A stretch of 64,000 bases of DNA from Eublepharis macularius (taxonomy: Eukaryota > Chordata > Lepidosauria > Squamata > Eublepharidae). Position numbers and translations under genes: made by a program. Shown here in pieces: positions 1 to 64,000 of this stretch (within the stretch, counting starts at the first letter, position 1; every line of letters begins with the position of its first letter). The notes under the pieces are model-generated. The model searched no databases. It had not been told where the DNA came from and was given only the letters and a program-made list of their open reading frames with translations. Where the stretch lies: the NCBI RefSeq assembly GCF_028583425.1, contig NC_072795.1, positions 66,540,001 to 66,604,000 of the forward strand, written 5' to 3'.

Positions 1-774
1 AGGAATTACCAGCGCTAACCCCATTATCTGCAAGGTTAAAGTCTGCGGTCGGGGCTCCTCATTAAATATCCCAGAGATAAATCGATTCCTGCCCCTCCCT
101 TTCCCTAGGGTCTCTCTCGATTTGCTCTCCAATGTTGGGATGGCAGAGCTCTGGCTCCCTCTGTGCACGCTATGCTCCAGGCTGAGGATATCAGGGTGTT
201 CAATGAGTATGGAGCAAGGAGCGCCAAATGGTCAGGGCATGGAGGTTCTAGAGAAGTTTTGTGTAGTCTTGCCTGCCTTGCACAAGGAAGGCGAGTGCGG
301 GAAAGGATAGAGCTTTTCCCAGTCCCGAATGGGTCTGGACTGCTTGAATTCTTGGTGTTGGTTTGAGTTGATCTATGAATTATGGTCCTGATTCTTCTAT
401 ACTGAAAGCATATTAGGTTAACTGGTTTTTTTCACTCCTATGCTAATTATCACTGATTTAAGAGCTGTTGCTGTGTGTGTGCACATGAGTGTGCATACAC
501 ATACAAACATACACATGCACATATACACACACATATATAGATGTATACATGTACACACGCATGGAAATACATTCACTTAAAAATTAAGTGTGTTAATTTT
601 GAGAAGGAGCCTTGATTCAATTGTAGAACATATCTAGTGTGCAGAAAATCCTAGGTTTCCTAGGTTTGATTGCTACCATATCTGATTAAAGTGTCCTAGA
701 GGCTGAAAAACTATTTTCTCTACAAGAGACCCTGCAAGAGACCCTGAGCTGCTGCGAGCCAGAGTAGGCAATAC
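1..774. other. gene-free stretch with CA-rich microsatellite
   Basis: No exon or RNA gene is recognised. An imperfect (CA/CATA)n tract lies at 470-560. The remainder is unremarkable. Confidence 0.6.
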
Positions 775-1040
775 TAATAACAATAATAATAATAACAATA
801 ACATTTGATTTATATACTGCCCTTCAGGACAACTTAACACCCTCTCAAAGCAGTTTACAAAGTATGTTATTTTCCCCACAACAATCACCCTGTGAGGTGA
901 GTGGGGCTCCTAGAAGAAGAGCTCCTAGAAGCTGTGACTGACCCAAGGTCACCAAGCTGGCTTCAAGCGGAGGAGTGAGGAATCAAACCCAGCTCTCCAG
1001 ATTAGAGTCCTGCCACTTTTAACCACTACACCAAACTGAA
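775..1040 (-). repeat. tRNA-derived SINE with AAT-repeat tail
   Basis: On the minus strand it starts near 1040 with the box-A-like TGGTGTAGTGGTTAAAAGTG. It contains a GGGTTTGATTCC box-B-like motif and a CACAGGGTGATTG region, and ends in an (ATT)n tail at 775-805. Related copies are at 14390, 15597 and 17645. Confidence 0.65.
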
Positions 1041-1607
1041 TCTAAGATGGATCAGTTACCTGACTAAATATAAAGTAGCTTTATATGTTATAGGTCCAAT
1101 GTTGTCTTTGTCTTTTGTTTTTGTGATAGATTTTATGAGTTTTCCTTTATTTGATAATACTCTAAATGTTGGTGCATGATACCTCTGAAAATGCTACACT
1201 GTTGTCCAACATGGATTGGTATAACTCTTAAGACTGTACATTGAAGGGCCATTTATACTTGAGCTGAGACAGCTGCATTAGCTGTTGTTTTGTTTCAGAG
1301 CTCACTTACTATATAGTCTGCCTTCCCTGTTGAGACAAACAGTACAACAATACATCCTTATTGAGACAAACAATACAACAAAAACAACAGTTATGGGTGC
1401 TGATTTTGATTTATAGAGCTCTGGGTCCTGATTATTTCAGGGAATTCCTTCTCCATATGAACCTCCCTGAGATGGATTCCACAAATGATGCCCCTTTGAA
1501 AATACCATCTTGTGTTAACATACTGTATGCCACTGTAGTAGCTTTGAAAGTTTGAAAGTCTTGAGGGTTGTTTAACTCACATATTTCAAGAGGCAAACAA
1601 AGATATT
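1041..1607. other. no feature seen
   Basis: AT-rich DNA without recognisable exon, element end or repeat. Confidence 0.5.
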
Positions 1608-1725
1608 TTATTTGTTGGAAGAACATAAGAAGAGCCCATCTGGGTTTGACAAATGACCTATCTAGTCCCACATCCTGTTTCCCACAGTGGTTGGTTGACC
1701 ACAGTTTTTATCATTTCATTTTGCA
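1608..1725 (-). repeat. dispersed repeat fragment (AACATAAGAAGAGCC family)
   Basis: The sequence around GAACATAAGAAGAGCC and CATCCTGTTTCCCACAGTGG is the reverse complement of the text at 12418-12515, so both belong to one dispersed squamate repeat. Confidence 0.45.
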
Positions 1726-2614
1726 GTCACTATTCTCCCTGTTGGTGATGATGACAGGGCATTGGGTGAATGTTTCCAAATAGTACAACCATTTACAGTC
1801 AATATGATACATCTGCTGGAATTTGGGGGAGTGATGGATTCAAATAACTGCAATACACCCAGTATTAAAAGGCATAGTATTTACTCCCCACTCACCCGAA
1901 AAACACACACACATACTTTTGTAGGATGAAAGGAAGTACATGCCTGATAAGCCCTGGTTTATGTAGTTTTCCCCAGACAATGTCTTCAGTCATGAACAAT
2001 ATTGGTGATTCTTATCAGGAACTAAACTGGCTATCTGTATCTTGGTTCAGCCTGCACAAAGCCTAGATGTGACGGAGGAAAAAATTGTGTCCTGGTTGGC
2101 TCATATGACACCTCCATACAAAAAGACTTAAAAACTAGATGTTAGTGAGACCGGTTCTAGCTTCCTCCCTGACATGCTTGCTTGCCATGTGAAGGACATT
2201 TTTTGGCTTGAGGAGTACTGAATGATGTGAGCCCTTACCTAGTGGTACAGCCCAGAAAAAGATTTACCAACTCTATGGAAACTAGGCCTGGGTTTCAGAA
2301 GTAATGCCAACTGAGCTTTCTTTTCCTTTGAGAAGTCAATTTATGTATATTTTAGTTTAAACAATCCACGGGGAGTGGTTCTGAACACAGGCTGAAGGGG
2401 ATTAAGTTTCTGGCAGGTAAAATTTCAGAGTAGGCTCAAAGTACCTACCACTTTTCCTCCAGGCTCTTGCTAACATGTGCCGTTTTCCTGTGGATTAGTG
2501 AACATAAAAATGAACACTAACAAGTAGCTCCTCCTTAGCCAGTGTTCCTGCTGTTAGAGCTGGTAATTGTTCTCTTCAGTGGAAGTATTGTGTTGTGAGA
2601 GAGCAGAACAAATA
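1726..2614. other. no feature seen
   Basis: No coding signal or clear repeat boundary. Confidence 0.5.
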
Positions 2615-2827
2615 GGGTAGCCAGCTCCAGGTTGAGAAATTCCTGGAGATTTGGGGGTGGAGCCTAGAGAGGGCGGGATTTGGGGAAGAGACACTTCAGT
2701 GGGGGTATAATGCCATAAAGTCCACCCTCCAAAGCAGCCATTTTCTCCAGGGAAATTGATCTTTGTGGACTGGAAAACAGCTGTAATTCTCAGAGCTCTC
2801 TAGCCATCACCTGGAGGTTGGCAACCC
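2615..2827. mobile_element. MITE with ~20-bp imperfect TIRs, flanked by TA
   Basis: The left end GGGTAGCCAGCTCCAGGTT and right end AACCTCCAGG / TTGGCAACCC form imperfect terminal inverted repeats. TA flanks both sides (2613-2614 and 2828-2829). The core carries GGAGATTTGGGGGTGGAGCC and a GCAGCCATTTTCTCCAGGG block. It encodes no protein. The TA target suggests Tc1/mariner mobilisation, which is an inference. Confidence 0.6.
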
Positions 2828-2829
2828 TA

Positions 2830-4551
2830 GACACTTCTGTACTTAAACCAGGGACCTGTTTATTTTTAAAAACTACCTGGAAGATCCATAACAAAACTTA
2901 TAATATGCAAAGATATTATTTCAAGCTTTGTCTTTGGGTCTAGTTTACTCATAAATCCTCAAGATGAAACAGTAAATGGCTGATAGCATGTGTGTTGCTG
3001 AATTGCATTGTGTCAAAATTGCTGAAAATCTGCAATTAAACATTCTGCTTGAAAATCAGTAAAACATAACAAGATTGTTGTGTTGTGTTGCCATCTCTTT
3101 GGGGCCTGAATTGTTTTACAGTTTGGTTAACTTTTGCATAGCCCTTTCCCTCTGAACAACCCTTTTTTTTTTAAAAGTGAAGCAACTTTTATTCACCAAT
3201 ATTTTATTTAATGCTCCCAAGAGTTTTTCCACAGTATACAAATACTAGGCAACTTAAAATTTCAGGAGACTTTGCTCCCAACCTTCTCTTTAACCCTAAA
3301 AGTTCATTGAGCATACGCCAGTAATTTCCGCAGCTCTTGCCAAACTGATTCTGGCTCACCAAACCTGAACCTTTAGCCTATCTTGGCAGGAATTCACCTC
3401 CATGCCAGCCACATCTCTGCCAGTTGCAACCTGCCTTTCCCAGTCTTCATTTACCCTGTCCCGAAGCAATGCAACTATTAATCTTGGTTGACGTTTTCCA
3501 AAATACTAATTGAGAAGTAAGATAGCAGACGATCCAGCCCTAAAGGTAAAAGCACTCTCCACTTAATGGCCTGCTTAATCATAACCAAGCACTGAGATCC
3601 CTGGGAGAGGCAAAGAGAAGGAGGTAATAGATTAGAGCAGGTGAGAAAGAAAACCCACTAATGAGTTGGGGGTGGTGGTAAGTGTTTGCTGGAGGGGAGG
3701 AGTGGGGCAAGCAGTAAGAAAAAGTTCGTGAGCTTTATCTTGCAGTGACTCTAGATGTACACAACAAGAATTCTGGGAGAGCACTTGAACAGTTGGATAG
3801 TTTTCCCAAAAAGATTTTTTTTAGTCTGTCAATTGCCCTACACTGACCTGAAATATTTTACTGAACTACTAAGTTAAGGTTTGTTGTTTGTCTCATGTGA
3901 ATTCATATGACTTTATAATTCTTCAGAATTTCAATGGGTTCCTTATCCTGTTATTTATGAGTGCATATTTGGTTCTCTTGGTTCATGCTTTTCATTTCTC
4001 TAAAAATAATATTTTATGTTTGTGTTCGTATGATTTGAAGGAAAACCCCTTCTCCCAAATCACTTGCTCATCCTGACCTCATATCTAATACTCAATTTCT
4101 AAATGGGGTGGGGGGGCTGAGACCCCTGTTCTGACAGGAAACTGGCCACCTGCCAATTTTTTTTTCTGTTTTAGGGTTCTCTGTTACTCAGTGGTGAAGG
4201 AAATATCCTCAGCACCTGTTATGGGGCATTTTCATTTATTCTTACTTCATATCTTCTGGGATTGTGCCCTGGCATTGAAAACAGATGCCAGGGCTAGGTT
4301 CTGGTGAGCCCTGACAAAAATTAAGTCCTGTCCATATTCAGTGTCCATATCTAATATGTTCTTTCAGGCACACTGCTTTCTTACGTACCTAGCCCCAAAC
4401 ACTTGAACAATGACTGTTATAGTCTGACATGCAATGTACCGTTGTGCATTGAGGAAAAAACAGGGAGATCTGGCTTGAGCCTTTAGGAGTAAGCTACACA
4501 TTAGTGCTAAATTTGTTTAAAGCGAACAGTGAAGCTATTCAAGTCATCATA
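2830..4551. other. no gene seen
   Basis: Unremarkable AT-rich intergenic sequence. The 62-codon open frame near 3888 has no recognisable family. Confidence 0.5.
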
Positions 4552-4745
4552 CGTGTTTATTATTTATTTGTTTATTCAATTTTTATACTGCTTTTCTTCA
4601 GTTAAGAGCAGTTCACAATAATTACAACAGTTAAAAACAATACAAAAATATAATATTCAACAAAACCACAATAAAGCAGCCTAATAGAGATAATTAAAAA
4701 CCACACTCTAGTCCCAACCACAGCCTATAAAACCCAGCAAATAAT
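4552..4745 (-). repeat. degenerate LINE 3' tail
   Basis: An ATTTATTTGTTTATTCAATT tail followed by TTTATACTGC and an A-rich body resembles the 3' ends of the L2-type LINEs at 22906 and 43540. No coding remnant is left. Confidence 0.4.
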
Positions 4746-4849
4746 ATAAAAATTGCAAGTTTATACTTTATTAGGGCAGGATTTGAAATATTTGAAGTCA
4801 TAATTACACTATCTCTTGTTATTTATATATAACACTTTGCTTTGATACT

Positions 4850-4985
4850 CAAAGAAAAGGGAATCTTGTGGCACTTGCAAGATTAATAGATTATTGTAGT
4901 ATAAGCCTTCATGGTCCAGAATCTTCTTCATTAGATGAATGGAGTATATCATTTATGCATCGGATGATGTGTGTTCTAAACCATA
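4850..4985 (-). repeat. old Penelope-type tail repeat
   Basis: On the minus strand TAATGAAGAAGATTC, GGCTTATACTACAATAA and CTTGCAAGTGCCACAAG resemble the tail repeats at 37584 and 39405 with many differences, so it is an older copy. Confidence 0.35.
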
Positions 4986-4989
4986 AAAA

Positions 4990-5935
4990 TTACAATCCCT
5001 CCAATTATATGTGCGCACATACGCACAAGAGGTATACTGTGTAAGATTTGTAGGTTAAACTCAAAGAAATGTAAGATATGCACAATGGCCCTTCACAACA
5101 ATAGTCACACTAGAGATAACGTAGACTGTGCTGGGAAAGAAAATCTTTAGATGGATTGAAATCAAGGGCTTAGACTGGAGTTACTCTGCTTAGGATTTCA
5201 CTGTTAGGGTGCTATAAGGATTTACAAGTACATAAATTAGCTGGCCATCAGCCTTTCATATTAGTGCTGTGTTTTCTTATAAAAATTGGCCTTCCCTGAA
5301 GCACTATGAAAATGGTACGAAGAAGTAACATCAGTCCGAAAAGATTGAATGAAGCTGGTGTTGCCTTATAACATGACTTGTCTATGAGCTGCTGTAAAGC
5401 TGCAGAGTCAGTTGTATAGGTATTTGTGTGGGGTGGGGGCAATTGTTCTGTGTGGTTCTTCCTTCAAGCACAGGACTAGAAACCTCTATGTATCAATATT
5501 ACATTGTTAAGGCCTAGACTACATACCAGCATCACGGAGATATTTCTCTTTTCATGTGACATATGACTTAGAAGACCTACCATGTGCATTTGCCACCTCA
5601 GGAACTGATATCAACAAGTCCATGATAATTTCAGCCTGTGGCCATTCAAATGTTTGTATTATACCCCTGGGGAAAGCAGTGGGTCCTATTTGTTGGCCAT
5701 AGAATTCTGATTCTAAACCATCTGAAGGAATGGGGATTATCTAGACATTTGTGCCTATCGTTTTTCATTCAAAGCACTGGCTTCTGCAAGTTCCTTTAGG
5801 AAGGTTGCTGTTGCTTATGAGACAAATCCAGCAGAACTCCAGAAGAAGCATTTTTTTTAAAAAAAATGCTTTTCTCCATTCAGTGCAATTAATGTCTTCA
5901 TTGATACCAGCCAGGAATGTGTGTCATGATCTACT
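4990..5935. other. no gene; half of a palindromic element at 5163-5204
   Basis: GGGCTTAGACTGGAGTTACTC through GGATTTCACTG is the right half of the ~88-bp near-palindrome family described at 15374. Otherwise no feature is seen. Confidence 0.45.
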
Positions 5936-6450
5936 CTGATTCAGAGTCCTCAGGGGAAGAGCCCAAGGAGCCCAGTTCAGTGGCTGAGGGAAACTAGTGG
6001 GACCAGGGAGGGCCTTGCTAGGGATAAACCAGCAGCATCAGAGGTTACCCTGCCAGAGCCTGCAAGGAAACCTCACCATCAGCCGAGATGGCTGCCAGGC
6101 CTCCTCCAGGCAGGACTCAAACCCAGTCCCTTATCTCCAAGTATCCTCTCCCAACTGGGCAACAGAAGGCCCAGGCCAAGGTGGCACAGAGATGGCCAAG
6201 TGCCAGACTGGCTGCATGCCATCCCCCTGTAGGTCTAAAGCAGAGTGCTGAGAACAGTTCTTCCTTGCAGGATCTTGGCCAACTGCACACTGCAGTTTCA
6301 GGAACTCCAGCACTTGTCTGCAGTGCAGCTGGGCCAATTACCTCCCACCCTACTTAAGCTGAGCCCTAGGAAGACTCCTTTGCTGGATCAACTGGTCTGT
6401 CAGGACCAAGCCTTGTGTTACCAGCTTTAGTCTCAATCTTAAGGGTGTGG
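5936..6450. repeat. unclassified GC-richer repeat block, possibly an LTR-element fossil
   Basis: Base composition rises sharply against the flanks, and the block resembles lizard LTR-element sequence in style. I could not define ends or target duplications. Open frames on both strands are short and resemble nothing known. Low confidence. Confidence 0.25.
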
Positions 6451-6787
6451 TATCACTTGAGGGAACCAGACTAGTCTTAATTCTACAGCACTGACCATGC
6501 AGTGGGAGTATCTTAAAATTTTGTGGAAATGATGGAGATGAACCTTCTGACAGTGATTGGCTGAGAGATGATCCAAATCTCTGGCTGTCAATGGCTGATT
6601 ATAGAGTGGGCTAAGGACTAGGGAAGCGTAGGAAGCCATGTCAGGATGGTAGGGAAGGGTCTGGAGGAATGAAGGGAAATGAAAACAGATGAGAATGAAA
6701 GTTTAGAAAGAAAATTGGTGAAAACTGGTGAAGAATGGTCACAAGTGTGAAGTAGGCTGAAATTCCATATATCAATTTGAAATGCCT

Positions 6788-6968
6788 TGACTTGGATAGC
6801 CTAGGCAAGCCTGATCTTGTTATATCTCAGAAGCTAAGTAGGGGCGACCTAGGTTAATAATTGTATGGAAGACCTCCAAAGGAGACGAGGGTTGCAGAGG
6901 CAAGCAATGGCAAACCACCTCTGTTAGTCTCTTGCCTTGAAAACCCCAGCAGGGGTTGCCATATACCA
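6788..6968 (+). repeat. 5S rRNA-derived SINE
   Basis: Positions about 6805-6875 align by eye with 5S rRNA: CCTGATCTTGTTATATCTCA, GAAGCTAAGTAGGGG, CCTAGGTTAATAATTGTATG and GAAGACC correspond to the 5S internal control region (box A to box C). A lizard-type tail follows with AGGCAAGCAATGGCAAACCA and CTTGCCTTGAAAACCCC. This is the SINE3 class; lizard 5S SINEs are known. Confidence 0.8.
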
Positions 6969-6969
6969 C

Positions 6970-7939
6970 CAATTTGAAATAGCCCTCTGTTTACCTCATA
7001 CTATATATATGTACCGATATCCTCATCTTCCACTTTAATTCACTGATTTAGTTTTCTTTTCACTTGAGATATACTTCAATGTATCTTCTACTTCCCACTC
7101 TTTCTGACCCCTTATCAAAAATAATCCTTCCCCTTCAGTTTTCCATGGGTTACTTCCACATCAGAGTAAGTTTTCTTTCTGCTAAGAGCTCTGCAACATA
7201 TACTCAGTTTCTTTGCCCAAGGACAGCATGGGAGGGAATGTACGAGTGTATGCATGAGGTTCTCTCTCCACTCAGCTGCATTAGAAATATATTGTATTCT
7301 CAACTAATCCCGTTCATTACAGCATAATAAAACACATAATAAAAACGTAATTCATTTTTCCTGAGTATTCCATCTCACAACATCTTGGCAAGCTATTAAA
7401 AATGTGTCTTCATTTTTCTGGCAAGAGTCTTGTACCTTTTCATCTTTAATTTATGAGGGCAGCATTGCAATTGACAAGTCTTATTGCACAGCAAGCTCCT
7501 ACATTATTTATCAGTCACTGATTGATGGCTCATCCTAGATCCATCCATGCAATATGCTAAGCTAGAAAAGGTGGGAGGGGGTGGGACAGGAGGGTCACAT
7601 GGCAAGCAGATGGGGATGAGCACGTGGGCTACCTCTGACCCTCTTCGCTTGGCACTGGGCTTTTGTTCTTCTCCAGCTAAAGTCAAGGCAAATTTTGTGA
7701 GTGAACATCTCATACAGCACTAAAACGGCATGGAACAGCACCACTAGTATGAATCATCCCATATCACTATTCAGTGTACAAAGTGCCTCACAATTATGTA
7801 TCTTACAACAACCCTGAAAGGGAGGTTATGGTGAAAGACAGTGATTGCCCAAACAGATCCAATAATCTTTATGGCTGGGCCTGGTTAGATATCTCCTGTG
7901 GTTACAGTTGCTGGCCAGCACCTTTCTATAATCTCTAAA
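6970..7939. other. no gene seen
   Basis: A weak SINE-like stretch at 7780-7850 (CAACCCTGAAAGGGAGG) may be an old tRNA-SINE remnant. Nothing else is recognised. Confidence 0.4.
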
Positions 7940-8020
7940 AGTGCAATCCTAAACAGTTACATCCTTAAATTTTGAAACCAATGGGCTTAGAAGGATATAA
8001 CTCTGTTTGGGATTGCACTG
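7940..8020. repeat. ~88-bp near-palindromic element, copy 1
   Basis: It begins AGTGCAATCCTAAACAG and ends CTCTGTTTGGGATTGCACT, with the GGGCTTAG centre. It is diverged from the other copies. Confidence 0.7.
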
Positions 8021-10415
8021 TAAATGATGTTTGATTTTAACCTTGGTTTAACTTTTCAAGTTAGCTGGTCACCAACACACAGCTATTCTAACATCAGTGA
8101 AGCCATTATGTGCTTTGAGGAACGCCTTTCTCATCTATAAAACCAACATTATATTATGACAAAAGTTACCAGGCAGCAGTCTTTAAAAATGTTTACATGT
8201 ACATTTTTTTTTAAATGTTCAAGTATGTGTTTCAAGCTGGAAAAGTGGGGTTTTAAAGTTTTATTTCTGTAGTTTATCTTTTAAGTTATTGCTGTAAATA
8301 GCTTGATAACTCGTGCCTTGGTTTTGAAAGTGGCCTGTAACATACCATTCTGCCCAGCCAAATTCAAGGCTTTCATCCCACAAAAGTAGCTCTTTTACTG
8401 GAGGAAGAGCTACTTTCATCAGAGAAATAATACTTTGGCTGGAGGAGGACTTCAGACTTTGCTGAGTAGAGCTGGAGGATACAAGCTAATTTTTGAAGAA
8501 ATGCAGTATTAATATTAAAAAGCTAGCCAAAATCAAAAGTAGTTATCTGCATTGGTCCATAGCAAAACCCCAAAACAAAAACCATGTAATACTTTTAATT
8601 AGAACCAACCAAAATAGCACAAAAATCACTTAAGCTTTCTAGTTCTCCAGAACTTTTAATCCAGCTGGATATTCACCCTACCAAAAAAAAAAATTTAAGG
8701 AGGAAAAATGAAAGTATTTTCCAACCCATGATCTTAAAGCCCCTTTGTTTCCATTTTGGATAGACTGCTCAGCTGAAATCTGTGAGTTCAGGGTATGGTT
8801 AAGATCAGGTTGCACTCTTGGCATGCTGGGAACAAGGAGCAACAACAAGAAGCTATGCAACTGAATAACCAGTAGGTGACCAAATGTCTCTCCTTAAAAA
8901 TCTCTGTTCCCCACCTCCCATTTTGTACAGGCCCTTTGAATCCAGAAACCAAACAGATGCTGGGTGAAATAGAATTCCAGTGATAAGGAGCAGCCATAAA
9001 GAAAGTATGGAGTAACATGAATGGATATGCTGGATTTAGAAAGGAAATTGGGCAGCAGTAAAATGAAAATATTAAGACACCGAGAGAGGCAAAAGAATGA
9101 AAACACTTCAAAGTATGAAAAACAGAATATGAGAAAAGGGAGAAGGATCTAGTGAAGGGCAAACATAATTATGGAACATAGAAAAGGTTCAAGGAAAAGT
9201 GGTAGAGAGAACAGAAAACAGATTTTGTAAACTAAAAAAAACACTGCAGTAATCTAACAGAAAATAAAGGAGTAAACTAGAACAACCAATTGAAAGAAGC
9301 AGAAAACTGCAGAACTGTTGAACAGCAAAATTTAGCAGAAGAAGGGTCAGGTGGAGTTGCATATCGCTATAGCATTAACCTATAGCAATATGTCAATTAC
9401 TCAAAGAAGCCCTCCAGTGGTACAAGGATGGGGAGTCTCAGGACTGGCAACTGCAGGGGACTGAGGCAAGGAAAATGGTGCTGATGTACGCAGGACCTGC
9501 CAAAATGCACAGCTTCCCATCCATACAGAGTACAAAAGATACTTGGAATATAATCTCTCCCAAAAGAATCATACTAAACCAGGTTTGGGAAAGATCACAA
9601 CAAAATGGGGGAAATACAGAAAGTGAATGAGTAGGAGACAATGTCATGTGGATGATTCGAAACAACCCGCTCTCGTTTAGATATGAAGCTAGAGCAAAAC
9701 CTCATGTGGAAAAAGCCTAAAAATAGCCTGAGAGCATCTGCAGGTGAAAATTGGTAGGTGGAAGGAGAAGGAAGCATCCTTCCCTTGCCCACAGCTTCTC
9801 TCCTGAAAACGAACCCCCTTGTATTAGCATTGCATCAGGCAAACATGAGCCCCCCATGTTTTCTGTGTGACTTGTAGTTACCCTTAGCTATGAATAATTT
9901 TGCTAGGATTGGACCCTAAGTGTAGTGTTTCCTAGATTCTGCTACTTTTGCCATCACATCTCATGCAACAATGCACTGTCATGCTGCAGACACAAAGAAA
10001 TATGAGAAAGGCAAAGCACGTCTTAATTTCCAGTGGGTCAGGTGCCTTCTGAAAAGCTCCAGCTCTGAGTGAGAGAGGGTTTACCTGCTCAAATGACTGA
10101 GTAGACAGAGGGTGGGAAATATAAATGAAGACCAATAGTCTTTGCACAATAGATTAACTTTAGGGGAGGATAGAGGGAGATTAACATTTAAAAAGGATTA
10201 GGCTCTGAATGCAGAAACGACAGAATAGGACAAACCTCTATAAACACACACAAAACCCAAAGTGCAAAAGCACCAGAGGTTTCAAAGTGGGGGAAATACC
10301 TGTATTATAACACACCTGTTATTTCACTTTGAAGCCTGTAGTATTTTTGCAGTTTGTTTTCCCTGAAGAATGTAGATCAAAATATGGGCTCTCAAATGAG
10401 AAATTAGGAGTCTGA
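8021..10415. other. no gene seen
   Basis: A-rich sequence on the plus strand, notably 9060-9320. The 124-codon minus-strand frame near 8788-9162 is Phe/Ser/Cys-rich, as expected from A-rich DNA read backwards, and has no recognised domain. Confidence 0.45.
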
Positions 10416-10503
10416 CAGTGCAATCCTAAACAGAGTTACACTCGTCTAGGTCCACTGAAATCAATAGGCTTAGACTGGTGTAACTCTGCTTAGGATTGCA
10501 CTG
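10416..10503. repeat. ~88-bp near-palindromic element, copy 2
   Basis: The arms CAGTGCAATCCTAAACAGAG and CTCTGCTTAGGATTGCACTG are near-exact inverted copies around TCCACTGAAATCAATAGG. It can fold into one long hairpin. Confidence 0.85.
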
Positions 10504-12399
10504 CCTGTCTTTCTCTACCATTACCACCCCGTCTTTTGTTTGTTACTTACAGCCACCTGCTATGAGGAAATCTGTCATTCCAAGAAAACAGCAGTGTCAT
10601 ATGCAAGAGGGACACATTATATTCTTTATTTGGAAAATGATGTCTTATTTAAAGCTAAACAGGAGGTATGACATGGAATCAATGTGGATTCCTGCTTGGT
10701 AACATTTTAAATTTGGTAAAATAAGCTTTGAACATAACCAACTTTTTTTTGTAAAAAAAGAAATAAATTCAAACAATCCATCATAAACTTAAAAAGAGTT
10801 GGATGAGGTCTTGTTAAGAGTAAACATGATAAAAAGCGGATTGCAACCCCTGAGCCTCCAGCAAAGATGACATTTATAAAGAACCAAACAAACAAACCCA
10901 GCCTGGTTTGCTCAGATTAAAATAAGTAATTTGCTCCAGGGATCAAAAGAACAGAAAACAGGATTAAATTGCTGACCTTCAGCTGTCTTGAGGGAAGCCA
11001 GTACCAGCCAGTTATGTTTCTCACCGCATTTTGCATGTATATAATGCGTTATAAAAAACATCAAGCTCTTTTTAAATTTTTGAGAAGGGAGAACTGGGAC
11101 TATTATTTTAAATTTAAATAATTAATCCTGCTACTGGTGAACTCCATGGCAAGCTCAGTTTCAGAACTGTTTCAGCCAGCCTCGTAGCGTTTAGCAAATG
11201 ATGTTGGAAACTTAGTTGTACAATATATAGGAGAGCACTGATCGGAGGAATGTGTACTTCTACAGCTGTGGAGTGTTTTATCCCTTTAAACCAGCAGCAG
11301 CAGGCATTCTCTTGTTCCTTCACTTTTTTACCTTTTTGAAGTATTAGCAATGGAGCAGATCCCACTGCTGCTGCTGTCAAGGTATGGATGTATGTAAATA
11401 AGGTGATCTTTGCAATGAGCCATTACTCCACATGGCAGACAGAATTAATTGTGGGATCACAATGCATGTACAATGCATGTACAGGAGAGGGGAAGTTTAT
11501 CAAGTGCTTCATGTCTGGTTTAACACTTAAACATCACACCAGAAACCCAGGAGCTGCCATTCAGCCATGACTTCCGTGTGAACAAATTCTGGTAAAGCAC
11601 AGGGATGACTGCATTGCAGGAAAGATATTGATGGGCTTTGTTTACTCATAGCCATGTGCAGTGAAAATGGCCATTTGTGCTTAAAACAATTACAATATTT
11701 TCAACATGACACACTGATAATTAGGATCTTGTTTGTGGCACATGTTTACACAAGCACATGCCAACAATGTGCCAACAACAGGACCTGTGCTCAGAGTCAT
11801 GGGTGTGGAGGTAAAGGGAATTTAAACTGATTTCTTTCTCATTTTGGAAGAGGAGACCATCATGCACTTTGAATGTGGGAGTGCTACTGCCATTACATTT
11901 CCCTATATCTACTGGAGGAAAAGCTACAGTGACATACTGAGTTTGAAGAAATTATCTTCAACTTAAATGCCATCTTTGTGATATATTTTTCCTCATGCTA
12001 CTTCTATTATTTACCATACAATAACCTAAACAAAAGAACAGAACAGAATTCCAAGAGACAAAAGTGCAAACTCTATGGAAAACATACAAAGAGCTTCACA
12101 GCAATTCCAGGGAAGAATACAAGGCAAAAATGTATGGAACTACGAAACAACAACTCTGGTACAGACATACCATAACTATCTTGGGCCACCTAAGCCCACT
12201 TAAGAACCCTTGCATCTCAAACACCCGCTTTCTATAAACCTCTATAAAATTCATCTCATTACAAAGCACAATCATTCTGCAGCACCATTAACATTTTTTT
12301 TTAAAATCCTGGATTTTGTAACAGTATTTTAATTAAAAAAATAAAGTTGCAGATAGATCATAAGCATATTGCCTCTTATTAACCTGCAGTTATTACAAC
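10504..12399. other. no gene seen
   Basis: No exon, RNA gene or element end is recognised. A short direct repeat of CAATGCATGTA occurs at 11459-11480. Confidence 0.5.
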
Positions 12400-12417
12400 T
12401 TCTCTGGGTTCTGCCTG

Positions 12418-12515
12418 TGGACTTCCAGAAGGCATCTGGTTGGCAACTGTGAAAAGCAGGATGCTGAATGTCAATACGCCTTTGGTCTGATCCAGCACAG
12501 CTCTTTATGTTTTTA
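12418..12515 (+). repeat. dispersed repeat fragment (CTGATCCAGCACAGCTCTT)
   Basis: TGGACTTCCAGAAGGCATCT and TCTGATCCAGCACAGCTCTT match in reverse complement the repeat at 1608-1725. Confidence 0.45.
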
Positions 12516-12759
12516 GAAATCTGCCCTTCTCATCTTAAGTAGTGTCACTTCCAAGCTTCCTGTCCCACACAACTACCCAACATTTAACACTTGTATGGCC
12601 CCCCCTTCCAGTCTCTTTGGGCAAAGCTGCTGTTATCAACAAACTGTGATAGGCATGATTCACTTGAAGGATGGCCAGATGGTCACACCTTGTGCCCTTT
12701 TTCACAGCTAGATACATACTCATCAGAGCTAATATAAAGAAGATTTTTAGATCTGTAAA

Positions 12760-12765
12760 TTTATT
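12760..12765 (-). terminator. candidate polyadenylation signal of SFXN3
   Basis: AATAAA on the minus strand. It was chosen as the first canonical hexamer found downstream of the SFXN3 stop; variant signals nearer the stop are possible. Confidence 0.35.
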
Positions 12766-13099
12766 TACTAGAATATCCTATAAAGGCCCTCTAAATCAAC
12801 ACTTTGTCCAAAAGGGGCACTTTATCTAAAAGCACTTCACAGATGAACTCTCACAACCTAAACCACAATGTTCCTCTCTGCAATGCCAGCAAGATAAATA
12901 GGCTGATATGATTTTAACTTGTTCACTTCCTTTAAAGACCCTGGATATATCTGCATATGCATGTTTGACTATTCTTCACACTGCACCATATGTTGTGTAG
13001 TCCTATAGTTGTATATAAATGCATTCTTGTACATGTGTGCTTTACTTAGAGGAAGGAAGATATTTGCTGTAAAAGATTCTCTGTATCAAGAGTCTTTGT

Positions 13100-13161
13100 A
13101 ATCAGGAAAAGAACATAGCCATCATGAAAATCAGGACAAGAACATAGCCATCATGAAAATA
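13100..13161. repeat. 30-bp tandem duplication
   Basis: The unit ATCAGGAMAAGAACATAGCC plus ATCATGAAA occurs twice in a row with one difference, in the probable SFXN3 3' UTR. Confidence 0.85.
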
Positions 13162-13191
13162 AGCAAGTTTTTAGCACTCAGCAAGGGAAAA

Positions 13192-13192
<1 letters not shown>

Positions 13193-13238
<46 letters not shown>
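13193..13238. repeat. (CA)n microsatellite
   Basis: About 22 uninterrupted CA units, in the probable SFXN3 3' UTR. Confidence 0.97.
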
Positions 13239-13239
<1 letters not shown>

Positions 13240-13727
13240 CTAGCAAACTGTCCTTCCCGCTGTAACCTATTCTTGAGTGAGTCAAGATAGTCTATGGACA
13301 TTCCTCTCCCCAAAATGATCTCAGAAATATAATTTCTATTAGTTCACAGGGATAGTACACACAAATACACACCATTTTGGAATTATGCATAATATGGGGC
13401 CTGGGTTTGCTTACAGGTCCTAACTGTTCTGCTCCTGACTCCTAAATGGGTCATGTCTGGAATGTTTCTGCTTTGTTCAGGAGTATACATCACAACAACA
13501 ACCACATTGCCACAATACAATCTACCCCTATGGTTCACCTGAATCCAGGAAGGTTATGACAAACACATAGGACCTGTCAAGATGTGACTGTCAATAAGAA
13601 AGCAGCATTTCAAGGGGGTTATACAATTGCAAAGAGTAACTTCCTTATGACAAGAACTGGATCCCTGGTTCTTCTTCATCTTGTTCTGTTGACTCCACAC
13701 CAGGGTAGTATAAGAGAGCCTTTTTTC

Positions 13728-13824
13728 TCAAAGCCCTTTGTTAAAATACACAACCTCAATACCAGAGTTTTTCTCTCTGATCTGAGCTTGGAGTTCAGGT
13801 TCCAGGCGACTCACCTTCATTGAG
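13728..13824 (-). CDS. SFXN3: SFXN3 exon 11 (last coding exon)
   Basis: The acceptor is CATTTTGCAG. The exon encodes [19 protein letters not shown] and then [12 protein letters not shown], ending in TGA at 13730-13728. The YFNKGL end is the usual sideroflexin C-terminus. The preceding intron (13825-16311) is the largest in the 3' half. Confidence 0.92.
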
Positions 13825-16800
13825 CTGCAAAATGAAGGACAAACAAGAAAATATTTACCACTCAATCTTGAAAGCCTATCACTAGCATAATTCTAACTAA
13901 AGTGACACCCAGAAACTGTATAGAAGGTGCGAATTTTGAGCATTAGAGCTCTGGATATTTAGTGCGAAGAAAGAAAAAGGGGTTATGATTATAGGGTACA
14001 AAAGGGGACCTGCAAGGATTTGAGGAGGGCATCTCATATCCCCTCCCCACCACGTTCTCTTTCCCTTCCTCCCCCCTATAGACTCTCCCCACTCTCCTGT
14101 TTCCTTCTTTCCTTCCCATCCATCTTTGTCTGCCCCACCCCATCTTCACCTTTCACCTTTCCCCTCTCCAGCAGCATCTCTCGTATGGCATAAATGCATG
14201 GTGGGGAACGTGGATGGACTTACTGGGGATACTTTACTTTCCCCTGTATTCCCTTCCCCAGGCTATTTCCTCTTTTCCTCTTCCTGGCAGCCTCCATATG
14301 CTCACTTTTCCTTATATCCTCCTTCACATCCACTAAATAACTTACTTTTATCTGCCCCCCATCTTCAACTATATTTATTAATTTTCTTAATTTATATAGT
14401 GCCTTTTTCCACAATGGTGACCCAAAGCAGCTTACCTCATTCTCCTTACCACTGTATTATCCTCACAACAACCCTGAGAGGTAGGTTAGGCCAAGAGTGA
14501 TGCATCAAAGTCACCCAGTAAGCTTCTACAGCACAGTGGTGATTTGAACCTGGGTCTCCCAGATCCTACTCTAAAATTCTAACCACTACACTACACTGGC
14601 TTGGAGGGGGGTGTTGCTGTTGAATAGTAACAAGCAGCCAGGCCCGGGTGAGTCATGCAAGTCATGTGCTATCAAGTCACCCAGTAGTTGCTTCTGGGAT
14701 TGGTCCCAATGAGTCCTCCCTCAAAGGCTGTAACAGCCGTGGAAAGAGCCCTGCCCTCTTTTCCTGCCTTTTACTGACAGAAAGCAAGCCTGGAATACTA
14801 GTTGACCTGTCATGGGCATCTTATTAAAGCTACAGGTGCTCCTTTTATTATTTTGGGGTTTTTTAAACCCCCAATGTATTTTTTTTTAAGATTTCAGATT
14901 TTTCTGCAAACCAGTGGCATTTTTCAGGTGTAGGAAGATCTGTCTTGTCCATTCATGGCCCCAGTCTCTAGATTTAAGTATCCTCAGATAAAGGCCACTT
15001 GGTCATTAAGATGATCTGGTCAATAAGATGATCTGAAAGCTTACTGTAGACCAGAGATCCTTTAAAGATCCCCATCCAACATCTTCCTTACCAGAAAATA
15101 TCAACAAAACTCTTATTCTAAATGCAGAACTGTGAGATTTGCCTGCTGCCACCATTACTGCCACACAATCACCAGGTTAGATCCATCCTCTTCACACAGC
15201 CTTTAATAATAATTATCTTTTAGGGTTTGGGATTTTTTAAAATACTGCAGGTTTTTTAAATGCACCCAGCTGACTGACGTATTTTCAAATATAGTAAACA
15301 AGTCTAGTATGAAGATTACATAATGGAAAATACACATTTTAAAATAAAAAATATAGCCATGAAAATTGATTTACAGTGCAATCCTAAGAACAGTTACTCC
15401 ATTCTAAGCCCATTGATTTCAATGGGCTTAGACTGGAGTAACTCAGTTTAGGATTGCACTGATATTAAAGTTCTTATTTTTTTCTCATTTGGTAACACAA
15501 TCTTATAGTAAAACTGGAGTAAAATGGGAGATATCTGCAAACCTTAATCATATAAGATTATTCCCTGTCTTCATAAAAGTAAAACAGCATCAGTATTGTG
15601 TAGTGGTTAGACTGACAGGTTATGATGGGGGAAGCCTATTTCCAAAACCACATACAGCCATGAAAGCTCATCTGAGTGACATTGGGCCAGCCATTTTTTC
15701 TCAGCCCAACCTACCTCACAGGGTTGTTGTGAGGATAAAATGAAGGAGGGACATTGCCTTGCACTCCTTTGAAGAATGGCATGATAAAAATGTGAAAGAT
15801 ACAGAATAAATTATACACAAAAACAAAAATAAACAAATGTTTTACTTGGATAGTTTTAGAGAATACAGCTTTTCTTGGTGCAGTATTTGGGTTACCTTTG
15901 GATTTTTTAAAAAAAATTGCACAAAGTACTCACAGTCCTGGATGAAGCTCTTTTATGGAAATAATGTCAGATAAGGAATAAAGCAAACTTTCAAGCTTCA
16001 CGGAGCTCTGAAAAGGATGAGCCCCATTCCAAGCTGAACCCACAGCCATTAATTACTTGTACCTATTCTGTAACTGAGAACTGGCTGAAAACCTGAAATT
16101 CCATTCAGCTCCATGTCATCCTGTCCACAAACCAGTTAGAATCAGTCACTGTGAAACTGAAGCCATAGCCAAGGCAAGATGGCTTGGGAAATGCATCCTA
16201 GATGTCATTTTTGCTATAGAAAATATATTTCTAGTAAACCATCCTCAACCAACACCTACTTGAAAGCTTCAGAGAACATAACATGCTAAGGCACGCGGCA
16301 GGAGTGCTCACCTTTTCTGTGGGAAGAGTGCACAGCAAAGGGGCGTAGCAAACACCAAGCTGCAAAAGGAGAGAGAAAAACAGGTGAGTCAGTTTCTAGT
16401 TGCTATTTCTAACTTAGGAGGTTTCTGAATTTCTGGGGAACATGAGGCTTATCCGCCCTAGGAGGACAAAGCCCACTTTATGTGAGCCACCATGTTTTCA
16501 AGTACATTGAAGGCTGGTTTCTAGTGCATGATGGGTAGGAATGCATCATGGATATGGGCATTTTGTATCCTGATCAAGTTTTCTTTCTAGTCCAAAATGC
16601 GTTTTCAAGCTCTTCCTCTCCTGTGCTGGAGGACTGAAGTAATCACATTTTTAAAGGAGAGAGTTGAAAAGCCCCATGTCAGCAAAATTACTGCTATTTC
16701 AGATAGGTTGGTACATCATTCAATTGTAAATAGAATGGATCTTGGGGTTGTCACACCAATTTTAAAATGTGGCTCGGGTCCACTTTGGCAGATGATGCAA

Positions 16801-19800
16801 AAGGGCCCTAAACTGACATATTGAGAACTGAAAGTTCCAGTATTCAAAAGTGACATTTAAATCTCAAAATGATAAGATCACTTCTCCTACATGACCATAG
16901 ATAATTCATTATAGCCAACAGAGAAAACCCAGAAACCTAGTGGCACAGCTGTAGGGTGCTCACCAAGGTCCGTGTCCAAGCAGAGATCTCACTGCCAAAC
17001 CTTGGTGCCCTTGCATGCTGCTTCTCCTCTTTGCAATTACTGCCTAATTGATTGATGGAATTGACCTGGCCCAGAGGTAGAGGAAAGCTGCAAGAAGGTG
17101 GACCCACTTGATGAAGGGGGGACCACTGATGAAACCTTACTCTAATCTCCCACATACACACAAAACAACTCTAATGGACACACCCTGGGGATCAGGGACC
17201 CATCACCATGCAACCCAAATAACATATACATCAAGCCTACAGCCTTTCTATTTTTGCTCTTGCTAGCCATATGCTCTTTGGTTCTTTTCAAAAACCATGG
17301 TCACACTACCAGTCTTATCTGCAAGCTCTAGGAGCTGCTTTTAAAAACACTCACAACCTGTTCTCTCTTTCAGATAAAAAGTAGTACTCTCTGCACCAGA
17401 GAAAGAAAGAGATTGCTTACCACAGACCCACCAGTCCAACCTGCAGAGGAGCATTCAGCCAGGGGTACCGCTGAAGAGAAACACAACAGAGATGTTTATA
17501 CTCAGTATTTACATTCAGTTTCAAAGCAGTGATTCTGGTTTGTGATTTTTAGAGTTTTATCTAGCAACGATATTAATGTATTTCTTGGGGAGACTTTTTC
17601 TGAGCCTGATCTCCTGGAATGACCAGCAAAAAGTCATAGAGAGGGTGTGGTGTAGTGGTTAGCGTCTCAGATTAGGATTTGGGAGAGCTAGGTTCAAACC
17701 ATCACTCTGCCATAGAAGCTTGCTGGGTGACCTTGAGCCAGTCACACACACGGACCCTAACCTACCTTGCAGGGTTGTTGTGAGGAAAAAATGGAGGAGA
17801 GGATAATAATTTAAGCCACTTTGGGTCCCCATTGGAGTAAAAGGCAAGATATAAGTTAAGCAAATTATATTTATTTAATTAATCAAATTAAAGTCCCTTT
17901 CGTATTTTGAGATGCTGTTAACCTTCATAGCAAAACTGTTAAAGAGTCCTATGGTATTCTCACATCATCCATTTATTTGAGTTAGTTGTTCAGATGTCCT
18001 TTAATGAGGGGATTAATCATACTGTGATCTTCTCCAAAGGACTTATCTGCCCAAACCCAGGACCTGTCAAATAGGAAGAAAACTAACCTGCTTCCACACA
18101 GATGATTTGCTGTGTCCCAGCTCTCAAACTGCAATGCAGGGTGGGGGGAGATCAGAACATCAATATAATGTCTCCCTCCCATTTACTCTGATGGAGGGGA
18201 AGGTACAGATCCCCAAACCTCCCAACTCACATCTGATGCCATTTCCCGCCATCTTCTCACACTCTCATTCCCCACCAGCACTGGAAGTATTTTTGACATT
18301 TTTATATCAGTAGTAGGTAAATTGCTGCAACACTATATTGACAAACCTACTACCACAACTGATTTTAAAAAAATCCAACACTGTGGGGGGCATATCAGAA
18401 AATCACCTCGTGAGGCCCCATATGGAAGTTGCCTTACATTAACCCACCTATGGACAATCTGCGGTAATTTACTTAGCAATAAATGTTTGGAGGGTGATGT
18501 AGACGCATGGGGCGGGGGGACTCAGAGAGCATTAAAAGACATCCCAACTTCACATACAAGAAAAGGGAAGCTTAGTAAACGCCTGCACAAATGTACATCT
18601 CACTAGTGATTAACTCAGGAGATTAGAAAATATTGTTACAAGTTCTTGAATATTTACAGGGTGCATTCCACGCAAGTAAAATGGGGGGTTAGTAATCCTG
18701 TAGACATGCCACATTAACCTCATGGTGGCCTCTAAAACCATGAGGTAAACATGATGTTTTAACAACATGGTTTGGTTTGGTTTTTACCTCATATTCTCGG
18801 CCTGCAAAATAGGAAGAAATCCACCCCTTAGCAAAAGTTTTGAGGATTCTTGTTGTTTTCACCAGATTAACCAATCCCACCATTTCCAAGACAGCAGCCA
18901 ACACTTGGTTCAACACTTGGTTCAACTTCTTCTTCTGACTCATTCATAATTGTTGCATTATTGTCACACAACAACAAACGGGGGAGGGGGGGAGGACCTG
19001 GCTCTTTAGCTCTGAAGACCAAAGCGAGAAGGAAAGCAACAACTTCCTTCTCAGTTTACAGGCCTAGGATGAAAAACTAGGAGGTCTACGAACTCAAGTA
19101 ACACTCAGAAGAACTTACCTTCAAAAAAGCTCTCTTCTCTAGTGCATTCATGATTACAGGAGGGATAGCTGTGCAGAAGGAAAGGAAAACATGATTAGAG
19201 ACCTATTTCCCCACCTAGTCCTCTTTCCAAGAGGCAGCATTTCTGGATTCATTCCAACTTTACTGTTTTCTCTTGGGCCTCCTTGGGTTAGGTGCAACTT
19301 AAATTGCAATGGACGGTTCTCAGACTTACAGCTCTATTTAATGCCTTGTTTAGCATGAACTGAATGGTGTAAGTTTTAAGATTCTTTTCACCCTTCCTTA
19401 CAATGGCTAAAAGCAGGGCTGTATTAACCCGTGGCCGGGGTCCTAAACTTTCAGGTATTTTGGGCCCGCTTTGGCACTTCAGTCTTTCACCCTACTAAAG
19501 CTGACAGCCTGACCCTGGTACGGTAGGTACTAGAGTGCAGTACATAGCTCTATATCCATTTTGAGGGTCTCCTGAAGAATTCTATTCACAATTATTTTTA
19601 TATTTTTATTGTGCGAGTAGAACTCTTCAGGAAAGTATTGGGGGGGGGTATAATTTTATTTATTACTCTCGCCTGAATACTGAAATAGAGATATGGACAA
19701 AAAAGGAACTGGTAAGCAATATGGCATTAAAGTAAAGTATATAAATATATACATAGTATACTTATGAGAGTATATATATTGCTATAGCACAGAGTGCAAA

Positions 19801-22800
19801 GTTCCTTTAGCCATTGGCGCCCTAGGGCACAGGTAACAGTGCCTCAGTAAAAAAAATTGACAGGCCTCTAGGCTTCAGCCAAGTCAGCCTTATGAATAGT
19901 ACAGCCCTGGCTAAAAGTCTGAAGGGAGTTTCTAAATTTTAAAGAAATGTCAATAACTCCGGTTCCCCAGAGGATAGTATGCAAACCCTGGCTTTTCATG
20001 TTCAAGGCTGTTTAATGGCTGGCATATAATAATAGCATTGAATTAAATAGTACGTGATAGGTTATATACAATAATATTTGTTAACTGTTAGCATTTTTAC
20101 TGTGAAGATGCCATGGTGTTCAGTATTTCACAGCATTTGATAGATAACATTGCATCTGACAATTCAAAAGCCTATGAGATTTCCTATTTGACGCCTGCCA
20201 AAATCAAACTGCACATTCCAACTTCGCCTCAAGACCCTGACAGGTGAAATTGGAAATTTTTAAAATGTGAAATATTTGTTTCCATACCAGCCAAGAGCAC
20301 CTGCTGCTGCAGGAACCACTTACCCATAGCAGGTGCGGCCATGCCAATGCGGGACACCACAACCTGCACGATCGCTTGCTGAGCGGCTGCCTTGGACTCA
20401 CCCAGCCGGTTCCCATGCTCGTCTAAAATGGGGATACCAAACTTTAGCTCCCTGCAGAAATGGGTCAGGAAAAACATAGCCCTTTAAGGTCATTTTTTTC
20501 TCTTGTCGGAAAGGTCTTCTGAGACCCAGTCATCTGTTCTGCCTCTTTTCCCGGGGCACAGCTATATGTTATATGTAACTCCATGATTTACCCAAAAATG
20601 TTCTGCAGTGGAGATGAAAACAGCTTGCAGGGAGAAGAAATAATTGAAGACATAGTTCCACACCCCAAATCAGGATAGAAGTTTTACACCATGTCTGCCT
20701 GGTTGGTTTCACAAATAAGATGGCCAGGACTAGACTGGTGCAGAAAAGTCATGCAACACCTCCACGCCTGGCCACACTGACCATTTTCTTAGAACCAGCC
20801 CCACACTAGGTTGTGCCCTAGATATGATGACAATGTGGGCACATGTCACACCCATGTATCTACAATACCAAGCAAATCAATAGATGCGCACAAAGTCTTA
20901 CAGTGCTATCCCAGAAAGAGTTACACCCTCTAAGCCCATTGACTTCAAAGAAAAAAGACACTCTTTGAGACTCTGCTATAGGTGATATGGGACAATTTTA
21001 AAATGTGTGCAACTGTAAGAAATTGGCAAGAGCTTGACATTCTGGAGCAAGTGTCCCCATCACACTCTCACAGAACACCACCTTACCTCTGTCTCATTAA
21101 TGGGATGTTGATGCAGTTAGCAGCTGCTACCGCAGCAAAAGGCACATAGCGTCCAATGATTGGTGGCAAATGCTTCCAAGGAGGAAGGTTTAAGAATGAG
21201 AAAGAGAGAGCCATGTTATAGACTGAATCAGTACTGGAGGTGAACAGAATTACAATTTGCGAATGTGCAAACCCCTAGGCAAACAAGAATTTACTTTTAT
21301 CTTTGCCACTGGTTGCCTCTTTTGATTGAGGTTCTCCGACTAATATAATGAAGCTTCAGCCCTATTCCCCCTGCCACACCAAATCCAGTAGAAAGAAATT
21401 CATCCATGCTACTAGAACACATGCAGGAAGAAGGATTGAAATCCTTGACTTGCTCTATGAAAATGTAAGGAGTGTGTCTCCAGAAATTCTATGATAAGCT
21501 TCTATGATCTCTACAAGTTTGTATATATCAAAAATGAGATGCAATCATCAAATAATTCCACTCATCAGCTTCCACTCATTGGAACAAATGGAGTGTGCAT
21601 AGTTATACCACTTGTCAGATTATGTATAAGGCAATAAGGAGAGAGGATCACTTGTTGCCAGGGAGAGGATATTTCTGAAATGGCAACAAACTACCTAATT
21701 GCACAGTAATCCCCTTTCAACTGTGCCTTAATCCTGCAATGAGGACTTTCCCTCTAGGCCTCCTCTTAGGGAGAATACTGCTCAGTTTCTTACCTTAGTG
21801 AGGGACTTGAGTCCCAGTGCTGTCACTACAGCTCCAGTGGTGGCGCTGACATAGGCAGTGCCCAGCTGGCTGCAAAGGAAGCAGGCAGGCCACCTTAGCA
21901 ACACTAAGACAACAGAAATAACTTTCTCGTCTCCAACTCCAACCTAATCCTAGGAAATGAGGATGAGTAGCCACACTTCTTCACATCCTTCATAACGCTA
22001 CCAAATTCCTCCACCTGTTCCTCCCAGATCTTTCCTCTCTGGCCTCTGCTCACAGTAGCTTTGCCCTCTTGGGCCCACCACTACTTTCTAACTTGCTTTC
22101 TACCATTACGGCTCCCCATCACTTCCTTTGCTCAACTCTCAGGTCCTATGGGCTCTCCAGGCACAACCCCCCAAATTATTGTTTGTTTATCAAGCCCACA
22201 TGAACAAGTGAGGCTGCCTCAGACAAAGTCAGACCATTGGTCTGACTTTGGTCAGTATTGTCTGCTGTGACAGTGGATCTCCAAGGTCTCAGGCAGAGCT
22301 TTTTCACATCACCTGCTACCTGATTCTTTTAACTGGAGATGCTGGGGACTGAAACTGGGACTGTCTTGCCTGTAAAGCTGATGCTCTACTACTGAGCCAC
22401 AGTTCTTCCCTGCACCTAACTATACAAGCAAAACACAATTGTTTAGTGCCCAGGCTTGTCTCTGGACTATATGAAACAATCAGAAGTCTCTGAGCATGTG
22501 CATAATAACTACAGTTCCCATCCACAGCCTTCTAGAATTAGGAAGCAGGGCATGCTGGTTCAGATGGTATGTCTCCCCAAGCAGGCATGAAACCTAAATA
22601 GTCTTCAAAACAGCCTCAGAGGTGCTTGTGTTTTGCCCAATGACATTAGGCAGCACTTAAGTTTCTTCTTACTTGATAGTGATGGGAGCATCTCCACTCC
22701 GGTTGGTATAGTTGACAATGGCATTAAATGACTGGTTCACCCACTGCCAGAATAACACAGCAGGTGTTGTTCTACAAGAAAAGAGAAAGCGAAGGACTCA

Positions 22801-25530
22801 CACAGACTCATCTGGGCAAAAAGAAAGGCAACTGTCACAGAAACTATTCAGTGTGTGCTTGTCCCAGCCCACTCACACTCTTACTGGTGCATACATGTGT
22901 TCTTAATTAATTTAATTTATTGGATTTATACTCCGCCCTCCCCAAATCAGAGGGCTCAGGGCGGATAACAACACAATTTAAAACATATTTAACTATCATT
23001 AAAATTATAAAAAAACTACATCTTATCATTAAAATTACATTTATATAAATGTATACGTCCATGTGTGTGTGTGTGTGTGTAAGATGGACAACGACATTGT
23101 ATGGGAGGGCATATGGTTTAACACCTCCCCCCCCGTCTAGGGGGGGCACCGCCTAGCATCACCATATGCCTGGCGGAACAACTCCGTCTTACAGGCCTGG
23201 CAAAATGTTAACAAGTCTTGCCGGGCCCTGGTCTCATGAGACAGAGCGTTCCACCAGGCTGGGGCCAGGACCGAGAAGGCCCTGGTCCTGGTTGATGCCA
23301 GGCGGGCCTCCCTAGGGCTAGGGACCTTTAATAGATGTTTATTACACGAACGAAGGGTCCTCTGGGGCTCATATGGGGAGAGACGGTCCCACAGATATGT
23401 CGGTCCCAGTCCGCATAGGGCTTTATAAGTTAGTACCAAAACTTTGAACCGGATTCGGTACTCCACCGGCAACCAATGTAGCTGACGCAACACCAGTGTA
23501 ATATGCCCCCATACCGGTGCTTAAACATCCACAGCTTTTCATTTGCACATGTCTTAAGACACTCTTATACTTATTTTTACATTTCTACACACTGCCACAT
23601 ACAGGTCTGGACTCACAAAGTGTTATCCACATTCACAATACATGTGATCTTGCACACTGTGTCATACGATCTCTTTCACACACGAAATTTAACGTGCTCA
23701 CTCTTGCATTTATCTAAACAATTACATTTTATAAGCATGTTTGTTTAGATACAAACATGCTTATAAAATGTAATTGTTTAGATAAATTTTGTACGCATAA
23801 ATTCCTCCAGCAACTTTCACAACTTTGCATACATGGAGCAATTCAAATAAAAAATTTTTACATTACATTTCTGGGAATGGACAGTCACAGCTCTATACCC
23901 TATAACGTTTACAGTCTTGCACATGCAAATGTCATGCTTCTAAATGTGCATGCATGAACAAACAATATGTTTCACAGACTCACAGTTCATTGCATAAAAC
24001 AACTGCATAGACCAGTGCTACTCGCTCTGCACCTCATGGAGAGTCACATTCGCAAATAACATCGACCAAAAAGCCACACCTCCAGGAACATCTTACCTGT
24101 TTCTTTGGAAGACTCTTCAGGGTGGGAACCACCTGCCCACCACAATGGCTTTGCCCACATTCATGAAATATGGGACATGTGCCACACTGGGAAATTCAGA
24201 AGAGCAACAGGCGGCATAGACACACATTCATAATAAGCATCATGACATCTTAGAATATACAGCAACTGAGCTCAAATCCATCCAGGGATGCAAAGACTAA
24301 TGTTCAGATAATGCCTCTTCCACCCCCTTACACAGCATCTCTCCTCCTCTCCAAACTTAGCAACAAGATGTCTCATATCTTCACACTTTGCCATGCAAGA
24401 GGGTGGACACTGAAAGTTGTGCACATGCCTGTAGAAGGTGAGCATGCATCCAGTGATGGTCATGTTCATGGGCACCTGGGCAGACATGCGCCCAATCAGG
24501 ATCATCTTCTCGCCAGTGTCTGGGTGGAAGGCTGAGTCATAGATGTATTTTGCCTGCCATAGCTGGTCCTCCGTCAGGCCTGGTGACACTTTTCCCAACC
24601 TGGAACAAGACACATAAGCAAAGAAAATTGGGGAAAGGATGGGGGAAAGAAATCACTACATTATGGAACTAGCTGGAAGAAGTTATTAATTCTACTGGAA
24701 GAACATAGGGACAAGTTTGGGAGCAGAAGGACATCTTGGAAAGGTACGGCAGCTGAATGCTTCTCTCTTGTCCCCTCTACTATCATACACCCAACTGCAT
24801 TGGATCTGACCTTATGGTCCATTTGCTCTGGGGCCCTGCTGTATGCAGCCTGGAACAAATTTCTTCATACGTTCTGGTTTACTCAAAATCCTGGTTTGGA
24901 ATAAGGTATTTAGGCATTGTTATGGCCTTGAACTATGTCATAGCCCTTGTTCCTGAATGGCCACTAGTCTAGATGAGTTCAGAACTACACTGCACCCAAG
25001 AGAAGCCTTCTCCAGATTCAAGCTTCACTTTTGCAACTCAATGCACTCATTCTTCCCCATTTGCTTCAGTGTGCATCCCCTGCATACCATTACTGAATGG
25101 CAGAGGGCCATCCCCTACATACCATTGGCAGAGAGCCATCCCCTACATACCATTACTGAATGGCAGAGGAACACACTGAAGAACAATGGGGAAAAATCCA
25201 TCAGACCCAGAAAAAGAAAAGTGATACGGTAGCTGACAGCCACAGCTGAACCACATGTTTTAAAAGCCTCCTCTACACCACATATCACACCCACCACTTC
25301 ATCTGCACCTCCCTTGTCATCAGCTCCCCCTAAAAACCAAAGCAATCCCCAAACTAACAAGAGAACCTGTAATCCTCAACCACCCTCCGGGCCTCTTCCA
25401 GGGTCTTGCTAGAGAGAAGAAGGTTGCGGGGATCTGTCACTGTGAAGAAATGCTGTGCTCTCCCCATGAAGGTGCTTTGGTCCCATCGTGGCTCCTTGAT
25501 GTTGATATTCAAGGGCAGTTCCCCTGACAT
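13728..25530 (-). CDS. SFXN3: SFXN3, sideroflexin-3 (whole coding span, 10 coding exons)
   Basis: Sideroflexins are multi-pass inner mitochondrial membrane carriers; SFXN1 and SFXN3 import serine for mitochondrial one-carbon metabolism. Ten exons join in phase: 25530-25367, 24599-24429, 22771-22673, 21869-21794, 21172-21087, 20451-20324, 19168-19119, 17470-17421, 16359-16312, 13824-13728. They total 969 nt, or 322 codons plus stop, matching the family length of about 320. Visible hallmarks are EPRWDQSTF near the N-terminus, FHPDTGEK at residues 79-86, [48 protein letters not shown] and the C-terminal VYFNKGL. SFXN3 is chosen over SFXN1 because of [32 protein letters not shown] and adjacency to PDZD7. 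All introns are GT-AG except the one after 24429, which has a GC donor. No inactivating change was seen. Family identity is near certain; the paralogue call is about 85%. Confidence 0.93.
14385..14603 (-). repeat. tRNA-derived SINE
   Basis: Read on the minus strand it starts near 14603 with CCAGTGTAGTGTAGTGGTTA. GGTTCAAATC-type box B, TGGGTGACTTTG and CCTCTCAGGGTTGTTGTGAG follow, then a tail near 14390. It lies in SFXN3 intron 10. Confidence 0.7.
15374..15461. repeat. ~88-bp near-palindromic element, copy 3
   Basis: Arms CAGTGCAATCCTAAGAACAG and GTTTAGGATTGCACTG flank CTAAGCCCATTGATTTCAAT and GGGCTTAG. It folds on itself almost completely and lies in SFXN3 intron 10. Confidence 0.88.
15597..15815 (+). 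repeat. tRNA-derived SINE
   Basis: TGTGTAGTGGTTAGACTGAC (box A region), ACATTGGGCCAGCC, CCTCACAGGGTTGTTGTGAG and a degenerate tail. Same family as 17645. Confidence 0.65.
16312..16359 (-). CDS. SFXN3: SFXN3 exon 10
   Basis: This 48-nt exon has acceptor CCTTTTGCAG. It encodes [16 protein letters not shown], the last membrane span of the family. The donor is AG/GTGAGC, phase 2. Confidence 0.92.
17421..17470 (-). CDS. SFXN3: SFXN3 exon 9
   Basis: This 50-nt exon has acceptor TTCTCTTCAG. It encodes [16 protein letters not shown]. The donor is TG/GTAAGC, phase 2. Confidence 0.92.
17645..17870 (+). repeat. tRNA-derived SINE, fullest copy
   Basis: GGTGTGGTGTAGTGGTTAGC gives box A and AGGTTCAAACCATCACTCTG box B. 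Then come TTGCTGGGTGACCTTGAGCC, CAGGGTTGTTGTGAGG, AGCCACTTTGGGTCCCCATT and an AT tail. It lies in SFXN3 intron 8. Confidence 0.75.
17880..19110. other. SFXN3 intron 8, remainder
   Basis: No further element is identified. Short open frames here have no recognisable product. Confidence 0.4.
19119..19168 (-). CDS. SFXN3: SFXN3 exon 8
   Basis: This 50-nt exon has acceptor TCTGCACAG. It encodes [17 protein letters not shown], matching the AIPPxIMxxLEKKxFLK motif of the family. The donor is AAG/GTAAGT, phase 0. Confidence 0.92.
19414..19909. mobile_element. hAT-type non-autonomous DNA transposon
   Basis: Ends CAGGGCTGTATTAA and TAGTACAGCCCTG are terminal inverted repeats of the hAT type. A perfect 8-bp target duplication, GCTAAAAG, flanks them (19406-19413 and 19910-19917). 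It is 496 bp with no transposase frame, and lies in SFXN3 intron 7. Confidence 0.88.
20324..20451 (-). CDS. SFXN3: SFXN3 exon 7
   Basis: The acceptor is TTTCTGCAG. The exon encodes [19 protein letters not shown] and then [20 protein letters not shown]. The donor is ATGG/GTAAGT, phase 1. Confidence 0.93.
20901..20948. repeat. ~88-bp near-palindromic element, half copy
   Basis: CAGTGCTATCCCAGAAAGAG then CTAAGCCCATTGACTTCAA matches the left half of the family; the right half is missing. Confidence 0.6.
21087..21172 (-). CDS. SFXN3: SFXN3 exon 6
   Basis: The acceptor is CTTGGAAG. The exon encodes [18 protein letters not shown] and then [10 protein letters not shown], a strongly conserved sideroflexin segment. 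The donor is AG/GTAAGG, phase 2. Confidence 0.93.
21794..21869 (-). CDS. SFXN3: SFXN3 exon 5
   Basis: The acceptor is CCTTTGCAG. The exon encodes [20 protein letters not shown] followed by KSLTK. The donor is AAG/GTAAGA, phase 0. KSLTK resembles SFXN3 more than SFXN1 (NALTK). Confidence 0.93.
22205..22412 (-). repeat. tRNA-derived SINE, second family
   Basis: On the minus strand it begins near 22405 with GTGGCTCAGTAGTAGAGCAT (box A) and continues to GGCAAGACAGTCCC, CCCCAGCATCTCC and the body GGTCTGACTTTGTCTGAGGC. Related copies are at 29155, 35260 and 44588. It lies in SFXN3 intron 4. Confidence 0.7.
22673..22771 (-). CDS. SFXN3: SFXN3 exon 4
   Basis: The acceptor is TTCTTGTAG. The exon encodes [16 protein letters not shown] and then [16 protein letters not shown], the segment around the first membrane span. 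The donor is AA/GTAAGA, phase 2. Confidence 0.93.
22906..23512 (-). mobile_element. L2-clade LINE, 5'-truncated 3' end
   Basis: On the minus strand 23493-23140 stays open and encodes the L2 C-terminal region: [51 protein letters not shown] 3' UTR with CCGCCCTGAGCCCTCTG and an AT-rich tail follows near 22910. The open frame over 118 codons indicates a fairly young copy. It lies in SFXN3 intron 3. Confidence 0.85.
23708..23787. repeat. perfect 37-bp inverted repeat with 6-nt loop
   Basis: Arm one (23708-23744, beginning ATTTATCTAAACAATTAC) is the exact reverse complement of arm two (23751-23787); the loop is TTAGAT. It lies in SFXN3 intron 3, just beyond the L2 fragment. It is AT-rich and encodes nothing. 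Confidence 0.97.
24429..24599 (-). CDS. SFXN3: SFXN3 exon 3
   Basis: The acceptor is TTCCAG at 24600 and the exon is 171 nt. It encodes [18 protein letters not shown], then the FHPDTGEK hallmark and TGCMLTFY. It ends TAC-AG with the non-canonical donor GCATGT. The next exon supplies A to complete the arginine codon, so only this boundary keeps the frame. Confidence 0.93.
25077..25172. repeat. short minisatellite, three units
   Basis: CCCCTRCATACCATTACTGA then ATGGCAGAGG recurs, with the middle unit shortened (CATACCATTGGCAGAGAG). It lies in SFXN3 intron 2. Confidence 0.85.
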
Positions 25531-25533
25531 CCT
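25367..25533 (-). CDS. SFXN3: SFXN3 exon 2 (first coding exon)
   Basis: The acceptor CCCTGCAG precedes AGG-ATG, with the start codon at 25530-25528. The exon encodes residues 1-54, beginning [19 protein letters not shown]. The donor is AG/GTTCTC, phase 2. The ATG is chosen because it aligns with the start of vertebrate sideroflexins and sits three bases inside the acceptor; the longer open frame upstream is intron. Confidence 0.93.
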
Positions 25534-26524
25534 CTGCAGGGATCCAAAGAGAGGAAACAAAATAATCACATCTCCATAAGATGACACAGGAACCCTGCCT
25601 GCCTGCCTGCACTGCCATTTCATACAGTGCAGTGCCCCATCTAGCCAGTATGGTTTGGGATCTAGATGCAGATCTAGAGACTCCCAAGAAGGGCACCAAA
25701 TGCCCCCACCAGTAATTTGCTTACTTTCTGTGAGCCTGGAGACACGCAGAATAGACAATGCCTAGTAGAGGCACACATGGCCATCCCTAGATATGTAAGA
25801 AGAAGCAGCTAGCTTAAATCACTTCTGCATGCCAATATGTAGCAAGTGACAACTGTCCAGAGTACAGCAGTCTATATTTGTTCATATATATCAGGATCAG
25901 GACTGCACCCTGAGGCTGCAGAGATCTCCTCAAAGGACAAAGGGGACATGCTTCTACAGATTCCTATGATAGGGACAAACACCACAGATTCAGTGACATC
26001 AAGCCCATCATATCACTTTATACCTCCCTGACTCAGAGCATGGACTTCAATAATCATGATGCCTTGGTTTTTGTGTGCCCGAGAAATATCACGTCCCTGA
26101 TGCTTCCCTTTCCTGTCCTATAGACTGTCCCCTATACCTCTGCTACTGGCAAAGGCTGACATAGGCTACAGGAGGAGTACTCATCTGAACACATGGGGGA
26201 TTTCCTTGTTGTGCTTTAATCCCTTGATACAGATGCTAACGGATTTAGGACCATCCTATGGCAAAGCAAAGAAGAGTCAGAGCCAGCTGTGTATTCAGCC
26301 CTCCTTCTGGTACTGGCAGCGTAGCAGACTTGTTTGCAGCCTCTGATCGCGTGGACGGACATGAATCTTTGGCACAAGCCTGCATCCAGCTTGAGCCATG
26401 TGGGATAACAGGCTCTATCCTAGGCATCTCTATTCAGAAGTGTTCAGAACTATTATATCCTGCTTACTCCGAAGTAAATGTGCACAGGATTACACGCTCA
26501 CAGTGCAAACATAAGCAATCATAA

Positions 26525-26577
26525 GCAGAATTACACCCTTGACTTAGAAGGGAGTAACTCTGTTTAGGATTGCACTA
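26525..26577. repeat. ~88-bp near-palindromic element, half copy
   Basis: GACTTAGAAGGGAGTAACTC to GTTTAGGATTGCACT is the right half of the family. It lies 60 bp from a full copy. Confidence 0.6.
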
Positions 26578-26636
26578 TCACTCTACATCTCAGGCCTCTT
26601 CTTTTGAAGGCCTTGGAATCAATCATCTCTACTTCT

Positions 26637-26713
26637 CAGTGCAATCCTATACAGAGTTACTCCTGTCTAAGCCCATTGAAATCAATGGAGTAATTCTGCA
26701 TAGGATTGCACTG
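26637..26713. repeat. ~88-bp near-palindromic element, copy 4
   Basis: CAGTGCAATCCTATACAGAG and CTGCATAGGATTGCACTG are the inverted arms around AAGCCCATTGAAATCAATGG. It lies in SFXN3 intron 1. Confidence 0.85.
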
Positions 26714-29154
26714 TCAGTCAGTTTCTCTAAGAAAGCTGATTTGGGGACAAACTATTGATCTGTTCCTTAAGACAATCACTGGGGTGCAGCACTTGATTCT
26801 GTGATCTCAAAACAGTGTACATATTTGAAAGGGAGATGAGAGACTCACCTGAATTAAAAGTGGTAGGTTGGGGGCTGAGGGATGTAGAGGATGTTTTAAA
26901 ATGGCAGGGGATGGTAGCAGCAAGAGAACCACAGTCCTGTAAAGGTAGAAGGGAATTTTGTGACATGCATGAATATAACATAGAGTGCAATTTTAATATA
27001 AGAAAAATCACAAAGAATCTGCCTGTAATAATAAGTAATTTAGCCACTATTAATCTACACAAGTAAAAACAATTACAAAAATACCCACATTAAACGTGTC
27101 TCTTGTAATTTCCTACTGAACAGCAGTGATATTGCACTCTCCCTAATTAAGCAAGAATTGCAGTTAAATCTAAAATATCTCCATTGTTTAGCCAACAGTA
27201 GAACCTCAGCAGAAGGAGACTCGGCAGCTTCTCGAAGTAAACTACTCTGAGCTGATGAGAACTTCGTGCTTGTGACCAAAGCCCATGTGTCAAAAGTTTT
27301 ACAGTTCTTTTAAATAGAGACAATCCATCCAGAACATAAGAAAGGAAGCTACATGGAGATTTCCTCTGAAATCAGAAGTGAGGAAGGTCACTTTTGTACT
27401 TTCTCTTACATGCACATGGAGAAGGTGACTTCCCCTCTCTCCCTGCCACTTCCCTGATGATCTGGTGTTTTGTTCACAAGTGACATTCCACATCCTTGGA
27501 GTACCCATTCTTGGAATATTAAAGTATTCCCTGGTCTTCTGGAAAAGATTTCCAGGTCTCAAGCCTTCTACTTCTGGGAAGAATGTGCCAAACCAAAGTC
27601 AGGCCAGACATGTTAAACGGGCTTTTTTAGCCAATGACCAATGAGGCAGCTACCCCAGGCCTTGTGCTAGGGGACCCCCAATCATTCACGCCCCCCCCAA
27701 TGGAGGCAGGAAAGGAAAAGAGCAGACTCCTGTCACCATTAGTCAACCCATCCCATCTAGGACTTGGACTTCTAGTTCACAGCAACAGTCACTCATGCCT
27801 ACCCCATCTTACGCTCAGACAGCCGTCTTGACAACAGCTACTTGTGCCTGCTCCATCCAAGGTTTGGCCAGTCAGCGTCCAGAGATGGCTCCCACCCACC
27901 TCACATGGAGCAAGGATTGCCCCTTGATTGGTCCCAGTAGGGGGAGCTGGTGGTAGTGATGCCAGGGCCTTATCCTGGACTTTTGCCAAGGGTCCCAGAA
28001 TCACTAAGGTCACTCCTGATGTCAAGTGATGTATAGTTTAAGATTTCTGTTTCTACACAAGTGAAACTAAGACTTTTTTAAAAAGAGGAAATATATAGTT
28101 TACCTAATTTTAAATGGCAAGGTAGATGAAAACAATTCAAGAGTCAATGTCCTCAAGACTGTGGAGGAGGAATATTTTTAGTGATACAACATCACTTGCA
28201 TCTTCCCCTGATAAATTCTTATGAAGCAACCTAAATAAATGAGGTCAACAGAGCTTAAATAAACTTGAGAGAGGGAACTGGCTCCTACAGTGAAGGAATT
28301 TTCTGAGGAAATGTTGGTTGCCCTTTAAATCCCATTTTCCATGTCCAGGATGTTACCCAGGCAATAAGAAAAATAACAAATGTCATACTCTGAAACTCGG
28401 AAAAATGTTAGCTTCCAGTATTCAAGCATTCTCAGTAGTAGGGATAATCCTTTTTGAATAAAAACGCTGTGAATCACAGCAGTAAAAAAAAAGCCAATAA
28501 GGTCTTTTTCTTGAGTATTTTAGAACAAGTACTTTGAAGTTCTCCCATAGAGATGGCATACAAAGGACATGCAGGAAAACAGATTGAAATTTCAGGGATT
28601 TAAGGGTTATTCCAATCATAGAGTGAAAGTGGCATGAACAAGCAAATTAGTCAATTTCAGGAGCGGGGTAGGGAGTCCATCAACCATATCAAGGGGTCAC
28701 CATCACTTTCCTTGTTTACCTGAAAAAACTTCACAAGCAAGATGAGAATTTTATACCTTCTCAAGCAAGATGGCCCATTTCTATGCCTGCTGCTGGTCTA
28801 CAAGGAGAACAGAGAGATGGATTTGGTAGGGAAAGAATGAGCTCTATGTTAAAATATTACTTCAAACCACATCACTGGGTTCTTTCTCAGACTTGCTGTT
28901 TGCTAGTTGTCAGATGATTTTAACTTGAACTAAAAACAGATGACCAACTCAGTCTGTAGATAAGGAGCAAGCACACACATATGGGTTTGCATAACATTAG
29001 ATCTTTGTTAATATTATGGGCTCACTACATCATAGAATATAAAGCATGTGAAGTATATGGCAATAGGAACTTTCCCCCTCAAAACATAGCCAAGCTGAAA
29101 GTGGGAAGGCAGCCATGAAGATTCACAGCCAGCAGACATACTACAATACCAGAG
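26714..29154. other. SFXN3 intron 1, no coding signal
   Basis: No exon is recognised. A C-rich stretch near 27640-28010 looks repeat-derived but could not be classified. Confidence 0.4.
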
Positions 29155-29360
29155 GGAAGGAGAGGGTCCCTGTCTCAGTGGGAGGATGCCTACTTTTTAT
29201 GCAAGAGGTAAGCCAGTTTTGGGAAAGATGCTTCTCTGCCTGAGAACCCTAGAAAGCTGCTGTTGCAGTCCAAGCAGGCAATACTGAAAGAGAAAGACCA
29301 GGCTCTGATTCAGTACACTGATAGTATAAAGCAGCTTCACATGTTCATATGTTCAGTGGT
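29155..29360 (+). repeat. tRNA-derived SINE, second family
   Basis: CTGTCTCAGTGGGAGGATGC, TGCAAGAGG, TGCTTCTCTGCCTGAGAACC and CTGATTCAGTACACTG match the plus-strand sense of the family at 22205. Confidence 0.6.
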
Positions 29361-29425
29361 GCCTGAAGCATGCATTAAAGTAGTCTGTGGATACATACCT
29401 CCTAAGTAAATGTCTAATAGAGATG

Positions 29426-29731
29426 CATGGCTTTTTTAAAGCTGGAATACAGTGGAACAGAGTTCGGGCACCTCTCAAAACAGTCACATGGCTAGTGGCC
29501 CCGCTCCCTGATCTCCAGACAGAGAGGAGTTTAGATCGCTGAGTGGCGCGGAGGGCAATCTAAACTCCCCTCTGTCTGGAGATCAGGGGGCGGGGCCACC
29601 AGCCATGTGACCATTTTTGCTGAGGGTGATTTAAACTTTAAAAAACTCCCCCCTTGTTCCAGCTGACCCAAAGTGACATCATTGTGTGGTCCTGAGTTCC
29701 ACCACCTCTTTTCCCAGAAAAAAAAGCCCTG
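29426..29731. mobile_element. foldback MITE with ~54-bp internal hairpin arms
   Basis: The outer ends CATGGCTTTTTTAAAGCTGG and CTGGG(A)AAAAAAGCCCTG-like text are inverted. Inside, GTCACATGGCTAGTGGCC (29483 on) and GGCCACCAGCCATGTGAC (to 29611) form a long hairpin centred on a CG-rich GGCGCGGAGGGC loop. The TIRs look hAT-like, but I found no clear 8-bp target duplication. Confidence 0.65.
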
Positions 29732-29934
29732 TGGAGGCGTATGTTTCTGGCATGACTATCCTCCCACGTATATAGGGGTCTAGCTAGAAATTAGGATTTC
29801 CCAAGAGATGGGGAAAACAGGATCTGTGTATGTATATGCCAGGACTCCACTTCTATGTAAGCAATTGTTGACTGTAGCAGGGGGTCTAGTTCAACTAAGA
29901 AGAGAAGTTGGGGTCACGGATCAGTACCTTTTAA

Positions 29935-31075
29935 CCTTGCAGCGCTTGTTGCCAGTGACACCCCCTCCCCCCCATTATGGAGTCTGCTATGGACTATGTC
30001 AGCTTCCTGCTTTGCTGTTCTAAGACTCTGCCAAGAACTCTGCTAGGGGCAGCATTGCCCATGCCTGCCTCCTGCCTCTCTGCTGTTATGGACTGTGTCA
30101 CCAACACCTGTTTCCTGCCTCCTGGGACACGAACCCCACCAGGGCCCAGAACCATGCCACTAGCAGCACAGTGCCATCTGGGAGGACCCTCCACGAGCCT
30201 GGCCAGGCACCCCCTGGTCAGTTCCAGCTGGGAGCTCCTCGCAGGACGGCCACTGGGCCTGCCCTTGCCACTGGGCAGCCTGCTAGCCAGCCCACGATAT
30301 GTGCCAGGGGAGAAGCCATGTTCCCGGCATCAGGGAGTCACCATGGACAGTTTGCTCTGAGGCTGCCATTCCAAGACCAGGCTCCCGTTACATTCACGGA
30401 GTCCAGCCTCGCCCTGATATGCATATCGCTGGAAGCCGCCCAGAGATGGAAGCTACGTGCCGGCTGTCCAGAACACCTAATGGCCGCATGTCAATACAGC
30501 CATCGCATTCCAGGCAGATCCCATCAAGGCAACTCCAGCTTCCTGGCAGATCCGATGAACCCACCTGGCACGCCCTCCCCTCCTTTGTCCCCTCTTCCTA
30601 TGGTGTCACAATCACACACTCAGACCCTAAAGGGGCCCATTAGCCAGTCATAAAGCCATCAAGCTTTTATTTCACCTCCTGAGAACCACTTGGAAGGCCC
30701 CCGCCTCAGGGTACATTTTGGGGTACTTAAGCAGACTCTGCCTGCCATGAGGTGCACGCCATTCCTCTCCCAACCCCGACCGTCACTCCGCGTATCTAGT
30801 GCAGGCATTAGATCTTGTCCTGCTTCGCTGCTACCGTCTCTGCTTCTCACCGTGATCACGTGATCACCCCGTTCCATCAATCTCAAGTGGGTACCTGCAA
30901 ATGCAAATGGCTCTATTTTTCTAATCTTTATTTCTTAGCCCTTGTGTGCCTCTTGTATGTTTGTGTTATTGTAGGCTTATGCAACATCTTAGTAAACACG
31001 TTTTGTATTGATTAGTCGCCTCCACTTTATTGCGTGAGCAATCCGGAAGTCGGACTCTGGTATACATTGGCAAAG
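29935..31075. repeat. unclassified GC-richer block, possibly an LTR-element fossil
   Basis: The composition differs sharply from the flanks. The right end (about 30900-31075) has the style of an LTR R-U5 region. No target duplication was found, so boundaries and family are uncertain. The open frames of up to 160 codons resemble no known protein. Confidence 0.25.
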
Positions 31076-31185
31076 ATCCACACTAACTTAAGTCAAACTT
31101 CTTGCTAATTTCCCCTTAAAATAGCAGTTCTGGTAACATGCTCCAGCCTTTCAAACATCTCATGCCTACTGACAAACTTGATTAA

Positions 31186-31272
31186 CAGTGCATTCCAAAG
31201 CAGAGTTACTCCAGTCTAAGCCCATTGGTTTCAATGGGCTTAGACTAGAGTAACTCTGTTTAGGATTGCACA
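31186..31272. repeat. ~88-bp near-palindromic element, copy 5
   Basis: CAGTGCATTCCAAAGCAGAG and CTCTGTTTAGGATTGCAC are the arms around CTAAGCCCATTGGTTTCAAT. It lies in SFXN3 intron 1. Confidence 0.85.
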
Positions 31273-31924
31273 CTTAGAGCTGCAAGAATAGTGAAGAATG
31301 AACTGATGCATCAATATCAGATGGAAGGGCAAAAATGTGATAAACTGCTATTGCAGAGAGGGAGTGGGACAGCTCTCCTTATAGTTGAATCTGTAAAACA
31401 CTGAAGGAAAATTACTGATCTGAAGGATGTCAGAAGAAAAGTTTTAATCTGTCAAATCTCCTCGCTGAGAAGAATCAGAGAAAGACAAGATGAGACCAAA
31501 TACAAACACCACAGATTTTATCCCTGGCAAGATTAGGAGGCAGAATCAGGAAGAGGCCTTAGCCTCTATGCCCCTTTTTCCTGCCCCTTCAGTGGAACTG
31601 GTTGGCCCCTGTGTGAAACAGGATTACTTGGATTCTTTGAAGGGTTCTTCTTACGTTCTTATGTGCCTTAGAATACAACTGAAGAAAAACACCAGCCATC
31701 CTAGTGTCCGTGGTGTCAATGACAATTTTTGAATTGGGCAAGACTGAACTAAGCTGTTAGCAATAAACCAAATGATGTATGAATCTGCCAAGCATCAGTA
31801 TATTTGCCATCCAATTGCAATCCAAAAAAACTGAGCTGTTCATAGGAAGTATTGTCAAAGGCTTTCACGGCCGGAGAACGATGGCTGTTGTGGGTTTTCC
31901 GGGCTGTATTGCCGTGGTCTTAGC

Positions 31925-31978
31925 ATTGTAGTTCCTGACGTTTCGCCAGCAGCTGTGGCTGGCATCTTCAGAGGTGTA
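31925..31978 (-). ncRNA. hammerhead-ribozyme-like fold, Penelope tail, left arm
   Basis: This is the reverse-strand counterpart of the right-arm fold: CTGAAGA at 31971-31965, GCCAGC/GCTGGC stem, GAAAC at 31944-31940 and GTC at 31939-31937, with the same extra U. Confidence 0.55.
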
Positions 31979-32395
31979 GCACCAAAAGACAGAGATCTCT
32001 CAGTGTCACAGTGTGGAAAAGATGTAGGTCATTTGTATCTACTCAGGAGGGGTGGGGTTGAGCTGAGTCATCCTGTAAGAGTTTCCCAGGGTGTGGAATG
32101 CTAATGGCGGGAGGCTTCACTGTATCCTGAGGAGGTTCTTTTGCATATGGATTGGTACTTGATGTGCTAATCTTCTCTGCAGGGCTATTGTCGGGGATAG
32201 AATGTTTTGTTAGCCTGGTGTTTTTCAGAACTGGAAACCATGCTCTGTTCATTCTTGAGGTTTCTTCTTTCCTGTTGAAGTTTTGCTTATGCTTGTGAAT
32301 TTCAATGGCTTCCCTGTGCAGTCTGACAAAGTAGTTGGAAGTGTTGTCCAGTATTTTGGTGTCCTGGAATAAGATACTGTGCCCTGTTAGGCTCA

Positions 32396-33001
32396 CTACC
32401 GATCAGTGTGAGTTGGTTTCCTGTAGACCTTGTGACCTAACTGAAAGTTTGCTTTGCGGATGACCAAGGTATCCAGGAATGGGAGTTTTCCCTCGATTTC
32501 TTTCTCCATTGTGAATTGTATGTTCAGGTGGATGTTGTTGAGATGATTCAAAAACCCCATCAATTCTTCCTCCCCATGGCTCCAAATGATAAATGTATCA
32601 TCCACAAACCGGAACCATACACTAGGTTTGTGGGGTGCTGATTCTAGAGCTGTTTTTTCAAAATGTTCCATGTAGAAGTTTGCTATAACTGGGCTGAGTG
32701 GGCTCCCCATGGCCACCCCATCCATCTGTTCATAGAATTCGTTGTCCCATTGGAAGTAACTGGTTGTCAGACAATGGTGGAATAAGGCTGTTACATCCTC
32801 TGGGAAAATCTGATTAATAAGTGCAATAGTGTCTTTTACTGGAACCTTGGTAAACAGGGATACAACATCAAAACTGACAAGTATGTCTTGTGGATTGAGT
32901 TTCAGAGAACTGATTTTGTTGATGAAATCTGCTGAATCTTTGATGTAAGACGAGGTTTTCCCGATGTGGTCCTGCAGGAGGTCTACAGGAAACCAACTCA
33001 C
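32396..33001 (-). pseudogene. Penelope-like RT fragment (left arm)
   Basis: The open 201-codon frame carries RT motifs DVVSLFTKVPV, MDGVAMGSPLSPVIANFY and RFVDDTFIIWSHGEEEL, the last with the FVDD catalytic box. It ends just after VYRKPTHTDR, where the arm jumps to the tail. The N-terminal part of the RT is absent. Confidence 0.88.
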
Positions 33002-33874
33002 ACTGATCGGTACTTACACAAAAACTCCAATCACCATCCCCGACAGAAAAGAGGCATAATGAAAACATTAGTGGATCGTGCAAGACGGATATGTGAGCCG
33101 CACTTTCTCAATGAGGAAATTAATCATCTAAACCACGCACTTCAGGCAAATGGCTACTCCAGAAATGAAATCCGAAGAGCAATCAAACCCAGGATGAATC
33201 AAACAACCAAGGAAAAACAGTCTCCTACAGGAAAAGTGTTTTTGCCATATATCAAAGGAATTACTGATCAGATGGGAAAGCTTATGAAAAAGCATAACCT
33301 TCAAGCAGTATTCAGACCCACCCGAAAAATACAACAGATGCTACGATCAGCAAAAGACAGTAGAGACCCCCTCACCTCTGCAGGAGTATACCGTATACCC
33401 TGCAGCTGTGGACAAGTTTACATCGGGACCACAAAACGTAGCATCCAGACAAGAATAAAAGAACATGAAAGACACTGCAGACTTGGACAACCTGAAAAAG
33501 CAGCAGTGGCTGAACATAGCCTAACTCAAACAGGGCACAGTATCTTATTCCAGGACACCAAAATACTGGACAACACTTCCAACTACTTTGTCAGACAGCA
33601 CAGGGAAGCCATTGAAATTCACAAGCATGAGCAAAACTTCAACAGGAAAGAAGAAACCTTAAGAATGAACAGAGCATGGTTTCCAGTTCTGAAAAACACC
33701 AGGCTAACAAAACATTCTATCCCCGACAATAGCCCTGCAGAGAAGATTAGCACATCAAGTACCAATCCATATGCAAAAGAACCTCCTCAGGATACAGTGA
33801 AGCCTCCCGCCATTAGCATTCCACACCCTGGGAAACTCTTACAGGATGACTCAGCTCAACCCCACCCCTCCTGA
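32981..33874 (+). pseudogene. Penelope-like GIY-YIG endonuclease fragment (right arm)
   Basis: From VYRKPTHTDRYLHKN to the stop at 33874 the frame is open for almost 300 codons. The GIY-YIG pair is GVY...VYIG near residues 141-154 of that frame, followed by TKRSIQTRIKEHERHC. It begins at the arm junction, so it has no own start or RT. Confidence 0.88.
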
Positions 33875-33939
33875 GTAGATACAAATGACCTACATCTTTT
33901 CCACACTGTGACACTGAGAGATCTCTGTCTTTTGGTGCT

Positions 33940-33993
33940 ACACCTCTGAAGATGCCAGCCACAGCTGCTGGCGAAACGTCAGGAACTACAATG
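33940..33993 (+). ncRNA. hammerhead-ribozyme-like fold, Penelope tail, right arm
   Basis: CTGAAGA (33946-33952) fits the CUGANGA core. GCCAGC (33954-33959) pairs perfectly with GCTGGC (33967-33972), then GAAAC (33973-33977) and GTC (33978-33980). Flanking CCT and AGG can close a short stem I. One extra U separates the core from stem II, so activity is uncertain. Penelope-like elements are known to carry hammerhead motifs. Confidence 0.55.
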
Positions 33994-34049
33994 CTAAGAC
34001 CATGGCAATACAGCCCGGAAAACCCACAACAGCCATGTTCATAGGAAGT

Positions 34050-35225
34050 TTACAGCACGTTCCTAATCCTGAACCCAAAGAAGAACGAAAGTGTCCTTGG
34101 CTCCTTGATAAGCTCAGAGGCATAGCACTAGGAAGATAGGCTTGCTCATTCTGTCATCTACCACAGTGCAAACATGCTTGTTATCTGTTCCACCTTCATT
34201 ATCTATCTCCTGTTACAACAGGTGCTGGCTGCATTATGCAGTTCCTGTGTTTAAACTGGGGCAACCTATTCTGTGTCAAAATGGCCTTCCCTTCACTTTG
34301 GTGACATGGGCTGCTTCTGCATAGGGGCTTTCCTCTACGTTGGCTTCCAAACTGGAGTACTTTTGCTTTTTGGGAGCATCCATTTGATACTGTGCTCAAA
34401 TTGTATTCCAGTTAGCCTTTCCAAAACATTGGTTGGCTCTTTCCCAAACATGCTTTTCTGTAATCTTTTTGGGAGGAGTGTAGTCCAACCATGTTATCGC
34501 ACTGGCTACACAGGAAGGTGTGCATTTTCAAAGGCCCTACCCACATCTGCCCCATTTTCCATCAGACCCCCTCCCCCCATCCCCAGTTGCTGACATATCC
34601 CCTGCAGTGCCCCCAGATGGGGCTTTTCTTTTTTAAAGAAATCATTAATTAAAAAAATCAGTATAGTTATAGCACTATAGCACAGTTGCAACCTAATCTG
34701 AGTATCAAACTTTCAATGTTTACAGCCTGTTACATCTTTCTGGGAACATTAGTCCACCCTCTTTTAAAAGACTTGAGCCATGCTATAAAAATGCTGGATG
34801 CCACCTATATCAGTTTCCAGATGCCAATGTTTCCAGCTGTGGGCCAGAAACTGATTCAATCAACTTCAATTCAGCACCATCCCCACCACAAACTCCACAC
34901 AAAGCCAAGCCCTATGTCAAGCTTAAACAGTGTGTTGCCTGGCAGCCTTTCTAGTGCACATACAACCCTGAGCAACCTTCATTATTTTAAGCGAATTCCT
35001 GAACATCTGGTATCATTCATGCTTTGGAGACTTGCAGCAAAGTCAAAATACTGTAGGCTGCTTCACCTGCTAATGCTTCTCAGGTCCAAGCTTACTTCTA
35101 TACACTTTTTACTAACAAATATAGTGTCCATATATTTGCACAGTACACTGATATACAAAGTGTCTCATGAGATTAATAAACCAAAGTGCTCCTACAATTG
35201 TGGTACTGCTAGCAGACACATTCCT
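34050..35225. other. SFXN3 intron 1, unexplained open frame on plus strand
   Basis: No exon is recognised. A 212-codon plus-strand frame (34686-35324) starts MQPNLSIKLSMFTACYIFLG and runs into the SINE that follows. I recognise no domain. See the findings. Confidence 0.4.
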
Positions 35226-35259
35226 AGCCCCAGACCCTTTACAGCTCATTGGGGAAAGG

Positions 35260-35520
35260 ATGTGGCTCAGAGCACATGTTCTACATGCAGAAGGTTGCCT
35301 TTTCATGGAGAAAAAAATATATAAATAAAGATTTAAATAAATAAATGCCCCAGATTCAATCCCAAGCATCTCCAGTTCTAAAAACTTTGCGTAGTAAGTA
35401 CCAGGAAGCATTCCTCTGCCTGCGACCCTGGAGAGCCACCATTAGTCTGAGAAGGCAAGGCAGAGGGCCGTTGACCTGACTCAGTATATGGCAAGCTCTT
35501 AGCTCCCCTCATTTCATTAG
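35260..35520 (+). repeat. tRNA-derived SINE, second family, interrupted by AT tract
   Basis: GTGGCTCAGAGCACATGTTC, then an (AAAT)n-like insertion at 35309-35345, then CAGATTCAATCCCAAGCATC, CTCTGCCTGCGACCCTGGAG and TGACTCAGTATATGGCAAGC. The AT tract splits the box B region. Confidence 0.6.
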
Positions 35521-35849
35521 GCTTTCTGTGTATTTAAGGTTGGGGTTTCATGGGGCCTCGGGACCCACAGCTCGAAAGAAGAACAGCCTATTGAAACTAC
35601 TGCAGCTGCTCTAAGGCTCTGTTTGTTCTACAGGTGATGTCTGTGAGACTCTGACGGGATCCTTTAAAAAAATAATAAAGTCCGCTTGGCAACTGTCGTG
35701 TCCTTTTAGAAGGCAGAGAGAAGAATCACCTGCCACATCCTGCATCAGTGGCCCATCCCAAGCGAGGGGTTTTATTTTCCACACCCATCGGCTGTCTGGG
35801 AGATGCTTTCCCTCCTCTTCCCCGCTCCTCGGCTGTCCTTCCCCGCCAC

Positions 35850-36750
35850 AAACCCGGGGTCGGGCAGAGTGGAGAAGGTCCCCTCCCCTCCGGTAATCTG
35901 CCAGGGCAGTCTGCGTGGGCATCCCCAAACATCCAGCGAGCCAGCTGGGGCGAGGGCAGGATGCTCCCGCTCACTGAACGGAGCCGGCTGGCGGGCGCCA
36001 GAGCTGCTGACGCGACTGGCGCCCACCCAAGAGCCCTGACTCACAGAAACGTGGGGGAATCGGAACGAATGAGTAATGCCTGCCGAGGCGCTCCGGGCTA
36101 GGAACAGCGAGAAGCGGGAGAACCAGCGCCGCTCCCGAGCGGGAAAGAGGGCGAGTGACGGGTGGGCTCGGAGACCCGCGGAGCGGGGGGGGGGGGGGAG
36201 GAAGGCACCCCCAGCCCTCGCGAGCTTTAACACTCACTTCTTTCTACCAGCAGCGGCAGCAACCCGGTCGCTCAGCGGCTCTGAAGCAGCGGCGCTCGGC
36301 TCCCAAGCCCAGCCCCTTCCTTGGCTTGTCACGGCGGCCGAGCACGCTTGTCCGTCGCGGGTAGCCAATGGCTTGGGGAGGAGGAGGCAGGGCCAGGCCT
36401 AGCAAGTTCCTCTGAGCCTCAGGAAGTTTGCCAAAGGGGGCCGGCCTGGTGGGGCTTCCCAGCAGGCAGGTGGGAGGGAGGGAGAGGACAGCGGAGACAG
36501 GCAGATGCTTGTCCCTGGCAGCCCCGATGCGGTTCAGCCTAGCAGGGAAGGCGAGCCTCAGCAACACCAGAAGCTCCAGCCTTTTCCTCAGCTCGCATAT
36601 GGGGCTTTCGGATCAGGGCGGTGCTCCGGCGGCGGCTGGGAGGCACAGGCTGGGAAGGGGGTAAAATTGGCCCTGGGCGCGCTCGACTCTTTGGTTGGAA
36701 GCAGTCGGGAGCATTCAAGCCCCGCGGAAGGAAACAGCAGGCGCCAGGCC
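35850..36750. promoter_or_regulatory. CpG island, probable SFXN3 promoter
   Basis: This is the only long stretch in the window with sustained high GC and frequent CpG, apart from the L1-derived 5' UTR. It lies about 10 kb upstream of the first SFXN3 coding exon, and vertebrate sideroflexins start from a noncoding exon in such an island. A CCAAT box occurs at 36365-36369. A poly-G run lies at 36185-36200. Open frames here on both strands are long only because GC-rich DNA has few stops. A divergent noncoding transcript cannot be excluded. Confidence 0.65.
36238..36340 (-). other. SFXN3: candidate SFXN3 noncoding exon 1
   Basis: A strong donor, GAA/GTGAGTG, occurs on the minus strand at 36238/36237 inside the CpG island, with an inverted CCAAT box about 125 bp upstream at 36365. 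The upstream exon limit is a guess. It would leave an intron of about 10.7 kb (25534-36237). Confidence 0.4.
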
Positions 36751-37583
36751 GGTCCGGAGCAGCCTCGAAACCTGCTTTCAATAGCCCGGCTCAGGTGCTG
36801 GAGTATGCCCCCCTCCCAAATAAAGTGTATATCATCTTGTGCAGCGTGCCTCCCCACGACTCAGATCTATAGCTGCAGACTCTTGGGGATCATGACAAGG
36901 GCCTGTGATGATGGTGGGACAGTGTACTTCTGTCAGTGAGATTCGAATTGGGTCCACTCGTGTCGGTTCTGGCCGAAGCCCTTTTGTTGTAGTGATTTGC
37001 TTCTATAAATTATGAACTTGTAGATATATAAAGAAGGCAGAGTTTTGAAAACGACCTCTTAATGCAGCCTGATTCTCTGGCCTTTCTTAAAATATTCTTG
37101 CCTGTAAAAGTAACCGAAGGAATTGGTTCAAACACAGGTTGGGGGAATGGCATAAACCCTGGTTAGAAAGCTGAGTCCTGGGGTGAGGAATGGATTGCTG
37201 ACGACTATTAAATTGTATTCGGTGCTGGAAAGAGCATTTATGTACTTGTTCCTCTTGAACCAGCTAGTGCAACTCTTTTTGACTGTTTAGAGGACTGGAT
37301 CTCAGTTTCCAGTTGTCAAGATGATGTGTGACAAAAGTGTACACATTCATGGTATCTAAATGTTCAAAGATGTGGGTTGCACAACACTATAAAGTCTGAA
37401 GCAAGTGTTTCAAAATGTCCTTGGAGTAGATCGGCAGGTACTGTAGAAATTGCTTTCTTACCTGGCGTGCTTGCCATAATACCAAGAGATTATTTTTCTC
37501 TCAATGTAAAAAGTATGTTTCTATTATTTTCTTATGCAGTGTTGGAAGGTATATATTATGTGAGCTCTTGCTGTTGAAATGCT
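36751..37583. other. intergenic, no feature seen
   Basis: Lies beyond the CpG island. No exon or element is recognised. Confidence 0.45.
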
Positions 37584-37674
37584 AAATCAAAAAGAGTCCA
37601 GTAGCACCTTTAAGACTAACCAATTTTATTGTAGCATAAGCTTTCGAGAATCAAGTTCTCTTTGTCAGATGCAT
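37584..37674 (-). repeat. Penelope-type tail repeat with hammerhead-like core
   Basis: Minus strand: CATCTGACAAAGAGAACTTG, ATTCTCGAAAGCTTATGCTA, CAATAAAATTGGTTAGTC, GGTGCTACTGGACTCTTT. GAGAA pairs with TTCTC between CTGACAA and GAAA. It resembles the tails of Penelope-like elements. Confidence 0.55.
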
Positions 37675-37679
37675 GGTTG

Positions 37680-38513
37680 AAATGCTGTTACCTGGGAAAG
37701 GGGCACTTGAAACCCAGGCAGGAGCAAGAAGAGAAGGAGAAAGGATAGCGGAGGGCAGAAGCCTTGATCTCTCAGCCTCTGATTATGCTGGTGGGAGTGG
37801 TCCTGCATTGCCCCCTGGGGCCATTATCCCTGGTATATTAATTCATCGCCACTCCAGTTCCTCAAGGCATTTTGCCAGAGCTCTCTGTTGGCGAGAAAGA
37901 GTGAGAAATTTAAGGTCTTGGCAGTGTGACAGTGAATGAGTTTTCGAGGAAAAGAGCTTGGAGCAGCAAATGATGGACTTGGAAAACCAGGTATTATTAT
38001 CTATACAATGGTCCAAAGGTGACCACTGTTATTGGGGTGGGAGGGAAGCAATGGGGCTCCATCTCCAAAACTTCTATCAAGGGAGGAATGGGATGGTTAT
38101 TTCAAAAATTATCTCCACAGTGTGTTTACTCCATTCCCCAGAATATTTCTGTTTGATAGTTCCCGTTATCTCTTGGATAAGTGACAGTTGAAATACTTGG
38201 CACAGTGCAAGGGGGTAACAATTCTTTATAGTAAAATCAGTCTGTTCTGCTGATTAGTTATACTGCTTAATCTGTTTTTGGGTTTCCATCATCTATCCTA
38301 TGGAATAACTGTCTCAGGAATGGACTCTTCTACCCAGCCAGCAGGGAAGACAGTAGGAGTCACACTACTCCCACCAAACACACTTGTGTCCTAGGATAGA
38401 AAATGATCCATTATTGCTAGATACTAAAAAAACCCTAATTCCTCTGATCTGGATGTCAGCCCTCATTGGTATTCACCACATTCCTTGCTTTTGATAGTTT
38501 TTGTTCCTTCTTA
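37680..38513. other. intergenic, no feature seen
   Basis: No exon or element end is recognised. Confidence 0.45.
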
Positions 38514-38909
38514 GAGTGTCTCTACACTGACACGTGTTCTTCACGTGACAAGACACAATGTTAGCCAAGAAACGTAGTTTTAAATGACACAACTGGCAGA
38601 GATTGCTCCAGAGGGGACGGATTCTCTCTCAGCCCTCCACCGTCTCTGGTGTGCCGGACTGTCTGCCCTACCACAGCCTTTGCCCTGCTGAGGCTCAGTT
38701 AATTCAAAGTTTTAAGCAGCAAGAGCAGCAGGGCAAAGCCTCCAGAAGGGGTGATAGGCATGCCAGAGGCAGCAGATGGCTGTGAGAGAATCCATCCCCT
38801 CCAGAGAGATCTCCACTGGCTCTGTCTTTTAAAACTATGCTTCCCAGCTAACATTGCATCTCCCAGCATTTGACAAACACGTGCCCAGGCATCTCGTGTA
38901 GAGACACTC
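38514..38909. mobile_element. PIF/Harbinger-type MITE
   Basis: The terminal inverted repeat GAGTGTCTCTACAC is exact at both ends. TTA flanks each side (38511-38513 and 38910-38912), the 3-bp target of PIF/Harbinger elements. The 396-bp body contains a long imperfect palindrome (GAGAATCCATCCCCTCCAGA against GGGGACGGATTCTCTC). No transposase frame. Confidence 0.85.
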
Positions 38910-39404
38910 TTAGCTAGAGCTTTCTTTCACATGCTTAAGATGCAAGTGCAAGAATATACCTATGGGCTAGAAAAGGATTTATGCATATCCAAAGACTTAA
39001 GAGAGTATCAGGAAAGATGAAGGAGAGTGAGTTGAAACAGATGGGAGGAGTTGGTCATCAGCTCCTTTGGCCTGTTCCCAGCAGTCTAAAAGAGATGATG
39101 ATCTACCAGTTTGTGGGCAGAAAGTTCTCTGGTGCTGAGCTTCACCTTCCCAGCTTGCCATTTGGGTTCAAACTAAGGATGGTTCCTAAGCATGGAGGTG
39201 GCAAATGAGCTTTTTCTTATGGTTTAGTACCCAGCAGCTGTGATGGTTCATGTGAGGCTGGAGAACTGCTGAGAATGGCTGTGTGCCCAACCAGTCTTTA
39301 GCCTCTTTAGAGTTGATAAACGGGAAAGAATCCTATAATAATAAAGAAGAAATGAGTATCAGCTGAGAGTCTTATATCATAGGTGGATCCAGAGGAGTTA
39401 GACA

Positions 39405-39557
39405 TGTTAGTCTGTAGTAGCAAAATCAAAAAGAGTCCAGTAGCACCTTTAAGAGTTCGTCAGATGCATCTGACGAAGAGAACTGTGATTCTCAAAAGCT
39501 TATGCTACAATAAAATTGGTTAGTCTTAAAGGTGCTACTGGACTCTTTTTGATCATA
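39405..39557. repeat. Penelope-type tail repeat, inverted pair
   Basis: A short minus-strand piece (AAATCAAAAAGAGTCCAGTA) meets a longer plus-strand piece (CATCTGACGAAGAGAACTGT through GGTGCTACTGGACTCTTTTT) at the 22-bp palindrome TTCGTCAGATGC|ATCTGACGAA. The GAAA of the hammerhead-like core reads AAAA here. Confidence 0.6.
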
Positions 39558-39929
39558 GGTGGAGGATCTTTGCCACCTACTGAGGACTCTCACCAATAAA
39601 ATTAGGATTCTGCCAACATAAGTTGTAGAGATGCATGTCTCCTTTCTTGTCCTACCTGGAAAAAAATGTAAGTGCTTGTGGACACAATTAGAGCAGGATA
39701 AAAAGTAAGAGGTGTTCGCCTTCTACATGAAGAGGTAATGAGGTAGAGAAAAAGATTGGCTTTCGGGGATGGTTGTGAGAGAAAAGATAGAACTACAAGA
39801 GCAAAGATAAGGAGCATTTGTGTATGATTGGAATTTATGAATTAACAGAAAAAGCAACTTGAGATGTGCAATATCTAAGGATGTTTCTGGTGGCAGCTTA
39901 CCCTGCCACAGGTTTGACACTAGTATTGC
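39558..39929. other. intergenic, no feature seen
   Basis: Nothing is recognised before the L2 LINE. Confidence 0.4.
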
Positions 39930-40708
39930 ACAAAGGACTCAGGGGGGAAAAGTGGATCTTTTCCTCTCAGGATTTTCCTGTAATGCTGGCTGAGCTTCAG
40001 TGTGCTTTGTGGCAAAAACTATAGGCCAGTTACACATTGATTGAGGGTGCCTGGTGTGGGATGCTGAGGAGAGTATAGCCATCTGTCTGGTGTACCAATT
40101 GCCCAGCACACCAGCAGATGCTGTGCTTGGCCTGTTGGAGGCGGTGGCTGGCTGGGCCTTGGAGTGCCCCAGGCTTCTGGTCTTGGGGGACTTCAGTGTC
40201 CATGCTGATGATGCTACCTCCTCACGGGCCATGGACCTGAGAGCCTCCATGGCGACATTAGGACTTTCCCAGTTTGTATTGACGCCTACACATCGAGCAG
40301 GACACACGCTGGATTTGATCTTTGGGGTGGTGATACAGGTGGATCTGGATGAACCTATAGCAGTTCCATGGTCAGACCACCTCGTTCTGAGGGCTTGTCT
40401 GGGCACCATGACCCTCCCCCTGTTTGGGCAACGAGCTGATTTATGCTCGCCCGCAGAGTCAAATGGATCCAATTGAATTCCAGAATGCTCTGCGGGATCC
40501 GATGCCCCCTGGTGGCTCATTGGATGAGCTGATAGGGGACTGGAATGCCAGTCTCTCTGAAGCTATCAACGAGATCGCTCCCCGTTGCCCTCTCTGCCCC
40601 AAACCAGAGTAGCTCCTTGCTATACTGATGAGCTATGACAAATGAAACAGGAGCTGAGACGGCTAGAGCGAGTGTGGCGGCGACTCCGTGACGAAGTGAC
40701 AAGAACAT

Positions 40709-41473
40709 TGTTATGACCTTTACTTTCTTTTGAGTAGATTTTTCTTTTAATCTTCCCCTTAACACCCTCTGGGTAGTTTGCTGCCACCAGGAATATTATA
40801 TTCCAATATATTTTATTTAAGTTTCCCTTCGGTAACGTTCCTAAGCGTCAGGCTCCTTCGTGGTTCTATGTGGCCCTGAGGACAGGAATGGGATAAAGCA
40901 ATGACAGCTACTCTGGGATATAACAAAACAAAACAAACTTTTATTTAGTCAAGAAGCGTAGTTATTTAGTTCATAAACGTAGTTCTTGGTTCTTAAAGTT
41001 ACTTCCTATAAACTCATTCACACAGATCTCTTCTAAGGCTTCACACACAGTTAGCCTCTTTCTCTAACTCAATATTTCTCTCACAGAAATGCTTAAACTC
41101 CTCAGGCAGCACACAGCCAGCCTCTCTTTCTCTGACTCTCATTCACAGAAATATGAAACCTGCTCAGGCAGCACACAGCTGGCCTCTCTTTCCCTGACTG
41201 AGTGTCCTTTCACAAACATGCTCAGTTCAGGTTCCACACAGGTTATATTTCTCTCATAAATATTTCAATATACTCAGGCAGCACACAGCTAGCCTGCTTT
41301 CTTCTGACTGAATATTTTCTCTCTGTGCTCACAGTCTAAACTGGATTCACTCCGCCCACACTCTGTCATCAACCAATCATATTGCTCACTCATCCCTCTC
41401 TTTCACCCCCATTCTCCACCTATCTCACCAAGCATTTAAAGATACATGCACACATTTACTTGAAATCATTACA
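40709..41473. mobile_element. solo LTR inserted in the L2 LINE
   Basis: A 765-bp block interrupts the LINE between its endonuclease and RT parts. It begins TGTTATGACC and ends TCATTACA, with short imperfect terminal inverted repeats of TG...CA type. A 5-bp target duplication AACAT flanks it (40704-40708 and 41474-41478). No internal coding region is present, as expected for an LTR left after recombination. Family not determined. It is younger than the LINE that it interrupts. Confidence 0.82.
40930..41330. repeat. degenerate ~60-110-bp repeats inside the solo LTR
   Basis: The phrase CTCAGGCAGCACACAGC followed by AGCCT or GGCCT and a CTCTTTCTCTGACT-like run recurs near 41101, 41163 and 41273, with a weaker unit near 41038. 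Confidence 0.65.
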
Positions 41474-43560
41474 AACATAGGATGTTTATGAAGGCCTATG
41501 AGATGGCAGTGAAAGCTGCAAAGAGAGACTACTATGCAGCTTCCATTGCGTCCGCTAGTTCTCGCCCAGCACAACTTTCCAGAGTGATTCGGTCTTTAAC
41601 GTCCCTCACACATGGGACAAGTAAAAGTGTAAATTCGGTAATAAGCTGTGAGGCTTTTGGAGACTATTTTGCAGGTAAGATCTTGTCACTCCGCCGGGAT
41701 CTGTCCAGTATGTGTACTGGAGGCCCCTTGGTCATCCTCAGGGTTGATATTAGATCAATTCAGGCCACTCTCCCAGGAGGAGGTAGGCAGGGTCCTGAAT
41801 GCTGTGAAACCTACCACATGCCCACTGGACCCGTGCCCATCATGGCTGGTGAAAACTGGCGGTGATGGGATTCAGGCACTATTAGCTGACATCATTAATC
41901 TTTCTCTGAGTTCTGTTTTTTTTCCAGACTCACTAAAGGAGGCAGTGGTGCAGCCCTTATTAAAGAAACCATCACTGGATCCTGTTGATCCAGCCAATTA
42001 CCGCCCAGTTTCGAATCTTCCATTCCTGGGTAAGGTAATTGAGAGGGCAGTAGCAGAACAGCTGCAGGTATACCTGGATGATGCCTCTATCCTGGATCCA
42101 TTCTAGTCCGGCTTCAGGCCTGGCCATGGTAGAGACGGCTCTGGTCGCCCTCACAGATGATCTGCGGTGACACCTGGACCGGGGCGGGTCGGCACTGCTG
42201 ATACTTTTAGATCTTACAGCAGCGTTCGACATGGTCGATCATAATCTTCTGACCCACCACCTTGCCGATGTGGGGATTCATGGAACAGCCCTGCAATGGC
42301 TGAACTCCTTCCTTCGCAATCGGGGACAGAGGGTGGCACTCGGGGAACAGATGTCTGCTTGCCATTCTTTGGTATGCGGCGTCCCTCAGGGGGCGATTCT
42401 TTCCCTGATGCTATTTAACATCTATATGCGCCCCCTCACCCGGTTAGCCCGCAGCTTTGGGCTGGGTTGTCACCAGTATGTGGATGACACTCAGCTCTAT
42501 CTGCTGATGGACAGCCAGTCTGGTCTTGCTCTGGAATCCTTGGCCAAGGGTCTTGAGGCTCTGATGGTATGGTTACATCAGAGTCGCCTGAAATTGAATC
42601 CCATGAAGACGGAGGTTCTGTGTCTTGGTCGTGGGGCAATCGAGCTGGGGACCCGGCTCCCAGCCCTCGACGGTACAGCTGAAACCTTCGCAGATGGTGA
42701 GGAGCCTGGGTGTGACCTTGGATGCCACACTTTCAATGGAGGCCCAGGTCACAACCGTTGCCAGGTCTGCCTTTTTTCATCTTCGACAGGCCAGGCAACT
42801 GGCACCCTATCTTTCACTCCGGGACCTGGCCACAGTAATCCATGCAACGGTCACCTCCAGGCTAGACTACTGCAACTCACTCTACGCTGGGCTGCCCTTG
42901 GGCCTGACCCGGAAGTTACAGCTGGTCGAGAATGCAGCAGCACGCATCCTTACCGGAACGCCAATCTGAGCACACATTCATCCTGTGCTGTGCCAGCTGC
43001 ACTGGCTCCCAGTGGAGTTCTGGATCTGGTTCAAGGTGTTAACCTTGGTGTTTAAAGCCCTTCATGGACTGGGACCTACATACCTGCAGGACCACCTCTT
43101 CCATTATGTCCCCTGCAGGGTGTTGCACTCTGCAGACAAGCAACTCCTGGTGGTCCCCGGCCCAATCCATCTGGCCTCAACCAGGGCCAGGGCTTTTAAT
43201 GCCCTGGCCCCAGCCTGGTGGAACGCTCTCCTGCTGGAGATCTGGGCCCTGTGGGACCTGTTACAGTTTCGCAGGTCCTGTAAAACGGGGATGTTCTGCC
43301 AGGCCTTTGGCTGAGTGCCAGCGGGTGTCCTCCTTCTTCCATCTAAGACCACCACTTCTTCTGGGGCTGCCCTCAGCCAACTGCTATGCCCATATATGGA
43401 CTCCCAATATTTGTTTAAATAGCCTGCTCCTGGACTATTTTAATGACTTATAAAAAATTATTGATTTTACGTTTTTGTGACTTTTAATGTATTTTTGGAA
43501 TGTTGTTAGCCACCCTGAGCCCTGTGGGGAGGGTGGGGTATAAATTAAATCAAATAAATA

Positions 43561-44040
43561 AATAAATACATAAATAGGGTACCATAGACTGCAGTGCCTC
43601 CTGGTATTACTGATTATTGGGGGGGGGGGTGTTTTCATGGCACAAAGGCATTTAAATCATAAGGAACTTTTTCACACTGCATCTGTACCATGGAATCTAG
43701 TATGATGACACTAGAAACCAGATCACTGTGCAGTGATAAGCAGCATGAGCTAAGCATCTGTCGGAAAAGGACACACAATTAGCATTTCCAACACGCCAAG
43801 GCATGCATCCTCATTTTCACCATTACAAATTTTTCTTCTGAAACTGAGCCACTTAGCTCTGTGTGTGTGGATGTTGTAAAAAGATGTGCAGGCACATCAG
43901 TATAAGAGTGTGGATGTCACACAAAAGGTGTTTGTGTGTATTGGTGCTTCACCTTCCTCTCTGGCCATTTCTGTTCACAGTCATACTACCTGGAATGCTG
44001 AGCTGCACATTGGCATAGCCAGTAAAGTGACCCTTCTTCC
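43561..44040. promoter_or_regulatory. upstream region of the otopetrin gene
   Basis: No CpG island, TATA box or clear upstream exon is seen. A poly-G tract lies at 43619-43630. The promoter is presumably here or further upstream. Confidence 0.3.
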
Positions 44041-44290
44041 ATGGCCTCGACCACCCAGTCCAGCTCACTGCTCTCTCTGCTTTATCTGGCCCTGCTGACA
44101 TTTGTGGGCAGTGCTGTGCTCCTGGCTGAGATTCACCAACACAGCCTGCAGAGCTATAATGTCCATGTTTTTCTGGCGGTGCTCATGATCTCTTCCTGCA
44201 TCTGGATGCTTTGGTTCGGCTGGCGCTCTGCTGGCAACAGGCAACTGAAAATGCATCAGGACCACCATGCTGGAGCAAGCTGGCTCAAAG
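44041..44290 (+). CDS. otopetrin exon 1
   Basis: The exon starts ATG-GCC and encodes MASTTQSSSLLSLLYLALLT, the first helix, then VHVFLAVLMISSCIWMLWFG and HQDHHAGASWLK. The donor is AAAG/GTACAG, phase 1. An in-frame TAA lies six codons upstream of the ATG, supporting this start unless a further upstream exon exists. Confidence 0.85.
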
Positions 44291-47200
44291 GTACAGGTGC
44301 TACATAAATCCTATCTTTTTGTCCATAGAATCACAAGCTTTGGAGGTCATTGCTAACTATGAGATTTTCTGACCTGAGAGTCCAAGGGAATCAACCATAA
44401 TTTCACTGTAACATTGCATTGTTACAGTGCAATCCTACACAGTTTATGTGCTTGGGTCTGCCAGAACCTATCAGATACAACCAGACTGTCTTGGTATTCC
44501 AGTCCTAGACTCGACATCTTTGCTAACATACTTCAGGCTTAACATGCAGTTTGACTTGCATTCTACCCCGAGAGCCTGTTCAGTTAATTGGTCATAGGAA
44601 GCTGCTGGAGACCACTGACCTACCTAGATTGTCTACTCCCATTGGCTCTCTAGGGTCTCATGGCTTCAGAGAAAGGTTGCTCCCAATATCTGCTACCTGA
44701 GATCCTGTAAGAAAAGAAGTTGCCAGAGATCAAATCTGGGACTGTGATATGCAAGGCATGTGCTCTTCCGCTAAGCAATGCCCAGCCCATTTCAGCCTAT
44801 TCTCTCTCACAAATGATTTATCACGAGTACTCCTACGAGCACTGTAATGGGAAAGGAGATCCCAATTCTTTCCTATTGTTAGAAATAATGTGTCTTGCAA
44901 ATTTCCTGTTTAAGGGGGTGAGTTTCAATCTTGGCCACTTGGGGTGATACTTTTCGGTCCTGGTCTGGTATTATGTGTCTGCTCTCTCACACTAAACCAG
45001 TGATAACTTTCTGTCTTATCATACCAGTCCTACTTGCCATTGTGAGGAGACAGAAAAAGGGGAAGGAGAAGGATTTTATTTTCAAAGCTACAAGTGGTCC
45101 TTCCTCAGCTGGAAAGATGTGTCTATTTGTTGTCTTTCAAACTGGACATTCTTGAAATGAAAATGTACTGTGCTCTGATTCTTAATATTGTCTCCTACAG
45201 CTTTACAACCTGAAAAAGTCATCAGAGAGTTATCCAGTGGCTATGTGTGTAATCCAGTGTTAATCCACTGGAGTTATCCAGTGGAGTACCAGATCAGGTT
45301 CAAGGTTCTGGTATTGACCTATAAGGCCTTGTGTGGACTGGGGCCAGCGTACTTGAGGGACTGTCTCTCCCCGTATATTCCCCGGAGGACCCTCCAAAAT
45401 AACTTATCGGTCTCTGGCCCCAAGGAGGCCCACCTCACCTCGACTAGAGCCAGGGCTTTTTCAGTCCTGGCTCCTACTTGGTGGAATGCTCTGTCTACTG
45501 AGACCAGGGCCCAGCAGGATTTACTATCTTTCCGCCAGGCCTGTAAGACAGCATTGTTCCGCCAGGCTCATGGCTGAGGTTGGGCTTCCACTGGCCAGAG
45601 GATGCAACATCTACCCCGCTCCCTGTGAAAGTTGCCCACCACTGTTTGTTTTTCAGCTGCTGTTACTGTGCTGCTATATCCAGTTGTACTGCTGTATCAT
45701 TGATTATTAGTTGTATTGCTGCCGCCAGGCAAAAGAGCACTGCTATTTTTATATGATGTTTTAATGTTTTAATATGGAACGTTTTAAAATGATTTTAAGG
45801 TGGTTATCCATCCTGAGCCTGCTTGCGGGGAGGGCAGAATACAAATATGATATAAAAATAAATAAATATCTGGAATAACTGTGCTGTCTTATCATGACAG
45901 GTGGTCTGTCTCTCTTTGCGCTAGCCACACTGGTGCTGGATTGCCTCTCCTTGGGATACTACTATGAGCTGCAACACTGTGCCTCCATGCTAATCACCAC
46001 ATTCCCTATTGTGCAAGCCATTTTCACCATCGTTCAGGTGACATGACATCAGGTCCAGATATTAGCTGGGGATACATGCCATGGGGAACCTATAAAATAC
46101 ATATGTGTGTGTGTGTGTGTTTATATATATGTATATGTTATTCCACTGAAAGTGATGTGATGTCTTCCCCCATGCCCCACTCATTCTCTTCCTTTCATAC
46201 AGGTCTCATTGCTATTGTTTAATGCTAAGGTTTGCATCCAGGAACACCAGCATCTAAATAGGTAGGACTATCCTCTGAGCTGTGCAAAAAGAAAGCAGGT
46301 CTGTCAGCAAGTGGCAGTTCAGTACAATTACTGCTAGCCAATGGGACAGGCAGTTTCCTTATTTCATCAAGCTTTTTCCTAAAAGCTTTCCAGAGTATGA
46401 ATGAGCAAGGGGAGGAGTCACAGGCATGTGGAATCAGTGGCATTCTACACTGCAGATTCTTCCTCTAGTAGAAGGTTGACAAGCCACAGTCTAGAGGACA
46501 AGATGGTAAACCAAAGTTATGGGTTTAAATAAACGAGTATGTAATATTCAGGAGGAATCACGGGAGGGATCAAAAGTTGCAGATTGCGCAACCATGGAGG
46601 GAAAACTGGAGGAGGTTGTGGGCAGTCCTATAAAAGCTGCAGGTGTCCATACAGTATTTGTCAATGATGGAGTATATGTGAAAATGCTAGAAAATGCTGG
46701 GTGCGGTAGTATGGTTGAACTGGGAATGGAGCTTATGGAAGCTTCATTGAACTGGGATAACTGGGAAGAGGTGAACTGCAATGTGACTCCTCCATGAATA
46801 ACTCCTGCTTTCTTTGTGTGGCTTCTAGATTTGGGCTGATGCACACATTAGCCACCAACGTCCTGCTGTGGATGAGTGTGGTGCTGGATGAGTCTATGAA
46901 GCAGCTAGAAGAATTTTATGATGCTCATGCAGGACAGAGTTCCCCATCTTCACATGGTACAACTCTCTCCTCCCTCTTGTCTGGGGAAGGATATATTAAG
47001 CATAGAGGCTTTGGGGCTAGATCTGTGCCAAACCACAAGCTTGGATAAGAAGTTTTCTGAAGGCAAGAAGTTTTCCAGAAGTACCCCTCCATATCAGTGG
47101 CAGCCTTGTGTTGCTACCTCTGCTCTGAACCCTTGACACTAGGAAAAGGGAATCATTGCTGAATCAACCCAGACTAATTTCCTTGTGATCAACATAGAGT

Positions 47201-50200
47201 TGATATGCTTGATCTGTACATTATGAAGAGACCCACCTACTTTCTGCTGGAACTACTCATTGTCTTTTGCACTCACCATACATTTGTTCTTTGCTTCCTC
47301 TCCCTGGTCAACTCCCCCACCCTATAACGTTCTTCCACTGAGTTTCCTTCTCCATTTAAGCTTTCCATTTTCCACTTTAGCTATCCTTCCCTCGATGGTC
47401 ACCATGCCTTCTTCTATGTACATTCTATTCTTCTATGTACATTCTGTCACATACTGAAGGCCTTCTGTCCTTCAAAAATGGGTGGTATGAAAACCACCAT
47501 TCCTCCAGCTTTGCAGTTGCCATGTAGTCACTCATCCCAAACCAGCCATTTTGAAGTGCATATATCTATGATAAGGAACCTTGCCTCGCTGGTGAAATTG
47601 TATGCTACCTCTAAAGCTGGTAGGATTGGATGGATGTCTACTTGGTTAAAAGTAAGGGAGTCATGCTACTTGGTTTGTCCTGCTAATATTTAGCATTTTC
47701 TCTATGCTATTCCTGCAGGTGACCCCCACACTAACAGCTGTGTCTGTGCCACCAGTCTTTGTCACATCTTTTCAGAAGGTGCTGCATACCTGCATCCATT
47801 CAATATTGAGTTCAGCCTCTTTTCTTCTACAATGTTGTACATCATCTGGAAGAACACTGGACGGGAAGCCCATCAACAGAAGCCCTCACTCACTCAGAGG
47901 GCACACTTCCATCTCAGTGGAGCTTTTGTTGGCCTCGTGCTAGGGGCCTTGGCCATTTCAGCAACCTTTGGCGTGATGATCTCTTTTGGAGTGCTTGCTA
48001 AGTCTCCCAAAACTATCCCAGAAGCTCTTCGGACATACTACATCTTCAATTCTGTGTTGTTATCTGCAATGTTCTTGGCAACTTTGATAGGCATCATCAC
48101 CTACAGGGTGAAAAAAAAGGCTACAGCACCCTCTTCTGATAAGAGTGTGGTAAGAAACTTAGACGTAACTTTGCTTCTGGGCAGCTCCTGCGGTCCCCTC
48201 ATGGTATCCATTTTCTCTTTGGTTGCCATCTTCTTCCTTCATGCCAATGGCAGCCTCCATCTCCTGGACTTTTGCTTCTCTCTTTGCAAGACCATCCAGA
48301 TCCTGGGGCAGAATCTCTTCATTACTGAAGCTTTGTATTCTAGCCTCTCTCATGAGCCAGATGCCCAAGACAATAGTGAGGCTGATGGTACCAGCTGGGT
48401 TTTTTCCATTTCTAGAGGTCACATGGAGCAGTACAGCAACGGACCTTTCTCCAAAACCAACACACTGACCAACATCATGGCCAATTTGGAGCATCAGTCA
48501 CCACAGCACTTGACAGACTATGGTACTGACCCATCCCTCTTCCAGATCTCACACATGCAGCGTCAGTCAAAGAGACCAAGCATTAGGAGGAAGGTTCTAC
48601 AGAACATCTCTATTCTCCTTATCTTCTACAATATCTCGGTGAGCTGAGTCAGGCTCAAGGAAGATTGAGAGATGCTGCTAGGGTTCAAACATAACTTTTC
48701 TGGAACCAGTAGAAACTTGTAACATGGGTTCCCCCATTCCTGATCCCATCACATACATACAATCTTGAGCCATAAAAGAAATAGCATTCTGAAATATTGT
48801 CAGTATATACAGGCAGGTGACTTAGAGCCAGCCCAGACTCTACTGGAGCCCAGAAAGCATACGTGTTTTTCCATGCCTGGCTTTTGTGTGCTGCCAAAAT
48901 CTCAGAAAAGAAGATGCCACTTCTGTGGATATAGAGAAGGAAGGTCTTGTTGGGATCTAGAAATGGTCCTTAAAATAACCATCCTTCCCTTTCCTGACAT
49001 TGGGCCTCACTAGACCGGGACTGAGGTTTGGTATGGCTGGTGTGTAAAATATATTTAAAAATGTGGAAGATCAATGCAGTGTTCACTTATGGTTCCAGTT
49101 AGAATGTCCATACGTGAGCCAAGGGTGGAGGAAGTCATAAGAATCCATTTAAATACAAAATGGCAGGGACAGACAGGGAGCTCTTTTGTTTGATTTTGTT
49201 GCAATGCTTTGAAACAATCATGCCCTCTGCCCCAAAATGTTCCTTTGCTCTGTATTTAGGCCTAGTCCTTTATTGGATTTTGGAATTTTTGTTAAAAAAA
49301 TAAACGTTGGTAGTGGGGGGGTAGAAGGCAGGAAGTAGAGCATAGGTATTCATTGTGCAATTCAGTTTCATTTATAAATATGTTTTATAAAGAAAAAACA
49401 TTCTAGACATTCTTAAGCCAAGAATTTAAAGCAACACTTCAGTCCTTCACATGATGACATGATTTGCCAGGCAGACTGGAAAAAGAGCTTTCCCTGAGAC
49501 AGTTGAAACTAGAAGCAGCAACAAAAATAGAAGCACGTCCTTGGCTAGAAAATGAAAAAGGCAGATTTTAAAGACTGCATTCCTATATAGGCTTCCTTAG
49601 GAAGAAGTCCAGTTAAGACTTACTTCTGAATAACTCTGAAAAGAGTTGGGCTGCCTAGTCTCTTTTTCTTTCTCTAATGGTGTATTTCATATACTCCTGA
49701 GTGCCAGTTGTAGTGGACAGTAACAGGACAGAAATTCAATGAAACATTTAATACCTACACATGTCAAAACTGCATGTCTTAGATGATGGAAAAGCCCAGC
49801 AAGGCATGGTTAGAATATGTTTGGCATTACAGCTAAGTGTGGGGCTTTGACTGGGGAACTCTCAAACTGATGGGTAATAGGCAAAAATTCAACAGGTATG
49901 GTCTCTCAGGGCAATGCAAAAAAGCTCACAATGCAAAAAAGCTTACCTGTTGGTCGTGCTGCCTTTGAAAAATATGACGTATTTGAAAAAAATGTTTCTG
50001 CATAGCTTTTCTGTTCACAGGAAAGATGATTTGAAATCGCTACAACAAAGGGGAGTCTGCAACTCCCATGCCTTTAAAATCTGGCATATAGGAATGTTAG
50101 GATGTGAGAGGCTCTAAGTGACCAGTAGAGGGTGGAAGCGAATCAGCAAAAAGGAGAGCCCACTTTTAAAATAATTACCATATTTAGCTTTTGGCATTAA

Positions 50201-53200
50201 CCTAATAAAATACATCTTTAACCAATGATGCTTTCAAGGGGCAAGATGAATTTTAACATAATCAAATGCTTTTCTCTGGATTCTTACTAGTTATATGTTT
50301 AGTTTACCTTTGATCTCCTTTGCACGCTGGCTCAGGAAATGCCACAACGACACAGCCAACCAGCAGTTCCTGTGCAGTCCAGCCCTAAACTCATTCACTA
50401 AAACCGAGCCCTAACCCCCCTCCCCCCGCCCCATGTATAGTGTTCCTAAAGAACAGATGAACAGGTGAACTATTGCTGGACTGTGTTCTTCAGCCAGCAT
50501 ATGGGGGCTCACAAGATTGAATGCTCCTCCATACCAAACATTTCTTGCACACAGATGTCAGGATGAAAGCTATGCAAGAATTCCTTCTGTTTAACAACTA
50601 GCTTTCTTTGTGTGGGGAATTGTTTGTGTGGAGGATCATTCAGTCAAGTAAGTCCCCCCCCCTACACACACCATCTAAATTGGAACCATTAAGAATCAGG
50701 AAATTTACACACCTGCTGTTTGGGAGAGCTGTTCCTGAGTTAATGAGATTTAGCAGGTAGGATTCGGTTTCGTTTTCTCAGCCATGCCGGACGCTCCTCT
50801 CGGCTGGTCCGGGAGGAAACGACCGGGCACCCTGACCGGGCGGCTGATCCGCAAGGATTAGCCCCCAGGACTCCCAGGGAGGGAGCCAGGGTCCGGGACG
50901 CGGCGGGAAGAACTCCCCGAAATCAATGCGGGGGGGGAATTGCCCGTTTGTCCCTATGGAGGCCGGCAGATGTGCGCGGCGCCTCGAGTGCCGCCGGGCA
51001 ACAAGAAACGGCAAGTAAAAGAAACAGGCGGAAGCCTGTAAACAAGCGAATCCCTTCTGTTCTACAAGCGTTTGTGAAGGAGAGGTTGATCTGAAGAAGA
51101 CTCGCTCTTCCCCTTCGTGGAGTTCCAGAATTTTGTTGGCGCCCCCCCCCCCCCAAAATGGCAGCAAAGAAGCAAAGTCCCGCTCTCGGTAAGTCAATCT
51201 CGGCTACCTTGCAGAAAGGGGAGTCGCTCGAAGAGTTGGTGCGCAGGGCGGTGGTGGAAGCCATAAAACCCTTTGTTGACAAGCTGAACGAAACTGATCA
51301 AAGGGTGGGCTTAATTGAAAGCGAGGTGAAAACCATTAAGGCAGCAGCGGGGGGGGGGCAGAAAAGTCTGCTCTGGAAAGTGCGTCACTTGTGAAGGCTA
51401 CAAAAAAGGAGCTGAAGTTGGTGGAGAACCAGCTGATCGGGCTACAGGTGGAACGAACGCAGACAATTTTGCATCTCCAAAACGTGAAAGAGGAGGAAAA
51501 TGAGGATCTGTGGGATTTGGTCTCGGAACTACTGGCGACACCCGCGAGGACGACTAAAGAAGAGGTTAAAAGCGCCATTTTGGAGGTCCGTCGGGCTTCT
51601 TCAAAATATGCAACAAAGCGACAGTTGCCTCGTGAGATCATTATTGACTTTTCAACTAAAAAGATTCGGGACACCATCCTATATAACTCATACAATGCGG
51701 ATTTGGACTTTATGGGTTTGAAAGTCAAGATTTTGAAGGACGTTCCATTTCTAGTCCGGAAACGGCGTTTTAAATATAAAAAGTTTGCAGCTCTTCTGAG
51801 GGACCATGGAATAAAGTACAAATGGTTATTCCCGGAAGGAATATGGTTCAGATATAAAGATCAGGCCTATAAGATATTATCAGAAGATCAACTAAAGGAT
51901 TTTGAGAATAAAAACCCAGAACTCTGCTGCACCAAGAATGAAGAAAAGGAGGAGCCGGAGGGGGGGGAGGAGGAGGAGAGCATCGCAACAGCAGTTGCAC
52001 AGAGAGAATTGCGTCCGGGACCTAGAAGGGGGAGGAAAGTTTAATCAGAATTTGAAATGTTTATTTTCTGTATGATTAACCACTCCATCATTATTCTATG
52101 GAGCTATTTTTGTATTATGACAGTATGAAGGGAAACATTGAAGTGTAGTGTTTAGTGTTTGTAGTTCATTCCCCCCCCTTTTTCTTTTTCCACCCCCCTT
52201 TGTCCCTTCCCTCTCCCCTTTCCTTGTGATAGTCTGGTGTAGTGTTTTGTAGTTATGAAAAATAAAAAAATTTATAATAAAAAAAAAGAGATTTAGCAGG
52301 TAGACATAGATGCTCATTATACAATATTCTGGGCCATATTTTGCAACTCAAAGCAGATACAGAAAGAGGAGGAGTGTTGCAGCTGTGCTTGTTTCATAGA
52401 TAAAATGTATCACAGGAATTTCCAGGAGAACCTTGTTTAAAATGGTTAGACTGCGTGCATCATTAAAGATCCAAATTAATTATATGGTCAACCTGCAAAT
52501 TAAGAAACAGCAAATGAAATAACCTTCTTAGGACTGTGCAGAAGGAAGACTCACATAACTGAATTCTCACCCAGTTCTCAGTGCACTACCACTGCTGGAT
52601 TCCATCTGTGTGAAAGATGCTTAACTTGTTTTTCTCTGAGGTTTTTTTTGGGGGGGGGGGTTGTATAGAGGAGCATTCAGTTGTGTGACTTTGAAGTAGT
52701 GCAGGCTGACAGCAGCTGTAGCGTGTAGACAACAAAGAGCCAGTTCTTCCCTCTTACTTCCAAAGAGCTGAAAATACCCCCAAATGGGCCACTGCAGATC
52801 ATATCAGGAAAGGAGTTGCTAGAGGAGAGGAATTGGTGCACAAGCTCATACAGGAAGAGACAGTGCTTCAGACTAGTTTCAATTTGATCACAACACTATA
52901 ACATGTGAAGGGGAAAATGTATGTAGGATATGGTAGCCACACACCTTGGACCCTCAGGCAGCTTCACTTCGGGAGCTTGTACATAGCACATCTTTTCAGA
53001 TACACAGAACCCCCTCTAGATGTTATAGTGGTCACTTCTGATACGTACAGTGAACAGATTTTTTTCTGTAATCTGTGAAACAGCTCTGATATCAGTATTT
53101 GTGCAGATTATTTAAATTCTTGTTTTCCTCCCCTCCCTCTTTGTTTGGCTAGGTGTGGATCCTTTATGCCTATGGGACCCGCCCACACCTGGTGAGCCAA

Positions 53201-53407
53201 ATTGAGCAGTCTTTCTATGGTTTCACACTCTGGGCCATTGTGGTCAAGATCTCCCTGCCATTGGGCATCTTCTACCGCATGCACTCCGTGGCCAGTCTCT
53301 TTGAAGTCTACTGCAAGACCTGTGGAGCACCAGCCTTGAGGCAGCTTCACGGGGAGGAGAGCACACGTGGATATGCAAGGAATGCCCAAAGGAGCTGTTC
53401 TTTATAA
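44041..53407 (+). CDS. otopetrin-family proton channel (whole coding span, 6 coding exons)
   Basis: Otopetrins are 12-helix dimeric proton-selective channels. Six exons join in phase: 44041-44290, 45901-46037, 46203-46261, 46829-46956, 47719-48638, 53153-53407. They total 1749 nt, or 582 codons plus stop, close to the 560-600 residues of OTOP1-3. Family signatures are HAGASWLKGGLSLFAL, LTTFPIVQAIFTIVQ-like text in exon 2, FGLMHTLATNVLLWM, YLHPFNIEFSLFSSTMLY, IIWKNTGRE, RNLDVTLLLG and GIFYRMHSVASLFEVY. The N-terminus is short: the first helix starts about ten residues after Met1, and an in-frame stop lies just upstream. No break was seen, so it appears intact. The gene sits between SFXN3 (divergent) and PDZD7 (same strand). 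Which OTOP paralogue it is cannot be settled by eye, so no symbol is given. Confidence 0.93.
44588..44790 (-). repeat. tRNA-derived SINE, second family
   Basis: Minus-strand sense: GCTTAGCGGAAGAGCACATG, CAGATTTGATCTCTGGCAAC, TAGGTAGGTCAGTGG. It lies in otopetrin intron 1. Confidence 0.6.
45265..45875 (+). mobile_element. L2-clade LINE, 5'-truncated 3' end
   Basis: The frame to 45577 encodes [38 protein letters not shown] and LFRQAHG, the same C-terminal region as the copies at 22906 and 42985. A 3' UTR with CATCCTGAGCCTGCTTGCGG and an (AAAT)n tail near 45860 follows. It lies in otopetrin intron 1. Confidence 0.85.
45901..46037 (+). CDS. otopetrin exon 2
   Basis: The acceptor is ATGACAG. The exon encodes GGLSLFALATLVLDCLSLGY and ends TIVQ. 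The donor is CAG/GTGACA, phase 0. GGxxLFxxxTLxxDxxKxG is typical of the family. Confidence 0.92.
46104..46122. repeat. (GT)n microsatellite
   Basis: A run of GT units followed by TATATATGTATATG, in otopetrin intron 2. Confidence 0.85.
46203..46261 (+). CDS. otopetrin exon 3
   Basis: This 59-nt exon lies after ATACAG. It encodes VSLLLLFNAKVCIQEHQHLN, equivalent to the QTYFLWxxxKD segment of OTOP1-3. The donor is AG/GTAGGA, phase 2. Confidence 0.88.
46829..46956 (+). CDS. otopetrin exon 4
   Basis: The acceptor is GGCTTCTAG. The exon encodes FGLMHTLATNVLLWMSVVLD and then ESMKQLEEF. The donor CATG/GTACAA, phase 1, fits the phase of exon 5. Confidence 0.9.
47719..48638 (+). CDS. otopetrin exon 5 (large exon)
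   Basis: The acceptor is TCCTGCAG and the exon is 920 nt. It reads through the Cys-rich loop (CVCATSLCHIF), FNIEFSLFSSTMLY, helices to RTYYIFNSVLLSAMF, RNLDVTLLLGSSCGP and an Asn/Ser-rich linker to NISILLIFYNIS. The donor is TCG/GTGAGC, phase 0. The linker between helices near the exon end is cytosolic in known otopetrins. Confidence 0.93.
48639..50744. other. otopetrin intron 5, left part
   Basis: No exon is recognised. Around 49570-49650 a sequence with GACTGCATTCCTATATAGG may be an old near-palindromic element, too diverged to call. Confidence 0.4.
50761..51157 (+). promoter_or_regulatory. CpG-rich 5' UTR/promoter of the L1-derived element
   Basis: CpG-dense sequence (CCGGACGCTCCTCTCGG, GGGACGCGGCGGGAAG, GCGCGGCGCCTCGAG) begins right after the target duplication, as in full-length L1 5' UTRs. 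Its presence shows the copy is not 5'-truncated. Confidence 0.65.
51158..52044 (+). pseudogene. L1 ORF1p (coiled coil, RRM-like and C-terminal domains), one frameshift
   Basis: The start MAAKKQSPALGKSIS lies after a poly-C run. An acidic/basic heptad region (EELVRRAVVEAIKPFVDKL, ETDQRVGLIESEVKTI, then KKELKLVENQLIGLQVERTQ) reads as coiled coil. The RRM-like part includes IIIDFSTKKIRDTILYNS. The C-terminal domain has FLVRKRRFKYKKFAALLRDH, GIKYKWLFPEGIWF and YKILSEDQLKDF, followed by a Glu-rich tail. The two halves lie in different frames, separated at a run of ten G at 51349-51358; the downstream frame has no Met and reads SLVKATKK at 51385-51408. The single slip at a homopolymer could be recent or a sequencing error. 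The total is about 295 codons, near usual ORF1 length. Confidence 0.85.
52304..53152. other. otopetrin intron 5, right part
   Basis: No exon or element is recognised. A G-run lies at 52648-52659. Confidence 0.4.
53153..53407 (+). CDS. otopetrin exon 6 (last)
   Basis: The acceptor is TGTTTGGCTAG. The exon encodes VWILYAYGTRPHLVSQIEQS, FYGFTLWAIVVKISLPLGIF and YRMHSVASLFEVY, then a 27-residue tail ending in TAA. The tail runs past the usual C-terminus just after LLEVY in OTOP2. Confidence 0.93.
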   Translation: MWILYAYGTRPHLVSQIEQSFYGFTLWAIVVKISLPLGIFYRMHSVASLFEVYCKTCGAPALRQLHGEESTRGYARNAQRSCSL

Positions 53408-55143
53408 AGAGAGATTTATGGTGCCAACTCCCCACAAGCAAATCACGCATACGCTCACCCTCACACACATGTATTTTTAGATGAGGTTATCAGGTGCATA
53501 TGATAGATGCTTCATTGGTAGGCCAAACTTAACAGTGTAGTCTGAATATGTCTAATAGGCATTCACCTCCTTAAGTTCTAATGGTATCTGAAAGATCAGT
53601 TAAGAAAGCCACATGAAACTATTTTTTCTCACCCTATTGTATCAGATCTTATGGTAAAAATATTGCCACAGTTTCACTAAGAATATTTTTTTTCAAAAGG
53701 TGTCAGAGACAGAGATGTTCCACGCTTTTCCAGTTTTGTATGAATACCCAACCAAGAGCTATTTGGAGAAGGAATGGAGCACCACATGTATTTTATATAA
53801 CCTGCTCTATCCATGTCCTAGAGGCAATGCTAATTTAGAGTCTGGATTATATCACGTATCAAGGGTTGCCGGCTGGCAGTCCATGGGCCAAATTCAGTAC
53901 CCAAGCAACACTGACACTGTTAGATTTTACCCAAGGCATAACAATTTTTGTCACCAATTAACTTGTCAGGAAAAGAAGCAATGTCGCTTGGTATTTATCA
54001 TGAGCAAAATGTGGAAAGCAAAGTACCTTGACTGTATCCTCCAGGAAGTGCTTTAGATCCTCTGCACCTTCAGTGATGTCATACATCCCCAGGGCATGTG
54101 CTCCATGAACCCCTTATAGCTAAGTGATGCCAATAGTATAGAGTGATGGGGGTCGACAAAGACTTGTGTGTGGGAGGGAAACTCACTTTCCCACCCTTCC
54201 GTTGACCTTCTTGCTTTTCCTCTTTGCCTTCCCTGGACAGTGACTGCAGTGTCTCCCCTTTCCTCTTCTCCCTAACAACTCCCAAAATAGATTCTGAAAT
54301 CTCACAAGGTAGTTTTGCCATATCTCAGTGGCATATTTTTCTTAAAGAAATAAACAGGCATTGCTTCAATGATATGGATGTTTTTCTAATCCACAATGTA
54401 ATTTTTTCAAAAATTTTCTGCAAGCCTTGGGCTTTATCCAGGCTTACTGGGAAAAATTCATCCCTTTCTGGCCTTGGTCCCATTGTGTGGATCAACATTC
54501 TATTACACGGTTCAGAATTAGGTATGATGGTGAGAAGGATGGATTGTTCTGGCCCCTGCACTAGTGCATGAGGATAGAGAGAAATTAGAGGACTTGGCCA
54601 TCCATGCCATACCATGCCAAGTTTGTACAAAGTGAGAACATACAGAGCTGCTTTAAGTGTTCCATTGAAATATTCACAAAGGCCCAAGACAATAATACCT
54701 TTCTTGGAAGCATTTAAATACCTTCCTATTTGAACTTTGTAGTAGCTGGAGATAAGGCATTGCTGAATTGGGTACAATCCAGCCCAGATAAGCACTAAAG
54801 TTCCATTTGGTTTTGCTAACAGGTTCAGATGCTTGTGTTCCGTTCCACTCTTCCTTTGAAATTCACAGACATTTAAAGTATTAAGCTCTACTGCCTGCTA
54901 TATTTCAGTAAGAATTTATTCTTTGTTGTATAATAGGATTTTCCTCTTATTTGCCTCCAGCTCTGGGGTAGGAAACACGCATGGTAGATGATGGCATATT
55001 AGACCACTTTGCTCAACATGGCAGTTCCTTTGCTGCATCCCAAAAGGATATAGTCAAGCCAGGCTGCAATGGCGCACATCTCGACTTTTTTGACCTAGAG
55101 TAGAAATGTCATCAGCCAGAACTCCCTCTAGTCCCATCCTCAG
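53408..55143. other. otopetrin 3' UTR and intergenic sequence
   Basis: The first part is probably 3' UTR up to the signal at 54349. Two open frames (118 codons plus at 53700; 156 codons minus at 54325-54795) show no recognised family. Confidence 0.4.
54349..54354 (+). terminator. candidate polyadenylation signal of the otopetrin gene
   Basis: This is the first canonical AATAAA that I see on the plus strand after the stop, about 940 nt downstream. It implies a 3' UTR from 53408 to about 54375. Confidence 0.35.
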
Positions 55144-55146
55144 TAA

Positions 55147-55445
55147 GAGCCAAAACACACGTTAAGAAATACCTAGGTTCAGCACGTGTTCTCTTACCTC
55201 AAGGTTTGCCGGGATCTGTAGGCGTCCTGGAAGCTTAAAGTTTAGCATTTACAGAGCAGCAGGGAGGGAAATACAGGCGCCTGTATTTCCCTTCCCCTTC
55301 CTGCTGCTCTGTAAATGCTAAACTTTAAGCTTCCAGGATGCCTACAGATCCAAGCAAACTTTGAGGTAAGAGAACGAGTTTAGCATTTACAGAGCAGCAG
55401 GGAGGGAAATACAGGCGCCTGTATTTCCCTTCCCCTTTCTGAAGC
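55147..55445. mobile_element. PIF-type foldback MITE with a duplicated palindrome
   Basis: The left end GAGCCAAAACACACGTTAAG follows TAA (55144-55146). A palindrome of about 190 bp (55185-55375) is centred on GGCGCC at 55278, with arms including GATCTGTAGGCGTCCTGGAA and GCATTTACAGAGCAGCAGGG. A second partial palindrome (55376-55445), again centred on GGCGCC, follows and replaces the expected right end. The PIF assignment rests on the 3-bp target only. Confidence 0.65.
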
Positions 55446-58400
55446 TCTGCCGCAGTCATTGGTGCTGCACTGTGCAGGTACACAGTACTGTTGCTCAATC
55501 TGCTTAGACTGGGAGATGGGCATGGGAGATGGGTATGTGAAGTGCCACCACCACTCTGATGAGCAGAAGGCATGCCTACCACCACCCTTCCCCCCTTTAT
55601 GTGGAGCCACCTTTGCAATAGTACAGACACAGAGATAAACACTCTTGTTTGCCAGCATGCCAACATCATCAGAGGTAGGTATTGCATTTTATTTGGCACT
55701 TGGGCCAAAAAAGATTGCTTTCCCCATCTGAAACTCATGAGGCATGCCAACCTATGTCATGGAAAAGAAAAAAAATAAATACACAAACGTGTACAAGGGC
55801 TATCAAATGATATGGAGGATGCTGTCACCACAACCACCGCAGGAGTTAGTTTTACTGGCCTGACTGCTGTTTATCCAGCCTCCATCTTTGGCCACTGCCA
55901 TTTTACCCTCATGCCAGAAGGTATAATGTCACTTCTATCGCTTTCCACTTTATCCATGTCACTTCTTGAACTGATTTGATCCAATAAAAGTCATTATTTC
56001 TTTTTTTGTTTGTTTTCTTACCATAGTTTGGATTTTTTCAAAATACTCCCAAGACTGTTTTCTTATATCAATCAATCATTTATTTAATTGGCTTGTATTT
56101 ATCTTTGGAATTCTGTATTTTTAATTATAAAACAAGCTATTATTGCTTCCTATGAAAAATGTGTACGTAGGATCCAAGTTAAAGCAGCTCTTAGAATCTG
56201 CCCCTCTAGGACACGGTCTCTCTTTGCACTGGCCTAGCCAGGTCAGAAAACAGGGACCTAGCCCTCTGATGGAACCCTATCAATTGTCCACAAAAAGGGG
56301 TGGAGCTAGGTGAGACTTGGGAGGGAGAAATTTTTTCTCTACTCTCTCATGTGTCTCCCTGTCCACACACACACTCATGCCTGATATATGAATGGGTAGA
56401 CTTGCTTAAATACACAAGGATTCCCCAAGATATATATTTTAGCTCCTAGTTTATTCATTATAATGTTTTCTGTATCACCCATCCCTTGGGATAATAGCAG
56501 TGTTGACCTGAGATTTTTTTTAACCAGGTAATGCAAGGGAAAAGGGTTACCTCCCCCCAATCTCCTACCCCCACCTGCCTTTAAGGAAAATGATAGACCT
56601 CAAGAGATTTCAAATCCTCTTCATTAATGCTTACATTTTATCTAGTTTGGCCCTGCCTGTCTTTCTGTGCATTACTGACTGCAGAACCAGCAAGGACAAA
56701 ATACAATAAAAAACAGCCCCCACTTAAAAAGGATGCAATCCTAGAGATAGTTTCCTGGGATTTAGCCTAATTGAAGAAAGCATGGCTTACTTCTAAGCAC
56801 ACCCACTTAGGGCTCAAAGATCCTTAGACTGAAAGCCCTCCCCAAACCCATGAGACTGGCTAAACAGACCTACTGAAACAATCATCTGGTGGCAGAATCC
56901 ATGTGTACATATCTGATAGCTCACTATTCTTCTGACCCCATTCCAGATGCCAGAATATCATTTCCCAGTATTACCAACTGAATTAATTTCCCCCCAGTTT
57001 GGATTAGATTAAACGTGTCCCTTGGGTTTTGTTTTACTTTGCTGCAACAGACTAACATAGCTACTCTTTTGAATATATTAGCAAATGGGGCATTTTCAGT
57101 TTGAGCTTTCATTAATCATTACCTTAATGTATAACCCTGTTTAACAGAATTACTAAATGACTTCTCAAATATATAGCACTGTGAGTCCAATGTATCTCTA
57201 CAAGTAGCAAAGCAAGGAGAAGATATTTAGGGTGGTCTTCTCAGCATCAAAGACTTTTAGAGGAGAATTTAATAGCCATATTATTAAGCAGAGGTGTGCT
57301 GTTTGTGTGGGGGTTCCCTTGATTTTGCAGCAAGGAGGCATATAGAAGCAGGGACAATAAGACTTGCCCACAGGCTCTTTGGGAACTGTGGTCCCTGATA
57401 TTCTATGTCATTTCACATCTGAAGAAATCTAAAGTTCTTTATCTGTCAAGGCTTCTAGGAAGCCAGGTCAGAATGCATAATATAGATTATATGCTAGTAT
57501 TTTTAATGGATAGCAAGTGCTTATCTTCTGAACAAAGGCAATGGAAAAGTTAATTGAATGCAACTTTCTTCTAATGCTAAGCCAACACACCCACTGTTCA
57601 ATCCTCCTCCACCAAAAAGTAATTTTTGCTTTAGTTTCATAAACTTACAAAAACACAGAAACAAAATATACAAAACACAGAAAATAATGACAATGAGATA
57701 TCTTAATGTCTAATAAAGTACCTCCAATAAATAACAAACCAACATTGCATAAAACACTATATAAAAAGTATACATCCCTTTGTGGCAGTAGCATGAGATG
57801 ATCTGCTCAGTTTGACTGGAGCACAGATATTGTTACATAGTCTTGTTTTTAAGACTAGCATCCAACAAGGTTACCTGTCTGAGCTGCTCCTTTTCTTCTG
57901 TGCTTGCTAGAACTTCCAGTCCTGATACTCACTTGACCGGCTAATTTCCTTCCACCTACAGTAGATGCAAGGAGGAAGTGATAGGATTAATGGCAGCTCT
58001 TCTGGCCTATGAAGAGTCTAGTTCCTGGTTTAACCAGCCAATCCATGTAACAGGGTGGGTGGTGCAGCTTGCAGCCACCAGGTTTGCAGGCTCAATTGTG
58101 TGACTGTCCCAGGTGAGGAAGTTTGCAGAGCAACATGAAGACAGGTAAGGGGGCACAGGAGGGGGGCTGACTGATCAGAGATTATTTACATCTCTTTGAA
58201 GATAGTTTGTCTTTTAACTGTCTGTGGATTCTTTTGTGCCAGATCAGAGAGGAAAACTGCCAGCACAAACAAGGGCATAAGGCGAGGGAAGGTTTACCTG
58301 CAGATAGAAGACTGCAATTTAATGCAGGTGTTTCCAGGGACAGGACAGCTAGACCTGTCCAAGGTACTGAAAGTTCCTGCTCCACTCACAAAAGGAACAA

Positions 58401-60944
58401 AAGAGAGCTGTAGAGTCCTAGAGGAATGTTGCCTACAAGTCAAATGGCATCAGAGTGGGGCATGGTCCATATCTTGTCTTATCCCACAAGTGTTTGTAAG
58501 TTCCCCGCCCCCGTGCTGCATCTCTAATGGAAGGGATGACATCACTTATTTATTAAGGTCAGGTCACTCAGCAAGCGGGCTGCACTCCAACTAATGTGCA
58601 AGCCTTTGAGAGCAGAGGCAGAGGGGGAGAGAGGAGAGAATGGGACTTGCGTCTCACTGGTGCAGAATTGCCTGGAAAATCCCTCCTCCCCTCCCCTCTC
58701 CCAGTGTGATTGTGTGACAGAAAGGAAGAGGTCTCCAGGGCTTTCCAGAGCTCTTCATCTTTTCAGACAGAATGACCCTGTCATCTTCACCATATAGAAG
58801 CCCTTGTTTGAGGCACAGAAGCTCTTACAGATTGTTATTCAGGAGATTACAATGGATATGCTCAGAGCAAAAGCTTTAGACATTTACACTGGCTGAAACT
58901 GATGGAAAATGAAGCATATGGGCTGAGATTACAGTAGAGTACTTATAGTGTGTGGAGTTGTTTACAAACAAGAATAGAGAATACAGCATAGATTTAAATT
59001 TGGGGTGGTGTGTAACTAGAGGAAGGAACTTTCAGTAACATCAAAGGAAGCAGGTCTGATTCTCTTCTCAGTATTTCACTGTTTAAAGGAGAAGCTACTC
59101 TGTTGAATGTGGCAAATTTAAGGTGAGATTCTAAAATTCAGATGTACGTATGTAAAACTAGAATTCCTGTAATGAATTTGCTGTCCTAACTATATTTGCT
59201 TCATTTTGACTTTTACTGTTTACTAGCCATTTGCCTATGTCTCACTCAAAGTTTTGATGTGGCAATTGGACTGTCTCCATGAGATCTATGAGTGCAGATT
59301 GCCAGTCATATTCATAGTCTATCCAGTTTGAAATATCCTCATGGGAAGAATGCATAATAATTCATGTTCAGTGTATGAAAGCACAATTGAATAAATTTGC
59401 ACAAAGAGAAAAAAAAATACCTACATCTTGAATGCTGTGGTTACCTTTAAGTATGGTTCTGACATTAATATATCTCTACATTATTTTACCCTGTTTATAT
59501 TTGTGTTGCTTCAACATCTATTGATCATTGTGGGCTCAGAATTCTCCCATTGCATTTAAAACATGAAATAGCCAAAATTAATACTTTTGAACCCCATTCA
59601 TTTTTGATTTGGAGTTAGGCATTAATAATTGCTTAATTTTGGATGGATCACGTGTTTAGTTTCGCACTATTCAGTAAAATATGTTATAGTATTGGATACT
59701 GTATCTGTCCATTGCATGAGCATTATTTCCAAAGTGGAAAAGGGTGGATCATAATTCCCTTCTCAAAATATTGGATACCTTATACAACAATATGAAAGCA
59801 CTTCAATTTGGCATTGACCCATAGTAAACTCATGCAGCTATGCCTCCAAGTCATTCTGCTGTATTCATGTGAAATTAAAGTATATTAAGCTAATATTCAG
59901 TTCTGGTTTTAGTTGAACAGATGTAAATCCAGTCATTCTATAGAAGATAATTTGCTGGCAATTACCATGTCATAAAACTGGAGGTGTACCACTGAAGTTA
60001 AGGGAAGTGTTCTAGATACGTTCTGGACTATAACCTTCCTACAGTGATTTGGGAAAACAATGGATGTGATCCATTTTCTCTTTGGAATAAATTGTCTCAG
60101 GTATGCTAAGCTAGTTTCATTCATTATCAAATACAATTTCCCAGATAATTATTTATCTGGCAAAAAATATAGTCCCCCCCCCAACTTGGAAAATGCTATC
60201 ATATTAATTATTGCTGACACATTTATGCTAGCAATGTGAATGTAGATCCATCCATTATATTATATAGGATAGCAAATATGAAGTTCCCTGGAATTAAGAT
60301 AAATGAGCATTAGAATATTAACCTAAAATTGACGTCCCAAGGAGAGTTGTACGGCAGAGGTAGTAGTTACATTAAAAATCCTCTATTCAACATGTTATTT
60401 TTAATTGCATTTAATTGCAGCCTTGTGAATAGGAAAATAAGCTTTAAAATCAATATACTAAATATTTAAAAACTTGAGGAAGGACTAAAGATTGGTTACC
60501 TTGGATAGGATACATGGCTTTTAGGAAGGAAACTCTTGCTGCATCACAAAAGAGGTTTAGTGAGAGTATAGAATCTAACTTGATCTTTATCATTATCATT
60601 CATGCAGCAAATCTGTGTGGAAGGAGCTTGGATTTGAAGCTATGAAAAGCAAAATGTTCCCAATGTATCCTGCATTTTAGGAACAGAAAATTTTTCCCAA
60701 GGACAGACCTCAGTGGTAACAGCAACAAAACAAAATGAGGTCACATGAGATACTACTATGATTCACCGGAATATGTCCAACATCTGTTTCCATTGGTGGG
60801 AAGCAACATAGGGGCCAAAATGTAACAAACTAGCCCAACTCTCCTGAAGAAGTCCAGCTTCTCCATTTCCTAGAACTCACGTGTTTTTCCAAGATTGTCC
60901 AAGAGTGAGAGCCTCTCCATGAACAACCACCCTCCAATGCAGCC
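55446..60944. other. intergenic region between otopetrin gene and PDZD7
   Basis: No protein exon is recognised. A GC-richer stretch at 58020-58800 could hold PDZD7 5' UTR or promoter, but no splice pattern decides this. An old Penelope-type fragment (GCTGCAACAGACTAACATAG) lies at 57038-57060. The 132-codon frame at 58196-58594 has no recognised family. PDZD7 5' UTR is expected just before 60945. Confidence 0.45.
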
Positions 60945-61137
60945 ATGGCACATGCTCTTGATTCATTCCAGGGGGAAATTATTTACCCCACTCATTCTCG
61001 AGGCTCCAGTAGTGACATCAGCACTGCTAACCGTCTCCTACTGAGCAAGCAGAACCGCATGGTGAATGGGAACCACCGAGGCATCCGCACTTCATCCCCC
61101 ATGGGAAGAGTTATCCTCATCAATTCACCTCTTGAAG
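60945..61137 (+). CDS. PDZD7: PDZD7, first coding exon (gene continues past window)
   Basis: PDZD7 is a PDZ scaffold of the ankle-link complex of hair cells with USH2A, ADGRV1 and whirlin. The exon encodes 64 residues beginning [15 protein letters not shown]. It includes the family block [15 protein letters not shown], which in human PDZD7 reads almost the same just before the first PDZ domain, and [13 protein letters not shown] upstream. The donor is GAAG/GTATTG, phase 1. The 64-residue size fits the human N-terminal segment. No further PDZD7 exon is seen to 64000, so the first PDZ domain lies beyond the window. Confidence 0.85.
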
Positions 61138-64000
61138 GTATTGTTGGGGCAAAGATGGGAAATTGGAGTACACTTCTGACATCTTTCCTACCCATCTCTC
61201 TACCTAGATTTTTGATACTGTTTGAGATCAGCCCATAGGGGAAATCTGTTGGTTAACCATCTCAATGGCTTGTCTTACATGTATATTATTGGCAAATACC
61301 AAAATATCCATTGTCCATCTTAACAGACTACAGAGGGAAATCCAGCCAGTGAAACATTTCCACAGTCATAGGTAGCATTCTTTATAAAAGTTTGATTCCT
61401 GCGGAAGTTTTAAAATGTGGGAAAGCATAGGAAAGAAATATCCCTTCCAAACTGACAATGAAGAATCAGAAAGGGCATGAAGCATTCCAAGATACCTCTT
61501 TTTTTACCATATGTATTCAATGAAGTATAGTTTGAAATACTTTGTGCACGTTCAGTATTGAAAAGGTCTATTGATTTTTTTATTTGGGGGTTGCTATTTT
61601 TCCATAGCACCTCCCAAATGTACTTCACTGGAAGTGCTTAGCAAGCTATCAAATACTTGTCTGAGATAACAATCCTTCCCCAGTTAGTACCCCTTTATTT
61701 CTGAGGTTCTTTCTTCAACCGTAGAGTCTCAGCTCTCACCCCTTTCTGAGCCCACGGTCACCCAATGAGCTTCCATGGCAGCGTGGGGATCTAATTCAAC
61801 ATATCCCAGGTCCTAGCTGGACACTAGCCACTAAATGACACCATTTCAAAAAATAAACTGAAAAACCCATTTGATATTAAGTTATTAAGTCATATTAAGT
61901 TAAATTTAAAGATAAGGAGAGTTGATCCTATTTTTATTTTATTATTGTTATCATTAACAAGATTTTTACCCTACCTTTCCGCCCTCACTGGGCTCTCAAG
62001 GGAGCTAGTTAATACTGGATAATATTCAGATCTCTTCCTTGATTTCGGAGCTGGCTGCCTATTGCAGTGTTCACAGAGCTGAGAGGGATGCGAAGAGAGC
62101 AGAGCAAGTGAGGAGACAGTAACTGCTTGGGAGTTTTCCTCCTTCTCTGTTCCTCCCCCCTTACTGATCTGGCTGGGGTTGGCGCTTGATCAACTTCTGT
62201 TGCTTCCCCCCCCCCCCGCACCGCAGGCAGAAAAATCTTTCTCCCCCCACCCCGCCCTTACCATACTGCTTGAGTCTATAACTGGAACTGCTGCTGCTGT
62301 CAGACCACTTGGGTCCATTTATGGAGCCAGTGGTGCATCTGCAGGCAGAAAATCTCCAGCAGCCTAATCCAGAGAGGGAAAGAAGGCACGAATGAAAAAT
62401 GAACAAAAAATTAAGAATGAAATAACGAATACAGTTTTTGAAGTGTAATGAAAACGAAGTGTTTTTCTAGATTTAGAACACTATAGATTTAACAGCTAGG
62501 AGACAAATTAAGCTATTTGCCTTCCACAAACAAAAGAGATCCATGTTAGCCTTTGGCGGGACAGACTAGGTATGTGGCATCATTTTAAGAAGGCTTTGAG
62601 CAGTGCTGTTTATCATGCTCTTTTTCTTGCAAGAAGTGTTACAGATAATCAGGAGAAAACAAGAGACTGCCTTATCTTTGACATAACATTCCGCATAGTC
62701 CTGTGATTTTCTTTTACATTCCAATACTGTACCAAAAAATGTAAATATAATCCACTTCTGTGACCATTATGTATTATGCCCCATTAATTTTGGGGTGTCT
62801 GGGGAGAGAAAGAGAGCAAAGTGATATAAACTGTTTCTGTTACAGCCAGCCAGCTTGCAGCCACAGGATCTGTCTGGAAGCTACCATCACAATCCAGCAC
62901 TTGGTATTTGGGGGGGCGGGGCGGATAGCCTTTCTGGAGAAGCATTACTCACTGTCAAGTTCTGGTTTCATTTACATGATTCTGGAGGCCTGCCTATATT
63001 TAATCTGGTCTTGGAGTGCTTTCCGCTTTCTACCATAGAGTTGTTTTTTCAAATAACCCTAGAGCAGGATTAGTCATACTAACATGCCATAGAAATGACC
63101 TGTCTGGCAATGCTATCCTCCTTTCTACCACCCCACCAGCTAATGCGGCCAGCCCCCCTTACCTTGAAAGCAGGTCATGGGGGGTCCCCTTCTGAGCAGT
63201 GGGCCTGGGCCCCAATCCAGGCCTCACATCCACTCCGGAGGTCGGCCTCCAGTGACGTCACTTCTGGTGTAAAGCCGGAAGCAATAGCAACTCTTTGTGG
63301 CAAAATTAGCCCCAAACATAGAGCTTTCACTACGTTTGGGGCTGATTTGTCCCCACTGAGATCCCATAGCTTCCATTTTTACTCCAAAAGTGATGCGATT
63401 GGGAACCTCTGAAGCACACGTGCCATTTCAGCATGTTCTTCAGGGCTCCCTGCCTGCTTCCTCCCTCCTTTCCCCCCAGGTGAGAGGGGTCAGGGGGTGA
63501 AAGGTGGGAGTGGAGATCCCCCACTAGGAGGCTGGTATCCCTGTCATCAGCACTGCATCAGCAGGCCCCTTCACTAGGCCCTGCACCACCTCCTCTGTCG
63601 GCACCTCAGCTGCAGATGCCTCCACGGAGCCCCAGGACGCCTTCCACCTTGCAGCGGCAGCTGTTGACACCCGTGCCCCATCCTGGGCAACAATCCCTGG
63701 CCATGCAGCTGACTCACCTGCCTCCTGCAGCAACATAGGCAGCCTCAGCCAGTCCTACCGGAATGCTTTAGCAGCCAGACAGGGCAAGTACATACAGACC
63801 CCAGGTCGCTGAGGGAGGCACTAAGGAAATGTCAGCAGCAGCAAGGCTGAGCCAGGCAGAGAGCTGAGCAACCCACCCGCCCGCCCCCCATGGACTGAGA
63901 TGAGGTGGGAGGGGCCAGAGAATTGTGGAGGCTACCCAACCCTCCCACTGGATAAGCTGGGAGAAGAGCCACTCAGGGAGGCTGGGTGGGAATTGGGAAG
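61138..64000 (+). other. PDZD7 intron 1 (incomplete)
   Basis: No PDZ exon is present. A degenerate minus-strand tRNA-SINE may lie at 61690-61845 (GTCACCCAATGAGCTTCCAT, ACACTAGCCACTAAA) and a LINE-like tail at 61935-62010. A poly-C run lies at 62208-62218. The last 900 bp are GC-richer and may be repeat-derived; not classified. Confidence 0.45.

What the first reader, a model, noticed from the sequence alone, without database searches (positions are those of the whole stretch)
50761..52287. An ORF1-only, HAL1-like half-L1 retrotransposon in a squamate
The element has a CpG-rich 5' UTR, a near-intact L1 ORF1, a 3' UTR and an A-rich tail but no ORF2, and sits between perfect 16-bp target duplications. 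HAL1 elements of this design are known from mammals. A reptile counterpart would be an independent origin of an ORF1-carrying parasite of L1. The intact 5' end argues against simple 5' truncation. A single internally deleted copy remains possible.
Basis: partly seen in the sequence, partly recalled or inferred. Interest (0 to 1): 0.75.

Follow-up and report, generated by a model that had tools for sequence, protein, structure and literature searches.

The report
ORF1-only L1 parasite family, vertebrate genome
This element is one copy of a large, young family of "half-L1" jumping genes that keep only the L1 RNA-binding protein and appear to borrow the copying enzyme from other L1s, a design described in mammals and here found in a genome that looks reptilian.

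Summary
Observation confirmed. The 1,527-bp element lies between perfect 16-bp target duplications, carries an L1-type ORF1 and lacks ORF2. It is not a lone deleted copy: the host genome (2.24 Gb, unnamed) holds 1,570 matches to its ORF1-3'UTR junction (control 0), and a second subfamily, about 82% identical, adds 619. In 38 of 40 copies the target duplications are at least 12 nt and all different, at TT/AARA sites as expected of an L1 endonuclease. No copy examined has ORF2 between ORF1 and 3' UTR. The window copy's ORF1 is broken at a run of ten G, but 12 of 23 full-length copies in a sample not selected on that run keep it open (287-304 aa), and dN/dS between subfamilies is 0.16. So ORF1 was selected while the ORF1-only form spread: HAL1-like design and behaviour. 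A second, distinct ORF1-only family exists in the same genome. The parental or helper L1 was not found; other loci's ORF1s are 24-35% identical. 'Reptile' rests on genome and contig sizes judged from memory. The literature listings I saw show no reptile HAL1; Repbase and Bao & Jurka 2010 could not be read.

The parts
50745..50760 (.). 5' target site duplication, 16 bp
   Evidence: identical to 52288-52303
50761..51158 (+). CpG-rich 5' UTR, probable internal Pol II promoter
   Evidence: 398 bp, CpG o/e 0.88; its first 34 nt match 2,457 places in the genome with up to 2 mismatches, control 0; promoter activity is inferred
51159..52044 (+). L1 ORF1, broken in this copy at the G run
   Evidence: matches to solved L1 ORF1p, E 3e-4; the 295-aa open copy in L089 matches with E 5e-4; two frames in this copy
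51349..51358 (+). run of ten G that puts the reading frame out in this copy
   Evidence: run length varies among copies; the commonest length, 8, keeps the frame
52045..52287 (+). 3' UTR with pyrimidine-rich stretch, two AATAAA signals and A-rich tail
   Evidence: same 3' UTR directly after ORF1 in the copies examined
52288..52303 (.). 3' target site duplication, 16 bp

Best explanation
The element is one copy of a young, high-copy, non-autonomous L1 derivative that encodes only ORF1p (HAL1-like). Shown: multi-copy family; fixed structure 5'UTR-ORF1-3'UTR-A tail; no ORF2 in the copies examined; L1-type insertion sites and target duplications; ORF1 open in 12 of 23 full-length copies of a sample not selected on the G run, and under purifying selection between two ORF1-only subfamilies. 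Inferred: the CpG-rich 5' UTR is an internal promoter; the RNA is polyadenylated and translated into ORF1p, which coats its own RNA in cis; ORF2p of an autonomous L1 in the same genome is recruited in trans and inserts the RNA by target-primed reverse transcription. This window copy is frame-broken and could not itself make full ORF1p.
For: 40 scored matches of 98-100%, window included, over nearly the whole element. Junction 34-mer 1,570 matches, control 0; subfamily-2 junction 619, control 0. 38 of 40 copies with target duplications of 12-24 nt, all distinct, nick consensus TT/AARA; 22 of 23 in a second, slightly overlapping sample. ORF1-only in 30 of 30 3'UTR loci (23 full length, 7 5'-truncated), in 31 of the 40 best 5'UTR hits with 9 undetermined, and in 8 of 8 subfamily-2 copies. 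Twelve of 23 full-length copies have ORF1 open for 287-304 aa. Subfamily 1 against 2: dN 0.083, dS 0.51, ratio 0.16 over 200 codons; 0.04 over 36 N-terminal codons; the other two frames of the main part 1.0 and 1.8. Private changes in 23 copies show no third-position excess (11, 11, 6 in the main part; 0, 6, 3 in the N-terminal part).
Against: No autonomous L1 with a similar ORF1, 5' UTR or 3' UTR was found; ORF1s of other loci are 24-35% identical and their flanks unlike. Eleven of 23 copies have a broken ORF1, so ORF1p supplied in trans, or none, may suffice for some. In the sample, where shared variants are counted in every copy, positions fall 38, 20, 48 in the main part and 10, 56, 6 in the N-terminal part, a mixed picture. 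dN/dS rests on one copy of each subfamily. No transcript or protein evidence.
Confidence: 0.88

Rival explanations
1. Recurrent spliced L1 transcripts (SpIRE-like): a full-length L1 is spliced from the end of ORF1 to its 3' UTR and each product inserts once; ORF1 selection then reflects the parent L1.
For: Would give one junction, many target duplications and a selected ORF1. SpIREs are described in human (PMC5860796, abstract and section list seen). The parent of the deletion is not known.
Against: The unspliced parent should share the 5' UTR and ORF1: 31 of the 40 best 5'UTR hits are ORF1-only (window included), 9 undetermined, none seen with ORF2. The genome-wide numbers are close: ORF1 34-mer 2,457, junctions 1,570 + 619; they were not paired place by place, so this sets no strict bound.
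Confidence: 0.05
2. ORF1 is a passenger: the family moves as an RNA only, like a SINE, and its ORF1 is a relic.
For: The window copy and 10 others of 23 full-length copies have a broken ORF1.
Against: dN/dS 0.16 between subfamilies that both lack ORF2, against no third-position excess in private changes; the commonest G-run length is the in-frame one in both subfamilies.
Confidence: 0.06
3. One internally deleted L1 copy with no descendants.
Against: 1,570 matches to the junction, and distinct insertion sites in the 40 copies checked.
Confidence: 0.001
4. Programmed -1 frameshift at the G run makes full ORF1p from this copy (my own interim idea).
For: Ten G in 37 of 39 fetched best matches and seven G in one subfamily-2 copy keep the same frame offset.
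Against: The best-match sample favours the query's own run length; in the 3'UTR sample the commonest length is 8 (10 of 23 typed runs), in frame, and 10 of 20 subfamily-2 copies have 8; 12 of 23 copies are open without any shift. No unusual downstream RNA structure (z -0.97, -0.31, 0.26).
Confidence: 0.01

Closest known systems
HAL1 (half-L1) elements of mammals
   Same: Non-autonomous L1 derivative that encodes only ORF1p, with A tail and target duplications (PMC5753468 and PMC5322556, passages seen); long-kept ORF1 coding capacity as stated for guinea-pig HAL1 (PMC3627910, passage seen).
SpIREs (spliced integrated L1 elements)
   Same: Shortened L1 RNA reinserted by L1 machinery (PMC5860796, abstract).
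   Different: The SpIREs of that abstract lose 5'UTR or 5'UTR/ORF1 sequence and are called generally evolutionary dead ends; here ORF2 is missing, and the short form is the one seen and has diverged into subfamilies.
ORF2-bearing L1s of the same genome
   Same: L1-type ORF1.
   Different: Endonuclease coding lies downstream of ORF1 in 10 of the 22 loci found by the Pfam ORF1 model; their ORF1s are 25-35% identical to ours.

Membership tests
HAL1-type (ORF1-only L1 derivative) | encodes an L1-type ORF1p | tested here: met
   similar to other L1 ORF1s of the same genome, best E 7e-21. Pfam score is below its cut-off.
HAL1-type (ORF1-only L1 derivative) | lacks ORF2 | tested here: met
   3' UTR directly after ORF1 in 30 of 30 and 12 of 12 copies; no endonuclease coding in 38 loci, 37 places
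HAL1-type (ORF1-only L1 derivative) | amplified family with A tail and target duplications | tested here: met
HAL1-type (ORF1-only L1 derivative) | ORF1 coding capacity maintained | tested here: met
   12 of 23 copies open; dN/dS 0.16 between subfamilies; the window copy itself is broken
HAL1-type (ORF1-only L1 derivative) | derived from an identifiable L1 of its host | tested here: inconclusive
HAL1-type (ORF1-only L1 derivative) | mobilised in trans by L1 ORF2p | not testable with these tools
   TT/AARA sites and 12-24 nt duplications are consistent
Mammalian HAL1 lineages by descent | ORF1 nested among mammalian L1 ORF1s | not tested
   no mammalian HAL1 sequence was at hand and no tree was built
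SpIRE | an unspliced parent shares 5' UTR and ORF1 | tested here: inconclusive
   none seen in 31 of the 40 best 5'UTR hits, 9 undetermined

The most novel reading that the evidence does not exclude
ORF1-only parasitism of L1 arose at least twice, from distinct L1 ORF1 lineages, in one non-mammalian genome, and one lineage has outlived any L1 with a similar ORF1: an ORF1p clade that persists and evolves under selection with no ORF2 of its own, living on the ORF2p of foreign L1s.
Probability: 0.4. Interest if true: 0.75.

Novelty: new member of a known kind. Interest (0 to 1): 0.58.

Why it matters
HAL1s are described as having arisen several times in mammals (PMC5753468, passage). A young, selected ORF1-only family, and a second distinct one, in a genome that looks reptilian suggest that shedding ORF2 while keeping ORF1 is a repeatable outcome of L1 biology. 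It makes an open question testable outside mammals: what does ORF1p do in cis that makes it worth keeping when ORF2p comes from elsewhere? The family offers two divergent subfamilies, many full-length copies and a natural set of open and broken ORF1s.

Tried and rejected
Single-copy deletion: rejected by the genome search. Programmed frameshift at the G run: raised from the best-match sample, then dropped when I saw that this sample favours the query's own run length. Viral and prokaryote collections gave no relative. The second group of Pfam-found ORF1 loci was first taken for autonomous L1s; searches show another ORF1-only family. Literature: searches for reptile, lizard, gecko or ORF1-only half-L1 elements listed 8 of 8 papers, 25 of 26, 30 of 41, 4 of 4, 18 of 18, 15 of 626 and 40 of 334; I saw no title or abstract start about a reptile HAL1 in these listings. 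Searches looked for the host species and settled nothing. Bao & Jurka 2010 is not held, nor were two DOIs tried for lizard and vertebrate L1 papers. Repbase and Dfam cannot be searched here. Papers of which I saw passages: PMC5753468, PMC4161310, PMC5322556, PMC9099904, PMC10379679, PMC3183009, PMC3627910; abstract and section list: PMC5860796.

Full report
The element. At window 50761-52287 there is a 1,527-bp element between perfect 16-bp duplications. It has a 398-bp CpG-rich 5' UTR (CpG o/e 0.88; window 0.23), an L1-type ORF1 and a 243-bp 3' UTR and tail without CpG. The C-terminal 218 aa of ORF1 match solved L1 ORF1p structures (E 3e-4 and 7e-4); the Pfam L1 model is matched below its cut-off. 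This copy's frame is broken at a run of ten G (51349-51358): from the ATG it reads 78 aa.

It is a family. The host genome (window = G000:C6:66540001-66604000; 2.237 Gb, 72 contigs) gave 40 scored matches, window included, of 98-100% identity over nearly the whole element, from 2,290 candidates. The window copy and the 39 others, fetched with flanks, were checked: 38 of 40 have target duplications of 12-24 nt (median 17), all 38 different, and the nick consensus is TT/AARA; 0 of 200 mismatched flank pairs share 12 nt. The 34-nt ORF1-3'UTR junction matches 1,570 places with up to 2 mismatches, control 0.

No ORF2. A search with the 3' UTR alone gave 40 matches, of which 30 became loci: all 30 continue upstream into ORF1, 23 full length (window included) and 7 truncated at the 5' end. 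A search with the 5' UTR alone gave 40 matches: 12 stretches fetched at the expected place all carry the 3' UTR (12 of 12), and by coordinates 19 more, window included, have a known copy, 3' UTR match or exact junction at ORF1-only spacing; 9 are undetermined. Searched with the endonuclease of another L1 of this genome, the family's 38 loci (37 places; the window was held as L001 and L073) show no endonuclease coding, while 11 of 22 loci found by the Pfam ORF1 model do, in 10 of them downstream of ORF1 (in L053 it lies upstream).

A second subfamily. A relative on contig C11 (L061 and L100) shares the ORF1-3'UTR architecture at 81-83% nucleotide identity. Its 39 best non-self matches are 97-98% identical to it over the 5'UTR-ORF1 part aligned (3,818 candidates). 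Its junction matches 619 places, control 0. Eight of eight fetched copies have the 3' end directly after ORF1, one with an internally deleted 3' UTR.

Is ORF1 alive? The sample suggested that the copies share the frame break (ten G in 37 of the 39 fetched), but that sample was ranked by similarity to the query and so favours its run length. In the 3'UTR sample, whose query does not include the run, 12 of 23 full-length copies (window included) have ORF1 open for 287-304 aa, ending in three alternative frames because of a second G run. In the 30 loci 23 runs were typed, 21 of them in the full-length copies: 8 G in 10, 9 in 5, 10 in 3, 13 in 2, and 7, 11, 14 once each. Eight G keeps the frame. 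In subfamily 2 the lengths were 8 in 10, 9 in 6, 7 in 4 of 20. Between the window copy and the subfamily-2 copy, dN/dS is 0.16 over 200 codons and 0.04 over 36 N-terminal codons; the two other frames of the main part give 1.0 and 1.8. Changes private to single copies within the family fall 11, 11, 6 on the three codon positions in the main part and 0, 6, 3 in the N-terminal part, so the constraint seems to act on source elements and not on inserted copies. In the sample, where shared variants are counted in each copy, the tallies are 38, 20, 48 and 10, 56, 6. Caveat: one copy per subfamily was used for dN/dS.

Age. The 23 full-length copies differ from their majority by 0.37% on average in 5' UTR and ORF1 (0.08-2.0%); the sample was ranked by 3'UTR similarity and leans young. 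The 40 copies average 0.84% over the whole element.

Partner L1. Pfam Transposase_22 found 22 other ORF1 loci. In one search, 20 of the 22 match our ORF1 protein, at 24-35% identity; the 10 with endonuclease coding downstream are at 25-35%. None but the nested subfamily-2 copy in L061 has nucleotide similarity to our element. So the L1 that gave rise to this family, or that feeds it now, was not identified.

A second ORF1-only family. Eleven of the 22 loci (L049, L051, L053-L056, L058, L060, L063, L068, L069) share a 1.65-kb element, about 883 to 2534 of L060. It has its own 5' end, an ORF1 26% identical to ours over 196 aa, about 460 bp of 3' UTR in L060 and an A tail, and target duplications of 12 nt or more in 10 of 11 (control 0 of 200). 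In one search (best 40 of 4,923 candidates) 32 of 39 non-self places align without a break from ORF1 to the same 3' end (query 1319-1349 of 1901); 7 stop earlier, four of them with a further piece reaching 1330-1336; none runs past 1349. Five of 11 copies have an ATG-started ORF of 300 aa or more; codon-position tallies there are 5, 6, 12 for shared and 32, 28, 46 for private changes, which decides little. A 34-nt 3'UTR tag of it has 15 matches, so the close group is small. The only nucleotide similarity to our family is 34 nt of the A/T-rich end (E 0.03). No tree was built, so independent origin is an inference from distance: our ORF1 is no closer to this family than to the ORF2-bearing L1s.

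Mechanism. L1-type target sites, duplications and A tails point to target-primed reverse transcription by an L1 ORF2p supplied in trans. Since ORF1 is selected in elements without ORF2, ORF1p most likely acts on its own RNA. The same argument was made for guinea-pig HAL1, whose ORF1 coding is said to have lasted about 29-44 million years (PMC3627910, passage). Promoter activity, translation and trans-mobilisation are inferred.

Comparison. HAL1 is described as a non-autonomous L1 derivative with ORF1p only that arose several times in mammals (PMC5753468, passage); nearly 2,100 copies are stated for human (PMC5322556, passage). This family meets the structural and coding features and is placed with HAL1-type elements by design; descent from mammalian HAL1s was not tested. 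In the listings of seven searches (some capped) I saw no reptile HAL1; this is weak evidence of novelty.

Noticed in passing
L060:883-2534 and L049, L051, L053-L056, L058, L063, L068, L069: A second, distinct ORF1-only L1-type family in the same genome, about 1.65 kb, target duplications of 12 nt or more in 10 of 11 copies.
   Followed up: partly
window 31876-34040: 513-bp inverted repeats, 99% identical, flank head-to-head ORFs: a reverse transcriptase on the minus strand (32396-33001, RVT_1) and an ORF with a weak T5orf172 match on the plus strand (32966-33874); looks like an inverted Penelope-like element (the Penelope label is from memory).
   Followed up: no
window 40054-43055: Reverse transcriptase fragment (42231-43055, RVT_1) of another LINE, with a weak endonuclease-like match upstream at 40054-40476.
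   Followed up: no
window 47832-48647: Otopetrin-like coding stretch.
   Followed up: no
window 10416-10503, 15362-15461, 26637-26713, 31174-31271: Dispersed, partly self-complementary repeats of about 90 bp.
   Followed up: no
G000:C1:4546330-4596654: Five exact matches to the ORF1 34-mer within about 50 kb on one contig: a local cluster of copies or a duplicated stretch.
   Followed up: no
L061:2198-3269: Subfamily-2 copy nested inside an ORF2-bearing L1 and with part of its 5' UTR tandemly duplicated.
   Followed up: no
window 51961-51968 and the same place in other copies: A second G run near the end of ORF1 varies in length between copies and gives three alternative C-terminal frames.
   Followed up: partly
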